Positions 1 to 64,000 of a stretch of 64,000 bases of DNA are shown here, one piece after another. The position numbers and the translations under genes were made by a program. This DNA comes from Candidatus Iainarchaeum sp. Lineage in GTDB: Archaea; Iainarchaeota; Iainarchaeia; Iainarchaeales; UBA10219. The number at the start of each line of letters is the position of its first letter. The stretch's first letter is position 1. The stretch is taken from the NCBI GenBank assembly GCA_018304425.1, contig JAGVWE010000003.1, forward strand, positions 1 to 64,000, given 5' to 3'. The notes under the pieces are model-generated. The model saw only the letters and a list, made by a program, of their open reading frames with translations. It was not told the origin of the DNA and searched no databases.

Positions 1-2
1 AC

Positions 3-557
3 CGCGACCCGGCTGAAATCGCGCGGGCAAAACACGGGGCCATCCATTGGCAGCGTGAAATCGACTCCTTGCTGGACGCCTTGACCTACTATTGTTCTAA
101 ACTGGTGCTGGAAACGAGGCCCCACCGGCAGGTAAACCATTTGGCCACCTTCCAAGAGCACCTCGTCAAACTGGCCATCGCCTATGCCGCGTTTGACCGG
201 GCAGTCCAGGCCTTCCAAGAAGAGTTCCTGATCGGGTCGTCCAAGGCCCCGGCAAAAGTCCGGGCTTTGGAACCAAAAACAAGAGAGGAATTCGTGAGAG
301 CCTACAAGGACATGCGTGCCCGCGAATTCAGGGTCGAAAGTTTTTTTGCCTGGTTGAAGAAGAACAATGCCTTCAATGAGATTGTGGCCCAACTCCACGC
401 AAACCCACGCCAGGCCAATGAACTGGACAGCCACCTTCGGGCAAGCACCAACCTCGCCTTCAAGGACGAGGCCAGGCTGGCTCGACTGGCAAGGATGACC
501 ATCGAGGCACTCCGGCAGCGCGTGAACGAAACCGGTTTCCTGGAGTTCCGGGTGTGA
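3..557 (+). CDS. Hypothetical protein, 5'-truncated by the window edge
   Basis: The reading frame is open from the first bases of the window, so the true start lies upstream; a TTG at 69 is only an internal candidate. The visible part (about 184 residues) is soluble, mainly helical by composition and rich in Arg, Ala, Leu and Glu, with no signal peptide or membrane segment. I recognise no family. A charged start resembling a helical bundle (ARAKHGAIHWQREIDSLL) is faintly like the first helix of chorismate mutases, but the rest does not support that. A TATA-like element and dphB follow, so it probably ends its own transcript. Confidence 0.6.
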   Translation, partial: RDPAEIARAKHGAIHWQREIDSLLDALTYYCSKLVLETRPHRQVNHLATFQEHLVKLAIAYAAFDRAVQAFQEEFLIGSSKAPAKVRALEPKTREEFVRAYKDMRAREFRVESFFAWLKKNNAFNEIVAQLHANPRQANELDSHLRASTNLAFKDEARLARLARMTIEALRQRVNETGFLEFRV

Positions 558-570
558 CCCGGAATCCCCC

Positions 571-577
571 TTTAAAG
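571..577 (+). promoter_or_regulatory. TATA box of dphB
   Basis: TTTAAAG is centred 27 bases before the dphB ATG. This is the spacing seen repeatedly in this window for genes that appear to be leaderless. Confidence 0.55.
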
Positions 578-600
578 CCTTTCCCTGCCTAATACTCGGA

Positions 601-1371
601 ATGTTTTACCTGGTCGGCATCGGCTTGAAGCCCGGGCACCTGACCTTGGAAGCCCTGGAGGCCGTCAAGAAGTGCAGGCACGTGCTGCTGGAAAACTATA
701 CGAGCCGCTACGCGGAGGGTTCGGTGAAGGCGCTTGAAAAGGCGTTGGGCGTGGAAGTCTTTGAAGTCAGCCGAAGGGAAGTCGAGGAAGGCTTTGACAA
801 AATCCTTTCCCGCGCCAAGCGCGAGCACACCGCCCTGCTCGTGTACGGTAACCCCTTGATTGCGACCACGCACGTGCAGTTGTTGTTGGACGCGCGCGCG
901 CAGGGCGTGGACTGCCGGGTCATTCCCGGCGTGTCGGTGACCGATTTCCTGGCCAAAACCGGGTTGGATGCCTACAAGTTCGGCCGCACCACGACCCTTG
1001 TTTTTCCCCAGGAAAACTATGCCCCGGAAAGCTTCTACGACGTCATCGCCAAGAACAAGGGCCTGGGCCTGCACACCCTGTGCCTGCTCGACATCCAGGC
1101 CGAGAAGGCCCATGCCCAAAGGCTGATGACGGCCAAGGAAGCCATCCGCATCCTGTTGGCCATTGACCAAAAGCGGTGCACGCAGTTGTTCCCCAAGTCA
1201 ACGAAGCTCATCGCGTTGTGCGCCCTGGGCAGCGACCAGGAACTGATTGCCGCGGGCCGCGCGGAGCGGCTGCTGGACTTCGCCTTGGAGGGCATGCCCC
1301 AGTGCCTCATCGTGTGCGGCACCCTCAACGAAAAAGAGGAAGAGGCCGTGAAGGCCCTGTGCGAGAGTTGA
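601..1371 (+). CDS. dphB: Diphthine synthase DphB (Dph5)
   Basis: S-adenosylmethionine-dependent methyltransferase that methylates the carboxypropyl group on the modified histidine of elongation factor 2 during diphthamide synthesis; a cytoplasmic archaeal/eukaryotic marker. At 256 residues it has the usual family length. The N-terminus (MFYLVGIGLKPGHLT) and the segment GNPLIATTH at residues 83-91 match the tetrapyrrole-methylase-like fold; the second motif position is Asn where the family usually has Asp (GDP). IPGVSV follows around residue 108. ATG start with a TATA box about 27 bases upstream and no clear Shine-Dalgarno, so probably leaderless. The DUF357 gene follows after 4 bases. Confidence 0.93.
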   Translation: MFYLVGIGLKPGHLTLEALEAVKKCRHVLLENYTSRYAEGSVKALEKALGVEVFEVSRREVEEGFDKILSRAKREHTALLVYGNPLIATTHVQLLLDARAQGVDCRVIPGVSVTDFLAKTGLDAYKFGRTTTLVFPQENYAPESFYDVIAKNKGLGLHTLCLLDIQAEKAHAQRLMTAKEAIRILLAIDQKRCTQLFPKSTKLIALCALGSDQELIAAGRAERLLDFALEGMPQCLIVCGTLNEKEEEAVKALCES

Positions 1372-1375
1372 TGGC

Positions 1376-1666
1376 TTGCCGGACAAGGAACTCCTGGAAA
1401 GGGTCGCGCGTTACCGCTCGCTGACCGAAACCGCGTTGAAAAAAATCCGGTTGAAGGAGGGGTTGACGGCCAAGGAGAAGGCAACCGCCGGGGACTTCCT
1501 CGCCATGGCCCGCGACTATGCCCGGGACGCGGGCTACTTCGATGGAAAGGGCGAGCACCTGACGGCGCTGGCAGCCTACAGCTATGCGCACGCCTGGCTG
1601 GATGCCGGGGTGCGGGCAGGCTGGCTGGACGCGCAAGGCGATGACCGGCTTTTCACGCTCCCCTAA
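1376..1666 (+). CDS. DUF357 family protein
   Basis: A 96-residue helical protein of the archaeal DUF357 family, whose function is unknown. The diagnostic segment is in the second half: Y-F-x-G-K-G-E-H-L-x-A-L-A-A-x-S-Y-A-H-A-W-L-D-A-G at about residues 54-78. No ATG fits; the TTG at 1376, 4 bases after the dphB stop, is the best start, though the frame stays open further upstream inside dphB. The close spacing suggests co-transcription and translational coupling with dphB. Confidence 0.8.
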   Translation: MPDKELLERVARYRSLTETALKKIRLKEGLTAKEKATAGDFLAMARDYARDAGYFDGKGEHLTALAAYSYAHAWLDAGVRAGWLDAQGDDRLFTLP

Positions 1667-1711
1667 ACAGGCGAAAGGGTTAAATCCGTAGCCCGGCTCA
1701 TTGCTGTAAAC

Positions 1712-2749
1712 ATGCTGAGAAAGGTACTCCGTTTTTGGAGGGACGCGCTCCTCGACATCCTGGACGGGGACGCGCACAAGGTCTTGCACCGCTTTGCCGC
1801 CGATGTTTACCGGGCCCGGTATGGCGGCCCCAACAAGTTGCACATCGAGCCGATTGCGGCCTGCAACCTGCACTGCGAGTTCTGCTCGATTCCGCCCCCG
1901 CTCATCAAGCGCGAGAGCCGTTTCATGTCCCTGGAAAAGTTCAAGAAAATCGTGGACGATGTCAAGCCCCATTGCGTGGTCATGGCCCTCTACCTGGGCG
2001 GCGAATCCTTGTTGCACCCCCAGCTCCCCGAAATGGTGGCCTATGCCTCCAAGCAAGGCATCTACACCGAGTTGAGCACGAACGCCACCCTCTTGACTCC
2101 CGAGGTTTCCCGGAAACTCATCCAAGGCGGGCTGGACTCCATCACACTCTCCATTGACGGCGCCTCGAAGGCCAGCGTGGAAGGCATGCGGTTGGGCTCC
2201 AACTACGAGAACCTCATGCATAACCTCCGGGAATTCTTCCGCATCAAGCGCGAACTCGGCAAGCGCAAGCCCGATGCCTCCTTCCAGTTGCTGGTGTCCA
2301 AGCTGAACAAGGACGAAATCGCGGACTTCGAGGCCATGGCCAAAGGCTTCGGCGGCCACACCCGCATCCGGACCCTGGGCCTGCCGACCTGGGTGGGCGA
2401 GGGCGTGGACTTGAAAGCGCTGGCCGACAAGTACATCCTGGGCCCCGAAGAGGCCGCGCCGTTTGCGGGCTATGAAATCGACCGCGAGGGGCCCTGCACG
2501 TTCGACCAACGCAGTGTCGTCTTCGCGGACGGCCGCGTGGTGCCCTGCTGCTTTGACATCCACGGCGCGCACGTCATGGGCAACGCCTATCTCAAGCCCT
2601 TCCACGAGATATGGAGCGGCAAAACCTACCAGCAAACCCTGCCCCTGGTCCGGGCCAAGCAGCTCGACATCTGCGAGGGCTGTGACCTGAACCCCAAGCG
2701 CTCGGACGCCAAAATAAAGGCCCAGTATTCGTCGCAGGCCAGTCCGTGA
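1712..2749 (+). CDS. Radical SAM protein with C-terminal SPASM-like cysteines
   Basis: A 345-residue radical S-adenosylmethionine enzyme. The 4Fe-4S motif is C51-x3-C55-x2-C58, followed by an LGGES SAM-binding segment and a TLSIDG strand. The C-terminal part has a Cys after GP near residue 257, a CC pair after the ADGRVVP segment, and C321-x2-C324, the layout of a SPASM or twitch auxiliary cluster domain. Such proteins modify peptides, tRNA or cofactors; the substrate cannot be read from the sequence. A TATA-like TTAAAT lies about 29 bases before the ATG. A second protein of the same layout lies at 53224-54120. No precursor peptide is evident nearby. Confidence 0.85.
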   Translation: MLRKVLRFWRDALLDILDGDAHKVLHRFAADVYRARYGGPNKLHIEPIAACNLHCEFCSIPPPLIKRESRFMSLEKFKKIVDDVKPHCVVMALYLGGESLLHPQLPEMVAYASKQGIYTELSTNATLLTPEVSRKLIQGGLDSITLSIDGASKASVEGMRLGSNYENLMHNLREFFRIKRELGKRKPDASFQLLVSKLNKDEIADFEAMAKGFGGHTRIRTLGLPTWVGEGVDLKALADKYILGPEEAAPFAGYEIDREGPCTFDQRSVVFADGRVVPCCFDIHGAHVMGNAYLKPFHEIWSGKTYQQTLPLVRAKQLDICEGCDLNPKRSDAKIKAQYSSQASP

Positions 2750-2799
2750 CGGCAAGAGAAAGCATTTAAGGGGTTTGATGGTAGTATAAACTGATTTTC

Positions 2800-3258
2800 A
2801 TGGGCATCTACGATGACGGCTATACTCCTGGGTTCACGGCCGCTGACCTTGGCAAGTACGCCAAGCTCTTGGCCGTCCTCTTCCTGCTGGCCGCGGCCTA
2901 TTACGCCATGGGGCAGGTCAACGAGGCCCTGAAACCCCAGCCCCTGGAAATCCGGCTCGAAAAAGAAAAAATCAAGCCCTCGGAGACCCTGTTGTTGAAC
3001 GTGAAAGTGACCAACACCACGGGCAAGGACGCCTCGGAGGTCGTGTTGCTCGTCAAGGCCAGGGACGAGAAATCCATCAACATCACGCCCCTGACCTCCA
3101 AAATCATAAAGAGCCTCCCCGCCAACGAGTGGCGGCAACTCGACTTCCTCGTCAACCCCATTGGAAGCATCAGCCCCGGCGGCTACACGATTACCGTGGA
3201 AACCATCCTCAGCGACCAAAAATTCGCGAAAAGCGCGGTGGTAACGGTCGAAGGGTGA
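2800..3258 (+). CDS. Membrane-anchored protein with extracellular Ig-like domain
   Basis: 152 residues: a short cytoplasmic N-terminus, one hydrophobic segment at about residues 22-40 (LLAVLFLLAAAYYAM), then an all-beta domain of about 100 residues. The pattern of the domain (LEIRLEKEKIKPSETLLLNVKVTN, later SPGGYTITVET) resembles CARDB/NPCBM-type Ig-like domains found on archaeal surface proteins. It is probably a signal-anchored protein facing outward. The role is unknown; it could be a structural or assembly factor. The start is ATG at 2800 with TTTAAG about 33 bases upstream. Confidence 0.7.
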   Translation: MGIYDDGYTPGFTAADLGKYAKLLAVLFLLAAAYYAMGQVNEALKPQPLEIRLEKEKIKPSETLLLNVKVTNTTGKDASEVVLLVKARDEKSINITPLTSKIIKSLPANEWRQLDFLVNPIGSISPGGYTITVETILSDQKFAKSAVVTVEG

Positions 3259-3270
3259 AGCCCGCCATCG

Positions 3271-3552
3271 CTAGTAAATCTTTTCGAATCCCTTGAACTC
3301 GCCGCTGGCCTCGTGCCAGGTGCACTCGACTTCTTTGACTTCGGCTCCGGGCGGGCCTTCTTCGAGGGCGCGCACGAATTCCTTGAGCGCATGCTCCTCG
3401 CCTTCCGCGAGAACCTCCACGCGGCCGTCATCCAGGTTCTTCACCCAGCCGACCAAGCGGTGCACGCCGGCCACGTGCCGGACAAACAACCGGTAGTTGA
3501 CTCCCTGCACCGAGCCCAAAACCAGGGCGTGCAAGCGCTTCAGCGCGGGCAT
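3271..3552 (-). CDS. acyP: Acylphosphatase
   Basis: 93-residue acylphosphatase that hydrolyses carboxyl-phosphate bonds. Family signatures are visible: GSVQGVNYR with catalytic Arg21, and W-V-K-N with catalytic Asn39, followed by DGRVEV. The length is normal. The ATG at 3552 overlaps the stop of the upstream Nudix gene by one base (TGATG), so the two are probably translationally coupled; a GTG at 3555 is an alternative start one codon upstream. Confidence 0.9.
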   Translation of the reverse strand: MPALKRLHALVLGSVQGVNYRLFVRHVAGVHRLVGWVKNLDDGRVEVLAEGEEHALKEFVRALEEGPPGAEVKEVECTWHEASGEFKGFEKIY

Positions 3553-3989
3553 CACAATCCCTGGGCCTTCAATTCCTCCAAGGCCTGCTTGAACGCCTTC
3601 TTGGAGTTGTCATAGGTCAGGGTTTCCAGGGCCTGGGAAGCGGTCAGCCACTTGAAGTCGTCGTGCTCGATGACTTCATGCCGGCCCAACCGCACGTGCT
3701 CGTCGGAGTCTGCTTCCACGAAGAAGACGTCGTACACGTAATGGGTGTCCTTGGCCTTCCACTCCTTTTTCTGGGACAAGCGGCCCACTATCTTGACCAC
3801 CTTCAAGCCTGCTTCCTCGCCAATCTCCCGGACAACCGCCTGCTCGGGCTGCTCGCCCTCGTCCACCCCGCCCTTGGGGAACTCCCAGCCCTTCCAGTTG
3901 AGGATGCGATGCAACAACAGGTAATACTTGGATTCCCCTATTTTCTTGAACAAAACGGCTTCCACGCCCTGCTTGGTCTGCAATTCCAT
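3552..3989 (-). CDS. Nudix hydrolase (diadenosine tetraphosphatase-like)
   Basis: 145 residues from the ATG at 3989; the frame also opens further upstream, but that would run into the promoter shared with cutA. A complete Nudix box (G-x5-E-x7-R-E-x2-E-E-x-G-L) lies at about residues 40-62. WEFPKGG before the box and the mid-protein Y-V-Y-D-V-F-F are typical of Ap4A hydrolase-like enzymes, which clear dinucleoside polyphosphates. It is followed by the overlapping acylphosphatase gene. Confidence 0.88.
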
Positions 3990-4042
3990 AATGCCCTTGT
4001 GCGGCCAAGTGGTTAAAAACCGTGCGATGCACAAATCTGGGA

Positions 4043-4363
4043 ATGGCGAAGGAACTACGGCTGGTGTACGTCACCCACGAGAACCACGCGAAGGCCAAGG
4101 CGCTCGCCCGGAAGCTGCTCAAGGAACGATTGGTTGCGTGCGTGAACATCCTGCCACACACAGAAGCCGTCTACTGGTGGAAGGACAGAATCGAGGCATG
4201 CCCGGAGGCCGCGCTGCTCTGCAAGACCACCGCGAAGAACGTGCCCAAGCTGATTAAGCGGATAAAGCAGCTGCACCCCTATGACATCCCCTGCGTGCTC
4301 TCGCTGAAAGTCGAGAAAGGGAACCCGGCTTACCTGAATTGGCTGGAAAAAGAGTGCCGGTAA
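4043..4363 (+). CDS. cutA: CutA1 divalent-ion tolerance protein
   Basis: 106-residue CutA1 family protein, a small ferredoxin-like trimer found in all domains and linked to copper or other divalent-metal tolerance, though its biochemical role is unsettled. Characteristic elements are [19 protein letters not shown], the ACVNILP strand, YWWKDRI and the C-terminal YLNWL. The ATG at 4043 (MAKELRL) is preferred to an upstream in-frame ATG at 4022 because the family starts there. It diverges from the Nudix gene; a TTAAAA element lies between them. Confidence 0.92.
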
Positions 4364-4371
4364 AAACGCCG

Positions 4372-4734
4372 CTATTTGCCTTCGGCCTTTCGCTGAAAGC
4401 GGCGCCGAGCACGCCCGCGTTTGAGTCGCGTGGCAATGGCCTTGAATCCGCCGCGGACTTTCTGGATGCCAAAGCGTAGCAAGGCCTTGGGAGAAGCGCT
4501 CGCCAGCCGCATGGCCCCAACCGGGAACCGGCGTTTGACCTGGAGGCGCTTCAAGGCAAGGGCGCCTTCCGCCTTCCCTATGTAGTCTGACCCAAACATG
4601 TGCGCGTTCATCGCGACATTGGCCACGTCCGCGGTGCGGGCGCGTACCATCCGGTTGCGGGAAACCAGCCGCTCGGCGCGTTCTCGCATAAAACGCTGGT
4701 AGGCGTTCCGCTTCGGCTTTGGCAGTGCAGCCAT
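4372..4734 (-). CDS. Small very basic orphan protein
   Basis: About 120 residues from the ATG at 4734, extremely rich in Arg, Lys and Ala with an Arg-rich tail (RLKRGRARRRFQRK). No family is recognised and there are no cysteine or metal motifs. The composition suggests nucleic-acid or ribosome binding, but that is only inference. It belongs compositionally to a group of single-gene orphans scattered through this window. It is convergent with cutA (8 bases apart) and divergent from the ThyX-like gene, and shares the TTTAAAT element at about 4760 with it. Confidence 0.55.
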   Translation of the reverse strand: MAALPKPKRNAYQRFMRERAERLVSRNRMVRARTADVANVAMNAHMFGSDYIGKAEGALALKRLQVKRRFPVGAMRLASASPKALLRFGIQKVRGGFKAIATRLKRGRARRRFQRKAEGK

Positions 4735-4796
4735 GGTAAAACTCACGCCCTCCAGCCATTTAAATGTTTCTGCTCTATTGGTTTTAGGGAAAGCGC

Positions 4797-6341
4797 TTGA
4801 CCGAAAAAATCGTTTCCGGCCCGCCCAAGGTGGTGCTGCAGAAGTGGTTCCAAAACCCCTACGCGGACGCCATCGCCGCCGCGCGCACCTGTTACTCGCC
4901 GCGCGTCATCGCCGATACCGAGGTCGAGGAAGTCCACAAGGAACGCATCGGCAAGACGACTTTTGAGGGCGGCCACCACACGGTGTACACGCACGCGACC
5001 TTCAAGTTCGGCCTCGAAAACGTGTCCCGACAGTTCGTGTGGAGCTTTTTGCACGCGCACCCGTTCTACAACAGCGAGCAGTCCAGCCAACGCTACGTCA
5101 AGCTCAACGAGGTCAAGGTCACGGTGCCTCCCTTGGACGCGGCCAACAAAAAAGTCTTTGAGCGCGCGTGCCGCGGGGCCTGGCAGGCCTACCGCGAGCT
5201 CACCGCGATTTTGTTGGAGGACTTGAAGGACGACTACCTGAAGCGGTTCCCCAAGAAGGAGTTGACGGACAAGGACTTGAAGAAGCTCGAAAAGAAGTCC
5301 ATCGAGACCGCGCGTTACGTCGTTCCCATCGCCGCGCACACCTCGATGGTGCACACCCTAAACGGCATCACGCTCTACCGGTTGTACCGGCTCATGAACC
5401 AGTTGCCGACTTCCTGGGAGGCCTCGGTCGTCGTCGGTCGCATGGTCGAAGAGGTCAAGAAAGTCGACCCCGACTTCTTCCGCAACGTCGAAGACCCTTT
5501 GCCCCTCGAGGAGACCCTGGAATTCAAGGCCGTGCAGGCGCTCAAGCAGGGGAGCAGCCAGGAATTCATCCGCGAATTCGACGCCGAACTGGGGGGCTAC
5601 ACGTCCAAATTGGTCGCGTTTTCCCCGGACGCCGAGCGCATCACCGCTGACGCCGTGCGCGCCGTGCTCGGCAAATCGAAACAGGAGCTGGGCGACGATG
5701 CCGCGCTGGATATGCTGGTGAACCCGGCCAAGAACAAGTACCTGGGCAGCAGCCTCGACCTGGCCACCATCTCGCCCCTGATGCGGTGCCTGAACCACGC
5801 CCATTTTTCGTTCAAGAAAAAGCTCAGCCACGCCGCGGACTCCCAGGACCAAAGGCATAGAATGGTGCCGGCCTCGCGGCCCGTGCTCTCCCTCGCGGTG
5901 TCCGGCCAACCCGACTACATCACCCCGCCCCAGATTGCACGCAACGAGAAGGCCAAGCAGGTGTATGACGCGTGGATGGGAAAGGCCTGGGACTACGCCA
6001 GGCAGTTGACGACCAACGGCGTGCCCAAGGAACACGCCGTTTACCTGCTCCCCAACGCGCTCGCCGTCCGCTTCATCGAGTCCGGGAGCCTCTTGAACTT
6101 GTGGCACAAGTGGGTCATGCGCTTGTGCTTGAACGCACAGCGCGAAATCTGGGTGAACTCGGTCGAGGAATTCGAGCAGGTCTCGAAGGTCGCACCGCGC
6201 CTCGTGAAATTCCTGGGCCCGCCCTGCCAGGTGCGCAAGACCGCGGAGATTACTCCTTGGTGCAACGAGGGCAAGCTGTTCTGCGGCTACCCGGTGTGGG
6301 GCTGGGGGCCGCTGGTCGAGACGGGAAAACGGCCTGTGTAA
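4797..6341 (+). CDS. Tandem-domain ThyX-like (FAD-dependent thymidylate synthase family) protein
   Basis: A 514-residue protein made of two ThyX-like halves. The N-half carries EQSSQRYV (94-101), equivalent to the NEqSqRY part of the ThyX signature, but HAH (86-88) stands where RHR is expected, and ends in ARYVVPIAAHT (172-182). The C-half carries RHR at 353-355 (SQDQRHRMVPASRP) and a second ending, YLLPNALAV with AQREIW. Canonical ThyX is about 220-250 residues and acts as a homotetramer with active sites at subunit interfaces; here each half may supply part of a composite site. Whether it makes dTMP is unproven. TTG at 4797 is the only start after an in-frame TAG at 4785; TTTAAAT lies about 33 bases upstream. 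Confidence 0.8.
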   Translation: MTEKIVSGPPKVVLQKWFQNPYADAIAAARTCYSPRVIADTEVEEVHKERIGKTTFEGGHHTVYTHATFKFGLENVSRQFVWSFLHAHPFYNSEQSSQRYVKLNEVKVTVPPLDAANKKVFERACRGAWQAYRELTAILLEDLKDDYLKRFPKKELTDKDLKKLEKKSIETARYVVPIAAHTSMVHTLNGITLYRLYRLMNQLPTSWEASVVVGRMVEEVKKVDPDFFRNVEDPLPLEETLEFKAVQALKQGSSQEFIREFDAELGGYTSKLVAFSPDAERITADAVRAVLGKSKQELGDDAALDMLVNPAKNKYLGSSLDLATISPLMRCLNHAHFSFKKKLSHAADSQDQRHRMVPASRPVLSLAVSGQPDYITPPQIARNEKAKQVYDAWMGKAWDYARQLTTNGVPKEHAVYLLPNALAVRFIESGSLLNLWHKWVMRLCLNAQREIWVNSVEEFEQVSKVAPRLVKFLGPPCQVRKTAEITPWCNEGKLFCGYPVWGWGPLVETGKRPV

Positions 6342-6361
6342 GGCCAACCAATTCTGGCCTG

Positions 6362-7210
6362 CTACGTTATCGGACCACGATAAAGCTGGAAGCTGCGGCG
6401 CCCATCCACGTCAATATGGCAGGAATAGATGGATGGTTTCCTGGAACCCAGGGAATGCACGGGTCTGGAAACGACCATGACCGGCCATCCCAGGTCCTTA
6501 GCGAGCCAATGATCGCTCAACGTAAGGCCTTCCCGTGGATTCGTGGCGACCGCCCCGCCTCCCTGAGCGCTGTCAAATCGGATTTCCACAGTCACCCGCC
6601 CAAATACGATTGGATGCGTATGCCACATCACCGTGTGTCGGCCGGTGCGCTGCTCCTCCGCAATGTGCTCGGAGAGTCGCACTCTAAAGGAGTCAAAATC
6701 CCCTTCTTGAATATTGGGACTTTCCTGCAACTGTATGACGTAATGAGTGCCTTCCTGGATGATGACCGCCAGGCCGTGCAACTCTTTGCTCCGGTTGTCA
6801 TCGGCCAGTCGCTTCCAAGTGGGCAAGTCTTCAGGTGCCAAGGAAACCCGGTTCTCTGCCAGCGCCCGTGCAAATGCCTGATTGCGGGCCACATGCGGCC
6901 GCCAGAAGGGAGTCCGTCGCAGTTTTTCCAGCAAACGCTTTTTGGCTGCATTGGTTGCGGCATCAAACCGGTCGCGGGCCTTTCCACTCAAATAGGTCCC
7001 ATGACGGTCTACGATGGCCTGGACTTCGTCGAAGGCTTCGGCGATGGAAATCGGCTTGGATGCCAAGACGGCCTTCGCCCGGATGGCACTCAATCGCAGC
7101 CGCCACCGAAGACCCAATGCCTTGGGCCGGTCTTTTTCCAGCTGTTTAAAAAAGGCACGCCATTCACGCTGGCCTCTCGCCTCCGGGTCTTTTCTGCGAA
7201 ACCAAGGCAT
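6362..7210 (-). CDS. JAB/MPN-like putative metalloprotease domain protein
   Basis: 282 residues. The first 130 are basic and helical; the C-terminal part resembles a JAB/MPN (JAMM) domain: E143 in KELHGLAV, the HTHP motif with H197 and H199, then TLSD with D233. The canonical spacing between the histidines and the aspartate is about 10 residues; here it is 34, implying an insertion. JAMM proteins cleave isopeptide bonds or process small modifiers, but no ubiquitin-like gene is visible nearby. TTTTATT lies about 26 bases before the ATG. A second HTH-containing orphan is at 30278-31744. Confidence 0.55.
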   Translation of the reverse strand: MPWFRRKDPEARGQREWRAFFKQLEKDRPKALGLRWRLRLSAIRAKAVLASKPISIAEAFDEVQAIVDRHGTYLSGKARDRFDAATNAAKKRLLEKLRRTPFWRPHVARNQAFARALAENRVSLAPEDLPTWKRLADDNRSKELHGLAVIIQEGTHYVIQLQESPNIQEGDFDSFRVRLSEHIAEEQRTGRHTVMWHTHPIVFGRVTVEIRFDSAQGGGAVATNPREGLTLSDHWLAKDLGWPVMVVSRPVHSLGSRKPSIYSCHIDVDGRRSFQLYRGPIT

Positions 7211-7343
7211 ACTATTCCTATACCCGACCCGGAATAAAAGCGTTTGCCAGTTGGTGGCCGTGCAATCCTTTCCCTTTAAAAGAAAGGGTAGCGCGGCCGG
7301 GTTTCATTCGTGCTTCAAACATTTCTTTCTTTTTGGCAACTTA

Positions 7344-7374
7344 CCTTTTTCTTTCTTCCAAAGAAAGAAAAAGG
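7344..7374 (-). terminator. Palindromic T-rich terminator of tRNA-Ser
   Basis: A perfect 14-bp inverted repeat (7344-7357 with 7361-7374, loop CCA). It begins 4 bases after the tRNA 3' end and reads as TTTTTCTTTCTTT on the transcript strand. Archaeal RNA polymerase terminates at T-rich tracts; the palindrome may simply reflect a bidirectional design. Confidence 0.6.
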
Positions 7375-7377
7375 CAG

Positions 7378-7461
7378 CGCGGAGGACGAGATTCGAACTC
7401 GCGTATCCTTTCGGATGCCAGCTCTCAAGGCTGGTGCGTTGGACCACTCCGCCACCTCCGC
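7378..7461 (-). tRNA. tRNA-Ser (anticodon UGA)
   Basis: On the minus strand a full type II tRNA folds. The acceptor is GCGGAGG/CCTCCGC (7455-7461 with 7379-7385) with discriminator G at 7378. The anticodon stem is CCAGC/GCTGG around loop CTTGAGA, anticodon TGA. A long variable arm (ATCC-GAAA-GGAT) and a T arm with TTCGAAT follow. G73 and the long arm are serine identity elements. There is no intron and no encoded CCA. ATTTAAAG at about 7495-7503 is placed correctly for a promoter. Confidence 0.95.
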
Positions 7462-7525
7462 GGCTGCTGGGCCGGAAGAATTATGGGTGAGGGCCTTTAA
7501 ATTAGTTGGCTTCGGCTGCCGCGCC

Positions 7526-8608
7526 TCACAGATGGGGCACCGAGGAATCGCGGAAGCGAACCAGTTTGACGCCCTCGCCTTTGACGACTTCGCCGATTAA
7601 CCGGGCTTTCTCGCCCAAGCGGGTGTTCAACAGGCGCAGGACCCTCTCCTTGTCCCGGTTTTGCACGACCAAGACCAGTCCAATCCCCATGTTGAAGGTG
7701 TGGAACATGTCCTTCTCCGGCACGTTGCCCGCGCGTTGGATGAGCCGGAACAAGGGCGGCACCCGGAACGAGTCCAGGTAAATCCTGCAACCCAGGCCCT
7801 TGGGCAGCACGCGGGGCAGGTTGTCCTGGAAGCCCCCGCCCGTGATGTGCGCGATGCCCTTGACCTTGAACTTCCTGCGCAGGGCGAGGATGGGCTTCGA
7901 ATAATTCTTGTGCGGCACGAGCAAGGCCTTTCCCACGGTGGTGCCGAGTTCCCTCAAAAAGGTCTTCGGCGAATAACCGGCCGACTCGAACAACACCTTG
8001 CGTGCCAACGAGTAACCATTCGTGTGCAAGCCATTGGAGGCCACGCCAACCAAGACGTCACCAGCGCGAATGGTTTTGCCGTCCAACAAGTCCCTTTTTT
8101 CCACGACGCCGATGATGCAGCCCGCCAAATCGTATTCGCCTTCCGAGTAAACCCCGGGCATCTGCGCGGTCTCTCCTCCCACAATCGCCAAGCCGTTGGC
8201 CTTCGCGGCAACCGCCATGCCCTTGACGAGTTGTTCCACGATGAAGGGGTCAATCTTGTTGCACGCGATGTAGTCGAGGAAGAACAAGGGCTTGCCGCCC
8301 ACGCACAGGATGTCATTGCACGAGTGGTTGACCAAGTCCTGCCCTATCGAGTCCCACTTGCCCATCAACTGGACGACCTTTATCTTGGTGCCCACCCCGT
8401 CAATCGAGGAAACGAGGATGGGGTGCTGGTAGGCCTTCAAGAAATCAGCGGAAAACGCGCCCCCGAACTGGCCGACATCCAAGGCCACGTGCTTGTTGAA
8501 GGTCGTGCGGACGTGCTTCTTGAGGCGTTCCTTGGCCTGCTCGGCCACGGAAATGTCGACCCCGGCCCTGGCATAAGTCAAGCCGCGCTTGCGTGCCTTC
8601 TTGGACAT
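7526..8608 (-). CDS. purM: Phosphoribosylformylglycinamidine cyclo-ligase PurM
   Basis: 360 residues. ATP-dependent closure of FGAM to AIR, step five of purine synthesis. The N-terminal YARAGVDISVAEQ, SIDGVGTK, the ALVGGETAQMPGVY-like segment and the C-terminal GGGFQDNLPR loop are all present, so the enzyme appears complete. The ATG at 8608 is chosen over an upstream in-frame codon at 8626 because TTTTAAA (about 8630-8635) sits some 25 bases before it. It is a single gene with its own promoter although thiC, whose enzyme consumes AIR, ends just upstream. Confidence 0.95.
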   Translation of the reverse strand: MSKKARKRGLTYARAGVDISVAEQAKERLKKHVRTTFNKHVALDVGQFGGAFSADFLKAYQHPILVSSIDGVGTKIKVVQLMGKWDSIGQDLVNHSCNDILCVGGKPLFFLDYIACNKIDPFIVEQLVKGMAVAAKANGLAIVGGETAQMPGVYSEGEYDLAGCIIGVVEKRDLLDGKTIRAGDVLVGVASNGLHTNGYSLARKVLFESAGYSPKTFLRELGTTVGKALLVPHKNYSKPILALRRKFKVKGIAHITGGGFQDNLPRVLPKGLGCRIYLDSFRVPPLFRLIQRAGNVPEKDMFHTFNMGIGLVLVVQNRDKERVLRLLNTRLGEKARLIGEVVKGEGVKLVRFRDSSVPHL

Positions 8609-8647
8609 GAAAAAATTAAGGGGCAAGGGTTTAAAAGTAGTGCGATG

Positions 8648-9985
8648 TCAGGGGGAGTGACCGTGGACTCCGGCCGGCACGGGCTGGGGCTTTTGCCCGT
8701 CCTTCTTCCACTCCGTATAATAGAGGTTCATGGCCATCATGGGGCACAGGGTGTCGCACATGCTGCAGGCCCGCTTGTCCCTGGGCATGACTTCCTCGCG
8801 CATCTTCCGCGCCTTCTCGGGGTCCAAGGCCAAGGCGTATTGCTTCTCCCAGTCCAGGGCCTTGCGCGCCCTCGAAAGCTCGTTGTCCCACTCCATGGCC
8901 CCGGAAACCCCTTTCGCGATGTCCGCGGCATGGGCCGCAATGCGGTAGGCAATGACCCCCTCCTTCACGTCCTCCGGCAACGGGAGGCGCAGGTGCTCGG
9001 CGGGCGTGACATAACAAAGCATGTCCGCGCCATGCCAGCCCGCCAACGCGGCGCCGATGGCCGAGGTGATGTGGTCATAGCCGGGCGCGATGTCGGTGAC
9101 GAGCGGGCCGAGAACGTAGAACGGGGCCTCGTGGCAGAGTTCCTGCTGGAGCTTCATGTTGTACTCGATTTGGTGCAGGGGCACGTGGCCCGGGCCTTCC
9201 ACCATGCACTGCACCCCGGCCTTGAGGGTGCGTTGTTGCAGCTCGCCTAACGTGCGCAGCTCCTCGAACTGGGCCTTGTCAGAAGCGTCGTGAATCGCGC
9301 CCGGGCGAAGGCTGTCACCCAGGGAAACCGTGACGTCATACTTGTGTAGGAGTTCGAGCACCTGCTCGTAGCCCTCGTACAAGGGGTTTTCGCGGTTGTT
9401 GTGCCGCATCCAGACCGCCAAAATCCCGCCGCCCCTGCTCACCACGTCCGCTATCCGCTTCTGCTCGTCCATGCACTGCAAGGCCTTCTTGGTCATGCCT
9501 GCATGGATGGTCATGTAGTCGATGCCGGACTTGGCGTGGGCTTCCAGGGCGTCGAAGATTTCCTTTTCGGAGAGGTTCATGAAGTGGTGTTTCGCTTTCG
9601 CGGCGGCCTCGTAAATGGGGACGCTGCCAACCGGCACCGGGCAGGCCTTGACGACGGCGTCGCGGACTTCCTTCAAGTCCCCGCCCGTGGACAAGTCCAT
9701 GACCGTGTCCGCTCCAAAGTGAACCGCCAGGTGCAGTTTCTTGAGCTCGGCTTCGAGCTGCGCCATTCCCTTGGACGTTCCCAGGTTGGCGTTGATTTTC
9801 GTGCGCAGGCCCTTGCCGATGCCCATGGGCACGAGGCTCGCGTGCAAGGGGTTGCGGGGAATGATGATGCGACCCGAGACCAGGCCCTCGCGGACGAATT
9901 CCGGGGAAACGCCTTCCCGTAAGGCCACGAACTGCATTTCCTCGGTTAGTTCGCCGTCACGCGCGCGTTCAACGATGGTCTTCAT
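8648..9985 (-). CDS. thiC: Phosphomethylpyrimidine synthase ThiC
   Basis: 445 residues. A radical SAM enzyme that converts the purine intermediate AIR into HMP-phosphate for thiamine synthesis. Core motifs include [36 protein letters not shown] and [14 protein letters not shown]. The C-terminal cluster-binding motif is C407-x2-C410-x3-C414, the spacing of the shorter ThiC lineage rather than the CX2CX4C of the long bacterial form. ATG at 9985, 9 bases after the purB stop: a purB-thiC operon. No TPP riboswitch is visible; the leader before purB is too short for one. Confidence 0.95.
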
Positions 9986-9994
9986 GATGCTCCC

Positions 9995-11380
9995 CTACAA
10001 CTTCAAGGCCTTTTTCCAGTGCTGGCAGACCTGCACGGTCTTCTTGGAGGCCAAGCCCGTGTACTTCGCGGGGTCCCGGATGACGGCCAGCTGCCCCGGA
10101 GTGAACGCTTTCAGGTAACGGGAAAGAGCCGGGTGGGCTTCCGCCAGGCCCAACAAAGGCTTCCCCTTTTTCTTGGCTTCCAGGGTCAACAAACGGACTT
10201 CCTCGTGGGCGTTGGCGTGGCCGTGCTGGGCGAGCAGGATGTAGAGCGGCTCGGCCACGATGGAGTCGGCGCTGGCCGCAAAGTTGCGCTCGATGTTCGC
10301 ATGGTCTACCACCAGGCGGGAAAGCGTCTTGTTGAGGCGCTCGGAGGCCAGGTAGAGACCCGCGAATATTTCGGGCAGGAACCGCGCCGAAGCCGAGTTG
10401 GTCAAATCGCGTTGGTGGTCGGACAAGGCATCCAGGTAGACCGTGACGATGCGGGGCATGAACTGCTTCCACAGGCTCTTCACGTTCTCGAAGTTGATGG
10501 GGTTGCGCTTGTGGGGCATGGTGCTGCTCCCCACTTGCTTCTCCCCGAAGGCCTCCGCGATTTCCGCGATTTCGCTGCGCTGGAGGTTGCGCAGGTCGTC
10601 CGCGAGGTTGGCCAACACGCAGAACGTGGAAATCACGGTGTTCAAGAGGTCGATAAGGGATTCCGGCTCCACGATTTGAGTGGAGTGCGTGCCGGTCTTG
10701 AGGCCGAGTTCCTTCAAGAGCGCCTGCTCGAAGGCCACCGGGTCCTTCAGGAAGAGGCTGCTCGCATTGTACGCTCCGACGGCGCCGCTGAACTTGCCGC
10801 AGAGGTTGTCCTTGGCGGCGTCGATGGCTTGGATGCGGTTGCCCAGCCGGCTGACGTACTCGCTCAAGGCAAAGCCAAAAGTTATCGGCTCGGCGTGCTG
10901 GCCATGTGTCCTCCCCACTTGCACGGTGTCCCTTTCTCGCAAGGCGAGCTTGATGAGCGTTTTTTCCAGGCCCTTCAGCACGGGCAAGAGCACCATGCGG
11001 CTTGCTTCCCGGAAGCGGAGCGCGGAAGCCGTGTCCACGATGTCATAGCTGGTTGCGCCGAAGTGCACGAAGGGCTTGGCTTCCTTTGAGACCTGGCGGC
11101 GGACGACGTTGACGAGGGCGCGGACGTCGTGCCGTATCCTGTCTTCTTCCTTGTAGACGTCTTCCGCGTTCACGCGGCGGCAGGCCTGTTCGACCTCGCG
11201 CGCGATTTCCTTGGAGCAGATTCCCTGTCGGGCCAGGACGCGGACCAGCGCGGCCTCGACCTGGGCCTGATAATGCACGCGCGCGTTCTCCGACAAATAG
11301 GGGGCCAGCAGCTTCGCGGCTTCCTTGTCGCGGCCCACATAACGGTAATCCAAGGGAGAGATGTTGTCAAACAGTTCCAA
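9995..11380 (-). CDS. purB: Adenylosuccinate lyase PurB
   Basis: 461 residues. Cleaves SAICAR to AICAR plus fumarate, and adenylosuccinate to AMP plus fumarate. The fumarase/aspartase signature GSSTMPHKRNPI is intact and the catalytic-histidine segment VGRTHGQHAEP is present. The start is TTG at 11380, preceded by an AGGGGG Shine-Dalgarno-like stretch about 11 bases upstream, with TTTTAAA about 45 bases upstream. First gene of the purB-thiC operon. Confidence 0.95.
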   Translation of the reverse strand: MELFDNISPLDYRYVGRDKEAAKLLAPYLSENARVHYQAQVEAALVRVLARQGICSKEIAREVEQACRRVNAEDVYKEEDRIRHDVRALVNVVRRQVSKEAKPFVHFGATSYDIVDTASALRFREASRMVLLPVLKGLEKTLIKLALRERDTVQVGRTHGQHAEPITFGFALSEYVSRLGNRIQAIDAAKDNLCGKFSGAVGAYNASSLFLKDPVAFEQALLKELGLKTGTHSTQIVEPESLIDLLNTVISTFCVLANLADDLRNLQRSEIAEIAEAFGEKQVGSSTMPHKRNPINFENVKSLWKQFMPRIVTVYLDALSDHQRDLTNSASARFLPEIFAGLYLASERLNKTLSRLVVDHANIERNFAASADSIVAEPLYILLAQHGHANAHEEVRLLTLEAKKKGKPLLGLAEAHPALSRYLKAFTPGQLAVIRDPAKYTGLASKKTVQVCQHWKKALKL

Positions 11381-11461
11381 ACCCGAAACCCCCTAACCTG
11401 TCGGAATTGAGGGCGAAGGGGGTTTTAAACCTATCCTGCACCAGCTTATGCAAAGGTCCCT

Positions 11462-12385
11462 GTGATGGATGCCACGGAATGGTTGTTGATTTGGCTGGCG
11501 GCCGGGGTCTTCCTCCAAGCCGCGTGGCTGCTGAAGCAATCCCGCACCAGCCGGGGAATCCAAGCTAAGGTCATCCTACTGATAAGCCTCTTCACGGCGG
11601 GCTACTGGGCTGCGGTGCGCCTGAGCATTGGTGTCCCCTTCTTGGATGCCCTCCCCTATTATGTCCTCATGTGGTGCTTTCTTTTCGCGGTTCTCTTCCG
11701 CGACGAAGTCCTTCCGCAGATCACCGAAGAAACCGTGCTGATATTCAATGTGTTGTTCGCCTACCTGGCGTTCAAGCACTTTTCCCCCCTGTTACTCGCA
11801 AACCCGGTGCTGCTGGCCGGCTTCTTGCTTCCCACCCTGGCCGCGGTCGGCAACGCCTTCGTCAACAAGCCGCTCGGATTCAAGGCCAGGCTATTCTTTT
11901 ACGCCTGGTTCCTGGCCATCACGATTTTCCTCATCGGATTCCAGTCCCTGGTGAACCCCACGCTTTGGCTGGCGCTCGGCAATCTGACCCTGGTCGAAAA
12001 CGGTTTTCCCCTGCCGCTCGAGTTCCAGGGATGCATTGGCGGACAAGGCCCGCTCATCTGCGACCGTTTTTTCGGCCCCGAAATCCTGTTGCTGGGCGCC
12101 ACCCTGCTTTACCTCATGATTTACGCGACCACCCTGTTCCTGCTCGTGCCCTGGCCCCAGAAGCACCTGCCCTACCGCGATACCCTCCGGCACTGGAGGA
12201 AACACCTGGAACGGATGGCCGGCAAGTTCTCCATCGAACAAATGGAGCCCGCCAAGGCAGGACTCCTTTTGGCCGGCTTATTGGGGGTGTTACTGGCCAA
12301 CAATGTCCTCCAGGCCGTTGATGACGCCACCGCTATCAGCACGCTCCTCCTGGCCACACAATGGCTCGGCCGCAGCCCGCGTTAA
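11462..12385 (+). CDS. Polytopic membrane protein of unknown function
   Basis: 307 residues with about seven or eight hydrophobic segments (roughly 6-22, 38-55, 62-82, 88-105, 110-130, 145-165, 205-228, 260-285). Between the last two lies a charged cytoplasmic loop (LRHWRKHLERMAGKFSIEQ). Two cysteines occur in an extracytoplasmic-like stretch (CIGGQGPLIC). I do not recognise a family; length and layout would allow a transporter, enzyme or scaffold. GTG at 11462 is directly followed by ATG at 11465, either of which could start. It is divergent from purB with a TTTTAAA element between. Confidence 0.65.
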   Translation: MMDATEWLLIWLAAGVFLQAAWLLKQSRTSRGIQAKVILLISLFTAGYWAAVRLSIGVPFLDALPYYVLMWCFLFAVLFRDEVLPQITEETVLIFNVLFAYLAFKHFSPLLLANPVLLAGFLLPTLAAVGNAFVNKPLGFKARLFFYAWFLAITIFLIGFQSLVNPTLWLALGNLTLVENGFPLPLEFQGCIGGQGPLICDRFFGPEILLLGATLLYLMIYATTLFLLVPWPQKHLPYRDTLRHWRKHLERMAGKFSIEQMEPAKAGLLLAGLLGVLLANNVLQAVDDATAISTLLLATQWLGRSPR

Positions 12386-12429
12386 CGCCGGCAGAGAAGG
12401 TTTAAGTAGTTGGACTACGCAAATTAATC

Positions 12430-12684
12430 ATGCTCCCGCGAAATCGCACGCCCTTCAACGAATTCAGGCGCAGAGTCGCGGACGGCCAAAAACCCCATAT
12501 CGCGTTACATGAAGTCCTTTCGAACCTCTCCGCTATTGACCGGGCAAGCCTTGTAATACAGGTAGTGGAGAAATGGCCACGAGGACTGCAGGTAACAACC
12601 AGGCAGCAAACGCATGCACGAAACCTACAAAGTAATTACAGGCCAAAGGACCACGCCCCACGACGCAGGCCTAGGCCTTTATGA
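12430..12684 (+). CDS. Small orphan protein
   Basis: 84 residues; basic, beginning MLPRNRTPFNEFRRRVADGQ and ending in an Arg/Pro-rich tail. No recognisable domain. Support for a real gene is a TTTAAG element (12401-12406) 26 bases before the ATG, the same spacing as established genes here. It is followed at 12780 by another small basic orphan with an equally placed promoter. Confidence 0.45.
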   Translation: MLPRNRTPFNEFRRRVADGQKPHIALHEVLSNLSAIDRASLVIQVVEKWPRGLQVTTRQQTHARNLQSNYRPKDHAPRRRPRPL

Positions 12685-12779
12685 ATAATCTGCTGGAAAT
12701 AGTCTAGACCGTCTCAGCATCCTGGAATCCAAGGGCGAAAAACAGGGTTTTAAACGTATCTCGGCAAGGAAGATAGTGC

Positions 12780-13067
12780 ATGCCTGGAAGGAGACCCAGA
12801 CCCGGAAGGCGAAGGCCCCTCGAACGGGAAGCCCAGACCCGGCAGCAAGAGAACTTGCTGGCAAAAAACTTTTTGCAGCGGTTGCGGGAAACGCCGGACC
12901 CAGTGGAGCAGGTTAGAATGCTTGCCGAAAGCCTGCGTCAATTGAATGACGCCCACCCTGACCGGACCACGGAATTCCTGGCCGCGTGCAGGGCTACGGG
13001 GGGCGAGCAGTTCATGCGAGTGTACATGGCGCACCTCGGAAACCTGAAAAGACGCCAAGCGCCTTGA
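12780..13067 (+). CDS. Small orphan protein with Arg/Pro-rich N-terminus
   Basis: 95 residues: a disordered start (MPGRRPRPGRRRPLE) then a helical, charged region (LRETPDPVEQVRMLAESLRQL). No family recognised. TTTTAAA at 12748-12754 is about 29 bases before the ATG, which argues for a leaderless transcript. It resembles other orphans of this window in its basic proline-rich start but not convincingly in its helical part. Convergent with the IMPase gene. Confidence 0.5.
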   Translation: MPGRRPRPGRRRPLEREAQTRQQENLLAKNFLQRLRETPDPVEQVRMLAESLRQLNDAHPDRTTEFLAACRATGGEQFMRVYMAHLGNLKRRQAP

Positions 13068-13082
13068 CTGTTTACGCCCGGC

Positions 13083-13856
13083 CTACTTGAAGTAGTTCCC
13101 GATTATCTGCATGATTTTGGGGTGGAGTTTGCCGTTGGAGGCCACGAAGTTCTTGGACTGCGGGCTCCAAGGGTGGCCCTGGAAGTCCGTGACCTTCCCG
13201 CCGGCCTCTTCGACAATCAAGGCGCCGGCCGCGATGTCCCAGGGAAGGGTCGAGTGGCCGACGAAAAAATCGGCCTTGCCACGCGCCACCATGGCGAACT
13301 CGATGGAAGCCGAGCCCAGGATGCGGGTGCCGAACACCGAGTTCATGAGCATCGTGAAATAGTCGAGCATCTCGTGCCGCTTCCGATAGAACGCCGAATC
13401 GTATAACATCATGGCCTTGGAGAGGTCATCGGTGTCCGACACGCGGATGGGCCGGTCGTTGAGGAACGCGCCCTTGCCCTTTTCCGCCCAAAGGGTCTGG
13501 TCAAAGTACGGGAGGTGGATGACTCCCAGGGTAATCGCCTCGCCTTCCTGCAATGCGATGGCGACCCCGAACATGGGGATGCTGAAAAAATAGTTGTGCG
13601 TGCCATCCAGGGGGTCCACGATCCAGGTGCAGTCCGAGCCCTTTTCCTCGAGCCCGCATTCCTCGGAAAGCGTGTTGTAGTCCGGGAACTCCTTTTTGAG
13701 CAGGCCCAGGATGCCTTCCTCGCAGAGCTTGTCCATGACCAGCTGGAGGCTGCCCCCCTCCTTGGTGGCCGCGGTCTCCTTCTGCTGCTTCCAGGCCCCC
13801 ATGAGTTTCTTGCCGGCTTCCTGCGCGGCCCGCATGGCGGCATCGCGTTCTTTCAT
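13083..13856 (-). CDS. Inositol-monophosphatase family phosphatase
   Basis: 257 residues. Metal-dependent sugar/inositol phosphatase; archaeal members often act on both inositol-1-phosphate and fructose-1,6-bisphosphate. Metal ligands are visible: EE at 65-66, then IVDPLDGTHN at 79-88, and WDIAAG near residue 206. The ATG at 13856 overlaps the purC stop by four bases (ATGA), so it is the last gene of the purE operon. Its link to purine synthesis may only be co-transcription. Confidence 0.88.
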   Translation of the reverse strand: MKERDAAMRAAQEAGKKLMGAWKQQKETAATKEGGSLQLVMDKLCEEGILGLLKKEFPDYNTLSEECGLEEKGSDCTWIVDPLDGTHNYFFSIPMFGVAIALQEGEAITLGVIHLPYFDQTLWAEKGKGAFLNDRPIRVSDTDDLSKAMMLYDSAFYRKRHEMLDYFTMLMNSVFGTRILGSASIEFAMVARGKADFFVGHSTLPWDIAAGALIVEEAGGKVTDFQGHPWSPQSKNFVASNGKLHPKIMQIIGNYFK

Positions 13857-14857
13857 CGCGCCCTCACCTTGAGCTGGTCCAGGAAGGCCAGGTAGTCGTC
13901 GACCACGGCTTGAATGGCGGGCGCACCCCAGGTTTTCCGGCCGGTCCAAGCCTCGCACACGGACTTGTAGAGGTTGCCCGTGATTTCCAGCAGTTCCCGG
14001 GGCAGGTGCTCCGGGACAGGGTATTGTTCCTTGGGCTGGCCCCGGGCCTTGGCCGCTTCGAGGGCCGCATACCAGGGAGTCGTCTTGTAGTAATCGCGCA
14101 CGACCTGCTTGCTGACGTGAACGCCCTTGTACAGCATCCGGTCCTCGTCGAGCGTGCCCGCCACGTCCACCAACACCAGTTTCTTGTCCGGGGTGTAACC
14201 GAACTCGACCTTGCCGTCCGCGTGCTCCAAGCCGATTTCCTCGGCCTTCCCTGAGATGAAGTCGTTGATGCGCAGGGCCTTGTCTTTCAATTCCTCGATT
14301 TCCTTCCTTGAAAGGCAGGATAGTTCCAGGGCTTCCTCCCAGGAAAGGTAGCGGTCGGTGGGCTCCAGCTTCGTGCTCACGTCCATGATGGGCTTGGGCA
14401 GTCGCGCGCCGGGCCGGGGCATCTCCTTCAAGCCGAGCTGTGAGAGCGGCAACTGGCCGGACTGCAGCCGCTTGAACACGGAACTTCCCGCCGGCAGGGA
14501 ATTCCTGAAAATGACTTCCAAGGGCACCAGGTAGTTGCCCATCCCCTTCCGCAACTCGCCCTTCTGGGGGAACAGGATGCGCACGAGGTTGACCTCCATC
14601 TCGGTGGACGAGACCAGCCTCCGGTAATGGGAGGGGATGCCGAGCTTTTCGAGTTGCTCGAAGTTGTAGGCGGCCTGGCGGCAGAGGCTCTCGCCTTTCC
14701 CGGGAATGGGGTCCGGCATCTTCCCGTAATCGAAAATCGAGTAGTCGTCCGTGAACTGGAAGACGCCGACGCCCATCGCCTGCTCGGTGGCCTTTTTCTG
14801 GATGGTGAGGATTTTCACGCTGCCCGACTGCGTCAATCCCTTGCCGGTCAAAGCCAT
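13853..14857 (-). CDS. purC: SAICAR synthetase PurC
   Basis: 334 residues, the long form of phosphoribosylaminoimidazole-succinocarboxamide synthase, which ligates aspartate to CAIR using ATP. Segments matching the family include GKGLTQSGSVKILT (end of the first strands), the central EVIFRNSLPAGSS, DEDR in VAGTLDEDR and the SKQVVRDYY segment. It overlaps the upstream isochorismatase gene by 10 bases and the downstream IMPase gene by 4, so it is embedded in an operon. Confidence 0.88.
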   Translation of the reverse strand: MALTGKGLTQSGSVKILTIQKKATEQAMGVGVFQFTDDYSIFDYGKMPDPIPGKGESLCRQAAYNFEQLEKLGIPSHYRRLVSSTEMEVNLVRILFPQKGELRKGMGNYLVPLEVIFRNSLPAGSSVFKRLQSGQLPLSQLGLKEMPRPGARLPKPIMDVSTKLEPTDRYLSWEEALELSCLSRKEIEELKDKALRINDFISGKAEEIGLEHADGKVEFGYTPDKKLVLVDVAGTLDEDRMLYKGVHVSKQVVRDYYKTTPWYAALEAAKARGQPKEQYPVPEHLPRELLEITGNLYKSVCEAWTGRKTWGAPAIQAVVDDYLAFLDQLKVRAR

Positions 14858-15471
14858 TCGATGCCCTCCAGTTTGTGCATGATGTGGTGCCGCTCGAGGC
14901 GCTTGAGCAGCTCCCCCGAAGGCAAAACTTCCCCCATCCTATCAGCAGAGAAACGCTTTAAAAAAGAGGCGTGCAGGGCCTTCGCGTCCGAGGCACAGGC
15001 GTCTTTGACAATCACGACGTTGTAATTGTGCTCGAGCGCGGAGAGCGCGGTGGCGTACACGCAGTAGTCCGTGACCAGGCCGGCGAGCACCAGGGTCTCG
15101 ATGTCATGGTGCCGCAGCTTGTGGTCCAGGTTCGTCTTGTGGAAGGCGTTGAAGCCCGGCTTCTCGAGGTAGGAATCGAATTCGTTGCGGATTTCCCGGG
15201 GCTCCCTGGCGCCCTCGCTGCCCCGCAGGCAATAGCGCGTGTCCCTGGCTCCCGGATAGCGGAGTTGCCCGTGGTGGTAGAGGGTGTGCAGGACCGGCAG
15301 GTGCCTGGCCCGGAAGGCCTCCATGAGTTCCCGGAGGGGCTTGAGGATGGCCTTGCAGGCTGGGGAGAGGTCCAGGAAGTCCTGTTGCACGTCGATGGCC
15401 AGCAAGGCGGAACGGGCTAGGGGGAGTTCAAAGCTGGAATCAATCCGTTCCTTGCCCTTCTTCACCGGCAT
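14848..15471 (-). CDS. Isochorismatase-family cysteine hydrolase (nicotinamidase-like)
   Basis: 207 residues with the catalytic triad of the family: D27 (AIDVQQDF), K112 (FHKTNLD) and C137 (VTDYCVYATA). Such enzymes include nicotinamidase, which would feed NAD salvage, but also isochorismatases and ureidoglycolate-type amidases; the metal-binding residues typical of PncA are not obvious, so the substrate is open. It sits between purE (4 bases) and purC (10-base overlap), so it is certainly co-transcribed with them. Confidence 0.82.
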   Translation of the reverse strand: MPVKKGKERIDSSFELPLARSALLAIDVQQDFLDLSPACKAILKPLRELMEAFRARHLPVLHTLYHHGQLRYPGARDTRYCLRGSEGAREPREIRNEFDSYLEKPGFNAFHKTNLDHKLRHHDIETLVLAGLVTDYCVYATALSALEHNYNVVIVKDACASDAKALHASFLKRFSADRMGEVLPSGELLKRLERHHIMHKLEGIEWL

Positions 15472-15475
15472 TCCT

Positions 15476-16324
15476 TCACTTGCGTTTTCTCGCGCGCGAG
15501 CGCGACTGCAGCTCCTTGTCGGCCTTCAAGACCTTTTTCTCGAGTTCCTTGCGGTAGGCCAGGAGCTTCTTGGCGTACTTGTTGCCGTTGGAAACGTTCA
15601 GGACTTCAATGGCGGCCAGCGCGGCGTTGGCGCCGCCGCAGATGGCGACCCACAACCCCGTGCGGGCCTTGTCCAGGATGAGGATGGCCTGCTCGGGGAG
15701 GTTGGGTTTCGCGATGGGCACGTGAATGACTAACGCATTCGAGTCCTCGATGGCATCGAGCTCCATCAAGTCAATCAAGTCGATGTAGACCTTGGACTCG
15801 TCCAGGGCCTGCCAGTCCACCCGGTCCAAGGAGATTTCCTCGAAGGGGACCTCGAAGCGCTTGAGGAGTTCCTGGGCCTCGCCCAGGCGATTGATCAACT
15901 CCACGTTGTTGCTGGACTTGATGAACACGACGCCGGACTTTTTCCCGGACAAAATCTTCTTGGCTTCCCGCACCGCTTCCTTTCCCTGGTTCACGCCCAC
16001 GCCCAGGACCGGCATGCCGGGCGGCATCTGGTGCACGCTCAGCAAGGCGTCCAAGCCAAAGTAGCTGGCGTGAACCGGTATGCCGATGACGGGCCTGACC
16101 GGCTGGTGGCTCTTGACCACGCCTGGCAGCGCGGCCGAAACCCCCGCGCCGGCGATGAAGACCTTGGCCCGGGTTTTCCGGAGGGCCTTCTCCAGTTGCT
16201 TGGGCGTGCGGTGCGCGGAGAGCACGCGGACCTCGGCCTTCAAGCCCTGGGCCTTGCACTCGTCGGCAACCGTCTCATAGACGCTGGAATCGCTGGCCGA
16301 ACCGAACACCACGAAAACGCTCAT
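15476..16324 (-). CDS. purE: PurE (AIR carboxylase/mutase) with degenerate second PurE-like domain
   Basis: 282 residues. The N-terminal half is a normal PurE core: GSASDSS, the catalytic LSAHRTP, IAGAG, a GIPV strand and LLSVHQMPPGMPV. The C-terminal half starts again at VVFIKSSNN and ends with ICGGANAALAAIEVL, echoing the PurE fold but lacking the SAHR motif. Duplicated PurE proteins are known in some archaea. The very end is highly basic (RSRARKRK). No purK is visible. First gene of the purE-isochorismatase-purC-IMPase operon. Confidence 0.88.
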   Translation of the reverse strand: MSVFVVFGSASDSSVYETVADECKAQGLKAEVRVLSAHRTPKQLEKALRKTRAKVFIAGAGVSAALPGVVKSHQPVRPVIGIPVHASYFGLDALLSVHQMPPGMPVLGVGVNQGKEAVREAKKILSGKKSGVVFIKSSNNVELINRLGEAQELLKRFEVPFEEISLDRVDWQALDESKVYIDLIDLMELDAIEDSNALVIHVPIAKPNLPEQAILILDKARTGLWVAICGGANAALAAIEVLNVSNGNKYAKKLLAYRKELEKKVLKADKELQSRSRARKRK

Positions 16325-16437
16325 AAAACCGCCTTAAAACCCCTTAAACCAAATAGTATGCACTTATTACTGCAAACTCTTTAAACGGCTTTTCGGCAAG
16401 GTTTAAAAACCGTCCCGGATACATCTGATGGGAACAA

Positions 16438-17706
16438 ATGCCTGGAACCGTGGTCATTGGGGCGCAGTTTGGCGACGAAGGCAAGGGAAAGATAACGGAT
16501 TTCCTGGCCGAAAAAGCGGATTATGTCGTCCGGTTCGGCGGTGGCAACAACGCCGGGCACACGGTGGTAGTTGAGGGCAAGCAGTTCAAGTTGCACCTCC
16601 TGCCCAGCGGCGTGGTGCACGGCAAGCGCTGCCTGATTGGCGCGGGCGTGGTCGTGGACCCCCGCACCCTGATGGAGGAACTCGCCGCCCTTGAACGCGA
16701 GGGCATCCAAGCCGACCTGGGCATTGACCCCCGTGCGCACATCATTCTCCCCTACCACAACCTGTTGGACGCGGCCGGCGAGGAAGGCAACCACCACGAA
16801 AAAATCGGCACCACCAAGAAAGGCATCGGCCCGTGCTACGCGGACAAGGCCTTGAGGCAGGGCATCCGCTTCGAGGACCTGATTGAACCAAACCGGTTGA
16901 AGGAAAAACTGGCCCGAAACTATCCTATCAAGAAAAAAGTCCTCGAACAAATTTATGGCATCCGGGTTCCCTTCACCGAGGAAAGCCTGTTCAAGGAATA
17001 CGCCGCAGTGGGCGAAAAACTCCGTGCCTACAACGTGGACGTCTCCCTGGAGACCTGCACCGCACTCGACCAGGGGAAAAAAGTATTGTTCGAGGGCGCG
17101 CAGGGGACTTTCTTGGACAACGATTTCGGCACCTACCCGTTTGTCACGAGCTCGCACCCCATCAGCAGCGGGGCCGCGGTAGGCGTGGGAATCCCCACTG
17201 GAAAAATCGGGAAAGTCGTTGGCATCGTGAAAGCCTATACCACGCGCGTCGGCGAGGGGCCTTTCCCCACCGAGTTGAGGGACGCATTTGGAGAGGCGCT
17301 GCGCAAGAAGGGCAACGAGTTTGGGACAACGACTGGAAGGCCGCGACGCGTGGGCTGGCTGGACCTCCCCATGCTACGCACTGCCCAGCGCCTCAACGGC
17401 TTCACGGAACTCGCCGTCATGAAACTGGACGTGCTCGCGGGCCTCGACGAGTTGAAGGTGTGCACGCATTACCTCGTCAACGGCAAGGAAATATGCTTCT
17501 TCCCCTATTCCACGAAGGGCGTGGAACTGGCGCAGCCCCAGTACAAGGCCTTCAAGGGCTTCAAGGACCTCAACCCCAAGGCCAAAAAGCTTGCCCAGCT
17601 CCCCAAAGAAGCCCGAACCTACCTGAAGTTCGTCGAAAAAGAGGTCGGCGCCCGCATCTCCATCGTCTCCATCGGGCCCGGAAGAGAAGAGACGGTGCAG
17701 GCGTAG
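16438..17706 (+). CDS. purA: Adenylosuccinate synthetase PurA
   Basis: 422 residues, full length. GTP-dependent conversion of IMP plus aspartate to adenylosuccinate. Visible signatures are the P-loop-like GDEGKGK at 12-18 with catalytic Asp, NNAGHT, GTTKKGIGP, LFEGAQG and TTTGRPRRVGW. The ATG at 16438 follows GTTTAAAAA (16401-16409) by about 30 bases. The gene is divergent from the purE operon. Its 3' end abuts the AT-rich island. Confidence 0.96.
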   Translation: MPGTVVIGAQFGDEGKGKITDFLAEKADYVVRFGGGNNAGHTVVVEGKQFKLHLLPSGVVHGKRCLIGAGVVVDPRTLMEELAALEREGIQADLGIDPRAHIILPYHNLLDAAGEEGNHHEKIGTTKKGIGPCYADKALRQGIRFEDLIEPNRLKEKLARNYPIKKKVLEQIYGIRVPFTEESLFKEYAAVGEKLRAYNVDVSLETCTALDQGKKVLFEGAQGTFLDNDFGTYPFVTSSHPISSGAAVGVGIPTGKIGKVVGIVKAYTTRVGEGPFPTELRDAFGEALRKKGNEFGTTTGRPRRVGWLDLPMLRTAQRLNGFTELAVMKLDVLAGLDELKVCTHYLVNGKEICFFPYSTKGVELAQPQYKAFKGFKDLNPKAKKLAQLPKEARTYLKFVEKEVGARISIVSIGPGREETVQA

Positions 17707-17723
17707 TCTGCGGAGCCAATAGT

Positions 17724-18383
17724 ATGACGAACGATTATTTTGCAGATGCAAAAAAGAGGTTAGAACAGCAAATCCCACCACACGACACCACCCAATTTAC
17801 TGAAATGCGAAATAAGATTAGGGCGGCGTTAGAAAAACAGGAAAACGAGTATCTCCTCACAGTGCGTAGTTTAAAGACGCTTGTTCTTGGTGATTGGAAT
17901 ACAGATGAAAAAAAGCAGTTACTGTATAGGCTACGGAACCTTCTGCTTAAGAATGGCCTCTATGCTGAAACTATTGCTGGATACTATGAAATGAATAAAA
18001 AAGGAGGGCTAACGCAAGAACAAATTTTTGGGACCTGCTGTGCAAGGCACCAACTCATAGTTTTTATTGACGGCACGGGCACAGGCACCGTAACGGAACA
18101 AAACTATCTCAATACATACTACATTTTTCAAGGCAAGGTCATCTTTTTCATCAAAGAGGAGAAATTCGATAAATTAAAAGATAACCCAAGCGAATATATA
18201 AAGAACTTCCCAACAATCATTACATACAAAAACGGCGATTTACCCGAAAAAATTTTAATATACAGTCGCCTAAGGATATATCGGTTGGCTGAGATAATCC
18301 AACGCCAAGCAGCCATTGGAAAAGGGCTTAAGAATCCAAAATACGAAACTTGGGAAAAAAGAGTGAAAAACTTAAAACAATAG
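17724..18383 (+). CDS. Unknown protein in AT-rich island
   Basis: 219 residues from the ATG at 17724. Base composition is clearly AT-richer than the purA gene it follows by 17 bases, indicating recent acquisition. It is soluble, with a charged helical N-terminus, a beta-rich middle (HQLIVFIDGTGTGTVTEQNY, then YYIFQGKVIFFIKEEKF) and a basic helical end. I recognise no family. A small winged-helix-like gene follows after 34 bases, so the two may form a module. Confidence 0.65.
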   Translation: MTNDYFADAKKRLEQQIPPHDTTQFTEMRNKIRAALEKQENEYLLTVRSLKTLVLGDWNTDEKKQLLYRLRNLLLKNGLYAETIAGYYEMNKKGGLTQEQIFGTCCARHQLIVFIDGTGTGTVTEQNYLNTYYIFQGKVIFFIKEEKFDKLKDNPSEYIKNFPTIITYKNGDLPEKILIYSRLRIYRLAEIIQRQAAIGKGLKNPKYETWEKRVKNLKQ

Positions 18384-18417
18384 ATTAATATATGAAAAGA
18401 AGCACTAATGTGATACG

Positions 18418-18687
18418 ATGAGCACAGAACTAGAGAAAATGTATGAACAGACTGAAAGCCTAAAAAATGTGCTACTGGAAAATAACAACATAGACATCTT
18501 ACTTTATTTGTCAAAATATAATCCCGATGCAACTCGCGATGCGATTGCAAGAAGATTTGGAAAAGAAGCATTAGAAGGCCTGGAAGATTTGAAGCAGTTG
18601 CACTTAATTCGTGAGAAAGAGCAACAACTAACGCTAACAAATGAGGGCATATTCCAGGTAGAGGGATTACTCACATTAGCCCTCTAA
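18418..18687 (+). CDS. Small winged-helix-like protein
   Basis: 89 residues. The pattern ILLYLSKYNPDATRDAIARRFG-EALEGLEDLKQLHLIRE-LTLTNEGI resembles a winged-helix DNA-binding fold (helix, helix, recognition helix, wing). It could regulate the upstream 219-residue gene. AT-rich like its neighbour. The start is the ATG at 18418. No enzyme motif is present. Confidence 0.55.
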   Translation: MSTELEKMYEQTESLKNVLLENNNIDILLYLSKYNPDATRDAIARRFGKEALEGLEDLKQLHLIREKEQQLTLTNEGIFQVEGLLTLAL

Positions 18688-18723
18688 TATTTTAATATCT
18701 GCGCTCCAAAAGTAGTTCGATAA

Positions 18724-19077
18724 CTAACCAAAGAGGGATCCAAAAAATGAGTTGTCCTTCTTCTGTTTTTTCTTTTTCCTGGGCTTAGAAGAAGTAACAG
18801 AGCGTTTTCCCTCTTTCCCAAGCTTCTTCATGAAAGTTGCCCAGCTGTCAGTCCCCTGCAACTTATTGCATCGAGCACAAACGCACGCACTATTCCGCAA
18901 AGTAGCACTACCACCTTTTGAAGCGGCATTTTTGTGCCCGGAATGCATCTCAGATAAATCTAATTTCTTCCCGCATGCCTCGCACTTTTTCCCCGCACGC
19001 AAATAGAGAATCTGTTTATCGCGGGCCCCTAGCGTTCTTTTCTTTGGTTTGTCATCCCCGCCGAAGAACCAACCCAT
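18724..19077 (-). CDS. HNH endonuclease domain protein
   Basis: 117 residues. A zinc-type HNH domain is visible: C32-x2-C35, then MHSGHKNAASKGG with H45 and H48, an Asn, and C67-x2-C70-N. A lysine-rich tail follows (PRKKKKQKK) and the protein ends SFFGSLFG. Such stand-alone HNH proteins are DNases of mobile elements or restriction/defence loci. TTTTTAAAC about 30 bases upstream suggests its own promoter. It lies within the AT-rich island. Confidence 0.82.
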   Translation of the reverse strand: MGWFFGGDDKPKKRTLGARDKQILYLRAGKKCEACGKKLDLSEMHSGHKNAASKGGSATLRNSACVCARCNKLQGTDSWATFMKKLGKEGKRSVTSSKPRKKKKQKKDNSFFGSLFG

Positions 19078-19137
19078 ACAATCGATTAATTACATAAGAT
19101 AAGTGTTTAAAAAGAAATGAGCTTTGTTTGAGCCCTG

Positions 19138-19500
19138 TTAAGCCGTCGCCACGGCGGGGCTCTCGTAGTCGAAGGCCGCCAGCGTGAGCTTGTCCTGGAT
19201 TGCCTGCTTGTTCGGCAATTCGATGAAGAAGGCGAGCACGGTCAAGCCTTTCTTGGTTTTGCTTGTCAGGTAAGCGGATTTTATCTTGGCGAGTTCCGGC
19301 TTGGAGATGGTCTTTCCAGTATAGTCTTTCAGGAATTGAGTCGCCCCCATTATTTCGAGACCAGTAACGCCGACTTTCGGGCGGAAGTCGATGTGAAGGT
19401 TTTCGCCGTATTCCACGCCCCCAGTGGACTTGAATTTGGTGTTGTAAATAAACAGGATGTCGAACTCCTCGTCGTAATCCACTGCAAACGTTTTAGACAT
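19138..19500 (-). CDS. DUF2283 family protein, putative antitoxin
   Basis: 120 residues; the N-terminus (VDYDEEFDILFIYN) matches DUF2283, small proteins commonly encoded next to DUF4258 or RelE-like toxins. The family is usually 60-70 residues; here a C-terminal extension of about 50 residues is present. The start overlaps the end of the preceding 83-residue gene by 8 bases, so the two are translated together. Confidence 0.6.
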   Translation of the reverse strand: MSKTFAVDYDEEFDILFIYNTKFKSTGGVEYGENLHIDFRPKVGVTGLEIMGATQFLKDYTGKTISKPELAKIKSAYLTSKTKKGLTVLAFFIELPNKQAIQDKLTLAAFDYESPAVATA

Positions 19501-19744
19501 GCTTGCTTACCATGCGCTGCCATGCTATTCTAATCTTCTCAACGGCTATCAATTTTAGTGTTTTCTCATATTCATTCTTTTCCAAAACATATTTATGGCA
19601 TACGTTTCGGCTGACCTCATAATAAAGACAAAACTTGTCCCTGCCTTGTTGCACGACCAATGGTTCAAGGGATGCGCTGGTCAAATGCCCTATAACCTCT
19701 TCCGAAGTCATTTGCCTCGCATCCAGCTTAAGCCTGGCATGCAA
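19493..19744 (-). CDS. Small DUF4258/RelE-like protein, putative toxin
   Basis: 83 residues beginning with TTG at 19744. HARLKLDARQMTSEEVIGHL resembles the start of DUF4258 domains (H-x2-R-x5-R-x-I/M-x2-E-x-V), followed by a short beta-rich part. With the overlapping DUF2283 gene downstream this looks like a toxin-antitoxin pair with the toxin first. TATAAAT at about 19770 is some 27 bases before the TTG, which supports that start. Confidence 0.5.
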   Translation of the reverse strand: MHARLKLDARQMTSEEVIGHLTSASLEPLVVQQGRDKFCLYYEVSRNVCHKYVLEKNEYEKTLKLIAVEKIRIAWQRMVSKHV

Positions 19745-19887
19745 GGATACTCTTAGGGTGTATAACCACTATAAATGGTTTTGCCCAGCCGAAAGACGGG
19801 CAAGGAAAAATCTTGGGGTGCAGGCGCCATGGTCAAGTAAGTTGGCTCTGCTTATATTATATTTATAATCCATCCCAACCACCTAAC

Positions 19888-20184
19888 ATGACCAAACAAG
19901 CCGCCGCCCTGCTTCGGCCCCTCCAATCCCTTCCCGGCGTCGGCCCGTCCATCGCGCAGGACTTGTGGGAGCTCGGGGTGCGCAGGCCCGAGCAGCTCAG
20001 GGGCAGGGACGCGGAAGCCCTCTACGAGGAGTTCTGCGCGCTGAAGAAGGCGAAGGTCGACCGCTGCCTGCTATACACCTTCCGGTGCGCCATCCATTCC
20101 GTGGAACGCGGGAAACACTCGCAGGCCTGCCTCCAGTGGTGGAACTGGTCGGACGAGAAGCAGGGAAAGCGGAGGCCGCACTGA
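19888..20184 (+). CDS. Helix-hairpin-helix protein, Cdd1 (pathogenicity locus) family
   Basis: 98 residues. SLPGVGPSIAQDLWELGVRRPEQL is a helix-hairpin-helix; ALYEEF, then DRCLLYTFRCAIHS and a final WWNWSD match the Cdd1 family, whose role is unknown (presumably DNA binding). The ATG at 19888 follows TTTATAAT by about 25 bases. The stop overlaps the start of the YbaK gene (TGATG). Confidence 0.78.
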   Translation: MTKQAAALLRPLQSLPGVGPSIAQDLWELGVRRPEQLRGRDAEALYEEFCALKKAKVDRCLLYTFRCAIHSVERGKHSQACLQWWNWSDEKQGKRRPH

Positions 20185-20639
20185 TGAAGAGCCTCGACTT
20201 CCTGAAAAGCAAGGGCACCCCCTTCAAGACCATCGAGCTCGCCGAGGAGCCGAAGAGCGCACAGGACGTGGAACGCCTCTATGGCTGCCCGCTGAAGCAG
20301 GTGCTGAAAACATTGGTGTTCATCGGCGAGGCCTGGCCGGTGCTGGCCGTGATTCCCGGCGACAAGCGCGTGGACGTCGAGAAGCTCAAGGAGGCCGCCG
20401 GGCAAAGGTATTTGCGGATGGCCTCGGCGCAGGAAGTGCAGCAGGCGACCGGCTACCCCGTCGGCGGCGTGACCCCGTTGGGTGTGGAAGGCAAGGCCAT
20501 CAAGGTGCTCGACCCCCAGGCGCTGACCGGCGACAAGGTAAACATCGGCAGCGGGAAAGCCGAGATCGGAATCGAGTTGAAGTCCGCCGACCTCAAAAAG
20601 GTTTGGGAAGGGAAAATCGCTTCCATCACCCGCACTTGA
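20184..20639 (+). CDS. YbaK/ProX-type aminoacyl-tRNA deacylase
   Basis: 151 residues of the YbaK/EbsC family, which hydrolyses mischarged tRNAs such as Cys-tRNA(Pro) or Ala-tRNA. Visible features are the conserved Lys region (LKTLVFIG), VIPGDKRVD and the GYPVGGVTPLG loop. It is translationally coupled to the HhH gene. The last 14 bases overlap the convergent lipoprotein gene. Confidence 0.85.
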   Translation: MKSLDFLKSKGTPFKTIELAEEPKSAQDVERLYGCPLKQVLKTLVFIGEAWPVLAVIPGDKRVDVEKLKEAAGQRYLRMASAQEVQQATGYPVGGVTPLGVEGKAIKVLDPQALTGDKVNIGSGKAEIGIELKSADLKKVWEGKIASITRT

Positions 20640-21399
20640 ATACCGCGGACTCGTTGACGCCGTCGATTTTGCTCAGGGCAAAGCCGGTGCAGGTGGCCTT
20701 CCAGAACACGCGCTCGCCGCGCGCGCCCTTCACGGTGGCGAGGCACGAGCCCTTGCCCTTGCAGGCGGCCTTCGCTGACTTGCATTCCTCCACCGAGTTC
20801 GAGCGGAGGAACACGCACCGCACCTGCTCGGAGACATCGCCCAGGCACTTGAATTCAACGAGTTCATTGCGACCATCCACCACGGTAACCGGCTTGGCAG
20901 CCGCAGGAGCCGCGGGCGCGGAACGCGTGCTGGTGCAGGGGCTCTCCCAGGAAAGCCGCTCCCTTGCCTTGCCCTGCACGCTCGCAAGGCAGGTGCCGGT
21001 TCCCTTGCAGCCCCACTTCCCGGCCTTGCACTCCTGCACGGAATTCGAGCCCGAGAAAACGCATTTGACTTGCTCGCGGAACTGCGCCCCGCACTGGAAC
21101 CGGGCCTCGTCCGCGCGGCCATCCATGATGGTAATGGCGTTGCCCAGGCAGTCACTCTTCCAGGAAACGATTTCCGTGGTCTGGCCCAAGAGCTTCACCG
21201 AACAGCTTCCCAGGCCCTTGCACCGGGCCTTGTCCGAATAACACTCGTGTTCCACGGTGCGGTCGTCGAAGACGCAGGTGATGACGTCGCTCACCCACCG
21301 GCCGCCCGAGAAAACCACGTTGCCCGAAGACAGGCAGCCGGCCAAGGCGACCAAGACCAGCAAGGCGGCAAACGGCAACCAGGGAAGGGGCCCGCGCAT
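20626..21399 (-). CDS. Lipoprotein with three cysteine-rich repeats
   Basis: 257 residues from the ATG at 21399. A signal peptide with lipobox LAGC (Cys22) is followed by three repeats of about 65-75 residues sharing the pattern C-V-F, E-C, C-K-G-x-G-x-C, W-x3-C, D-G, F-x-C (roughly residues 38-105, 109-186 and 190-257). The even cysteine number per repeat suggests extracytoplasmic disulfides. An Ala/Pro linker interrupts repeat 2. I do not recognise the family. The frame is open far upstream inside the antisense of glyA, but the signal peptide and the TTTATAAA 28 bases upstream fix the start. Confidence 0.7.
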   Translation of the reverse strand: MRGPLPWLPFAALLVLVALAGCLSSGNVVFSGGRWVSDVITCVFDDRTVEHECYSDKARCKGLGSCSVKLLGQTTEIVSWKSDCLGNAITIMDGRADEARFQCGAQFREQVKCVFSGSNSVQECKAGKWGCKGTGTCLASVQGKARERLSWESPCTSTRSAPAAPAAAKPVTVVDGRNELVEFKCLGDVSEQVRCVFLRSNSVEECKSAKAACKGKGSCLATVKGARGERVFWKATCTGFALSKIDGVNESAVFKCG

Positions 21400-21423
21400 A
21401 TGCAGTAATTCACGCCAAAACCC

Positions 21424-21431
21424 TTTATAAA
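21424..21431. promoter_or_regulatory. Shared TATA element between lipoprotein gene and glyA
   Basis: Palindromic TTTATAAA, 28 bases before the minus-strand lipoprotein ATG and about 35 bases before the plus-strand glyA ATG. It may serve both directions. Confidence 0.5.
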
Positions 21432-21462
21432 AAGAATTCCCCTGATTCTGCCGGGTAGTCCC

Positions 21463-22707
21463 ATGGATTTTTCGAACCTGAAGAAATTCGACCCGGAAAT
21501 ATACGGTTACGTGATGGCGGAGAAGGACCGGGAAATGGATGGACTCGAATTGATCCCCAGCGAGAACCTGCCGAGCCTCGCCGTCCTCGAAGCCCTGGGG
21601 AGTTATCCGAACAACAAGTACGCGGAAGGCTACCCTGGAAAGCGGTATTACGGTGGCAACGAATTCATCGACCAGATTGAGGGCACGGCCATCGCGCGCG
21701 CCAAGAAGCTGTTTGGGGCGGAGTACGTGAACGTGCAGCCGTATTCCGGGAGCCCGGCCAATGCCGCGGTCTACCTCGCGCTGCTGGAATTCCATGACAC
21801 CCTGATGGGCATGCGCCTCGACATGGGCGGGCACCTGACGCACGGGCACAAGGTCAGCTACTCGGGCAAGGCCTACAACGCCGTGCAGTATACGGTGGAC
21901 GAGAAAACCGAGCTCATCAACTACGACGAGGTTCGGAAGCTGGCGCACGAAGCCAAGCCCAGGATGCTCATCGCGGGGTTCAGCGCCTATCCGCGCGCGC
22001 TCGACTTCAAGCAGTTCCGCGAAATCGCGGACGAGGTCGGGGCCTACGCCATGGCGGACATCGCGCACATCTCGGGCCTGTGCGCAACGGGCCTGCACCC
22101 GAACCCCTTGAAGGACGGCTTCGACGTGGTAACCACCACTACCCACAAGATGTTGCGGGGGCCCAGGGGCGCGATGATCATGGCCAAACCCGAGTTCGGG
22201 GAAAAAATCGATAAGGCCATCTTTCCCGGCTTCCAGGGCGGGCCGCACGAGCACGCCATCGCGGCCATGGCGGTGTGCTTCAAGGAAGCCCTGCTGCCGG
22301 ACTACAAGAAGTACTGCCAGCAAATCGTGAAGAACGCGCAGGCGTTGGCCGACGAGCTGATGAAGCGCGGTTACCGGCTCGTTACGGGGGGAACTGACAA
22401 CCACTTGATGCTCGTGGACCTGCGGTCGCAGAACCTGACCGGCCTGGAGGGGGAGAAGGCCCTCGAAGCCGTGGGCATCTACTGCAACAAGAACGCGATT
22501 CCCTTCGACCCCCGCAAGCCCTGGGACCCCAGCGGCATCCGCGTCGGCACCCCCGTGCTGACCACGCGGGGCATGAAGGAAAGCGAGATGCACGAGGTCG
22601 GCCGGCTCATCGACTTGGCCTTGAAGAAGAAGGACCAACCCGCCGAGCAAAAGAGGGTCGCGGCCGAGGTCAAGGCACTGTGCGGGAAGTTCGGGTATTA
22701 CCAGTAA
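21463..22707 (+). CDS. glyA: Serine hydroxymethyltransferase GlyA
   Basis: 414 residues. PLP enzyme converting serine to glycine and loading tetrahydrofolate with a one-carbon unit. [19 protein letters not shown] and the PLP-lysine segment [13 protein letters not shown] are intact. It supplies glycine and, through FolD, formyl-THF for PurN and PurH encoded downstream. The length matches bacterial and archaeal enzymes. Confidence 0.96.
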
Positions 22708-22709
22708 AC

Positions 22710-22853
22710 CAACGAGGGCCAGCTACGGGCGAAATGTCAAATGAAGAAATCAAAAAAACAGGGCTAAGTGATACCCTTATCCGGATGTCCGTTGGGTTGG
22801 AAGACGCGGAAGACCTTATCAGGGACTTGAAGCAAGCGCTCCCCCGCAGGTGA
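22710..22853 (+). pseudogene. 3' remnant of a Cys/Met-metabolism PLP enzyme gene
   Basis: An open stretch right after the glyA stop encodes, from about 22734, a short peptide containing GLSDTLIRMSVGLEDAEDLI and DLKQAL. This is the near-invariant C-terminus of cystathionine gamma-synthase/lyase and O-acetylhomoserine sulfhydrylase proteins (L-I-R-x-S-V-G-x-E-D-x-E-D-L-I). The other 350 or so residues, including the PLP lysine, are absent. Its TGA overlaps the ATG of the nitroreductase gene (TGATG). Probably a deletion scar; translation of the 39-codon ATG frame cannot be excluded. Confidence 0.75.
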
Positions 22854-23395
22854 TGACAATGGATGCCTTTAAAGCCATGGAAACACGGCACACGACGCGC
22901 AGCTACCATGACAAAACCGTGCCCCAGGCAGCCATCCAGAAAATCCTGGGTGCCGCGGTAAAGGCGCCCTCGTCCATGAACCAGCAGCCCTGGCACTTCA
23001 TCGTCGTGAACGCCAAAGACGCAAAGGCCAAAATCCGGCGCCTCTACGACCAGGCAAGGAAGGAACTGAACTACTACGAGCAGGACACGAGCTTCATGGA
23101 AAACGGGGCCCTGGTGGTTGTCTGCTGCAACTCAGCGGGAGACGACCAGCGCTTTTCCTGCCTGATGGCGGCCCAAAACATGCTGATAGCCGCAACCGCG
23201 CTGGGCCTCGGCAGCGGCCCCAGCATCACCCTCCTCCAAAGCAAGGAAGGTGCAAAGAAACTCAGGCGCCTCCTCGGGATACCCAAGAAGATTGCGCCCC
23301 TGCTCCTCGTGACCCTTGGCTACACCGACAAAAAACCGGCGCACTACAAGAAAAAGAAGGGCCTGAAAAAAGTGCTCCACGAAAACCGGTGGTAA
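22853..23395 (+). CDS. Nitroreductase family protein
   Basis: 180 residues. FMN-dependent oxidoreductase of the nitroreductase fold: R-H-T-x-R-S-Y near the N-terminus, APSSMNQQPWHF, a central ENGALVVVCC and a C-terminal LGYTDKKP. The substrate is unknown. The ATG at 22853 overlaps the stop of the PLP-enzyme remnant; a second ATG lies at 22859. Confidence 0.88.
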   Translation: MTMDAFKAMETRHTTRSYHDKTVPQAAIQKILGAAVKAPSSMNQQPWHFIVVNAKDAKAKIRRLYDQARKELNYYEQDTSFMENGALVVVCCNSAGDDQRFSCLMAAQNMLIAATALGLGSGPSITLLQSKEGAKKLRRLLGIPKKIAPLLLVTLGYTDKKPAHYKKKKGLKKVLHENRW

Positions 23396-23416
23396 GCCGC
23401 AAAAAAAGAAACAGCC

Positions 23417-24220
23417 TTACTTGGAGTCCATCGACATCGCTTCCGCCAACTTGGCATAGCATTCCACCGGGTTGTCGAGCATCAAAAAGTGGCCCGCGCC
23501 CGGGATGCGGATGCACTCGATTTCGCCTTCCAGGTCCTGCACGGCCTCCAGCGAACGCGTATGGTCGCCATAGAAATAGGCCTTGGAGCAGGGCAGCTGT
23601 TCGAGCTTCCACAGCAAATCCCCGGAGTCGCTCCAGGCCACCAGCGAAAGCGAAGCCCGATGATAGGCCAGCGGCGAGCAACGTGCCAGGGCTTGGACGA
23701 GGAACTGCGCGGCCCGGCCATGCGCGTGCCGGAAGCCCTCCACCAGGATTTCGAAGCCGCCGTGCAGGAAATCGTCCTGGCTGAAGCGCGCGGCCTGGCG
23801 GCTGGACACCGGGTCGTTCGGCGTCAGGTTGCCTTCGAGGCTGATGAACCCCTTACAGGCAAGGCCCAGGCGCTCGGCGAGCAGCAAGCCGATGGCACCA
23901 CCCATGCTGTGACCGACGAGGACAACGTCCGCGAGCCGGTGCTGGAGGAAAAAACCGTACAACAACTCGGCGTAGGCCTCCAAGGAGCAGGAAAAATCCG
24001 GGGGCAAGGGGGAATCGCCGAAACCCGGCAAGTCAACCGCGAGCAGCTCGCGTCCGGCAAGGCCCGGATGAGAAAAGGCGTCCAAGAATTGTTCCTTGCA
24101 TCCGCCGAGCGCGTGCAGGAAAAAAAGGGCCGGGCCTTTTCCCCCGCTGTGCAAGGCCGCGAGGTCGAAGGCCTTTCCGTGCAGGGAAACCCGGAACCGC
24201 TTCGCTTCCGCCATCCTCAT
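23417..24220 (-). CDS. Alpha/beta hydrolase
   Basis: 267 residues. Nucleophile elbow G-H-S105-M-G-G, oxyanion HALGG at 36-40, DLPGFGDS, and a C-terminal PGAGHFLML histidine. No signal peptide. The substrate cannot be predicted (esterase, C-C hydrolase or thioesterase are all possible). The start overlaps the stop of the cupredoxin lipoprotein gene by four bases (ATGA). Confidence 0.85.
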   Translation of the reverse strand: MRMAEAKRFRVSLHGKAFDLAALHSGGKGPALFFLHALGGCKEQFLDAFSHPGLAGRELLAVDLPGFGDSPLPPDFSCSLEAYAELLYGFFLQHRLADVVLVGHSMGGAIGLLLAERLGLACKGFISLEGNLTPNDPVSSRQAARFSQDDFLHGGFEILVEGFRHAHGRAAQFLVQALARCSPLAYHRASLSLVAWSDSGDLLWKLEQLPCSKAYFYGDHTRSLEAVQDLEGEIECIRIPGAGHFLMLDNPVECYAKLAEAMSMDSK

Positions 24221-24702
24221 CTCACTATCAGCTTTCCTTCCATTTCCTTGTGGCCCTCGCCGCAGTAGACACTGCAGTAAAACTCGAAGTCCCCCGACTT
24301 GTCAGCCACGAAGTCAATGACTGCTTCTTCGCCCGGATTGAGGTCGCGCTTGAGGTCATAGCCCTCAATGTTAATGCCGTGCTTGACGTCAACGCTTTTC
24401 ACGCGCAGCCGCACGTGGTCGCCCTTGCTCACGGTGATGGTCGAGGGCTCGAACTTGAATTGGCTGGCGACGATGGTGAACTCCTTCACCATCATGCCCT
24501 CCATGCCCGGCATGTTGGAGTGCTCCATCATGCCGTTGCCCATCCCGCCGCTGCCGCCCTGCATCATGCCTCCCGCCGGCAACGCCTTAACGGGTTCCCC
24601 CTGCTGTGGCGGCGTGCCGGCCCCATACTGAGTGCCTGCACCCGGCAGGGTGCAACCGGCCAAGGCCAACGATAAAACCAATAGAATGGCTACTCTGTTC
24701 AT
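24217..24702 (-). CDS. Lipoprotein with CuA-type cupredoxin domain
   Basis: 161 residues. Signal peptide with lipobox LAGC (Cys17), a Met/Gly-rich linker (about residues 45-71), then a cupredoxin. The copper ligands match the binuclear CuA site of cytochrome c oxidase subunit II and nitrous oxide reductase: H108, C143-x3-C147-x3-H151-x2-M154. No transmembrane hairpin of COX2 is present. It may be an electron-transfer or copper-handling protein outside the cell; no oxidase or N2O reductase gene is in the window. TTTATAAA lies about 40 bases upstream and a GGAGGG Shine-Dalgarno is present. Confidence 0.85.
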   Translation of the reverse strand: MNRVAILLVLSLALAGCTLPGAGTQYGAGTPPQQGEPVKALPAGGMMQGGSGGMGNGMMEHSNMPGMEGMMVKEFTIVASQFKFEPSTITVSKGDHVRLRVKSVDVKHGINIEGYDLKRDLNPGEEAVIDFVADKSGDFEFYCSVYCGEGHKEMEGKLIVR

Positions 24703-24737
24703 TGAATCCCTCCCCAGTAGGCGTAATCCGAAACCAG

Positions 24738-24745
24738 TTTATAAA
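24738..24745. promoter_or_regulatory. Shared TATA element between cupredoxin gene and folD
   Basis: Palindromic TTTATAAA, 27 bases before the folD ATG (leaderless spacing) and about 40 bases before the minus-strand lipoprotein ATG, which instead has a Shine-Dalgarno-like GGAGGG. Confidence 0.55.
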
Positions 24746-24768
24746 TATAATTGGCTCTCAAGTTCCCT

Positions 24769-25680
24769 ATGGCAGCCCAACTCATTGACGGCAGGGCCAT
24801 GGCATCCGGCCTGCGCAGGGAGCTGGCTGAACGCGTGCGAAAACTGGCCGCCAAAGGCGTTAAACCCGGTTTGGGCGTGATATTGGCTGGGAACAATCCC
24901 GCTTCCAGGATTTACGTGCAAAAAAAAGAGGAAGCCTGTGCTGAGGTCGGCATCCAATCCGTTCACCACGACCTGCCTGCTACCAGCACGGAAAAGGAAA
25001 TCCTGAAACTGGTGGAAAGGCTCAACGCGGACCGGACGGTGCACGGCATCCTCCTCCAGTTGCCGTTGCCGGAGGGAGTGGACGAGCGGAAAGTCATTGA
25101 CTCGATTGCCCCCGAAAAGGACGTGGACGGCTTCACGACCGGCAACGCCGGCAGGCTGTTCACGGGCAAGAAGTCAGTCACACCTTGCACGCCGAAAGGC
25201 ATCCTGAAACTCATCGACTCAACCGGCGTTGACTTGAAGGGCAAGCACGCGGTAGTTATTGGCAGGAGCAACATCGTGGGAAAACCCGTTGCCCTGCTGT
25301 TGCTGGAACGCCACGCGACCGTGACCATTTGCCACTCACGCACCAAGGATTTGGGCGAAGCCACGCGGCAAGCCGACGTCCTCGTTGTTGCGGTGGGAAA
25401 AGCCGGCTTGGTGGACCAGTCCATGGTGAAAAGGGGCGCGGTCGTCATCGATGTGGGCATGAACCGCTTGCCGGACGGCAGGGTGGTCGGCGACTGCAAC
25501 CCGGATGTCAGGGAGGCGGCAGGCTGGTTGACTCCGGTTCCGGGAGGAGTGGGGCCCATGACGGTTGCCTGCCTGATGGAGAACACGGTGGAAGCCTTTT
25601 TGCTTGCGCAAAAAGCCTTGGGAAAAGTGGCGGGCAAGCCCGCCGAAGCCGCGGAGAGGGGTTTGCATGGCAAGGATTAG
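24769..25680 (+). CDS. folD: Methylene-THF dehydrogenase/cyclohydrolase FolD
   Basis: 303 residues. Bifunctional enzyme making 10-formyl-THF from methylene-THF. Y49 and K53 (YVQKKEEA) form the active site; VDGFT, PCTPKGI, the NADP loop VIGRSNIVGKPVA and the C-terminal TPVPGGVGPMT are present. The ATG at 24769 is preferred over an upstream in-frame codon because of promoter spacing. It overlaps purN by 14 bases, giving the operon folD-purN-purH. Confidence 0.96.
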   Translation: MAAQLIDGRAMASGLRRELAERVRKLAAKGVKPGLGVILAGNNPASRIYVQKKEEACAEVGIQSVHHDLPATSTEKEILKLVERLNADRTVHGILLQLPLPEGVDERKVIDSIAPEKDVDGFTTGNAGRLFTGKKSVTPCTPKGILKLIDSTGVDLKGKHAVVIGRSNIVGKPVALLLLERHATVTICHSRTKDLGEATRQADVLVVAVGKAGLVDQSMVKRGAVVIDVGMNRLPDGRVVGDCNPDVREAAGWLTPVPGGVGPMTVACLMENTVEAFLLAQKALGKVAGKPAEAAERGLHGKD

Positions 25681-26293
25681 GCTGGGCGTGCTGGGCAGCA
25701 CGCGGGGCACGGACTTGCAGGCCGTCATCGACGCCATCAAGGAAGGCAAGCTGGACGCCGAAATCGCCTTGGTCGCCAGCAACAAGGAGGATGCCTACAT
25801 CCTCACGCGGGCCAGGGTGCATGACCTGCCCGCGTTGTTCGTCGAGTCTCGGGGCAAGGAAAGGGAGGACTTCGACCGGGAAGTCATGAAGGCACTCGAA
25901 GAAAAGGGGGTTGAGCTCGTGTTGTTGATCGGTTACCTGCGGCTCCTCTCCCCTGCCTTCGTGGAAAGGTACCGGAACAAGGTCATGAACATCCATCCCT
26001 CGTTGTTGCCCGCGTTCGGGGGCGGCATGGACCGCAACGTGCACAAGGATGCCCTGGACTACGGGGTCAAGGTGACGGGTTGCACCCTCCACTTCGTCGA
26101 CGAGGGCGCGGACTCGGGGCCCATCATCCTGCAGCGCGCCGTGGACGTGGACGAAAACGAAACCGTGGACTCGTTGAAGGAAAAAGTGCAGCACGCGGAA
26201 GGCCAGTTGATCGTCAAGGGCATCAAGTTGTTTGCCGAGGGCCGGCTGAAGGTCGAGGGAAGAAAGGTCCTCATCCAGCCGGAGAAGGGGTAA
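25667..26293 (+). CDS. purN: GAR formyltransferase PurN
   Basis: 208 residues. Transfers formyl from 10-formyl-THF to glycinamide ribonucleotide. The catalytic N108, H110 (NIHPSLLPAF) and D149 (EGADSGPII) are visible. This is the folate-dependent enzyme, not the formate-dependent PurT used by many archaea, consistent with folD being in the same operon. It starts inside the end of folD. Confidence 0.94.
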   Translation: MARIRLGVLGSTRGTDLQAVIDAIKEGKLDAEIALVASNKEDAYILTRARVHDLPALFVESRGKEREDFDREVMKALEEKGVELVLLIGYLRLLSPAFVERYRNKVMNIHPSLLPAFGGGMDRNVHKDALDYGVKVTGCTLHFVDEGADSGPIILQRAVDVDENETVDSLKEKVQHAEGQLIVKGIKLFAEGRLKVEGRKVLIQPEKG

Positions 26294-26296
26294 GCC

Positions 26297-27847
26297 ATGA
26301 AAATCAAGACCGCATTGGTGAGCGTCTCAAGCAAGGAGGGCCTTGTTCCATTCGTCAAGGAACTGGCCGGGCTCGGCATCAAAATCGTTTCCACGGGGGG
26401 CACGGCCAGGGCCCTGAAACAGGAGGGGCTGGCCATCCAGACCGTGGAGGAGTTGACGGGCTTCCCGGAGATGCTGGACGGCCGCGTGAAAACCCTGCAC
26501 CCCAAAGTGCATGGGGGAATCCTCGCGAACCGCACGGACCTGGACCACGTCAAGCAGTTAAAGGAACAAGGCATTGAAGCCATTGATTTGGTGGTCGTCA
26601 ACCTCTACCCCTTCAAGGAAACCATTGCCAAGCCCCATGCGAGCCTGGAGGAAATCATTGAAAACATCGACATCGGGGGCCCGACGCTTATCCGGGCCGC
26701 GGCCAAGAACCACGAATTCGTTTCCGTAGTCGTGAACCCGGAATGGTACGAGTTCGTCTTGGAGGAAATCCGGAAGACCGGAAGCACTTCCCTGGAAACC
26801 CGGCGGAAGCTGGCCCGCGAGGCCTTCGAGTACACGGCCTGGTATGACGCCCTCATCGGCCAGTGGCTGGGCAAGCGGTTCGGCAAGCCCGAGGAGTTCC
26901 CGGAGCGGTTCACGGCGCCGTTCGAAAAGCGGCAGGCCCTGAGGTACGGCGAAAACCCCCACCAGCACGCGGCCTTCTACCAGGAGCCCCTGGTAGCCGA
27001 ACCCTGCATTGCTTCCGCGCAGCAAGTCCAGGGCAAGGAGTTGAGCTTCAACAACGTGGCGGACGCGGATGCGGCGCTGGAACTCGTGAAAGAGTTCAGG
27101 GAACCGGCCGCGGTCATCGTCAAGCACAACAACCCCTGCGGGGCTGCGCAGGCGAAAACCTTGTCCGAGGCGTTCAGGGACGCGTTCGAGTGCGACCAGA
27201 CGGCAGCCTTCGGAGGCGTCATTGCCTTGAACCGCGCGTGCGACGAATCAACTGCCAAACAAATCGCTTCCTTTTTCAACGAAATCGTGGCTGCCCCGGA
27301 CTTCGAGCCGGCCGCCTTGGAAGCGCTGAAGGCAAAGCCCAACGTGCGGTTGCTGAAAGTGCCGGGCCTTGAATCGGGAACGACTGCCAAACGGCTTTCC
27401 CTTCGGAAGGTGGCCGGCGGGCTGCTCGTGCAAGACGACGACCAAGTGGTGTTCGACCACAAGACCTTGAAGGTCGTTACCCGGAAGGAGCCTGGCAAGG
27501 AACAACTGGACGCCTTGTTGTTCGCGTTCACGGTGGCCAAGCACGTGAAGAGCAACGCCATCGTCTTGGCGCAGGGCACGAAGACCGTGGGCATCGGCGC
27601 GGGGCAGATGTCGCGCATTGACTCCACGGAAATGGCCGTCAAAAAGGCCGGGGAACGCGCCCAGGGCGCGGTCCTGGCCTCGGACGCCTTCTTCCCCTTC
27701 CCCGACAACGTGGAGGCGACGGCCAAGGCCGGGGTTTCGGCCGTCATCCAGCCCGGCGGCAGCGTCAAGGACCCGGAAGTCATCGCGGCAGCCGACCGAC
27801 ACGGCCTCGCCATGGTCTTCACCGGGCTGAGGCACTTCAAGCACTGA
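26297..27847 (+). CDS. purH: Bifunctional AICAR formyltransferase/IMP cyclohydrolase PurH
   Basis: 516 residues, both domains present. The N-terminal IMP cyclohydrolase (MGS-like) has STGGTARALK and KTLHPKVHGG; the C-terminal transformylase has RYGENPHQ and the catalytic VKHNNPCG. It catalyses the last two steps to IMP using 10-formyl-THF. Most archaea use PurP and PurO instead, so PurH suggests a bacterial origin. It starts 3 bases after purN. Confidence 0.96.
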   Translation: MKIKTALVSVSSKEGLVPFVKELAGLGIKIVSTGGTARALKQEGLAIQTVEELTGFPEMLDGRVKTLHPKVHGGILANRTDLDHVKQLKEQGIEAIDLVVVNLYPFKETIAKPHASLEEIIENIDIGGPTLIRAAAKNHEFVSVVVNPEWYEFVLEEIRKTGSTSLETRRKLAREAFEYTAWYDALIGQWLGKRFGKPEEFPERFTAPFEKRQALRYGENPHQHAAFYQEPLVAEPCIASAQQVQGKELSFNNVADADAALELVKEFREPAAVIVKHNNPCGAAQAKTLSEAFRDAFECDQTAAFGGVIALNRACDESTAKQIASFFNEIVAAPDFEPAALEALKAKPNVRLLKVPGLESGTTAKRLSLRKVAGGLLVQDDDQVVFDHKTLKVVTRKEPGKEQLDALLFAFTVAKHVKSNAIVLAQGTKTVGIGAGQMSRIDSTEMAVKKAGERAQGAVLASDAFFPFPDNVEATAKAGVSAVIQPGGSVKDPEVIAAADRHGLAMVFTGLRHFKH

Positions 27848-27855
27848 GGGCGAAG

Positions 27856-28314
27856 ATGACCAAACCACAACTTCCCTGGCTAAAAGGCAGGCCCAGGCGC
27901 AGAGCGGACCCCCGGGCCCTGGTTGAAAACCTGGTTGCCAAACTCGCGCGTCTGGGAAGAATAAAACCGGATGAAACCATGGCGAAAAGGATGGGCCGCA
28001 TGAAGTTACCGGATACGACGAAATTCGAGAAAATCATGTCTTGGAACCGGAGGCGAGATAACCGGACCGATGCGTTAATTGCCCGCTTGAGAAGCATGGG
28101 AGTCACGGAGGCTAAAATCGTTCGGCTGGTGCAAGCCGAGGGGTTACGCCAATTCACGGATGCGAGACAGCTGCTTGCAGATGAGCTCGGAGAGCTGCGG
28201 CTAAAACACGCAGGCAGGACCATCCACGCCATTCCAGAAACCGATTTGGCCCGCATGCTACAATTAGGCAAGGAAATTCACAACATCGAAAAAGGGCTCA
28301 AGAAGAAGCCATGA
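27856..28314 (+). CDS. Orphan protein downstream of purH
   Basis: 152 residues, basic, beginning MTKPQLPWLKGRPRRRADPR and then helical, ending in a lysine-rich tail. No family recognised. It follows purH by 8 bases with a weak GGGCGAAG ribosome-binding site, so it may ride on the folD-purN-purH transcript. Its last 17 bases overlap the convergent formyl-THF cyclo-ligase gene. The Arg/Pro-rich start resembles other orphans here. Confidence 0.5.
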   Translation: MTKPQLPWLKGRPRRRADPRALVENLVAKLARLGRIKPDETMAKRMGRMKLPDTTKFEKIMSWNRRRDNRTDALIARLRSMGVTEAKIVRLVQAEGLRQFTDARQLLADELGELRLKHAGRTIHAIPETDLARMLQLGKEIHNIEKGLKKKP

Positions 28315-28891
28315 TGACGCGTTCTTCGGTTACAATCTTTTCGACGCGCATGTCTTTTTGGGTCACGGGCACTTCCGCGAACAACTGGCACTCGAAGGCG
28401 AGGGCGAGGAGGGGCACGCGCTTGGGCAGATGGGAAATGAATTTGTCGTAGAAGGCCATGCCGAAGCCGAGTCTCCTCCCCTGTTCGTCGAAGGCCAGCC
28501 CCGGGGTTATGAGGACGTCAATCCGCGAGTCGGGAACCCGCACGTGGGTCTCGCGCACGGGCTCGGGGAAGCCAAAGGAACTGGTCTTGAGTTCGGCAAA
28601 GGACTTGAAGGCGTACATGCTCATGGACTTCAAGTCAAAGTCAACGACCGGCAGGCAAACGGTTTTGCCTTCCCGAACCAACTGCTCGATGAGTGCATGC
28701 GTGTCCACCTCCGACCCGAAACTACAGTAAATGGAGACCGTCTTCGCTTGGCTGACTTCGGGCAGGGCCAGCAGGCGCTGCGCGATTTGCTTGGACTTGA
28801 CCGCACGCTCCCGCTCCGTCAAGGACGTCCGCCGCTTGGTGGCCAACTGGCGGAGCACGAACTTGGCTTCCTTGATTGGCCGGTCCACCAT
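28298..28891 (-). CDS. 5-formyltetrahydrofolate cyclo-ligase
   Basis: 197 residues from the ATG at 28891. Converts 5-formyl-THF to methenyl-THF with ATP, recovering folate for one-carbon reactions. The family signature GLAFDEQGRRLGFGMAFYDKF is present near residue 130, with Met replacing the usual Gly in the G-x-G-x-G-Y-Y-D motif. It follows purD by 10 bases in the same operon. Confidence 0.9.
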   Translation of the reverse strand: MVDRPIKEAKFVLRQLATKRRTSLTERERAVKSKQIAQRLLALPEVSQAKTVSIYCSFGSEVDTHALIEQLVREGKTVCLPVVDFDLKSMSMYAFKSFAELKTSSFGFPEPVRETHVRVPDSRIDVLITPGLAFDEQGRRLGFGMAFYDKFISHLPKRVPLLALAFECQLFAEVPVTQKDMRVEKIVTEERVIMASS

Positions 28892-28901
28892 GGAAGGCAA
28901 G

Positions 28902-30182
28902 TCAATGGCCTCCTGACTGCGGCAAAGCCGCTTTCCCGATGTCCCGGCGGAAATGCATGCCCTCGAAGTAAATCAAGGCAACGGCCTGGTACGCCTGGCC
29001 AATGGCTTCCCGGATGGTCTTCCCCAGCGCGGTGACGCCCAGCACCCTTCCCCCGCTGGAAACGGTTTTGCCGTCCGCCAGCGAAGTACCGGCATGGAAT
29101 ACCAGGGTGTTCGGCTGCTTTCCGGCCCTTTCAAGGCCCGAAATTTCCTTGCCCTTCTCGTAGGCAGCAGGATACCCCTTGGAGGCCAGGACCACGCAGC
29201 AACAGGGCTGGCTGCCCCACCTCAATTCCACGGCATCCAGCCGGCCCTCGATGCAGGCCAAGGCAACCTCCACGAGGTCGGTTTCAAGCCGGGGCAAAAT
29301 GACCTGGGTCTCCGGGTCCCCGAAACGGCAATTGAATTCAAGTACCTTTACCTGCGTGCCGGAAACCATGAGCCCCGCATATAAAACGCCTTTATAGGCC
29401 CGGCCCTCCTTGGCCATGCCCTCCAAGGCCCGGGCGATGACTTGGGCGTGCACGCGCCGCTCGAACTCCGGCGAAGCAAAGGGCGCGGGACTGTAGGCGC
29501 CCATGCCGCCCGTGTTCGGGCCCTGGTCTCCGTCGAACACGCGCTTGTGGTCCTGTGCGGAAACCATGAGCCGCGCGGTCTTGCCATCGCAGAAGGCGAG
29601 CACGGAAACCTCCTGGCCTTCGAGGAGGTCCTCGACGATTACCTGGTTGCCGGCGTCCCCGAACCTCTTTTCGACCAGGATTTCCTGGACCGCGGCCAAG
29701 GCCTCGGCAGCGGACTGGCAGACGTACACGCCTTTGCCGGCCGCGAGGCCATCCGCTTTCACCACGCACCTTCCTTTCTGCTTGACAAAGGCCTGAGCGG
29801 CTTCGGCGTCCGAAAAAACCCGGAAGCCAGCCGAGGGAATGCCGTGGCGTTGCATGAATTCCTTGGCAAACGCCTTGCTGCCCTCGAGGACCGCGGCGTT
29901 CTTCCGCGGCCCGAAGACTTTCAGGCCGCGCGCCTCGAATTCGTCGACGATGCCCAGGGCCAATGGGCCTTCGGGACCGACCACCGTCAAGTCAACCTGG
30001 TGGTGGACCGCGAACTCGGCCAGTCTGGGAAGGTCATCGGCCTGGATGTTCACGCACTCCGCGAGCTGCGCGATGCCGGGGTTGCCCGGCGCGCAGAAGA
30101 CCTCACCCACCTGGGGCGACTGCCGAATCTTCCACACCAGGGCGTGTTCACGTCCACCAGAGCCAACCACTAAGACGTTCAA
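28902..30182 (-). CDS. purD: Phosphoribosylamine-glycine ligase PurD
   Basis: 426 residues from a TTG at 30182. ATP-grasp enzyme joining phosphoribosylamine and glycine. GSGGREHAL at the N-terminus, VGPEGPLALG, VKADGLAAGKGV, NTGGMGAYSP and FNCRFGDPETQ are all present. An alternative TTG at 30212 lies too close to the ATTTAAAC element (about 30217-30225) to be translated from that promoter, so 30182 is chosen. Operon with the formyl-THF cyclo-ligase. Confidence 0.95.
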   Translation of the reverse strand: MNVLVVGSGGREHALVWKIRQSPQVGEVFCAPGNPGIAQLAECVNIQADDLPRLAEFAVHHQVDLTVVGPEGPLALGIVDEFEARGLKVFGPRKNAAVLEGSKAFAKEFMQRHGIPSAGFRVFSDAEAAQAFVKQKGRCVVKADGLAAGKGVYVCQSAAEALAAVQEILVEKRFGDAGNQVIVEDLLEGQEVSVLAFCDGKTARLMVSAQDHKRVFDGDQGPNTGGMGAYSPAPFASPEFERRVHAQVIARALEGMAKEGRAYKGVLYAGLMVSGTQVKVLEFNCRFGDPETQVILPRLETDLVEVALACIEGRLDAVELRWGSQPCCCVVLASKGYPAAYEKGKEISGLERAGKQPNTLVFHAGTSLADGKTVSSGGRVLGVTALGKTIREAIGQAYQAVALIYFEGMHFRRDIGKAALPQSGGH

Positions 30183-30277
30183 GGCAAAAAACCCCTGAAA
30201 GACAGAGGGCAAAAGGGTTTAAATTCGACGCCCCTGGGCTTAGAAAAGATTTTATAGGCGGAAAGCATTGTCTTGGT

Positions 30278-31744
30278 ATGGGTCAGCCGATGGGAGGAAG
30301 GAGTTGGCGGATGCGGTTGCCACGCGGCGTGCGGCCCGCCATCCAGCCGAATTCCGTGTTCATCCTGCATGCGTTGGATTCAAGTGTCCGCCCGAATGCG
30401 GCGCTGCTGCGAAAATGGGTTGCTGCAGGCCACGTGGTGCCGGTTGAACGCGTGGATGCGCGCGGTCGAAGGATTCACGGCCAGCGACGGCATTTCCTGG
30501 TGCCCATCAAGGTACCCGAAGCCAGCCGCGACCGCATGGGCATCGTGCACACCCATTCGCACTCCGAGGCATCACTTGGAATCGCATTCGGTGACGGCCC
30601 CAACATCGCCACCACCACGCCGGCCACCTACACTAAAAAGAAATTCGTCGGAGGCCGGCGGCAAGCCGTCGGCCACCATTTCAAGCCCATTGAACAAGGC
30701 GAGTGGGCGAATACACGGAACCTCACCTTGAATGACGGTGAAAGCCCGCACCGTGTTCTGAAGGGAGCTGGCACGAAAACGGTGGTGGCGACTGTGCCCT
30801 TTGAGTTGCGGCCAAAGGAAAACGTTGGCGAGCGCAGGCTCTGGGGCGGAGCGCAGGCGGGAACGACGCGCACGTCGGTGGAAAACGCAAGGCTCCTGCA
30901 AAGGGATTGGAACGAGGCCCGCCGTCAAAGGGACCCCGTCGTAATGGAAGCCGTGCGGGCCGGATTGGAGACCCCCACCCTCCAGCCGGTGGCCGTGTTC
31001 AAGCCCCTGCAAGTGCCCCTAGCTGTGACCGGGCAAACGGGGGCGCACCTTCGCAGTGGGCACGTGAAAATAGTCAAACTCTCGCCGACCGCCGCCAACC
31101 GGGTGCTGGATGCGACCATTGAAAGGCGCTCCATCGAGGAGCGGGCGCAAGAGGCGCGCTTGGCCCGGAATTTCGCGGGCGTGCCGGGCATGGAGGTCGA
31201 GGAAAAGGTGGACCCGCTTCCGCGCTCCAAACGCCAACTCGCCGCCCAACGCGTGTTCGCCTACGAGGTCGACCATGGCATGCGCGTGGAGGGTTTGCAG
31301 GTGTTCTCTCCGCAGGAACCCGTGTGGCAACTCCTCTTGGCTAAGAGCGGGTTCAAGGTGGAAGGCGGCATTGTCACGAAGGAATGCCGCGAGGTGCCCC
31401 TGCCGAAGGTGCGTAGCAAGCTGCTGATTGATTTCATTGCACGGATGGCGGCAACCTTTAGCCTGGTCAAGCGGAGGGGCGCCTCGTTGTCTTCCCGCAA
31501 TGGCAGCTCGTTCTCCCCCCAAAACGTTTCCATCCTGGGACAGCCTCTTGACCTGGATACCGGGTTCTTGCGCGAAAAGGCTCGTGGGATCGACCACTTG
31601 ACGGATTGGCGGGAGTGCCTGTCCACCCTTGCCATGTTCAGGGACAGGTTGGGAATCCAGCTACCGAGAGAAAACCTGGCGCGGTTCTTCCTCGCCGACT
31701 TGAAGGGCAGCTTCCACCCCGAAGAGTGGTCGGAAAAGAAATAG
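30278..31744 (+). CDS. Large orphan protein with HxHxH motif
   Basis: 488 residues from the ATG at 30278, with TTTTATA (about 30250-30256) about 25 bases upstream; the frame is open earlier but antisense to purD. A striking VHTHSHSE at 90-97 gives three alternating histidines (H91, H93, H95), like the HTH of JAB/MPN metalloproteases, but the downstream aspartate of the JAMM motif is not evident. The rest is basic, with Arg/Lys-rich helices around 290-330. No known family. Monocistronic, between purD and purF and convergent with purF. Confidence 0.6.
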   Translation: MGQPMGGRSWRMRLPRGVRPAIQPNSVFILHALDSSVRPNAALLRKWVAAGHVVPVERVDARGRRIHGQRRHFLVPIKVPEASRDRMGIVHTHSHSEASLGIAFGDGPNIATTTPATYTKKKFVGGRRQAVGHHFKPIEQGEWANTRNLTLNDGESPHRVLKGAGTKTVVATVPFELRPKENVGERRLWGGAQAGTTRTSVENARLLQRDWNEARRQRDPVVMEAVRAGLETPTLQPVAVFKPLQVPLAVTGQTGAHLRSGHVKIVKLSPTAANRVLDATIERRSIEERAQEARLARNFAGVPGMEVEEKVDPLPRSKRQLAAQRVFAYEVDHGMRVEGLQVFSPQEPVWQLLLAKSGFKVEGGIVTKECREVPLPKVRSKLLIDFIARMAATFSLVKRRGASLSSRNGSSFSPQNVSILGQPLDLDTGFLREKARGIDHLTDWRECLSTLAMFRDRLGIQLPRENLARFFLADLKGSFHPEEWSEKK

Positions 31745-33340
31745 TCACTTGCACGCCATCAATTCAACGGGTTGTTCGTACGTCCTTCCCTTGGACTTGC
31801 CCATGAGGGCCAGGGCCTTCTGGTAGCAGGCCTGGCCGCCGGGGGTGGGGTAACGTCCCGTGATGCAGGCCATGCACAAGTCTTTCGCGCCGTTCTCGAG
31901 GCCGATGGCACGCACCAGGCCTTCCTTGGACTGGTAGACCAGCGAGTCGGCATTGATTTCCTTGCGGATTTTCTCGACCTGCTCGGGTTTCATGTCAATG
32001 GCGCCAATCCCGTCGTCGAGTTCCTCTCTTTGCAGGTGCCTGGAAGCAATCAATTCGTCCAAGGTGCTCATGTCGATGCCGTAAAAGCAGGGTGCGACGA
32101 TGGGGGGACAGGAGACGCGGACGTGGATTTCGCGGGGATGCCCTTTCTCGCGGATGTAGGTCAGGAGCTCGCGGCTGGTCGTGCCCCGCACGATGCTGTC
32201 CTCGACGAGGATGACCTTCTTTCCTTTCACGACCTGCTTGATGACCATGTACTTTTCCTTGACCCGTTCCAGGCGGTCGTGGGACTCGATGAAAGTCCGG
32301 CCCACGTAGCGGTTCCTGAGCAGCCCCTCCTTGGAGGGCAGGCCCAGGGTGTTGGCGTAGGCGTCCGCCGCAGGCTTCGCCGTGTCGGGAACCCCGACCA
32401 CGACGTAATCGTCGTCGCTCTTGACGTCCAGGGGCTCTATTTTGGCGAGTTCCTGGCCCATGGCCCACCGCGCCTCGTACACGCTTCGGCCGTCCAAGAC
32501 CGAGCCCGCGTTGGCGAAGTACACGTACTCGAACATGCAGTGCGCGTTGCGCGGGGATTTCGCGAAGCGCTTGACTTCCTTGGAACCGTTTTCGACCAGC
32601 AGCATCTCCCCGGGCTTCAGGTCCCTGATGCCGTTCTGCACGTAGTTCACCAACGCAACGGATTCGCTGGCCGCGCCCGTGAAGCCCTCGTGGGAGGCGA
32701 ACACGAGGGGCTTGATGCCGTAGGGGGCGCGCACGGCCGCGATATCGCCTTCCGCGTTGAGGTAGACGATGGAGTAGGAGCCGTCGAATTTCTCGGAGAC
32801 GTTGGCGAAGGCGGCCGGGAGGTCCAGCTTTTGCTCGCCGATGAATTGCTTGGCGAGGAAGTGCTGGATGATTTCGGTGTCGGTGTTGAGCGTGATGTGG
32901 TATTTCTGGGCTTCAAGTTCGGCTTTGAGTTCCGCGTAATTCGCGAGGTTGCCGTTGAACGCGATGCTGAACCACTTCCACACGCGGCCGTGCTTGCGCT
33001 CGAAGGGCTGCGCATATTCCACGCTGTCCGAGCCGCAGGTCGCGTAGCGGATGTGGCCAATTCCTTTGGACCCGGAAAAGTCCCGCAGGAGGCGCAGCAT
33101 CTTGTCGGGTTCCCTGGAGCGGAAGACCTCGTTGACGATGCCCAGGCGCTTGTGCGTGTTCAGGAGCAGGGGCCGCTCCGCGTTATAAGTCGTGATGCCC
33201 GCCGACAATTGACCGCGGTTCTGCTGGGCGAGCAGCATCTTGTACAAGTAGAAGGCCGCGCCTCCGGTGGGCCAGTCCTTGGGCTTGCCGCCGAGCGATA
33301 CGGCTGCGACGGCACAGTTTTCCGTTGGCTCACCGGACAT
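31745..33340 (-). CDS. purF: Amidophosphoribosyltransferase PurF
   Basis: 531 residues, somewhat longer than the usual 460-500. First committed step: PRPP plus glutamine to phosphoribosylamine. The N-terminal glutaminase nucleophile is Cys9, after an eight-residue leader that would need removal. Glutaminase motifs (NRGQLSAG, GHIRYATCG, FNGNLAN, a TDTE) and the PRPP loop VILVEDSIVRGTTS are intact. It is divergent from purS with an AT-rich TATA cluster between. Confidence 0.95.
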   Translation of the reverse strand: MSGEPTENCAVAAVSLGGKPKDWPTGGAAFYLYKMLLAQQNRGQLSAGITTYNAERPLLLNTHKRLGIVNEVFRSREPDKMLRLLRDFSGSKGIGHIRYATCGSDSVEYAQPFERKHGRVWKWFSIAFNGNLANYAELKAELEAQKYHITLNTDTEIIQHFLAKQFIGEQKLDLPAAFANVSEKFDGSYSIVYLNAEGDIAAVRAPYGIKPLVFASHEGFTGAASESVALVNYVQNGIRDLKPGEMLLVENGSKEVKRFAKSPRNAHCMFEYVYFANAGSVLDGRSVYEARWAMGQELAKIEPLDVKSDDDYVVVGVPDTAKPAADAYANTLGLPSKEGLLRNRYVGRTFIESHDRLERVKEKYMVIKQVVKGKKVILVEDSIVRGTTSRELLTYIREKGHPREIHVRVSCPPIVAPCFYGIDMSTLDELIASRHLQREELDDGIGAIDMKPEQVEKIRKEINADSLVYQSKEGLVRAIGLENGAKDLCMACITGRYPTPGGQACYQKALALMGKSKGRTYEQPVELMACK

Positions 33341-33378
33341 GAAGCAATGTCCCCGCGTATGGAACTGAGTGCAAACAA

Positions 33379-33395
33379 GTATTTATATTTATTAT
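33379..33395. promoter_or_regulatory. AT-rich promoter region between purF and purS
   Basis: A run of TATTTATATTTATTATT lies 45-55 bases from both divergent starts, so both genes likely have short leaders. A GGGGGAG Shine-Dalgarno precedes purS at 33425-33431. Confidence 0.45.
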
Positions 33396-33437
33396 TCCAG
33401 TTGAATCTAGTACGGGTTGGATGTGGGGGAGAAATGC

Positions 33438-33920
33438 ATGCATTTCGTCGAGGTAGGGTGCAAGCCAGGGGTCAGGGACGTGCTGGGCCAGGCCGTCAAG
33501 GCCCGCCTCGAAGAAGACTTGTCCGCAGGAGTTAAAGGCCTCCGGAGGGTTGCTTTTATCGACGTTTACCGCCTGGAATGCCTTTTGTCGCCCCAGGAAG
33601 CCGAAAGGATCGGGGCCGAGCTCTTGCGCGACCCCATTACCCAGGTGTTTGCCGTGGACCAGCCGGTGGAAGGGGGCTTTGACTGGAGTGTTACGGTGAG
33701 CCTCCACCAGAATGTTACGGACAACGTGGGCATCGCGGCCAGGGAAGGCATTGAAGACCTCCTGGGCCGGAAGCTGGACGAAGGCGAGCGCCTCCACTAC
33801 GACCGGAAATACCTGTTCTGGGGCGACCTCACCGAGGCCCAGGTGAGGGACCTGGCTGGAAAGGCCTTGGCCAATGATTTCCTCGAGCATTGCCGGGTGG
33901 AGCGCGGCAGCCATGCCTGA
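33438..33920 (+). CDS. purS: PurS-like FGAM synthase subunit with extra C-terminal domain
   Basis: 160 residues, twice the usual PurS length. The first 80 or so (HFVEVGCKPGVRDVLGQAVKARL, then IDVYRLE) match PurS, the small bridging subunit of FGAM synthase. The second half (FDWSVTVSLHQNVTDNVG, YDRKYLFWGDLTEAQV) resembles the region after the PurS-like domain at the N-terminus of clostridial-type long PurL, so this may be that N-terminal segment as a separate gene. ATG at 33438 with a strong GGGGGAG upstream. It overlaps purL by 8 bases. Confidence 0.78.
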   Translation: MHFVEVGCKPGVRDVLGQAVKARLEEDLSAGVKGLRRVAFIDVYRLECLLSPQEAERIGAELLRDPITQVFAVDQPVEGGFDWSVTVSLHQNVTDNVGIAAREGIEDLLGRKLDEGERLHYDRKYLFWGDLTEAQVRDLAGKALANDFLEHCRVERGSHA

Positions 33921-36306
33921 ACTTCGCGTGCTCGACCGGAAGCCCGCTGACCTGGTGCGGCTGGGCAAGGAAGCGCAACTCCACCTAAACGAAGGGGAGT
34001 TCGCCGCCATCCAGAAATACTTCGAGCGCCTGGGACGCGAGCCCACGCAACTGGAACTGGAGACGATTGCCCAGACCTGGAGCGAGCACTGCAAGCACAA
34101 GGTGTTCAACGGCGTCATCGAGTACGTGGACGAGCGCGGCCACAAGGAAATCATCGACAACCTCTTCAAGCGCACCATCCGGAAGGCGACGGAGCGGGTG
34201 GCAGGGGAAGTCGGCTGGCTGGTGTCCGTCTTCAAGGACAACGCGGGCATCATTGCCTTCAATTCATCCCACCACGCCTGCATGAAAGTGGAAACGCATA
34301 ACCATCCCAGCGCCCTGGACCCCTACGGGGGAGCGAACACGGGCCTGGGGGGAGTCATCCGCGACGTGCTGGGCTGCGGCCTGGGCGCGAAGCCGGTCGC
34401 GAACACGGATGTCTTCTGCTTTGGGTTGCCGGACCTGGCCTACAAGGACTTGCCAAGCGGCGTCCTCCACCCCAAGCGCATTGCCAAGGGCGTGCGGGAG
34501 GGCGTGCGCGACTACGGCAACCGCATTGGGATTCCGACTGTGAACGGGGCCATCCTCTTCGATGCCAGGTACACGTGCAATCCCCTGGTCTACTGCGGCA
34601 CGGTGGGCGTGCTGCCCAAGGGCATGGAGTCAAAGCAGGCCAGGCCCGGCGACAAAATCGTTGCCATCGGGGGCCGGACCGGGCGCGACGGCATCCATGG
34701 CGCCACCTTTTCCTCCGCGGAACTGGACGAAAGTGTGTCCACCAGCGTGGTGCAAATCGGCAACGCCATCGAGGAAAAAAAGTTCTTGGACGTCCTCTTG
34801 AAAGCACGTGACCTCCGCTTGTACTCGAGCCTCACCGACTGCGGGGCCGGAGGCTTTTCGAGCGCGGTCGGGGAGATGGGCGCTGATTGCGGGGCACGCG
34901 TCGACCTCGAAAAGGCGCCGTTGAAGTACGCGGGCATGCAGTCCTGGGAAATCTGGGTCAGCGAGAGCCAGGAACGCATGGTGCTGGCCGTGCCTCCCGG
35001 GAACGTCGAGCGGCTCGTGAAATTGTTCGCGGACGAGGACGTGGAAGCCAGCGTCATCGGCGAGTTCACGGATGACCGGTTACTGAGCGTCCACCATGGC
35101 GGGCAATTGGCCGGGCAACTGGACATGGCTTTCCTGCACCGGGGCAACCCGCGGCTCGAGCAGAAGGCATCCTGGAAGCCCAAGCCCTTCGAGGAGCCCG
35201 TCTTTTCGGAGCCCAAAAACCTGGGAAGCCTGCTGAAGCGATTGCTGGCCGCCCCGAATATTGCCTCCAAGGAGACGACCATCCGCCAGTACGACCACGA
35301 AGTGCAGGGAGGTTCCGTCTTGAAGCCGCTGGTGGGAGCGGACCTGGATGGCCCGGGGGATGCCGCCATCATGCGGCCCTTCTTCGACGGCTGGGCGGGT
35401 TTGGCGGTTTCCAATGGCATCAACCCCTTGTATGGGGACATCGACCCCTATTGGATGGCGGCTTCCGCGATTGACGAAGCCCTGCGGAACCTGGTCGCGG
35501 TGGGCTGTTCCCTGGAACGGGTGGCCTTGTTGGACAACTTTTGCTGGGGCAACCCAAAAGACGAGGCAAAGCTCGGCGAACTCGTGCGCGCCGCGAAAGC
35601 CTGCCACGACGTGGCCGTGGCCTTCAAAACCCCTTTCATCTCGGGCAAGGACTCCTTCCACAACGAGTACACGGTGGGAGGCAAGACCGTTTCCATTCCC
35701 TCAACCCTCTTGATTTCCGCGTTGGGCGTCATGGGGGACGTGCGGCAACGGGTGTCCATGGACTTCAAGCAAAAAGGCAATCCCCTCTACGTCGTGGGAA
35801 AAACGTTCCAGGAACTGGGCGGCAGCCACTATTATCGGCTGCAGGGTGCGGTGGGGCGAAGCGTGCCCAGACTGGTGGTTGCCAGGGCCCGGAAACAGTA
35901 TGCGGGGCTGGCGAAGGCTGCCGCAATTGGGGTGGGGAAGAAAAACCGCGACCGCGTGGTGCGCGCCATGCATGACTGCAGCGAGGGCGGCCTGGGCGTG
36001 GCATTGGCGGAGATGGCGTTTGCCGGCGGGCTGGGCTGTGAAATCGACCTGCGAAAGCTCCCACGCGAGGGCGTGGAACGGAATGACTACGCGTTGTTCA
36101 GCGAGAGCAACGCGCGCCACCTCGTGGAAGTCAACAAGTCAAAGCGAACGGCCTTCGAGCGGCTGCTCAGGGGAACCGATTTCGCCTGCATTGGCCGGGT
36201 GACGGGCCCTGGGCGGCTGGTGGTAAAAGGCCTGCAGGGAGAAACCGTGCTGGACGAGGACGGCAAGGCATTGAAGAAGGCATGGAAGGGGACGCTGAAC
36301 TGGTGA
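33913..36306 (+). CDS. purL: FGAM synthase large subunit PurL
   Basis: 797 residues, the small-PurL type without the glutaminase domain. Performs the ATP-dependent amidation of FGAR with PurS and PurQ. TWSEHCKHK, KVETHNHPSALDPYGGANTG, GGRTGRDGIHGA, the second-half GKDSFHNEY and HDCSEGGLGVALAE are present. The ATG at 33913 overlaps the end of purS; purQ overlaps or abuts the end. Confidence 0.95.
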   Translation: MPELRVLDRKPADLVRLGKEAQLHLNEGEFAAIQKYFERLGREPTQLELETIAQTWSEHCKHKVFNGVIEYVDERGHKEIIDNLFKRTIRKATERVAGEVGWLVSVFKDNAGIIAFNSSHHACMKVETHNHPSALDPYGGANTGLGGVIRDVLGCGLGAKPVANTDVFCFGLPDLAYKDLPSGVLHPKRIAKGVREGVRDYGNRIGIPTVNGAILFDARYTCNPLVYCGTVGVLPKGMESKQARPGDKIVAIGGRTGRDGIHGATFSSAELDESVSTSVVQIGNAIEEKKFLDVLLKARDLRLYSSLTDCGAGGFSSAVGEMGADCGARVDLEKAPLKYAGMQSWEIWVSESQERMVLAVPPGNVERLVKLFADEDVEASVIGEFTDDRLLSVHHGGQLAGQLDMAFLHRGNPRLEQKASWKPKPFEEPVFSEPKNLGSLLKRLLAAPNIASKETTIRQYDHEVQGGSVLKPLVGADLDGPGDAAIMRPFFDGWAGLAVSNGINPLYGDIDPYWMAASAIDEALRNLVAVGCSLERVALLDNFCWGNPKDEAKLGELVRAAKACHDVAVAFKTPFISGKDSFHNEYTVGGKTVSIPSTLLISALGVMGDVRQRVSMDFKQKGNPLYVVGKTFQELGGSHYYRLQGAVGRSVPRLVVARARKQYAGLAKAAAIGVGKKNRDRVVRAMHDCSEGGLGVALAEMAFAGGLGCEIDLRKLPREGVERNDYALFSESNARHLVEVNKSKRTAFERLLRGTDFACIGRVTGPGRLVVKGLQGETVLDEDGKALKKAWKGTLNW

Positions 36307-36311
36307 AAATC

Positions 36312-37076
36312 ATGGCGGAATTCAAGGCAATGGTGTTGAAGACGGCGGGAACCAATTGCGATTTCGAGACGGCCGAGGCCCTGCGGTTGGCGGGTTTTTC
36401 GCCGGAAACCATGCACGTCAACGAACTCATCCGCGGCGGGAAAAACCTGCGCGACTACCGCTTCCTGGTGTTGCCGGGCGGCTTTTCCCACGGGGACTAC
36501 ATCGCATCGGGGAAAATTTTGGCCAATAAGCTCAAATACCGGCTCGGCGAAGACGTTCCCCGGTTCATCGAGGAGGGCAACCTCGTGCTGGGCATCTGCA
36601 ACGGCTTCCAGACCCTGGTGAAGGCCGGGCTGCTGCCGGGCTTTGACGGGAACTACAAGCGGCAGGACGTGACCCTGACGTTCAACGACTCCGGGCACTT
36701 CCAGGACGAGTGGATCGAGTTGAAGAACGTGAACAAGGGCCGGTGCGTGTTCTCGAAGGGCCTCCGGAAAACCATCCACTGCCCCATCAACCACGGGGAA
36801 GGGAAATTCATTCCCGGAAGCCGGAAGGTGCTGGCGCGGCTGCACGAACAGGACCAGGTGGTGTTCAAGTACGCGGGCAGGAACCCCAACGGGTCTTTGG
36901 ACGACATCGCCGGCATCTGCGACGAAACCGGGCGGGTGCTGGGCTTGATGCCGCACTGCGAGAAAAACCTTTTCTCCGTGAACGACCCGCGGAGCACGCG
37001 CCTGGACCTGCCAGTCGAGGGAGAGGGCACGGCGATTTTCAGGAAGGCGTTCGAGTTCGTGAAAAAAAGGAAATAA
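36312..37076 (+). CDS. purQ: FGAM synthase glutaminase subunit PurQ
   Basis: 254 residues. Class I glutamine amidotransferase delivering ammonia to PurL. Nucleophile Cys in LGICNGFQTL and the MPHCEKN histidine/glutamate pair are visible, as is VLPGGFSHGDY. The ATG at 36312 is used here; a GTG at 36303 overlapping the purL stop and an ATG at 36282 are in-frame alternatives. Last gene of purS-purL-purQ. Confidence 0.93.
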   Translation: MAEFKAMVLKTAGTNCDFETAEALRLAGFSPETMHVNELIRGGKNLRDYRFLVLPGGFSHGDYIASGKILANKLKYRLGEDVPRFIEEGNLVLGICNGFQTLVKAGLLPGFDGNYKRQDVTLTFNDSGHFQDEWIELKNVNKGRCVFSKGLRKTIHCPINHGEGKFIPGSRKVLARLHEQDQVVFKYAGRNPNGSLDDIAGICDETGRVLGLMPHCEKNLFSVNDPRSTRLDLPVEGEGTAIFRKAFEFVKKRK

Positions 37077-37090
37077 GCCCTGCCGTGAAT

Positions 37091-39286
37091 TCATTTCCGC
37101 AGCTTCAAGTCGAAGACCAGGCAGTCCACCTTCTTGGTTTTCTTCCCGAAGTAGAATACCATGGACTTCCGCAGGTTCCGGTAGAGCCGGAAACCCATGT
37201 TCTTGCAGATGGCAATGCCTTCCGGGTTGTTCCCTTCAAAGCCCAGGGTGACCTTCTTGATTCCCTGTTTCCTCGCGAAACCAATGGCTTCCCGCAGCAG
37301 GGCGGTCGCAATGCCCTTGCCCCTGAACTCTGGCAGCGTGGCAGTGGAGGGGATGAACAGGATGGGGCCATCTGGGACATGGGTCTGCCGCGGGTTGTCC
37401 GTAACGCAGTAGCCGTGCCGCTTCGTCCAGCGCTCGGTCAGGCAGTACCCGATGACCTGGTTGTTGACTTCGGCCGCAAAACAGCCGGCGGGGTGCAGTT
37501 CGAGCCTGGCCGCGTAATGGGACCTGGGGTCGCAGATTCCGCGGTTGAAAGCCTTTCGCTGTATTTCCACGATGCGGTCCAGGTCCCCTGATTTCGCCTT
37601 CCGGATCCTGAACGAGGCAAAGTACTGGCGGACCAGGACGCGCACGATGTTGGACTTGAAGGAATCCCGCTCGGTTCTCGCCACCCGCCCAGCCGCCGCG
37701 GGGATGTGTCCGCCGGCGGAGCCCAGCTCCAGGCCCTGCACGGCTTCCTCCAGCAGGTCGTTGACCTTCACCTTGAAGTCCTGCCGCCGCCCCGAAAAGC
37801 GGAGCAGCTTGTCGCCCTTGTCCTGGATGAGGATGAGCGTCTGCCGGGGGAACAACTGGGTGCTGAGCTTGTTGACCAAGGCGGACTTTATCTCGTACCC
37901 TGACTTTATTTCGTAGAATATGAGGTCGAGTTCGGGGATGAATTCCGCTTTCTGGCGGACGCCCGAGTAAAGCCGCCCGATCTCGCGCTCGAAGGTCTTC
38001 TTGTACCGCATGAACTGGCTTCGCAGGACTTCCCGCCAGTTCCGCGCGCAATAGAATTCCCTGAACAGCCGGGGGAACTCCTTCGGGGCCAGGGACTCGA
38101 CCGAGGAAATGAGTTCCTTGAGTTCGAGGAGCTTTTCAAGCGGCACCTTGTTCCGGTGGCAGGTGTCCTTGATGAACTTCCGCCAGGTGCGAAGGCCCAT
38201 GTCCGCCAGCACGCCGATGGCCGAAATCCAGTCGGTTTCCCGCACGTCGATGACCTGGTTCATGCAGTCGAAGACGAGTTTGGCGGCCGGGTACTTGCTG
38301 CCATCCAAAGCAGAAAGGTACTGGGCCTTGATGAAGATGACTCTTCCGGATGCCAGGTCCTGGTAGATTTTGTGGTGGTCGAAGACCACGAACTGGATGT
38401 TCTTCGGGGCCTCCTCGATGAGCACGGGGTTGGAGTCGATGCCGATGTCGGAAACAATCACCTTGTTGATGTCGTGCTTGACGAGGAGGGGGATTATCTT
38501 TTCCCGCGTCTCGCGGTCCGAGTAGCCGGAGGGAATCTCCAACTCGGCCGGCCTGCCCCGCAGTTTCTCGATGGCGCGGTTGAGGATGCAGGCCGAGGTC
38601 AGGCCATCCGCGTCCAAGTGGTGGACGAGCGCAATGCGGTCCTCCCGGCGGAGGTGGTACATGAAGGTCGTGAGGCGCCCCAAGAGCTTCCGCGCATCCA
38701 GTTGCTTGGGAATCTTGTCCTTTATCTGGCTGCCCAGCCTCAAATCGAGTTCAAAGACCAGGCCGTCCACGGGCTCCCGGTGCAGGGGCTTGAAAAAACC
38801 GGGCACCGTTTTCTTGAGCTTGAACCGGAATTTCGAGTAAAACCCGTGCGCGCGCTTCTGCGTGCGCCGCGAAACCAGCAAGGCCTTCGAGCAATGGTGC
38901 CTGCGTGCAAGGTCCAGCAAGGCGTGCATGAGCTTGGTTCCAATCCCCTTGGCCTGGTGGTCGGGATGCACGGCCACCACGTGAATGTACATGATTTGGC
39001 CGCTGGAGACATGCCGGCCTCGAATGGGTTGGCCGGCTTCCAGGGGATGCATTTCATCCCAAAACTCGGCGCTGAGGTAACCCAAAATCTGGCCCTCCTC
39101 CTCGTATGCGAGGAAGCCATCCCGAAAGGCTTTAAGGCGCTTCCGGAGGGTTTCGCGGCTGTCGGCGATGCCAGGCGGAAAGATGAGGCGCTCGAGCCCG
39201 GCCAGTTGCTTCAAGTCCGTTTCCCGCGCCCGCCTCACCGGCGATACATAGGCGTATCCCGTTGCATGGTCTTTCAACTGGCTCAC
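37091..39286 (-). CDS. GNAT-DHH/DHHA1-GNAT fusion protein
   Basis: 731 residues with three modules. An N-terminal GNAT acetyltransferase (about 15-180) has the acetyl-CoA loop VHPDHQAKGIGTKL. A DHH phosphoesterase (about 195-535) has HLDADG 223-228, SDIG 279-282, FDHH 302-305 and the DHHA1 signature GGHIPAAAG 525-533. A second GNAT (about 558-731) has LPEFRGKGIATALL. DHH/DHHA1 enzymes are RecJ-like nucleases or cyclic/oligonucleotide phosphodiesterases. The paired acetyltransferases suggest acetylation tied to nucleotide or RNA turnover, but the substrates are unknown. GTG start with a GAGGG Shine-Dalgarno and TTTATATA about 42 bases upstream. Confidence 0.87.
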   Translation of the reverse strand: MSQLKDHATGYAYVSPVRRARETDLKQLAGLERLIFPPGIADSRETLRKRLKAFRDGFLAYEEEGQILGYLSAEFWDEMHPLEAGQPIRGRHVSSGQIMYIHVVAVHPDHQAKGIGTKLMHALLDLARRHHCSKALLVSRRTQKRAHGFYSKFRFKLKKTVPGFFKPLHREPVDGLVFELDLRLGSQIKDKIPKQLDARKLLGRLTTFMYHLRREDRIALVHHLDADGLTSACILNRAIEKLRGRPAELEIPSGYSDRETREKIIPLLVKHDINKVIVSDIGIDSNPVLIEEAPKNIQFVVFDHHKIYQDLASGRVIFIKAQYLSALDGSKYPAAKLVFDCMNQVIDVRETDWISAIGVLADMGLRTWRKFIKDTCHRNKVPLEKLLELKELISSVESLAPKEFPRLFREFYCARNWREVLRSQFMRYKKTFEREIGRLYSGVRQKAEFIPELDLIFYEIKSGYEIKSALVNKLSTQLFPRQTLILIQDKGDKLLRFSGRRQDFKVKVNDLLEEAVQGLELGSAGGHIPAAAGRVARTERDSFKSNIVRVLVRQYFASFRIRKAKSGDLDRIVEIQRKAFNRGICDPRSHYAARLELHPAGCFAAEVNNQVIGYCLTERWTKRHGYCVTDNPRQTHVPDGPILFIPSTATLPEFRGKGIATALLREAIGFARKQGIKKVTLGFEGNNPEGIAICKNMGFRLYRNLRKSMVFYFGKKTKKVDCLVFDLKLRK

Positions 39287-39420
39287 CCCTCGCTCTCCAA
39301 GCCATCCATACTATGGTTTGAACCCCTATATAAACAATGGGTTGATTTCCTTGCCTTGCCCGGCCCAAGAAAACCTTATTAAGCTGAACCCCCATACGTT
39401 AAATCCGGTGGGTGCGGCAA

Positions 39421-39588
39421 ATGGCGTATGAACACCGGAACTCCAGGGGAAAAACCTATTACCTGCACCAGAAGGGCAGGCTATACTACTTCGCATCCAA
39501 GCAGGGGCCCAACGCCATCGACCTTCCCGAAGGCTTCAAAGTCATCGAGAACCCGAAGACCGGGCTGCCCATGCTGAAAGGCAAATGA
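39421..39588 (+). CDS. Conserved small archaeal-type protein
   Basis: 55 residues: MAYEHRNSRGKTYYLHQKGR, then YYFASKQ, AIDLPEGFKVIENPKTGLPMLKGK. I recall similar small proteins with K-x-Y-Y-L-H and a C-terminal N-x-x-T-G-L-P-M-L-K in archaea, function unknown. ATG at 39421 with GGTGGG upstream and TATTAA about 40 bases before it. It is divergent from the GNAT-DHH-GNAT gene. Confidence 0.65.
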   Translation: MAYEHRNSRGKTYYLHQKGRLYYFASKQGPNAIDLPEGFKVIENPKTGLPMLKGK

Positions 39589-39595
39589 ATTACTT

Positions 39596-40423
39596 CTATT
39601 CGGCGACCTTGGAAGTGCCGAGTTCCCGAATACGCACCTCGCACAGTCTAGCCCAGGACGGCATCAGTTCCCGGATGGTAAATTCGTCCTCGGCCGCTGG
39701 CCGGCCTGCAAGCCGCTTGCCCAATGCCCGGTAACCCGCCATGAGTTGCCTCCTCTGGTTTCGGGTCAAACCGATTTTCTGCACCCACGCGAGTTGCTCC
39801 ACTTCGTAGAGCGCTCCCACCGATGCCGCCAACTCCCGGGCTTCCTTCAGCCTGGCTTCAGCCGCTTCCAGCTCCACCCGAGTCCGTGCAAGCGCCTTGG
39901 ACAGTTTCGATTCGCTCAGGCGCTCGAACAACTTGTGCTTCAGGTTAAACTCCAGGGCCTCCCGTTGAACCTTGTAGGCGTTGATTCGCTTGCGCCATAG
40001 CTCCACGTGATTCAAGAAAAAATCCTTCATGGACTCTGGTGAGGAGCCGATGGTCCAAAAACGGGAGAATTTTCGCCCAAATTCCCTGGCGTTGGCATCC
40101 GTTCCATTGTAGTCCGCCAACAGGCCGTTGGCCCTGCGCCGGAGTTGTTCCCGCGTCTCGCGCCGTTCCCGCCGCCGGCCCATGGCCCGCGCGCGGTACC
40201 GCACGTACTCTTCGTAGCCGGGCTCGAACTCGGAGTAGGCACGCGATTCAAAGGGCTTGGTCCGCAGGTCCTTGTACATGGGCCGCTTGGCCGGGGGAAG
40301 GCCTTGCTCCCGGCGCAACTGATACTGGGCGCGGTAACGGGCCAGCCTCCTGCGCTGCACGAGGCGAAAATAGTTGCCCCGCTCCATCAAGGTGGGCTTC
40401 CGCCTGGGTGCCGGGCTTACCAT
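39596..40423 (-). CDS. Orphan helical protein with basic N-terminus
   Basis: 275 residues from the ATG at 40423, which lies 27 bases after a palindromic TTTATAAA. Very Arg-rich start (MVSPAPRRKPTLMERGNYF), then long amphipathic helices. The segment LEAAEARLKEARELAASVGALYEVEQL weakly echoes the region shared by the next two upstream genes (A-x-A-A-x-A-x-E-M-K-x-x-F). It could be a divergent third copy, but that is not certain. No enzymatic motif. Confidence 0.6.
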   Translation of the reverse strand: MVSPAPRRKPTLMERGNYFRLVQRRRLARYRAQYQLRREQGLPPAKRPMYKDLRTKPFESRAYSEFEPGYEEYVRYRARAMGRRRERRETREQLRRRANGLLADYNGTDANAREFGRKFSRFWTIGSSPESMKDFFLNHVELWRKRINAYKVQREALEFNLKHKLFERLSESKLSKALARTRVELEAAEARLKEARELAASVGALYEVEQLAWVQKIGLTRNQRRQLMAGYRALGKRLAGRPAAEDEFTIRELMPSWARLCEVRIRELGTSKVAE

Positions 40424-40490
40424 AACCGATATACGGCGTTTCCGGTTTATAAACTTGCCTGGCCCCGTTCCTCGTCCATTGGCTGGAAGA

Positions 40491-41099
40491 TTACGCGGTG
40501 CCACTACTGAACTTTTTTATTTCCGAAGTTAGATAACCTTCAAGCAAGGCGAGCAAGCCGTGCGGATAGTCCGATCCACGGAGCCTCCCAGCATTGACTT
40601 CGGCGCGGTGTTGCCTGAATGCATTCAAGGCACGTTGAAAGAGTTCGGCCACGCTTTTTCGTTGTGGGCGAAGAAGCCCAGCTGGATCCAAGCCAGGGCC
40701 CTGTCGGAAATAGTCCAGGTCAGCAAATACCGCCTTCATTTCCCCTGCAAAGGCGGCACTTGCTCTTGCCATCGTTATGCCCTGCCTGGCTGCCTCAATT
40801 TCTGCTGGGGGGCGGCCCTCAAGGGATGCAAGCTGATTAAACAGCTCGGCTTTGGCCACTTCGTGTTCTCCTCTTATGCGCTCCATGTCGAAAAATTCGT
40901 GCCACATCACGGAATGCACGTTCGTTCCCGCTTGCAAAATGCCACTCGCAATGGATCCCGTGAGGTGCCTTGCATTGGCCAAGTCACGTTGAAGCCCGCC
41001 AACCGCACGCCATTTCTCATCAATCAACTGTTGCGTGCGAGGGTTAGCTCTTCTCGGCCTTCCCCTCCTTGGATCCTCAGGCCTCCGCTCTAACGGCAT
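40491..41099 (-). CDS. Orphan protein, copy A of a tandem paralogous pair
   Basis: 202 residues from the ATG at 41099. Disordered Arg/Pro-rich N-terminus (MPLERRPEDPRRGRPRRANP), then helical. Its second half aligns with the upstream gene at 41151-41771: A-R-A-S-A-A-F-A-G-E-M-K-A-V-F here against A-K-A-A-A-A-Y-A-Q-E-M-K-G-I-F there, and F-Q-R-A-L-N-A-F against L-K-R-A-L-S-L-L, then L-L-x-x-L-E/L-E-R. TTTAAATA at 41121-41128 is 25 bases upstream. Function unknown. Confidence 0.68.
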   Translation of the reverse strand: MPLERRPEDPRRGRPRRANPRTQQLIDEKWRAVGGLQRDLANARHLTGSIASGILQAGTNVHSVMWHEFFDMERIRGEHEVAKAELFNQLASLEGRPPAEIEAARQGITMARASAAFAGEMKAVFADLDYFRQGPGLDPAGLLRPQRKSVAELFQRALNAFRQHRAEVNAGRLRGSDYPHGLLALLEGYLTSEIKKFSSGTA

Positions 41100-41120
41100 A
41101 AAAGAATTGCCGCTGACCAA

Positions 41121-41128
41121 TTTAAATA
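41121..41128 (-). promoter_or_regulatory. TATA element of paralog A, duplicated with the gene
   Basis: Together with the following leader, the 33 bases ending in the start codon match the promoter of paralog B (41769-41801) at 26 of 33 positions without gaps. Confidence 0.6.
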
Positions 41129-41150
41129 GTTTCCAGTCGCCGTAATCCGG

Positions 41151-41771
41151 TTAGCCGCCTTCAAATCTTCCAGCCACGACGCTCAAATGTCGCTCTAACA
41201 GCATTCGCACTTCCCGGTCATTGTCTGATTCATGGATGCTTCCGGCCGCGATTTGCCTACGATGCTCGTCTAACAAACTCAGGGCACGCTTTAAAGCCCC
41301 TTGTACCTCGGCTCGTTGCGATGGTGAAAGCTTACTTGGAATCAAGCCAACCTTTGCATCCAAATCAGTTAGTCTAAAGAATATGCCCTTCATTTCCTGT
41401 GCATAGGCAGCCGCTGCCTTGGCCTGGTTAAGAACACTAGCAGCCTCCACCCTTGCCCCTGATCCCATTTGTTTCAAGAGAGTCGCTCTACGAACCAGCT
41501 TTTCTCTTCCAACGTTAAAATCATGCACGACGGAAAGCGTAGCAAAATAATCAGCCCACGGACGAGGGTTGGCAACATCCGCCCAGTTCCATACTTCAGC
41601 CTGTGCCAATTCAAGAGCCACCCGCATGGATTCCATCCTTCGGTTTTGCTCCCCAATGCCTTCCAGGGTTTGTCGATAAAGCTGTGCCCTGCGGGTTGCC
41701 CCCGCCGTTGGTTTCCCTTGACCCCGTCGTTCCTCAGGCCGCCGCCTGTCAACCCGCTTGTCAACCGCCAT
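41151..41771 (-). CDS. Orphan protein, copy B of a tandem paralogous pair
   Basis: 206 residues from the ATG at 41771; an earlier in-frame start would run into tldD. Basic N-terminus (MAVDKRVDRRRPEERRGQGK), then helical with a Trp-containing segment (AEVWNWADVANPRPWADYF). Similar to copy A over the C-terminal 90 residues. It shares the palindromic ATTTAAAT promoter element with the divergent tldD gene. Confidence 0.68.
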   Translation of the reverse strand: MAVDKRVDRRRPEERRGQGKPTAGATRRAQLYRQTLEGIGEQNRRMESMRVALELAQAEVWNWADVANPRPWADYFATLSVVHDFNVGREKLVRRATLLKQMGSGARVEAASVLNQAKAAAAYAQEMKGIFFRLTDLDAKVGLIPSKLSPSQRAEVQGALKRALSLLDEHRRQIAAGSIHESDNDREVRMLLERHLSVVAGRFEGG

Positions 41772-41791
41772 AAAAGAACTATTCCTAACCA

Positions 41792-41799
41792 ATTTAAAT
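41792..41799. promoter_or_regulatory. Shared palindromic TATA element (paralog B / tldD)
   Basis: ATTTAAAT centred about 25 bases from the minus-strand ATG (41771) and 28 bases from the plus-strand tldD ATG (41824), so one element fits both leaderless starts. Confidence 0.6.
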
Positions 41800-41823
41800 A
41801 TCTTTACTGGCTGTTTAAAAGCA

Positions 41824-43398
41824 ATGCAAGCCAAACTACTGGGCATCGAGGCCTTGGAGCCGGCGAAGGACGTCATTGTCAAGGCCCTCGACGAGGCGAA
41901 GCGCAAGGCCTACCTCGCCTATGCGGATGTGCGCCTGGACTTGGGGGAAGGCAAAGCGGTTTTCGCCTTGCAAGGCAATGCCAAGGGCGCAACGGAAGAC
42001 AATGAAATGAGTTGCGGGGTCCGCGTTTACGTTGAGAAGGGCGGCGTGGCCTCGGCGGGTTTTGTCGGCCGGAGCCTTGGCGAACAGGAACTGAACGGCC
42101 TGGCCCAGGTGCTCAAGGAGATGCACGGCCTGGCCTACAAGCGCGCCAGGGCGAACCAAGCACATAAGCGAGCCCTGGCGAAGAAATACAAGTTTTTCGG
42201 GAAGAGCCTGACCGCGGGAAAGCTGGCCCCGGTCAAGGCCTGCGTGGACACGCTTAAGCCCAGTTTCAAGCGGAACCCACGCGACTACTCCTTCGAGGAA
42301 CTGGTGCGGCGCACCGAGCGCTGCAGCCAACTGGTCCAAAAGCTGCCGGGCATGGCCTCGAACAGCGTTTCCATCGTGACCGGCCTGGGAAGGCAATTGT
42401 TCGCCAGCACGGAGGGCGCGTTCATCGACGACTCCAATGCCCTAACCCAGGGATTCCTCTTCGTGACCGCGAAAGGCAAGGCAGTTGAAACCTTTTACGA
42501 GTGGAACGGCGCCTATGCAGGCCTGGAAGTGCTCGAAGGCGAGAACGGCTTCCGGATGAACTTCGAGGACTTCTGCCAATACATCGCCGAAGGCACCATC
42601 GAGGTCTCGAATGCACCCGCCATGAAGACCACGGAAAAGCCAATGACCGTCATCTGCGACCCGCGCTTCAACGCCCTGGTCTCCCACGAGATCTGCGGCC
42701 ACCCCAGCGAAGCCGACCGCGCCCTGAAACGCGAGGCGGCCTGGGCTGGAAGGGCGTGGTGGTTCAGGGGCATGGACGACAACGAATTCGGGAAACCCGT
42801 GGCCTCGGAACAGGTCAGCGTCTTCTCGGACCCCAGCCTGCAAGGCTATGGCAATTACAAGTACGACGACGAGGGCGTGCCAGCGAAGAAGGTCTACAAC
42901 ATCAAGGAAGGGCGGCTGAACGCGTTCATCAACTCAAGGGAAACGGCCACCATCCTGGGCCAGGAACCCAATGGCGGGATGAGAGCCGCGAGCGCTATGC
43001 AGGTGCCGCTCATCCGCATGAACAACACCTGCCTCGACAAGGGCGACTGGTCGAAGGACGAAATCTTCAAGGACACCCGGGAAGGCTATTACCTGTTCGG
43101 CCAGAAAACGCCTTCCATTGGGGAGACGCGGCAGAACTTCAAGATCACCTGCTGGAAGCTGTACAAGGTCGAGAACGGCGAATTGACGCAGCTCTACCGC
43201 ATGGGCGGGATTACTGCCGACTCGGCGGCCTACCTGAAAAGCATCGACGCCGCTGCGGATGACCTGCACGTGCACAACATCCCCAACTGCGGGAAGGGAA
43301 CCCCCATGCAGAGCATGATGGTCGGGAACGGCGGCCCGCACACGCGGGGAAAGGCCATTGTCACCGGCGCCCACGCCGAGGGAAGGGGCAGCCTATGA
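41824..43398 (+). CDS. tldD: TldD-family metalloprotease
   Basis: 524 residues. The catalytic subunit of the TldD/TldE heterodimer, carrying the zinc motif HExxxH at 288-293 (HEICGH) and a C-terminal MSMMVGNGGP-like glycine-rich region. TldD/E degrades unfolded peptides and, in bacteria, matures some microcins and antitoxins. The ATG at 41824 fits the promoter; the frame is open slightly upstream. It overlaps tldE by four bases (ATGA). Confidence 0.93.
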   Translation: MQAKLLGIEALEPAKDVIVKALDEAKRKAYLAYADVRLDLGEGKAVFALQGNAKGATEDNEMSCGVRVYVEKGGVASAGFVGRSLGEQELNGLAQVLKEMHGLAYKRARANQAHKRALAKKYKFFGKSLTAGKLAPVKACVDTLKPSFKRNPRDYSFEELVRRTERCSQLVQKLPGMASNSVSIVTGLGRQLFASTEGAFIDDSNALTQGFLFVTAKGKAVETFYEWNGAYAGLEVLEGENGFRMNFEDFCQYIAEGTIEVSNAPAMKTTEKPMTVICDPRFNALVSHEICGHPSEADRALKREAAWAGRAWWFRGMDDNEFGKPVASEQVSVFSDPSLQGYGNYKYDDEGVPAKKVYNIKEGRLNAFINSRETATILGQEPNGGMRAASAMQVPLIRMNNTCLDKGDWSKDEIFKDTREGYYLFGQKTPSIGETRQNFKITCWKLYKVENGELTQLYRMGGITADSAAYLKSIDAAADDLHVHNIPNCGKGTPMQSMMVGNGGPHTRGKAIVTGAHAEGRGSL

Positions 43399-44849
43399 GA
43401 ACCGTGAAAGAACTCCGGGACGCGGTAACGGAGGGCCTGCGCTGGGTGGAGAAGCAGCCGCGCGTGAAAGAAGCGGAAGTATACGCTTCGGCGACCTACC
43501 TCAACGTGCAGCGCATCTGTTACGCGACGAATGTTCCCAGCAATGGCCTCGAAGAGCCGAAGTCCGAGGAATCGTATGGCTTGAGCGTGCGCGTGCGGTT
43601 CGAGGACGGGAGACTCGGCTTCGGCAAGGAGGACAGTGCGCTGGACAGGCGGGGCTATGGCAACGCGTTCCTCAAAGCCGAACGCAACGCGGTGCTGGAC
43701 ACGGATTTCCACTCGCTGCCATCACCCCTTCCCGCATCCCTGCGGGGCAAGGCGCGTGCGCCCAGGAACGCGTTCGCGGACAAGGCCATCGCGAACCTCG
43801 ATGATGGGAAAGCCATCGACAAGGCCTATGACTGCCTGGGCGGGGCCTTCGAGGCGCTGGCGCGCGCCGAACGCGACCTCAACATCACGGGCGAATTGAA
43901 TTTCACGGTCGAACGCATGGCGCTGGCGAACTCCAACGGCGTGAAAGCCGAGGAAGAGAACACGCAGGCCCTGGCGGCTTTGACCACCCTCTTGGAAGGC
44001 AAGCCGGACATCGCCGGCATGGACTTCGACTCCAACACCCACTTGAAGGCCTTGAACGCCCGCAAAACCGGGTTTTCTTCGGCGGAGAAGGCCTTGGCCA
44101 TGCGGGGGGCCAAGAGCATCGAGTCCGGTTCCTACCGGGCGGTGCTGGGACGGCTCGCGGTAACCGACCTGCTGCACAGCCGCTTCGAGGTGGGCTTGAA
44201 CGCGGTGGACGAGCAAGCAACTCCCTTCGTCGGGAAGCTGGGCCGGAAACTCTTCTCCACGCAACTCAACCTCTCGGACGATGCTTTGGTCTCCGGGGCC
44301 ATCGGCTCCCGTGGTTACACGGACGAGGGCTTCGCGGCAGGAAAGACCTTGTTGGTAAAGGACGGGGTGCTGGAGAATTTCCTGTCAAACGACTACTATT
44401 GCAAGAAGTTCCCCGACGAGAAAAGGTACAACCCCTTGAACGGCTACCGCAGGGGCCGCAACTACGCCTCCGACCCGGGCATCCACGGCACCAACTTGGT
44501 GGTCGAACCAGGCAGCTTCTCGGACGAGGAACTCATCCGCGAAGTCAGGAACGGCATCTACATCGGCCGCATCTGGTACACCTATCCGGTGAACGGCCTG
44601 GCGTCCAGTGATTTCACGACCACCATCCGGGGAGACTCTTACCTCATCGAGGACGGCGAAATCAAGTCGGCTTTGACGCCCAACACCTGCCGGGTCTCGG
44701 ACAACTTCGAGCGCGTGTTCAAGGGCGTGCTCGGCCTCGGCCGAAAACAACGGGTCACCTTCGCCTGGGGCCAGGAACCCGTCGTCATCACGCCCGAAAC
44801 CGCGGTGGAAAGCGTGAAAGTGGAACGCATCGCCAAAGGGCTGTATTAG
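43395..44849 (+). CDS. tldE: TldE/PmbA-family protein
   Basis: 484 residues. Non-catalytic or regulatory partner of TldD: same overall fold (e.g. RGRNYASDPGIHGTNLVVEPGS and an LASSDFTTTIRGDSYLIEDGEI end), but no HExxxH. It starts four bases inside tldD. The pair is complete. Confidence 0.92.
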   Translation: MRTVKELRDAVTEGLRWVEKQPRVKEAEVYASATYLNVQRICYATNVPSNGLEEPKSEESYGLSVRVRFEDGRLGFGKEDSALDRRGYGNAFLKAERNAVLDTDFHSLPSPLPASLRGKARAPRNAFADKAIANLDDGKAIDKAYDCLGGAFEALARAERDLNITGELNFTVERMALANSNGVKAEEENTQALAALTTLLEGKPDIAGMDFDSNTHLKALNARKTGFSSAEKALAMRGAKSIESGSYRAVLGRLAVTDLLHSRFEVGLNAVDEQATPFVGKLGRKLFSTQLNLSDDALVSGAIGSRGYTDEGFAAGKTLLVKDGVLENFLSNDYYCKKFPDEKRYNPLNGYRRGRNYASDPGIHGTNLVVEPGSFSDEELIREVRNGIYIGRIWYTYPVNGLASSDFTTTIRGDSYLIEDGEIKSALTPNTCRVSDNFERVFKGVLGLGRKQRVTFAWGQEPVVITPETAVESVKVERIAKGLY

Positions 44850-44931
44850 GCCTTTGCCTGCGGCAAAAGGCGTTTTCCGCGCCGGACGCCGTGGTAGGCC
44901 TTTTAAAGGCTTGGCAGGAAAAGTGGGTACA

Positions 44932-45789
44932 ATGGTGTCTGCCTTGCTGACCGACCAAATGCAGAAAAAGCTCTTGCAGATTCTCAACGAGGACATCGGC
45001 TCGGGCGACATCACGGCCGCCCTGGTGCCCCGGAAAAAGTGCCGGGCCACGATTGCCGCGGGCGAGCAAGCCCGGGTCGCTGGCCTCGAGGAAGTGGCTT
45101 ACTTGTTCGAGCAGGCAAAGGTTTCGGCCAAACTCCACGTCAACGACGGTGACCTGGTGGAAAAGGGCCAGATCGTCTTGGAAGCCGAGGGCGTCAACCA
45201 GAACGTGCTGGCCGTCGAGCGCACCGCGTTGAACATCCTGGGCCGGATGTCGGGCGTGGCCACGAAATGCTGGCAGGCCGTGCAGGCCGCGAAAAACCCG
45301 GACATGAAAATCCTGTTAACCCGCAAGACCATGCCGGGCTTCAACGAATTCGACAAGAAGGCGTGCGCCTTCGGCGGGGTGGGACCGCACCGCATGAACC
45401 TCTCGGACATGGTGCTGGTCAAGGAAAACCACCTGGCCTTCTTTGAGACCCTGCCCGCGGCCTTGTTCCGCGCCAAGAAGTCCAAGTACCAGGGCCCCAT
45501 CGAAATCGAGGTGCAAAACCTCCAGCAGGCCGTGCAAGCCATGCGGACCGGCATCGTGGACGTCGTCCTGCTGGACAACTTTTCCGTGGAGGACGCCAGG
45601 AAAGCCATTCCCTTGCTGAAGAAAATGGGCGAAGTCAAAATCGAGTTGAGCGGCGGCATCACCCTGGCCAACCTGCGGGAGTACGCCAAGCTCGACCCGG
45701 ACTTCCTCTCCATGGGCGAGCTCACGAAGGACGCAAAGACCGTGGACTTTTCCCTGGACATCGTGGAAGTCTTGGAGGGAGAGGCATGA
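44932..45789 (+). CDS. nadC: Nicotinate-nucleotide pyrophosphorylase NadC
   Basis: 285 residues from the ATG at 44932, 27 bases after TTTTAAA. Converts quinolinate and PRPP to nicotinate mononucleotide. NEDIGSGDITA, the ERTALNILGRMSG segment, LTRKTMPGF, HRMNLSDMVLVKENHL and a VLLDNF strand are all present. First gene of the operon nadC-nadM-nadB-nadA. Confidence 0.95.
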   Translation: MVSALLTDQMQKKLLQILNEDIGSGDITAALVPRKKCRATIAAGEQARVAGLEEVAYLFEQAKVSAKLHVNDGDLVEKGQIVLEAEGVNQNVLAVERTALNILGRMSGVATKCWQAVQAAKNPDMKILLTRKTMPGFNEFDKKACAFGGVGPHRMNLSDMVLVKENHLAFFETLPAALFRAKKSKYQGPIEIEVQNLQQAVQAMRTGIVDVVLLDNFSVEDARKAIPLLKKMGEVKIELSGGITLANLREYAKLDPDFLSMGELTKDAKTVDFSLDIVEVLEGEA

Positions 45790-46301
45790 GGGGCCTGGTA
45801 GTGGGGAGGTTCCAGCCCTATCATTCCGGGCACCACCAGGCCATCAAGAACATCCTGGGGGAAGTCGACGAGCTGGTCATCGTCATCGGCTCCACGCAGA
45901 AGAGCTATGAGCGGGAGAACCCGTTCACGGCCGGGGAACGGATTGAGATGATTTCCGAGGCCCTGAAAAAAGACAAGCTGTTCGGCGCCTGCTTCCTCGT
46001 GCCCATCGCGGACGTGGGCGAGAACGCGGTGTGGACGAAAAAGGTGAGGAGCCACTGCCCCAGGTTCGACGTCGTGTACTCGAACAACCCCCTGGTCAAG
46101 CAGTTGTTTGAAGGCGAGGGCATCCAGTCCAAGCCCATGGTCTCCAAGCTGAAGGACATCGACTCCACCCAGGTGCGGAAGCTCATGCTCTCCAACGGCG
46201 AATGGCGGAAGCTGCTGCCCAAGCCGGTCGTGGACTACCTGTCCTCCATCAAGGCAGTGGAGCGGATGAAAGCCATCGCCAAGAACGAGGAAAAGTTCTA
46301 G
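45786..46301 (+). CDS. nadM: Archaeal nicotinamide-nucleotide adenylyltransferase NadM
   Basis: 171 residues. Transfers AMP to NMN (and often NaMN). Archaeal-type: GRFQPYHSGHHQAI at the N-terminus with the H-x-G-H motif, GSTQKSYERENPFTAGER, and S-T-Q-V-R near the end. It overlaps nadC by four bases, so an archaeal enzyme is built into an otherwise bacterial-style operon. Confidence 0.95.
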   Translation: MRGLVVGRFQPYHSGHHQAIKNILGEVDELVIVIGSTQKSYERENPFTAGERIEMISEALKKDKLFGACFLVPIADVGENAVWTKKVRSHCPRFDVVYSNNPLVKQLFEGEGIQSKPMVSKLKDIDSTQVRKLMLSNGEWRKLLPKPVVDYLSSIKAVERMKAIAKNEEKF

Positions 46302-46313
46302 CCTGGGACCCGC

Positions 46314-47894
46314 ATGCAAGCAAATGCCCGCTTTCTCGCCGCCTTCGACTCCAAGGACCTTTCCACCGAAACCTTTGACCTCGTCATCGTCGGCACGGGC
46401 CTCGCCGGGCTTGCCACCGCTTATTACGCCCAGAAAGCCGGCAAAGACAAGAGCATTCTCCTGATTTCCAAGGCCAGGCAGAGCCAGATCAACTCCACCA
46501 TGGCCCAGGGAGGCATCTGCTGCGCGCTGGGAAAGAATGACTCCTGGCGCGAGCACGCGAAAGACACCCTGGCCGCGGGCCGCGGCCTCTGCAACGAGAA
46601 GGCAGCCAAGACCTTGGCTAGGGAAGGCGTGGAACGCATCCGGGAACTGATGAACTTGGGCATCCAGTTCGACGCGGGCGACACGAGCCTGCAGTTGGGG
46701 CTTGAAGGCGGGCACTCCAAGCGGAGAATCCTCCACATCAACGGCGACCGCACCGGCCTCGGGTTGAGCCAGTTTTACTTGGGCCTGGTGCGGGAGAGCC
46801 GCAACTGTTTCAGGTTGCCGGGAACCCAGGCCATTGACGTCCTGGCAAAGAACGGCCGCTACACCGGGCTGCTCGTGGAAACCGAGGGCGGGTTCAAGGT
46901 CTTGAAGTCAAGCGCGCTCGTCTTCGCTTCCGGCGGCTATTCCTCGCTGTACGCGCACACCACCAACCCAGTGGAAACCATTGGAGAGGGCGCCAGCATC
47001 TGCTACCGCGCGGGGCTTCCCCTGATGGACCTGGAGTTCGAGCAATTCCATCCCACCACGCTGTCCGTGGAAGGGGCCGGCAACTTTCTCATCAGCGAGG
47101 CCGTGCGGGGCGAGGGCGCCCTGCTCGTGAACGACTCGGGCAAGCGTTTCATGGCGCACGAACCCTTGAAGGAACTGGCTCCACGCGACGTGGTCAGCCG
47201 CGCGGTTTACGCGCAATTGCAGGCAGGCCGAAAGGTGTTCCTGGACGCGCGGCACCTCGGCGCCCGGTACGCGGCCCAACGCTTTCCCTTCATCTCCGAG
47301 CGGCTCCGGGAATTCGGGTTGAGCCTGGCCAGGGACTTGATTCCCATCGAGCCCGCGGCCCACTTTTCTTGTGGCGGCATCCAAACGGATTTGCAGGCAC
47401 GCACCCCCTTGAAGGGCGTGCTGGCGGTGGGCGAGGCGGCCTGCAATGGCTTGCATGGCGCGAACCGGCTGGCCAGCAACTCGCTGCTCGAAGCCATCGT
47501 CTTCGGTTACCGGGCGGCGGAGTCCGCGCTCAAGGAGAAGCCGAAGGCATCGGAACGGTTTGAGGTAAGGGCGTCGGATGGCAAAGGCAAGGCAGACTAT
47601 GGCAGGCTCACGCAGGCGCTGCGGCAGCGGATGTGGGAAAAGGCCGGGATTATGCGCGAGGAAAGGGGCTTGAAGGAGCTGCAGGCATGGGTGCAGGCGG
47701 AGTGGAACGCGCTGGCGTGCGGGAAAACCCATGAATTTTTTTCGACCGCCAACCTACTGCAGCTTTCTGCGTTGATTACCGAGAGTGCCCTTGCACGAAA
47801 GGAGTCCAGGGGCGGCCATTACCGCCTGGATTACCCAGAGCCGAGAAAGGAATTAAAAAGGCACTCCACCCTTAATAGGTATGGAAGCCAGTAA
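46314..47894 (+). CDS. nadB: L-aspartate oxidase NadB
   Basis: 526 residues. FAD enzyme oxidising aspartate to iminoaspartate. The FAD-binding GTGLAGLATAYYAQ, STMAQGGI, ASGGYSSLY, EFEQFHPTTL and the C-terminal GLHGANRLASNSLLE segment are present. It begins 12 bases after nadM and overlaps nadA by 14 bases. Confidence 0.95.
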   Translation: MQANARFLAAFDSKDLSTETFDLVIVGTGLAGLATAYYAQKAGKDKSILLISKARQSQINSTMAQGGICCALGKNDSWREHAKDTLAAGRGLCNEKAAKTLAREGVERIRELMNLGIQFDAGDTSLQLGLEGGHSKRRILHINGDRTGLGLSQFYLGLVRESRNCFRLPGTQAIDVLAKNGRYTGLLVETEGGFKVLKSSALVFASGGYSSLYAHTTNPVETIGEGASICYRAGLPLMDLEFEQFHPTTLSVEGAGNFLISEAVRGEGALLVNDSGKRFMAHEPLKELAPRDVVSRAVYAQLQAGRKVFLDARHLGARYAAQRFPFISERLREFGLSLARDLIPIEPAAHFSCGGIQTDLQARTPLKGVLAVGEAACNGLHGANRLASNSLLEAIVFGYRAAESALKEKPKASERFEVRASDGKGKADYGRLTQALRQRMWEKAGIMREERGLKELQAWVQAEWNALACGKTHEFFSTANLLQLSALITESALARKESRGGHYRLDYPEPRKELKRHSTLNRYGSQ

Positions 47895-48942
47895 ACCCCC
47901 GTCCCGCCGCATTTTAATGGGAGAGGCGGCCTTGGCGAAAAGGCCGTTTTCCTCCGCCGAAATCGAGGCCGAAGCCCGGCGGTTGCATGCGAAACTCCAA
48001 GCCGTTGGTTACCCGGTCGAGCAATGCCGGTTGTACGCGCCGCTCACCCTGGCCATCAACCGCTTGAAGAAGGAAAAGAATGCGGTAATACTCGCGCACA
48101 ATTACCAGCGGGCCGAGGTCTTGTTCGGCATCGCGGACTTCATCGGGGATTCATTGGAGCTGGCGCGGAAGGCACGGGACACCCAGGCCGACATCATCTT
48201 GTTCTGTGGCGTCAAGTTCATGGCCGAGACCGCGAAAATCCTGACCCCGGCGAAGAAAGTGCTGATTCCGGATATGGAAGCGGGCTGCTCGCTGGCGGAA
48301 AGCATTTCCGCGGCGGACGTGAAAAAGCTGCGCGCCGCTCACCCGGAGGCCGCGGTGGTAAGCTACGTGAATACCTACGCGGACGTCAAGGCCGAAAGCG
48401 ACGTGTGCTGCACGAGCGCGAACGCCTTGAAAATCGTGGAGGCGCTGCCGAACCAGGAAATCGTTTTCTTGCCCGACAACTACATGGCGCGCAACATCCA
48501 GGCGCAGACCCCTTTGGGGAAGAAAATCATGGCCTGGAAGGGCTTGTGCATCGTCCATGAAACCTTTCGCGCCGAACAGATTGCCGTTTACCGGAAGACG
48601 TATCCCGGCATCCAGATTCTGGCCCACCTGGAGTGCCACCCGGACGTGGTGAAGCTGGCCGATTACGTGGGCGGAACCTCGGGGATGGCCAAGTACGTGG
48701 CCGAAAGCCAGGCCAAGCAGTTCATGCTGGTCACCGAGTGCGGGATGTCCGATGTCCTGCGGGTGCAGTTCCCCGGCAAGCAGTTCATCGTGCCCTGCGC
48801 CTTGTGCCCGTACATGAAGAAAATCCACCTGGAAAAGGCGCTGGACGTGCTGATACGGGAAGCGAACGAGATAACGGTGCCGGAACCCGTCCGGGCAAAG
48901 GCGGAGCGGGCGCTGCAGAAAATGTTCGAGTTGACGTCCTGA
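47881..48942 (+). CDS. nadA: Quinolinate synthase NadA
   Basis: 353 residues. 4Fe-4S enzyme condensing iminoaspartate with DHAP to quinolinate. AHNYQRAEV, GDSLELAR, PDMEAGCSLAES, HLECHPDVV, TECGMSDVL and the C-terminal PCALCPYMKK supply the expected cysteines. The ATG at 47881 lies inside the end of nadB. Last gene of the operon. Confidence 0.95.
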   Translation: MEASKPPSRRILMGEAALAKRPFSSAEIEAEARRLHAKLQAVGYPVEQCRLYAPLTLAINRLKKEKNAVILAHNYQRAEVLFGIADFIGDSLELARKARDTQADIILFCGVKFMAETAKILTPAKKVLIPDMEAGCSLAESISAADVKKLRAAHPEAAVVSYVNTYADVKAESDVCCTSANALKIVEALPNQEIVFLPDNYMARNIQAQTPLGKKIMAWKGLCIVHETFRAEQIAVYRKTYPGIQILAHLECHPDVVKLADYVGGTSGMAKYVAESQAKQFMLVTECGMSDVLRVQFPGKQFIVPCALCPYMKKIHLEKALDVLIREANEITVPEPVRAKAERALQKMFELTS

Positions 48943-48945
48943 GGG

Positions 48946-49497
48946 CTAGTCGATTAAAAAAACCCGCCGCACGATGTGACTCACCACCGCCCGCAGCGGC
49001 AATTTTCTTTGGGTTGCAATTTGGAGAATGATTTGGTTGGTGATTTGGGCCACTTTTCGCCCCAGGTTGCCAACATCCCCAAACGAGCCTATTTCCGCAA
49101 GGCTCTTCAATGGCACTTCATGGTCCCACCATTGCTGCACCCGTTCCGCTTGGCCGGGTTGCTTGAGGAACCGCTCGATTTCCGCTGAGGTCAGGGCAAG
49201 GCCGGTTTTTTGCCGAACCCTTTCCTGTTCTTCGGCCAGGGCCAGGCCCAGTTGATAGCCTGGCTCCCGTGACCGGAAACCATGGCCGGCGTTCAGCGTA
49301 TTCGGGTAGTGGACCAGCCATTCCCTTGCCTGCTTGAGAACGCGCAGGCGATGCAGGCGGGCCAGGGTCACCTTGAGACGCGCCCGCACCTTGGGATCGG
49401 CCAAGGACCGACTGGCAGCCTTGCGCTCTTTTCTCTGCAGTCTTTTCTCTAACGTGTCAAGGCGCTGGGGGTCGAGGCCATATTTCCGCGCAACCAT
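48946..49497 (-). CDS. Orphan helical basic protein
   Basis: 183 residues from the ATG at 49497; GTTTAAAAG (about 49523-49531) is some 30 bases upstream. Charged helical protein (LEKRLQRKERKAASRSLADPK, QERVRQKTGLALTSAEIERFL). No family recognised. It is convergent with nadA and divergent from the M24 peptidase. The frame is open upstream through the antisense of the peptidase, but only this start fits the promoter. Confidence 0.58.
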   Translation of the reverse strand: MVARKYGLDPQRLDTLEKRLQRKERKAASRSLADPKVRARLKVTLARLHRLRVLKQAREWLVHYPNTLNAGHGFRSREPGYQLGLALAEEQERVRQKTGLALTSAEIERFLKQPGQAERVQQWWDHEVPLKSLAEIGSFGDVGNLGRKVAQITNQIILQIATQRKLPLRAVVSHIVRRVFLID

Positions 49498-49560
49498 ACG
49501 CTCATACGCCGCGGAAACCCTTTTAAACCCCTTAAACCATTGTCTACCAGGGTCTGTGAC

Positions 49561-50643
49561 ATGAAGGAAAAGGCGCGCCAGTTGTTCGACCATGTGAACG
49601 TCGATGCCGTGGTGCTGGAGAACTGTGAGGAAGTCAAAGAATTGAACCTCTACTATTTCACGGGCCTGCCGAAGAAGATTACCGGCAGCCAGTTCCTCGT
49701 GCTGACGCGGGACAAGACCACGCTCTACGCCACCGTCCTCGAGTACGGGGCCATCGAGAAAGAGTTGAAGCAGAAATTCGTTGACCTGCGGCTGTTCAAA
49801 AGCGAAAAGGACTTGCTGGCATCGCTGGCCCAGGAATTCCATGCCGCGGAAGTGCTGGGCGTCAACTACTCGGTGCTGAGCAAGAAGTCCTACGACAAGC
49901 TGGCCAACGCGTTCCCAGGCAAGATCCTGGTCGACGTGTCGGGAACCCTCAACCGGGTGCGGGAAAAGAAGACCGAAGCCGAAATCGCGTGCATCAAAAA
50001 AGCCTGCAAGGCCAGCGAAGACCTCCTCAAAGAAATTCCCTCCCTGGCACGACCCGGCAAAACCGAGTTGGACGTGCAGAAGGCCATGGACGCCTGGATG
50101 CGCGAGCGGGACTGCGTTCCCGCGTTCGAAACCATTGTGGCAAGCGGCGCGAACGCGAGCATCCCCCACCACGTGGCGGGAAACACCAGGCTCCGCAAGG
50201 GCGATTTGCTCCTCCTCGACTTCGGTGCCGAGTACGCGAACTACGCTTCGGACCTCACGCGCATGTTCGTCCTGGGCAAGGCCACCAAACGGCAGAAAGA
50301 GCTGTACAAGCTCGTGTTCGAGGCCAAGGAGCGCTCCCATGCCCAGGCGTTTCCCGGCAACCCGGCCAAGAACGTGTTCCTGGCCAGCGAAAACCACTTG
50401 AAGGCCCACGGCTTTTCCATGATTCACTCGATTGGCCACGGCCTCGGCTTGCGCGTGCACGACTTCCCGCCCAGGATGGGCCTTGACGCGGAGTGGAAGC
50501 TCGAAGCCGGCATGGTGGTAACGATTGAACCCGGGGTTTACGACAAAGGCTTTGGCGGCATCCGCATCGAGGACGACGTGCTCGTCACGGAAAAGGGGCA
50601 CACGCGGTTGACCAAGGCACCTAGGCAATTGACGGAACTGTAG
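49561..50643 (+). CDS. M24-family aminopeptidase (Xaa-Pro type)
   Basis: 360 residues. A creatinase-like N-terminal domain and a pita-bread catalytic domain with all five metal ligands: Asp in LLLDFGAEY, Asp in SDLTRMF, His in SIGHGLGL, Glu in TIEPGVY and Glu in IRIEDDV. Probably removes residues before proline; prolidase is an alternative. The ATG at 49561 is 26 bases after CTTAAAC. The stop is one base from the end of the convergent receiver gene. Confidence 0.92.
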   Translation: MKEKARQLFDHVNVDAVVLENCEEVKELNLYYFTGLPKKITGSQFLVLTRDKTTLYATVLEYGAIEKELKQKFVDLRLFKSEKDLLASLAQEFHAAEVLGVNYSVLSKKSYDKLANAFPGKILVDVSGTLNRVREKKTEAEIACIKKACKASEDLLKEIPSLARPGKTELDVQKAMDAWMRERDCVPAFETIVASGANASIPHHVAGNTRLRKGDLLLLDFGAEYANYASDLTRMFVLGKATKRQKELYKLVFEAKERSHAQAFPGNPAKNVFLASENHLKAHGFSMIHSIGHGLGLRVHDFPPRMGLDAEWKLEAGMVVTIEPGVYDKGFGGIRIEDDVLVTEKGHTRLTKAPRQLTEL

Positions 50644-51012
50644 TCAGGGCCCCGCGTATTTGGCCAGCAGGGCCTTCAACTCAGGCAAGTCAAAGGGCTT
50701 CATGATGTAGCCGTCCGCGCCCGACTTCTTGCATACTTCCTTGATGTTGACGTAGGCCGAGAAGAGGATGACGGGCAGGGCCTTCGTTTCCGGGCTGGAC
50801 CGGAGTTCTTGGACGAGTTTCGGCACGTCCAGGTTGGGCATGACGACGTCCTGCAACAGCAGGGCCGGCTTGTTCTTCCGGACGGTTTCCACGATTTTCT
50901 TGGCGTCGTCCACGGTGACGGACGGGTAACCGAAGACCTGCAGCAACTGTTTGGCGGTTTCCAGGATGTCGGGCTCGTCGTCCGCAATCATCACGAGTTT
51001 CTTGGAAGCCAT
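50644..51012 (-). CDS. Stand-alone CheY-like response receiver
   Basis: 122 residues. Receiver domain with acidic pair D11-D12, phospho-acceptor D55 (LLLQDVVMP), Ser85 and K105 (YIMKPFD); no output domain. The ATG at 51012 has a GGAG seven bases upstream and is preferred over an in-frame ATG at 51063 that overlaps the kinase stop. It is the likely partner of the kinase encoded immediately upstream. Confidence 0.9.
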   Translation of the reverse strand: MASKKLVMIADDEPDILETAKQLLQVFGYPSVTVDDAKKIVETVRKNKPALLLQDVVMPNLDVPKLVQELRSSPETKALPVILFSAYVNIKEVCKKSGADGYIMKPFDLPELKALLAKYAGP

Positions 51013-51055
51013 GCTCATTCTCCTTTCGTTCAATGAAAGACCGATGTCCTTAAAT

Positions 51056-52354
51056 TCAGCCATCCTGCCGGAACGGCAAGGCAAAGGAAAAAGTGGTTCC
51101 CTCGCCCAGGACGCTCTCACACCAGATCCGGCCCTTGTGGGCCTCCAGGATGCCCTTCGAGATGACCAGGCCTAGGCCGGAGCCCTTGACGTTCACGCTG
51201 GAAGTGGAACTGGCCTGGAAGAAGGGCGTGAACAGCTTGCGCTGGTCTTCCACGGAAATGCCAGGCCCGTGGTCGGAGACGCTGACCCGGACTTCGCCTT
51301 CCCGCTTCTCCAGGGAAACCAGAATCTCCGTGTCCCTGGCTGAGAACTTGATGGCGTTGTCCACCAGGTTGGTCAGCACCTGCGTGATCCGGTCGGGGTC
51401 GAAGAAGAAGTCCGGGCAGTCCCCTGCTTTCACCCTGATTTTCACGTTCTTGACCGAGGCAATGGGTTGCTCGATTTCCACCACGTAGTCGATGGCTTTC
51501 TTGAGGCTGGCCTTGACCGGGAGGGCGCTCATCTTGCCCGCGCTGATCTTGCTGACGTCCATGATGCCGGCAATGAGTTTCTCGAGGCGCAGCAGGTTGC
51601 GCAGCACCATCTCCAGGCTGCCCTTCTGGTTCTCCGAGACGCTGCCCAGGTAACCGCTCATGAACATCTGGAGCTGCGCTTTCATGGGCGTCAAGGGCGT
51701 GCGCAGCTCGTGGGAGGTTACGCTCAAGAACAAGTCCTTGGCCTTGTCCAGGGCCTTCAACTCGGCCTGCTGCTTGAACAAAAAGCCGGCCAGGTAGTAG
51801 ACGGCGAAGGCAATCAGGTAATTGAACAATAGCGTGGAAAACAGGTGGGTCAAGACGTACACGGGGTTGTACACCAGCTGGGTTTCGACGACGAAGCCCT
51901 CGGCCGGCAACAGCTTCGTGTACTCCAAGGCAACCGCGAACAACAGGAAGGCGTTGGCCAGGCTCGCCGTGACCAGGGCACGGTTGCCACCCAGGGAAAT
52001 GCCTTCCACGACGATCAAGAAGAGGTAGAGCCACAGGAACGGGCTGTTGAGGCCCCCACTCAAGTGGATGCCGCCCGTGGCCAGGATGAGCATGCTCACG
52101 CTCTGGATGTTGATGGCATACGACAGGTGCTTGCGGGGCTTGTAGAACTGCAGGTAATTGAGGCAGGCGATGCCCACCGCGGCCAGGTCCAGCAGCAACA
52201 CCAGGATGAGGGAGTGCTTCTTGCTCACCACCCAGAGGAAAAACACCACCAGGGCAATGAAAGCCCCCAGCACCCAGACAAAGGTGAGGTTGTTCCGCAG
52301 GGCGCTGGCCAGCCGCTGCTGCTGTTCTGCCTCCGTTTCCTGCTCGCCGGGCAT
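51056..52354 (-). CDS. Membrane sensor histidine kinase
   Basis: 432 residues. About six transmembrane segments (24-42, 48-66, 80-95, 103-120, 127-145, 170-194), then HisKA with phospho-His215 (SVTSHELRTPL) and HATPase (NLVDNAIKF, DHGPGIS, GSGLGLVISKG). The membrane domain may sense lipid, ions or redox state. The promoter GTATATATAC lies 27 bases before the ATG and is shared with nucS. The signal is unknown. Confidence 0.92.
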   Translation of the reverse strand: MPGEQETEAEQQQRLASALRNNLTFVWVLGAFIALVVFFLWVVSKKHSLILVLLLDLAAVGIACLNYLQFYKPRKHLSYAINIQSVSMLILATGGIHLSGGLNSPFLWLYLFLIVVEGISLGGNRALVTASLANAFLLFAVALEYTKLLPAEGFVVETQLVYNPVYVLTHLFSTLLFNYLIAFAVYYLAGFLFKQQAELKALDKAKDLFLSVTSHELRTPLTPMKAQLQMFMSGYLGSVSENQKGSLEMVLRNLLRLEKLIAGIMDVSKISAGKMSALPVKASLKKAIDYVVEIEQPIASVKNVKIRVKAGDCPDFFFDPDRITQVLTNLVDNAIKFSARDTEILVSLEKREGEVRVSVSDHGPGISVEDQRKLFTPFFQASSTSSVNVKGSGLGLVISKGILEAHKGRIWCESVLGEGTTFSFALPFRQDG

Positions 52355-52376
52355 GCGTAGGATTAACGGAAAACCC

Positions 52377-52386
52377 GTATATATAC
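52377..52386. promoter_or_regulatory. Shared palindromic promoter (kinase / nucS)
   Basis: The perfect palindrome GTATATATAC is centred about 27 bases from both divergent ATG codons (52354 and 52408). A single TATA element appears to serve both genes. Confidence 0.65.
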
Positions 52387-52407
52387 TTAAGCCTTTTTGC
52401 GGCAGGA

Positions 52408-53202
52408 ATGGGTATGGACCTGGTTCACGCGCGCAAGCTGGTGGCCGAAGCCATCCAGAACCAGGAAATGCTGATGGTCATCGGCGACTGTTACGTGGAG
52501 TACTGGGGGCGCGCGGCCTCCAAGCTGCCGCGGGGGAAAAGGCTGTGCCTCATCAAGGGGGATGGCTCGTTCGGCATCCACCAGAACAAGAAGCTGCGGC
52601 CCGTCAACTACATGATGGGCGCGGCCATTGCCTCGGAAGTCAAGGACGGCTGCCTGCTCCTGAGCGCGAAAAAGGCCAAGCCCAAAGAAGAAATAAGGGT
52701 CCACTTTTACGCCGTGGACGGCGTGCACCGCTATGCCATGGACGACCGGGAAGACGTGCGGCTGTTCGGGAGCGAGCGGGAGCTGAGCGGCCAGCTGATG
52801 ACGGACCTGAGCTTCATCGAGCCCGGCCTGACCCCGATGAAATCAGAGGCGCCCTTCCGCAAGGGCACGGTGGACATCCTGGCCGAGGACGGGAGGGGAA
52901 GACTCGTCGTCATCGAAGTCAAGCGCCGCAAGGCCGAGTTCGACGCCGTGACGCAGCTGGAACGGTACATGAAGCAGGTGCGCAAGCTGAAGGGCCGCGA
53001 GACCAGGGGTTTGCTTATCGCACCCGAAATCAGCCCCCACGCCCTGGAGTTGCTGGAACAATCGGGCCTCGAGTTCTACCAGTTCGACTACGAGGTGGGC
53101 AACCCCCGAGCCACCATCAAGGGCGTGCGGAAAAAGCAGCCCACCCTGAGCGAGTACCTGGGCACGCCAAGCGCACCGCTCCTCTCCCGGGGCAAGGATT
53201 AA
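52408..53202 (+). CDS. nucS: Endonuclease NucS
   Basis: 264 residues. Archaeal/actinobacterial mismatch-specific endonuclease (EndoMS). The catalytic core has GTVDILAED and VIEVKRRKAE (residues about 160-175). The C-terminus contains QPTLSEYLG, a good match to a PCNA-interacting peptide (Q-x-x-L-x-x-Y-L), as known for archaeal NucS. ATG at 52408. Confidence 0.94.
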   Translation: MGMDLVHARKLVAEAIQNQEMLMVIGDCYVEYWGRAASKLPRGKRLCLIKGDGSFGIHQNKKLRPVNYMMGAAIASEVKDGCLLLSAKKAKPKEEIRVHFYAVDGVHRYAMDDREDVRLFGSERELSGQLMTDLSFIEPGLTPMKSEAPFRKGTVDILAEDGRGRLVVIEVKRRKAEFDAVTQLERYMKQVRKLKGRETRGLLIAPEISPHALELLEQSGLEFYQFDYEVGNPRATIKGVRKKQPTLSEYLGTPSAPLLSRGKD

Positions 53203-53223
53203 ATTAGGGTGGGCGGTAAATGG

Positions 53224-54120
53224 ATGGGGAGCCTTCGCATGTACCCTGCCAGACCCGTCTTGAAGCCCAACCTCGTGCAGGTCGAGGGCATTGACTTCTG
53301 CAACGCCAAGTGCGGCATGTGCCCGGTGCCGGTGTTGAAGCGCGCCAAGGCCCTCATGAAGATGGACTTGTTCCGAAAAATCATCCAGGACTGCGTGGAA
53401 GTGAAGCCCCTGCAGGTGATGCCGTTCCTCAACGGGGAGCCGTTCCTCGACCCCCTTATCTTCGAGCGGATTGCCTGCATCAACGAGTTGCTTCCCAACA
53501 CGTTGGTCAAACTGATTTCGAACGCGGAATTGCTGGACGAACGCAAGCTGGACAAGCTCCTGGCCCTCAAGGTCGGCATGGTCTCCTTCAGCGTCAACGC
53601 GTACTCGGCCAAGGCCCACCGGGAAGTCATGGGCCTCGACCACGGGAAGGTCATGGCCAACATCGACCGCTTCATCGAGAAGAGCCAGGGAAGAATCCCT
53701 TACAAGGTCACCTTTGTCTCGCAAAAAGAGAACCTGTTCGAGGAACAGGCCTTCAAGGACTACTGGCACCAGCGGGGCGTGCGGGCCACGGCCCTGCGCC
53801 TCCAGGACTTCGGCGGCCACGTGGACCTGGGAAAAAAGGATTCCCTGCAGGGAAGAATTAGGAGACTCTTCTCCGCCTTGCAGGGCCAGTCCAACACGCA
53901 TGCCTGTGGCAAGCTCTTCAACCACCTCACGGTGATGGCCGACGGGAGGGTGAACCTCTGCTGCTTTGACGCGGAAGGACAGGTTATCGTGGGCGATTTG
54001 AACGAACAGTCCGTCATGGAGGTCTGGAACGGCGAAAAACTCGACGGAATCCGGCGCATGCACTTGGCGGGGAAAAGGCCGGAACTGCCCCTGTGCGGCA
54101 CCTGCACGGCCATGTATTGA
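53224..54120 (+). CDS. Radical SAM/SPASM-like protein (second copy)
   Basis: About 298 residues. C26-x3-C30-x2-C33, an FLNGEPFLDP segment in the SAM-binding position, and a C-terminal Cys before GKLF, then LCCFDAEG and CGTC, a SPASM-type pattern very like the protein at 1712-2749. The ATG at 53224 is chosen; GTG at 53209 and ATG at 53239 are alternatives. It follows nucS by about 20 bases and may be co-transcribed. The substrate is unknown. Confidence 0.84.
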   Translation: MGSLRMYPARPVLKPNLVQVEGIDFCNAKCGMCPVPVLKRAKALMKMDLFRKIIQDCVEVKPLQVMPFLNGEPFLDPLIFERIACINELLPNTLVKLISNAELLDERKLDKLLALKVGMVSFSVNAYSAKAHREVMGLDHGKVMANIDRFIEKSQGRIPYKVTFVSQKENLFEEQAFKDYWHQRGVRATALRLQDFGGHVDLGKKDSLQGRIRRLFSALQGQSNTHACGKLFNHLTVMADGRVNLCCFDAEGQVIVGDLNEQSVMEVWNGEKLDGIRRMHLAGKRPELPLCGTCTAMY

Positions 54121-54134
54121 GCAGAGCCACCCGG

Positions 54135-55562
54135 TTAAGCGGGAGTGCGTGCTCTTGAAAAGAACAGGCAGCAGGCGAGGTTGGCGGTCACGATGAACAG
54201 GGCCGCGCCCACGATGAGCACGGGGCTATCGACCAGGTTGCCGTAGACGAAGGCCGGGAGTCCGAAGAGCAGCGAGCAGCCCACGCCCCACAAGGCGCCC
54301 TTGGCCGTCAGCTTGTCCCAGTAGAGGCTGAGGATGGTGGGCACGATCATCGAGGAGGCCACGGCCCCGAAAATCCAGAACAATTGCTTCAAGCCGAAGC
54401 CCGGCAGCCAGGCCGCGGCCAGGGCGACGAGGAAGCCCGCGGCAAGGATGAGGAGCATCCCCACCTTGGGGTGGCGGAGGTCGTGGGAGACCACGTATTT
54501 TTTGGCGTCCACCGCGTACAGCGAGGAGAACGCGTTGAGCGCCGAGTCCATGGTCGAGGCCAGGCCGGCCAGCAACATCAGGAGGAAAGCAAGAAGGAAG
54601 CCGCTGGGCAGCAAGTGTGCGACCGCGAGGACGCCAATCAGGGAGGCGTCCGTGCCCTCTGGCAACGCGATTCCTGAGCCCGGCGCGGCCGCGAGGAATC
54701 CGAGCACGGACAAGGCGATGGGCACGATTCCGAACAAAAGCGCGCCCCCCATGAAACCTGGTACCACGGACTTTTTCTCGAACGCGAACACCCGCTGCCA
54801 GAACTGCTGGTCGGATAGGGAGCCCGCGATGAGGCCAATGGAGGTCACCAGGCCGAAGGAAAAGGCGACGCCGGGGTCGAAGAGGTCGGAGTGTTTTCCC
54901 GTCACGCCGCCCAGGCCAGCCCAAACGGCTTCAAACCCGCCCCCTGCGGAGAGGGCTGAGGGAACTACGATGGCGATGCCCACGAAGATGACGGCCAACT
55001 GCACGACGTCCGTAACGATGGAGGACCGCAGGCCCGAGAGCCAGGAATAGGCGAGGACAATCGCGGCCAAGGCCAGCATGGCGGGCAGGAGCGGGATGCC
55101 TGTGAGCAATTGCACGAGGTTGCCGCCCGCGAACAATTGCACGGAGACGGCCATCAATTGGTAGAAGCTTTGGCCGAAAAAGTAGACCTTGCGCAGCCGC
55201 TGGTCGCCCAGCTTTTGGCCGATGAATTCTGCGAAGGTGTGGCCCTGTTGGAATTGTGCGCGGATTTTCGGCGCCAGCAGGATGAAGATGGCCACGGCGA
55301 CGATGTTGGGCGCCGTGAACCAGAAGATGCCGGGCAGGCCAAGTTGGTAAGCCATCTGCGAGGAGAGGAAGAGCGCCGGGGCCCAAATCCAGGAGGCCGC
55401 AATGCTCGCGGCGCCCATCCACCAGGGAACGTTTCTTCCAGCCATCAGGAAGTCCTCAGTGGACAGGCGCTCGTGCCGGGTGAAGAACCAGGTGATGAGC
55501 AGCATGGCGAGTCCGAAGACTGCCAAAACCAACCAACCATCGAACGCGGAAATGAAAGCCAT
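54135..55562 (-). CDS. Sodium:solute symporter family transporter
   Basis: 475 residues, about 13 transmembrane segments. Family features include the N-terminal RLSTEDFLMAGRNVPWW, ASWIWAPALF and SGLRSSIVTDVVQ. Imports an organic solute (sugar, proline, pantothenate or similar) with sodium. ATG at 55562 with a GAGGGGG Shine-Dalgarno and TATTTAAG about 34 bases upstream. Divergent from a TrmB regulator, with an 18-bp palindrome between: probably its regulator and operator. Confidence 0.9.
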   Translation of the reverse strand: MAFISAFDGWLVLAVFGLAMLLITWFFTRHERLSTEDFLMAGRNVPWWMGAASIAASWIWAPALFLSSQMAYQLGLPGIFWFTAPNIVAVAIFILLAPKIRAQFQQGHTFAEFIGQKLGDQRLRKVYFFGQSFYQLMAVSVQLFAGGNLVQLLTGIPLLPAMLALAAIVLAYSWLSGLRSSIVTDVVQLAVIFVGIAIVVPSALSAGGGFEAVWAGLGGVTGKHSDLFDPGVAFSFGLVTSIGLIAGSLSDQQFWQRVFAFEKKSVVPGFMGGALLFGIVPIALSVLGFLAAAPGSGIALPEGTDASLIGVLAVAHLLPSGFLLAFLLMLLAGLASTMDSALNAFSSLYAVDAKKYVVSHDLRHPKVGMLLILAAGFLVALAAAWLPGFGLKQLFWIFGAVASSMIVPTILSLYWDKLTAKGALWGVGCSLLFGLPAFVYGNLVDSPVLIVGAALFIVTANLACCLFFSRARTPA

Positions 55563-55632
55563 CTTTTGCAACCCCCTCACGGAGTAAAGTGAATCCTTAA
55601 ATACTTGCAGCGGCCCCCTTAAAGTAAATATG

Positions 55633-55650
55633 TGGTGGCAATTGCCACCA
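55633..55650. promoter_or_regulatory. 18-bp perfect palindrome, candidate TrmB operator
   Basis: TGGTGGCAATTGCCACCA lies between the symporter and trmB promoters, about 13 bases upstream of the trmB TATA element (GTTATATAG, 55664-55672) and about 35 bases from the symporter TATA. A perfect palindrome suits a dimeric winged-helix regulator. Confidence 0.7.
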
Positions 55651-55692
55651 AAAATAGATAGCGTTATATAGGGGTTTGAAGCCAATATACGC

Positions 55693-56430
55693 ATGTATTC
55701 CAAGGCATTGGGGGAACTTGGGTTGAGTCCCAACGAGGCCAAGGTCTACGAGGCCCTGCTCGACCTGGGCCTTGCCTCCATTGACAAGCTAGCCGTGCAG
55801 AGCCAGGTACACCGGCGGAACGTCTATGACTCCGTGGAAAAGCTGGTGGCAAAGGGCCTTGCGAGCCCCGAGTTCCGGGAAAAAAAGCGGTTGTTCAAGG
55901 CCACGAATCCCAGGCGGTTGCTGATGCTGGTCAGGGAACGGGAGGCGCTCGTGGAATCGGTGCTGCCCGCGCTCGAGCAGAAGTTCCAGAAAGCCGTGGT
56001 CGAAGAAGAAGCCGTCATCTACCACGGCTTCGAGGGCGTGAAGAACTACTTGAATGACTTGCTGGAAGTCGGCGAACCCGCGTACTTCCTTGCGGCGAAA
56101 GGCTATTGGCTGCACCCAAAACTCAAATACTTCACGCCGAAATTCGACCGGGAACGCGTGAAGCGCGGCATTCCCATGCATCACTTGTTCGACGAGGAAG
56201 TCAAGACCCGGTGTCCGGAGATACTGAAACTGGAGCTCAACCACTACCGGTTCATCCCAAAAGAATTCGGCAGCCCGGGCCTGGTCGACTTCTTCGGCGA
56301 CCACGTTTACCTCTTCCATGTCGTGGAAGACAACCCCGTGCAATTCAAAATCGTCTCCAAGCCCATCGCGGAAAGCTTCCGCACCTATTTCCGGTTCATG
56401 TGGCAATTCGCCGAGAAGGGAAACGAGTGA
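55693..56430 (+). CDS. TrmB-family transcriptional regulator
   Basis: 245 residues. N-terminal winged helix (LGLSPNEAKVYEALLDLG, VHRRNVYDSVEKLVAKGL) followed by a C-terminal effector-like domain (EAVIYHGFEGVKNYLNDLL, later residues), typical of TrmB proteins that sense sugars. It probably controls the divergent symporter and itself through the palindrome at 55633-55650. The ATG at 55693 is about 25 bases after TTATATAG. Confidence 0.88.
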   Translation: MYSKALGELGLSPNEAKVYEALLDLGLASIDKLAVQSQVHRRNVYDSVEKLVAKGLASPEFREKKRLFKATNPRRLLMLVREREALVESVLPALEQKFQKAVVEEEAVIYHGFEGVKNYLNDLLEVGEPAYFLAAKGYWLHPKLKYFTPKFDRERVKRGIPMHHLFDEEVKTRCPEILKLELNHYRFIPKEFGSPGLVDFFGDHVYLFHVVEDNPVQFKIVSKPIAESFRTYFRFMWQFAEKGNE

Positions 56431-56451
56431 CGCCTGCAGCCAGGCCGCCGT

Positions 56452-57717
56452 TCACTTGAAGTAGTTTGTCTGGCCCCGGGCTTCCAGGCCTTCCTCGATG
56501 CGGAGCAACTGGTTGTACTTGGCGGTGCGCTCGCTGCGGCAGGGGGCACCCGACTTGATCTGGCCGCAGCCCAGGCCCACGGCAAGGTCCGCGATGAACG
56601 AATCCTCGGTTTCCCCGCTGCGGTGCGAGACCATGACCTTCCAGCCGTTTTTCCTGGCCAGGGAAGCGGCTTCAAGGGCTTCCGAGACCGTTCCAATCTG
56701 GTTGACCTTCAACAACAAGGCGTTACAGGCCTCCTCCATCAGCGCCTTGCGGATGCGCACCGGGTTGGACACCAGCAGGTCATCCCCGACCACCTGGGCC
56801 ACGTTGCCCACTTCGGCCGTGAAGTCCGACCAGTTCAGCCAGTCATCCTCCGCGAACGGGTCCTCAAAGGAGTAAACGTCGTAGGTCTTCTTCAAGTCGA
56901 AGTAGACTTCCATGAGCTCGGGCCCGGAAAGCCGTTTGCCCGCCAACGTATAGGCTTCATCGGCGTAAAACCCGCTGGCCGCCGAGTCCAAGGCCAAGCG
57001 CACGACATCCGAGTAACCGAGTTCCTGCACGGCCGACAAAATCAATTCAATGGGCTCCCGGACTTCCTTGAGAGGCGGAGCAAAGCCACCCTCGTCGCCC
57101 ACATTGACTGCTTGCTTGCCGTACTTGGCCACTATTTTTTTCTTGAGCGTCTGGTAGATTTCGGCCACGATTTGGATGCCTTCCGCGAACGACTTGGCGC
57201 CCAAGGGCATGACCATGAATTCCTGGATGTCCAACTCGTTGCCGGCGTGCGCGCCTCCATTGATGAGGTTGCTGGCAGGGCAGGGAAGCACGAACCGGTC
57301 GTTGGCGGCCAGGAAGCCGATGAACTCGTGCAAGGGAATGCCTTGCACCCGCGCGCTTTCCCGGCAGGCCGCCATGCTCGCGGAAAGAATGGCGTTCGCG
57401 CCCAGCCTCGACTTGTTGGGCGTGCCATCCAGGGCCAGCAAGGCATTGTCCACTACCCTTTGGTCGGTTACATCCAGGCCCACCAAGGCCTTCGCAATGG
57501 CCGTGTTCACGTTGGTTACGGCCATCGTCACGCTCTTGCCCAGGAAACAGTGGTCGTTGTCCCGCAGTTCCAGCGCCTCGTGAACGCCCGTGGAAGCCCC
57601 ACTGGGCACCATGGCCCGCGAGAAGCCGCTGGATGTGTGCACCTCGCATTCAACGGTTGGGTTGCCGCGGCTGTCCAGGACCTGCCGCGCGAAAACCCGG
57701 GAAATCTTTTCAACCAT
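56452..57717 (-). CDS. eno: Enolase
   Basis: 421 residues. Interconverts 2-phosphoglycerate and PEP in glycolysis/gluconeogenesis. SRGNPTVE-like N-terminus, GDEGGFAP, SFEDPF, LLLKVNQIGT and SHRSGETEDSFIADLAV are intact. The ATG at 57717 has AGGCGG upstream and TTTAATTAA about 40 bases upstream. Confidence 0.96.
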   Translation of the reverse strand: MVEKISRVFARQVLDSRGNPTVECEVHTSSGFSRAMVPSGASTGVHEALELRDNDHCFLGKSVTMAVTNVNTAIAKALVGLDVTDQRVVDNALLALDGTPNKSRLGANAILSASMAACRESARVQGIPLHEFIGFLAANDRFVLPCPASNLINGGAHAGNELDIQEFMVMPLGAKSFAEGIQIVAEIYQTLKKKIVAKYGKQAVNVGDEGGFAPPLKEVREPIELILSAVQELGYSDVVRLALDSAASGFYADEAYTLAGKRLSGPELMEVYFDLKKTYDVYSFEDPFAEDDWLNWSDFTAEVGNVAQVVGDDLLVSNPVRIRKALMEEACNALLLKVNQIGTVSEALEAASLARKNGWKVMVSHRSGETEDSFIADLAVGLGCGQIKSGAPCRSERTAKYNQLLRIEEGLEARGQTNYFK

Positions 57718-57761
57718 GTTTGGTCCGCCTAGATTGACGCCCACACTTAATTAAAGCTTAA

Positions 57762-58499
57762 TCAAAGTTTTACGCTGGCCTCCCCTATGCGGGGCAACCG
57801 GTTGACCAGGCCCGAGACAATCTTGTCGCCGATGAGCTGCTTGCGCATGCGGCCATAACAGAAGGCGTCAAACGCGCCATAGCGGGGTGCGGGAAACTTG
57901 CCCAGCACCAGCTTCCAGACGTCCGGCCAGGCGCGCTTGAGATAGGTCAGGCCCCCAATCATTTCCTGGGGCGGCTGGTTGCGCTCGCTCAGGGAGTCCT
58001 TGACCAACGCGAAATCGATTTTCGAGACCAGCCGCGTGTAATAGCCGTCCGTCCACAGGTCGTGGCCAATGAGCACCATCCGCTCCCGGGGGATGCCGGA
58101 GACCGTCGCATAATTGGTTATCGCCACCTGCTTGAAGTACTCGTCCTTGAATTCGGGGTCTTTTTCCAGTTGCGTGAGGTAGCGCTGCCGGTCGAGCTTT
58201 TCCATGCCCTCGACGTAGCTGCCGGTAACCGAGTGGATGCGGGCCTGCCGGAAGTGGCCGGAAACCCCGGAAGCCGCCTGCAAGCGCTCCAGGGCCCGGG
58301 TCTGGCTGGAAGAAACGAGCAAGTGTTTTTCGAAGTCGAAGGCGTCCTCCAGGTGGGAAAGGTTTTCCAGAATTTCCCTGACCTTGCCGAAGGCATCCGC
58401 CTTGGACTGCACCTGGCCCGGCACCAGGACATCGCCCAAGCAGAAAAACAGGCATGTCTTCTTGAGCTGTTCCTGCCGGATGCCCTTCACCGAAAACAT
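57762..58499 (-). CDS. HAD-like protein lacking the catalytic aspartate
   Basis: 245 residues. HAD-superfamily outline: motif I position reads F-C-L-G-D-V-L-V, where the nucleophile Asp of F-D-x-x-G/D is replaced by Cys; motif II-like LLVSSS; motif IV-like VLIGHDLWTDG. It may be a non-catalytic HAD relative or not a HAD protein at all. It shares a promoter with the divergent prs gene; the ATG at 58499 is about 27 bases from the centre of TTTAAA. Confidence 0.55.
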   Translation of the reverse strand: MFSVKGIRQEQLKKTCLFFCLGDVLVPGQVQSKADAFGKVREILENLSHLEDAFDFEKHLLVSSSQTRALERLQAASGVSGHFRQARIHSVTGSYVEGMEKLDRQRYLTQLEKDPEFKDEYFKQVAITNYATVSGIPRERMVLIGHDLWTDGYYTRLVSKIDFALVKDSLSERNQPPQEMIGGLTYLKRAWPDVWKLVLGKFPAPRYGAFDAFCYGRMRKQLIGDKIVSGLVNRLPRIGEASVKL

Positions 58500-58520
58500 G
58501 AACCATGAGAAGGCACAAAC

Positions 58521-58530
58521 CTATTTAAAC
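58521..58530. promoter_or_regulatory. Shared TATA element (HAD-like gene / prs)
   Basis: CTATTTAAAC; the TTTAAA core is centred about 27 bases from the minus-strand ATG (58499) and 25 bases from the prs GTG at 58552, which decides for the GTG over the in-frame ATG at 58564. Confidence 0.6.
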
Positions 58531-58551
58531 CCTTGACCACCCAAGTCTATT

Positions 58552-59514
58552 GTGTGGGATGGCATGGCCGAACCGCTCCTGTTTTTCACCGGAAATTCGA
58601 ACCCCGAACTGGCCAAGGAAATCGCTTCCCACTTGAAGGCGCGGCTCGGCGACGCAACTGTCACCAAGTTCCAGAACGGGGAAACCTATGCCCGGTTCAA
58701 CCAGAGCGTGCGCGGCAAGGACATCTTCATCCTGCAGAGCCTCTGCGAGCCCGTGAACGATAACCTCATGGAGCTCCTGGTGCTGGCGGATGCGGCCAAG
58801 CGCAGCAGCGCCGAAACCATTAACGCGGTCATCCCCTGGTACGGCTACAGCCTCCAAGACCGGCAGACCCAGCCCAGGGAACCGATTACCGCGAAACTCG
58901 TGGCCAACCTCCTGCAGACCGCCGGAATCAACCGGATACTCACCATGGACCTACACGTCGGCCAAATCCAGGGCTTCTTCGACATCCCCGTGGACCACGT
59001 CACGGCAATTCCCTTGTTCGCCGACTACTTGAAGAAGCAAAAACTGCACAACCCCGTGGTGGTGAGCCCGGACGCGGGAGGCACGAAACGCGCGCGCATC
59101 CTGGCCAAGGAATTGAATGCCCCCATCGCCATGATTGACAAGCGAAGGCCCAAGCCCGGCGAAGCCGAAATCATGAACGTGGTGGGAGAGGTAAACGGGA
59201 AGACCTGCATCGTCGTGGACGACATCGTCAACAGCGGTTCCACGCTGGCCCCGGTATCGAAGGCGCTGCTGGCACGAGGGGCCACCGGCATCTACATCTG
59301 CGCCACGCATCCCATCCTCTGCGGACCCGCGGTCCAGCGGCTGAAAGAAACCCAGGCCAAGGAAATTGTTTTGACGAACACCATTCCCGTTTCCAAGGAA
59401 AAGCGCCTGCCAAACGTGCGCATCCTTTCCGTGGGCAAACTGCTGGCGGACGCCATCCAGATGATGCACGCCCACAAGTCGTTGAGCGACAAGTTCGAGC
59501 AGCCCCTCCAGTAA
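58552..59514 (+). CDS. prs: Ribose-phosphate pyrophosphokinase (PRPP synthetase)
   Basis: 320 residues. Makes PRPP from ribose-5-phosphate and ATP, the precursor used by PurF, NadC and pyrimidine synthesis. FTGNSNPELA, FQNGETYARF, the RQTQPREPIT loop, TMDLHVGQIQGFF and the PRPP-binding VVDDIVNSGST are present. GTG at 58552 is chosen on promoter spacing; ATG at 58564 is possible. The zinc-ribbon gene follows after 6 bases. Confidence 0.95.
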   Translation: MWDGMAEPLLFFTGNSNPELAKEIASHLKARLGDATVTKFQNGETYARFNQSVRGKDIFILQSLCEPVNDNLMELLVLADAAKRSSAETINAVIPWYGYSLQDRQTQPREPITAKLVANLLQTAGINRILTMDLHVGQIQGFFDIPVDHVTAIPLFADYLKKQKLHNPVVVSPDAGGTKRARILAKELNAPIAMIDKRRPKPGEAEIMNVVGEVNGKTCIVVDDIVNSGSTLAPVSKALLARGATGIYICATHPILCGPAVQRLKETQAKEIVLTNTIPVSKEKRLPNVRILSVGKLLADAIQMMHAHKSLSDKFEQPLQ

Positions 59515-59520
59515 TCGAGG

Positions 59521-59739
59521 ATGATGGACTTGACCAAGTGCGGTTTCTGTGGCGCTCTTGCGACCAAGATGAGCGACGAGGGCTTCCCGTCCTGCGCGCG
59601 GCATTCGGGAAAAAAGGCGGCTGCGCCTTCCTGCCCTGACTGTGGTTCCGTGATGGCCCTGCGCAGGGGCAAGTTCGGGAGCTTCTGGGGCTGCATAACC
59701 TACCCCAACTGCATCGGCATCCGGAAGATGGGGGCATAG
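59521..59739 (+). CDS. Small zinc-ribbon protein, topoisomerase-type finger
   Basis: 72 residues. An N-terminal C-x2-C (CGFC) with a later C-A-R-H, then a topoisomerase I-type zinc finger (CPDCGSVMALRRGKFGSFWGC, then YPNC). Such fingers bind single-stranded DNA, but this is far too small for a topoisomerase. It is probably co-transcribed with prs. ATG at 59521 or 59524. Confidence 0.78.
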   Translation: MMDLTKCGFCGALATKMSDEGFPSCARHSGKKAAAPSCPDCGSVMALRRGKFGSFWGCITYPNCIGIRKMGA

Positions 59740-59744
59740 GCAGG

Positions 59745-60173
59745 CTAGGGCTTACAGTAAAGCCCTTTCAGCCCGGTGGCTTCCTCGGTTTTGCGGTAAA
59801 CCCGGGCTTTGGACGCCAGCAGGGTTATCTCGTTGGTCACATGCACCACGGCATTGAATAAATGGCCGCCCCAGGCCTTGTGACCCGAGTCCCCGATGCA
59901 GGCATGCAAGTGGAAGTCAAAGCCTTTTTCGGCGTTCCGCGAAAACAGGCCGGAGAGGGCCACCAGTTCGACGGCTTCCTTCCACGTTCGCCGAAGATAT
60001 TCGCCTTTTTTCACGAAATAGCCGAGCTCGCACTCGCCGAAGGCGCCTAGGCCTGAGGCAATGACGGCTGTCCGGAGTTTGTGCTTCCGGCCCACGGCTT
60101 CAAGGGAGGCGTGCACGTTTTCCCCTGGAAACAAGCGCACGAAGACCAGGTTGCCTTGCATTTTGGACTGCAT
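59745..60173 (-). CDS. PPC/DUF296-domain protein
   Basis: 142 residues, essentially one PPC (DUF296) domain: a VRLFPGENVHASLE start, IASGLGAFGECELGYF, HLHACIGDSGHKAWGGHLF and the metal-like HxH. In plants the domain occurs in AT-hook proteins; stand-alone prokaryotic versions are of unknown function. ATG at 60173; TATTTAAG about 30 bases upstream. Confidence 0.85.
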   Translation of the reverse strand: MQSKMQGNLVFVRLFPGENVHASLEAVGRKHKLRTAVIASGLGAFGECELGYFVKKGEYLRRTWKEAVELVALSGLFSRNAEKGFDFHLHACIGDSGHKAWGGHLFNAVVHVTNEITLLASKARVYRKTEEATGLKGLYCKP

Positions 60174-60214
60174 CTAACCACAAGAAAAACGACGGATGCC
60201 CTTAAATAGGTTGC

Positions 60215-60265
60215 TAAAAAAAAGGCCGGGAAAAAAAGGTGCAAGTATAAAAACCTTCCCGGCCT
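60215..60265 (-). terminator. Strong hairpin followed by T8 (minus strand)
   Basis: AGGCCGGGAA (60223-60232) pairs perfectly with TTCCCGGCCT (60256-60265). On the minus strand the hairpin is followed by eight T residues (60223 down to 60216), like an intrinsic terminator. No protein gene reads into it, so it probably ends a non-coding transcript. Confidence 0.6.
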
Positions 60266-60480
60266 GTCGATGTAACAATCAATACAAAAAAAATTTTGTC
60301 ACGCGGTTAACTTAACAACTCGTGCAAGTTTTACAAAGTCTTTTATAAAAGGTTGAACATAGTATTGGTCGAGGTGGTTAAACACAAAAAGTTTAACTAA
60401 CTTAGTTCAATGGTTTGGAGGCAGGCTCACTCTGCTAATAGAGTAACATTGTTCTCATGGTCCAGTCCTCCAAACCATCC
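60266..60480. ncRNA. Candidate structured non-coding RNA region
   Basis: A roughly 400-base AT-rich gap between two genes contains several inverted repeats. ACAAAA/TTTTGT lies near 60284-60299. A palindromic TATA-like CTTTTATAAAAG is at 60340-60351. GTTAAAC/GTTTAAC is near 60378-60397. A perfect 12-bp stem (60410-60421 with 60467-60478) encloses a 5-bp hairpin ACTCT/AGAGT (60429-60444). The TATA palindrome could drive a plus-strand RNA over the long stem and a minus-strand RNA ending at the hairpin terminator at 60215-60265. No match to tRNA, SRP RNA or RNase P RNA could be made by eye. Confidence 0.45.
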
Positions 60481-60569
60481 CATTTCTCCTGCTTCTTTCC
60501 CGTTGTTTCCGGGCCCCGCCTTGCGCGCTTTGCGGGTGGAAAGATTTTTTAATGCGAACAACGTAGTTA

Positions 60570-60734
60570 ATGGGTGAAACCGTGAGTGGAACCAGTAGTG
60601 CGGCCGCGATGTTCTTGATTGGCATGGTGGTGGGCAGGTTTTTGCCGGCGTTCCCCGAGCCCTTTGGGGTCGTGAACCAGTTCCTGCCCCTCCTCCTCAT
60701 CGCCTTGGCGCTCTTGCTCTTCGTCCGGGGCTGA
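60570..60734 (+). CDS. Small two-helix membrane protein
   Basis: 54 residues: MGETVSGTSS then a hydrophobic segment (AAMFLIGMVVGRFL) and a second (FLPLLLIALALLLFV) ending RG. No family recognised. ATG at 60570 with ATTTTTTAA about 22 bases upstream. It lies right beside the structured non-coding region. Confidence 0.55.
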   Translation: MGETVSGTSSAAAMFLIGMVVGRFLPAFPEPFGVVNQFLPLLLIALALLLFVRG

Positions 60735-60741
60735 AACAGGC

Positions 60742-61158
60742 TTACCAGCGGCGTTTTCGGGGCTTCTTGGCCTTGCCCGGCCGCTTCCGGGCGGGCTTTT
60801 TGCGGGCGACCCCTCGGCGCCCCGCCTTCCGGGGGCGGGAAACCGGGCCCGGCTTCAAGCCCAGCGCGCGGGCGGACAACAGGCGAGCCAACTCCACGCT
60901 TTGCTCGTGCAGCGAGGGCGGAATCAATCCAATGGCTTTGAAGACCCCGGCCTTCACCCGGTAATGGCGTTCGAGGAGGCTGCCGAGTTCTTCGATGGAG
61001 GCACTGGACGCCTCGCCTTCGACGGCCAAGACAAACGAGTGAATGGCGTGACCCAACTCGGTTAAACCCTTTTTCCGCGCCTCGGCACCCCGCGCGGCCT
61101 TGACCGCTTCGGCCTGGGCCAAGGCCTTCCGGTCAACGGCTTCCGCAAGCAAACCCAA
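60742..61158 (-). CDS. Orphan protein with lysine/arginine-rich tail
   Basis: About 138 residues; the start is a TTG at 61158 or at one of two nearby TTG codons (61161, 61152), following a GGAGGG. A helical Ala-rich domain (about 1-95) is followed by a strongly basic tail (RKAGRRGVARKKPARKRPGKAKKPRKRRW), histone-H1-like in composition. It may bind nucleic acid. ATTTAAAT at 61192-61199 is shared with the divergent Trm112-like gene. Confidence 0.55.
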   Translation of the reverse strand: MGLLAEAVDRKALAQAEAVKAARGAEARKKGLTELGHAIHSFVLAVEGEASSASIEELGSLLERHYRVKAGVFKAIGLIPPSLHEQSVELARLLSARALGLKPGPVSRPRKAGRRGVARKKPARKRPGKAKKPRKRRW

Positions 61159-61191
61159 CAAAACCCTCCAACCATTGAAGGCAATAAACGT

Positions 61192-61199
61192 ATTTAAAT
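61192..61199. promoter_or_regulatory. Shared palindromic TATA element
   Basis: ATTTAAAT lies between the basic-tail orphan and the Trm112-like gene. Both starts have Shine-Dalgarno-like sequences, so both transcripts would carry short leaders. Confidence 0.5.
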
Positions 61200-61241
61200 A
61201 GATTCGCGTCCAAATTAACTCATTCAATCGGAGGTCATTCC

Positions 61242-61406
61242 ATGGGAAAAGAGCTTTCAAAGGAACTGCTGGAAGTCCTGGCCTGCCCGGCCTGCAAGGG
61301 AGACCTGGACTACCAGAAAGCAAAAGACCAACTGGTCTGCAAGAACAAGGCCTGCAAGCGCGCCTACAAAGTCGAAGACGGCATCCCGATCATGCTCGTG
61401 GAGTGA
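61242..61406 (+). CDS. Trm112-like zinc protein (UPF0434 type)
   Basis: 54 residues. LLEVLACPACKGDLDY, then LVCKNKACKRAYKVEDGIPIML: the pattern of Trm112/UPF0434 proteins, with C15, C18, C33 and C38 as a potential zinc site. Archaeal Trm112 activates several methyltransferases acting on tRNA, rRNA and translation factors. A textbook Shine-Dalgarno GGAGGT (61230-61235) precedes the ATG by six bases. Confidence 0.85.
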   Translation: MGKELSKELLEVLACPACKGDLDYQKAKDQLVCKNKACKRAYKVEDGIPIMLVE

Positions 61407-62094
61407 CCTTCCTTGGACGTCGGGTGCGCTGGGAAGCCAAGGACCTGATTAAAGGAGCGGATTTCCGACCCGGGCTGTGCTTTTTTCTCGGTGCTTCAGG
61501 CGACAACACAAACCCTTCGGCCAATAAACTTTTCCGCAGCCGCTTACGGGCGCGCCACAAGCGCTGGTCAACTGCGTTTCTTTTCAGTCCGAGTACGGCT
61601 GCAATCTCTTCTGGTGTCTTATCGCCTTGAATGGACAACCGCAATACTGCCGCCTCCCTAGGGGGCAGCAAGCCAATCGCATTTTCAATTAAGGCAACGG
61701 CTTCACGGCTTTCCAGTGTATAATGGCGCGTTCTCCGCGCACGATAACGCTCTTCCGCATCTGCGGGAAGTTGGCGGAGCGGATGGCTACGTTGGGTACG
61801 CCATTCCAGTAAAAAAGTGTTCTTCACGCCGCGTGTCAAATATCCAATCAAGCCATCCTCCGTTTTGGCTACCAGTTTCCCTGTAACCCAATTCCATGCG
61901 ACCTCGGCTGCCCGCGCACGCATCAGTTCACGCAAATGACGTGTGGAGAGATTGCGATATTCAGGCAGCAGGTGTCTGTAAAGGATCCGCCCCATGGCAC
62001 TATCCCAACCCGGCCGCGTCCTGTCGAGCATGGCCAGTAAATCTTCTATCGCACGGTTGTCACTAGCCGTATACCCGTGAACTGGACCTGACAT
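61390..62094 (-). CDS. Sigma-70-like (ECF-type) protein
   Basis: 234 residues. The second half (about 132-190) is a clear sigma region 4 helix-turn-helix: LIENAIGLLPPREAAVLRLS, then TPEEIAAVLGLKRNAVDQRL and WRARKRLRK. The N-terminal part includes a region-2-like stretch (YLTRGVKNTFLLEWRTQRS). The ECF layout in an archaeal context is unusual; it may regulate transcription without acting as a true sigma factor. The C-terminal 40 residues are basic and disordered. AAATAAAAA is about 28 bases before the ATG at 62094. Confidence 0.75.
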   Translation of the reverse strand: MSGPVHGYTASDNRAIEDLLAMLDRTRPGWDSAMGRILYRHLLPEYRNLSTRHLRELMRARAAEVAWNWVTGKLVAKTEDGLIGYLTRGVKNTFLLEWRTQRSHPLRQLPADAEERYRARRTRHYTLESREAVALIENAIGLLPPREAAVLRLSIQGDKTPEEIAAVLGLKRNAVDQRLWRARKRLRKSLLAEGFVLSPEAPRKKHSPGRKSAPLIRSLASQRTRRPRKVTPRA

Positions 62095-62117
62095 ACACCA
62101 GATACACACACGACCCC

Positions 62118-62126
62118 AAATAAAAA
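62118..62126. promoter_or_regulatory. Shared promoter (sigma-like / YdjM-like genes)
   Basis: AAATAAAAA centred about 28 bases from the minus-strand ATG (62094) and 26 bases from the plus-strand ATG (62148). Confidence 0.5.
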
Positions 62127-62147
62127 GGTTACCTTCCTTCCTCTGTC

Positions 62148-62627
62148 ATGGACCTCTTGTTCCACCTGCTCATCCCCTACACGCTTTTGCGGCTCCGGGG
62201 TTATGGCAACCGCTACCTGGTCCCGTTGGCGGTGCTGGCCGTCCTCCCCGACCTCGACCGGTTCGCGTGGCTGCGGCGAAGCTGGCACAGCCTCCTCCTG
62301 GGCCTTGCGCTGGTTGCCCTGGCCTGGTTCTTGGCGCGCAAGCGGGCGGACGGCAAACGCATCACTTTCATCAGCGGGTTCTACTTCTTCTCGCACCTCG
62401 CCCTCGACTTGGGCGGGGAAATGGCGTGGCTGTGGCCCCTGGACTCCAGCTACTACGTGGTCACGCCCTACGTGAAGCTCGTCAACCTCTGGCCGATTTT
62501 CGGCGTCGACTTCCAGGTGGTGCCAACCGTGGTCCAAGGCATTGGAACCGTGCTGAGCGCGGCTGGGTTTGGGGTGCTCGGGTTGCTACTGGGGTTGTGG
62601 ACTGTGAACAGCCTGCGACGAAAATAG
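62148..62627 (+). CDS. YdjM/DUF457-like membrane protein
   Basis: 159 residues with about four membrane segments. Motifs resemble the membrane-bound metal-dependent hydrolase family (YdjM, PF04307): LPDLDRF after the first segment, RRSWHSLLL, and FFSHLALDLGG. The role of that family is poorly known. ATG at 62148. Confidence 0.7.
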   Translation: MDLLFHLLIPYTLLRLRGYGNRYLVPLAVLAVLPDLDRFAWLRRSWHSLLLGLALVALAWFLARKRADGKRITFISGFYFFSHLALDLGGEMAWLWPLDSSYYVVTPYVKLVNLWPIFGVDFQVVPTVVQGIGTVLSAAGFGVLGLLLGLWTVNSLRRK

Positions 62628-62628
62628 T

Positions 62629-63003
62629 TTAGGCGCCTGGAATGAATTCGGCGAACGGCTTGCCGGAAAAGTGCTGGTCGCCGGTGAGCAGTTTCTTCTC
62701 GGCGCTGGCATAGGAATAAATGATGGCGTCCGCCAAGTGCAGGCCCTCAGCCTCGCACAAGTTGCCGGCCTCTATGGCCCGCTCGGCAGTAAGGGGCAGC
62801 ACGAGACTGTTCTGCATGACGTAATCAATGGCTTGATTCCGTTCAGCATCCGAAAATTTCCGTTTGACAAGGATTCTGGTGAGTTCACTTAGGACCAGGG
62901 TTGGCGTTTCGAGGTAGTTCCCTTCCAGCATGGACTTGAAGGGGGAGGCAGCATCCCCAAAATAGGATACCCAAGCATAGGTGTCAACGATATAGGTCTT
63001 CAT
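62629..63003 (-). CDS. vapC: PIN-domain ribonuclease toxin (VapC)
   Basis: 124 residues. PIN fold with acidic residues in YIVDTYAWV (D7), LSELTRIL (E40), HLADAIIYSYA (D92) and GDQHF (D108). VapC toxins cleave RNA, commonly tRNA. It starts 20 bases inside the upstream antitoxin gene. Confidence 0.88.
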   Translation of the reverse strand: MKTYIVDTYAWVSYFGDAASPFKSMLEGNYLETPTLVLSELTRILVKRKFSDAERNQAIDYVMQNSLVLPLTAERAIEAGNLCEAEGLHLADAIIYSYASAEKKLLTGDQHFSGKPFAEFIPGA

Positions 63004-63193
63004 GAATTTCTTCCTCGACGATGTCCTTGGTCGAAATGCGCCCGGCTAAGAAACCGGCCAAGCTCTTTTTCTTCTTGAACAGGCCCTCAACCAGGATTTC
63101 GTTGGCTAATTTGGATAGGTTGTCGGGAGAACGTTGGCGGAGCTTGGCGAAGACCGCTTCATCCAACACCAAGGTGGTGCGCACTTTGGACAT
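62984..63193 (-). CDS. vapB: Ribbon-helix-helix-like antitoxin (VapB)
   Basis: 69 residues from the ATG at 63193. MSKVRTTLVLDEAVFAKLRQ resembles a ribbon-helix-helix strand-helix start and LSKLANEIL the second helix; the C-terminal acidic stretch would bind VapC. CTTAAATAAAA is about 33 bases upstream. Confidence 0.8.
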   Translation of the reverse strand: MSKVRTTLVLDEAVFAKLRQRSPDNLSKLANEILVEGLFKKKKSLAGFLAGRISTKDIVEEEIHEDLYR

Positions 63194-63270
63194 AGTACCA
63201 GCATATAGCATACAGCATACCTTTTATTTAAGCTTAATTGCTATAAGCTAGGCACCAAAAGCAATATAAA

Positions 63271-63294
63271 ATAATTCGTTGATTGACGAATTAT
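63271..63294 (-). terminator. Hairpin overlapping the pyrG stop
   Basis: ATAATTCGT (63271-63279) pairs with ACGAATTAT (63286-63294) around a six-base loop and overlaps the TAA of pyrG. On the minus strand it is followed by a T-rich stretch (TTTATATTGCTTTT). A likely terminator. Confidence 0.5.
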
Positions 63295-64000
63295 TGTAGA
63301 CACGCCTTCACGAACCCCAAAAACAGGGGGTTGGGCTTCAGGGGCCGGGACGTGAACTCGGGGTGGAACTGCGTGCCCACGAAGAACTTGTGCACGGGCA
63401 ACTCCATGATTTGCATGATGCGCTTCTGGGGCGCGCGGCCGGAGAACACCAGGCCCTTGGCGGTCAACTGGTCGATGTACTGGGTGTTGACGTTGAAGCG
63501 GTGGCGGAAGCGTTCCCGGATTTTCGCGGCGCCATACAGCTTGTAGGCCAGCGTGCCTTTTTCCACGAGGACGTCGTAGCCGCCCAGCCGCATGGTGCCT
63601 CCAAGGCCTTCAATATCTTCCTGCTCGGGGAGGATGCAGATGACGGGATGCGGGGTCCTCGGGTTCACCTCCGTGGTGTTTGCGTCCTTCAAGCCACAGG
63701 CATTGCGCGCGAACTCAATCGTTGCCAACTGCATGCCATAGCAGAGGCCGAGATAGGGGATGCCGTGGGTGCGCGCGTAGCCGATGCAGGAAATCTTTCC
63801 CTCCACGCCGCGCGAGCCGAAGCCGCCGGGGACGATGAGGCCGTCAACGCCGGCCATGGCTTCTTCAACGGAACGCTTGCCCTTCTCGAGGTCGGTTGTT
63901 TCAATCCACTTCACGTTGACCTTGGACTGGGTCACGGCCGCGCAGTGTTCGAGCGCTTTCAGGATGCTGATATAAGAGTCGAAGAGACCGGTGTACTTTC
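63291..64000 (-). CDS. pyrG: CTP synthase PyrG, C-terminal part (runs off the window)
   Basis: The visible part is about 236 residues, the glutaminase domain of CTP synthase; the frame is still open at the window end, and KYTGLFDSYISILKALEH upstream of an internal GTG matches the family linker. Nucleophile Cys in LGLCYGMQL and the FHPEF His/Glu are visible, along with GGFGSRG. Converts UTP to CTP with glutamine. The N-terminal synthetase domain is outside the window. Confidence 0.94.
   Translation of the reverse strand, partial: KYTGLFDSYISILKALEHCAAVTQSKVNVKWIETTDLEKGKRSVEEAMAGVDGLIVPGGFGSRGVEGKISCIGYARTHGIPYLGLCYGMQLATIEFARNACGLKDANTTEVNPRTPHPVICILPEQEDIEGLGGTMRLGGYDVLVEKGTLAYKLYGAAKIRERFRHRFNVNTQYIDQLTAKGLVFSGRAPQKRIMQIMELPVHKFFVGTQFHPEFTSRPLKPNPLFLGFVKACLQ

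What the first reader, a model, noticed from the sequence alone, without database searches (positions are those of the whole stretch)
37091..39286. GNAT-DHH/DHHA1-GNAT triple fusion
One 731-residue polypeptide carries a DHH phosphoesterase core with all major motifs (HLDADG, SDIG, FDHH, GGHIPAAAG) flanked by two separate acetyltransferase domains, each with its own acetyl-CoA loop. I know of no characterised enzyme with this order. The fusion suggests acetylation linked to RNA, DNA or cyclic-nucleotide turnover, for instance modification of a tRNA, a nucleotide or the partner domain.
Basis: partly seen in the sequence, partly recalled or inferred. Interest (0 to 1): 0.78.

Follow-up and report, generated by a model that had tools for sequence, protein, structure and literature searches.

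The report
Archaeal nuclease flanked by two acetyltransferases
One uncultured archaeon has fused an ordinary short archaeal nuclease-type enzyme to two acetyltransferase domains, one at each end; the fusion looks real but was seen in this one genome only, so it does not yet show that acetylation and nucleic-acid turnover are linked.

Summary
All DHH catalytic residues are kept, and both GNATs keep an acetyl-CoA loop.

The genome belongs to the Iainarchaeota (Diapherotrites) and is the only member of its family held. The DHH part is not new: it is the local copy of a compact archaeal DHH/DHHA1 family (about 350-400 residues) found in most genomes of the order and in a second archaeal phylum. 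The fused copy sits in the ancestral tldE-tldD-DHH-purQ-purL locus. No relative found carries a GNAT, and none of the fetched loci has one next to it. The two GNATs are related to each other (29%) and to rare standalone archaeal GNATs. So this is a lineage-specific double fusion onto a conserved enzyme. I found no other instance in about 830 archaeal genomes, phages, plasmids or viral contigs, and no paper describing it.

Best guess: a Mn-dependent nuclease or pAp-phosphatase-type core carrying two semi-independent N-acetyltransferases of unknown substrate. A functional link is possible but untested. The genome seems to lack canonical archaeal RecJ, so the fused enzyme may be its only RecJ-like protein.

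The parts
37091..39286 (-). whole CDS, 731 aa, GTG start, TGA stop
38732..39244 (-). GNAT1 (residues 15-185), acetyl-CoA loop Q-A-K-G-I-G, Tyr kept at the usual general-acid position
37619..38704 (-). DHH/DHHA1 core (residues about 195-556)
38603..38623 (-). DHH motif I, HHLDADG (residues 222-228)
   Evidence: D225, D227, G228 invariant in 32 sequences
37652..37924 (-). DHHA1 subdomain (residues about 455-545), with SGRR (R500) and GGH (525-527)
37094..37618 (-). GNAT2 (residues 557-731), acetyl-CoA loop R-G-K-G-I-A, Cys in place of the usual Tyr; 29% identical to GNAT1
39327..39334 (-). TATA-like box TTTATATA, about 40 bases upstream of the start codon
   Evidence: sequence
39295..39298 (-). 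Shine-Dalgarno-like GGAG
   Evidence: sequence

Best explanation
A lineage-specific double gene fusion. The middle is the genome's copy of a conserved compact archaeal DHH/DHHA1 phosphoesterase, predicted to be an active Mn-dependent enzyme: four aspartates and the DHH histidines hold two metals, R500 and the GGH motif of DHHA1 hold the substrate phosphate, and mononucleotides are released from short RNA or DNA ends, or the 3' phosphate is removed from pAp. To each end was added a GNAT domain of one small archaeal subfamily; each is predicted to bind acetyl-CoA and to acetylate an amine of unknown identity. Most likely the GNATs work as semi-independent modules kept near the DHH substrate or its complex (RNA, DNA or bound proteins). 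Shown here: the architecture, conserved catalytic residues, orthology and synteny of the core, and absence of the fusion in the relatives found. Inferred: all activities, the substrates and any coupling.
For: Domains and motifs; catalytic set invariant across 32 sequences; the core closest to archaeal RecJ by profile (5x4h 1.8e-25, 7bhi, RecJ2 6tvv) and to RecJ, RecJ2 and PAP phosphatase 8a8k by fold (Z 30-32, tied; 8a8k covers the whole compact chain, TMt 0.82). Standalone orthologues in most genomes of the order, best 46% in G017. Same gene order tldE-tldD-DHH-purQ-purL in the window and in G017, G013 and G021 (tldD of G021 read from the ORF list). The family keeps company with nucleotide enzymes: dCTP deaminase directly downstream in 4 loci, a fusion to NrdR with a nearby dCTP deaminase in another phylum, and a fusion to an HD domain. 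The core groups with the order's standalone copies (100/99). GNAT fold.
Against: No activity is known to me for any member of this short DHH family. GNAT2 lacks the usual tyrosine. The relative placement of the three parts was not predicted with confidence, because the GNATs had low pLDDT in the whole-protein model. One genome only.
Confidence: 0.62

Rival explanations
1. A functionally coupled machine: the GNATs acetylate the nucleotide, RNA end or tRNA that the DHH core then cuts (or protect it from cutting).
For: Three modules in one chain, all with their ligand motifs kept; the DHH family sits beside nucleotide and DNA enzymes.
Against: No repeated GNAT-DHH association in any relative found; the nearest solved folds of GNAT1 are protein N-acetyltransferases (Ard1/Naa) and GNATL domains, with no sign of a nucleic-acid-acetylating family.
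Confidence: 0.13
2. The GNATs act on protein partners or on the DHH core itself and regulate nuclease activity by lysine or N-terminal acetylation.
For: The closest solved folds and profiles for the GNATs include archaeal Ard1 and other protein N-acetyltransferases.
Against: GNAT folds are all alike, so fold closeness says little on substrate; no target known.
Confidence: 0.15
3. A neutral fusion: the GNATs are passengers with their own function and no effect on the DHH core.
For: Restricted to one lineage; this DHH family is also fused once to NrdR and once to an HD domain, so it tolerates N-terminal additions.
Against: Both GNATs are intact and kept at both ends, although diverged from each other (29%).
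Confidence: 0.06
4. An assembly or binning artefact that joined separate genes.
For: The genome is a draft in 7 contigs; the fusion was found once.
Against: Two independent in-frame joins at domain borders, uniform codon signature, own TATA box and Shine-Dalgarno, and the ancestral gene order around it on a 202 kb contig.
Confidence: 0.04

Closest known systems
Compact archaeal DHH/DHHA1 family of DPANN archaea (unnamed; standalone orthologues, e.g. G017, L003)
   Same: 46% identity over the core, same catalytic residues, same gene neighbourhood
   Different: no GNAT domains; about 340-410 aa alone
Archaeal RecJ1/RecJ2, GAN (MjaRecJ2 6tvv/7ykv, PfuRecJ 5x4h, MthRecJ-Cdc45 7bhi)
   Same: best profile matches and fold Z about 28-31; same catalytic motifs. 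MjaRecJ2 is a 3'-5' exonuclease preferring ssRNA (PMC5615345)
   Different: the core is about 360 aa rather than 430-480; scores 44-55 bits against the RecJ_archaeal cut-off of 360; no GNAT
PAP phosphatase of Methanothermococcus thermolithotrophicus (MtPAPP, 8a8k; PMC10322725)
   Same: compact DHH-linker-DHHA1 fold, TMt 0.82, Z 30.5
   Different: only 17% identity; AMP-binding residues not compared; no GNAT
NrnA/nanoRNase and c-di-AMP phosphodiesterases (3w5w, 5o4z, 8iu7)
   Same: DHH/DHHA1 fold
   Different: lower fold scores (Z 18-21) and weak or no profile match
Ard1/Naa N-acetyltransferases and GNATL domains (CurA, GphF)
   Same: GNAT fold (4pv6 TMt 0.90, 2ree TMq 0.82)
   Different: 15-22% identity; an insert before strand 4 shared with a few standalone archaeal GNATs (L104, L105, L118)

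Membership tests
DHH/DHHA1 phosphoesterase superfamily | DHH motifs I-IV with metal-binding D/H residues | tested here: met
   D225, D227, D280, D303-H304-H305, D362 invariant; PF01368 over cut-off
DHH/DHHA1 phosphoesterase superfamily | DHHA1 domain with GGH motif and conserved R | tested here: met
   R500, G525-G526-H527 invariant; PF02272 matched below its cut-off; fold agrees
Canonical archaeal RecJ (NCBIfam NF053576) | score over the curated cut-off of 360 bits across the full-length profile | tested here: not met
   54.6 bits, best stretch only in the DHH part
GAN (NCBIfam NF053575) | score over the curated cut-off of 850 bits | tested here: not met
   27.8 bits
PAP phosphatase of the MtPAPP type | compact DHH-linker-DHHA1 fold | tested here: met
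   8a8k TMt 0.82, Z 30.5
PAP phosphatase of the MtPAPP type | conserved nucleotide-binding residues and activity on pAp | not tested
   residue-level comparison with 8a8k not made; activity needs an assay
GNAT acetyltransferases (both ends) | Acetyltransf_1 profile and acetyl-CoA loop Q/R-x-x-G-x-G/A | tested here: met
   QAKGIG and RGKGIA in the sequence
RimI (TIGR01575) | score over the curated cut-off of 86.4 bits | tested here: not met
   68.2 bits for the whole protein, two stretches

The most novel reading that the evidence does not exclude
A trifunctional enzyme in which two acetyl-CoA-binding domains and a RecJ/PAP-phosphatase-type core act in one pathway, for instance acetylation of RNA, a nucleotide or a replication protein coupled to its turnover, or handling of the 3'-phosphoadenosine group that pAp and CoA share; and this enzyme stands in for the canonical RecJ that the genome seems to lack.
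Probability: 0.1. Interest if true: 0.7.

Novelty: new variant of a known kind. Interest (0 to 1): 0.42.

Why it matters
The domain order GNAT-DHH/DHHA1-GNAT was not found in any other genome or paper searched. It offers a direct test of whether acetyl transfer and nucleotide or nucleic-acid cleavage are coupled. More broadly, it draws attention to an uncharacterised compact DHH family common in DPANN archaea that sits next to, or is fused with, nucleotide-metabolism proteins (dCTP deaminase, NrdR, HD), and that may be the only RecJ-like protein in genomes that seem to lack canonical RecJ.

Tried and rejected
Search for the fusion elsewhere: about 830 distinct archaeal genomes, one scan of genome contigs, phages, plasmids and viral contigs: none. 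Two of these searches matched nothing at all, so they say little. Bacterial genomes were covered only by the pattern scan. Long frames that looked like candidates proved otherwise: G045 (518 aa frame; the match is interrupted by a stop, the fetched DHH frame is 368 aa), G043 and G021 (N-terminal overhang without a GNAT match), G137 (NrdR fusion), G095 (HD fusion). Adjacent GNAT genes as ancestors of the fusion: none within the fetched flanks. Internal duplication versus two acquisitions of the GNATs: the tree could not decide. Relative packing of the three domains: not predicted with confidence. Literature on a GNAT-DHH fusion: no paper found.

Full report
What is there. The reported ORF is real but lies on the minus strand, 37091-39286, 731 codons from a GTG. 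Pfam finds a GNAT at each end and DHH plus DHHA1 in the middle. Every DHH catalytic residue is invariant between the window and 31 relatives. The whole-protein model is confident for residues 196-557 (pLDDT mostly above 90) and poor for the GNATs, for which the alignment held no relatives. GNAT1 modelled alone with 12 relatives reached 91.7 and matches archaeal Ard1 and GNATL folds. The three parts share one codon signature with the neighbouring genes, and a TATA-like box and GGAG lie upstream of the GTG, so one transcript and one polypeptide are likely. Reads were not available.

Where it comes from. The genome (G000, 1.48 Mb, 7 contigs) belongs to an order whose named matches are mostly Candidatus Diapherotrites/Iainarchaeota, and it is the only member of its family held. 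A DHH orthologue stands alone in most genomes of the order, best 46% in G017. Flipped to one orientation, the window reads tldE-tldD-DHH-purQ-purL, and the same order is found in G017, G013 and G021 (gene identities checked for the window and G017, purS of the window; tldD of G021 read from the ORF list). So the fused gene sits in the ancestral locus, and the GNATs were added to it there. The core groups with the order's standalone copies with support 100/99, its exact place within them being unresolved.

What the core is. By sequence profile the nearest solved proteins are archaeal RecJs (5x4h 1.8e-25, 7bhi, 6tvv), then bacterial RecJ and the PAP phosphatase 8a8k. By fold, S. aureus RecJ, RecJ2 of M. 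jannaschii and PAP phosphatase are tied at Z 30-32, while NrnA and c-di-AMP phosphodiesterases score about 18-21. Foldseek gives 8a8k TMt 0.82, so the core has the compact two-domain form. It fails the curated cut-offs for archaeal RecJ and GAN. MjaRecJ2 is a 3'-5' exonuclease preferring ssRNA (PMC5615345), and MtPAPP hydrolyses pAp with Mn (PMC10322725); either chemistry is possible here. The 2012 survey of archaeal DHH proteins predicts nanoRNase-like activity for a clade of compact archaeal members (PMC3307487); I did not assign this family to one of its arCOGs. Gene context favours nucleotide metabolism: a dCTP deaminase overlaps or abuts the DHH gene on the same strand in four loci of the order, and in another archaeal phylum one member is fused to NrdR, near a dCTP deaminase and an HD gene, and another to an HD domain.

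What the GNATs are. They are 29% identical over their full length and share an insert before strand 4 with a few standalone archaeal GNATs (L104, L105, L118). Whether they arose by duplication or by two acquisitions is undecided. GNAT1 keeps the usual tyrosine, GNAT2 has cysteine there. No substrate can be named.

How it may work. The core most likely removes mononucleotides or a 3' phosphate by two-metal catalysis, and the GNATs most likely acetylate amines independently, perhaps on partners brought near by the core. Coupling is conceivable but rests on the fusion alone, since no relative repeats the pairing. One further observation raises the stakes: canonical archaeal RecJ was found over its cut-off in 36 of 75 genomes of the order but not in this one, where the only other DHH gene found is a 351-residue protein. 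The genome is 92.55% complete, so this absence is suggestive, not proven.

Verdict. The fusion is genuine as far as sequence can tell, was not found elsewhere, and is a new arrangement of known parts. It merits a biochemical test more than a claim of a new pathway.

Noticed in passing
L100:3002-4555 (G137) and L101:2266-3807 (G095): Relatives of the DHH core fused to NrdR (zinc ribbon plus ATP cone) and to an HD domain; the NrdR fusion lies downstream of a dCTP deaminase and an HD gene.
   Followed up: partly
L048, L051, L053, L056: dCTP deaminase gene overlapping or directly downstream of the standalone DHH gene on the same strand.
   Followed up: partly
G000 (whole genome), order-wide: No canonical archaeal RecJ over the cut-off in G000, in family f8 or in several other genomes of the order, while the short DHH is usually present; the short DHH may stand in for it.
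   Followed up: partly
G025, G009, G064, G046, G015, G043, G006: Canonical RecJ frames of 916-1020 aa; in G006, G015 and G043 the profile match is split within the frame, which suggests an intein-like insertion.
   Followed up: no
window 39596-41906, minus strand: Three ORFs between the fusion gene and tldD without any Pfam match; no such genes lie between tldD and the DHH gene in the G017 locus (L043).
   Followed up: no
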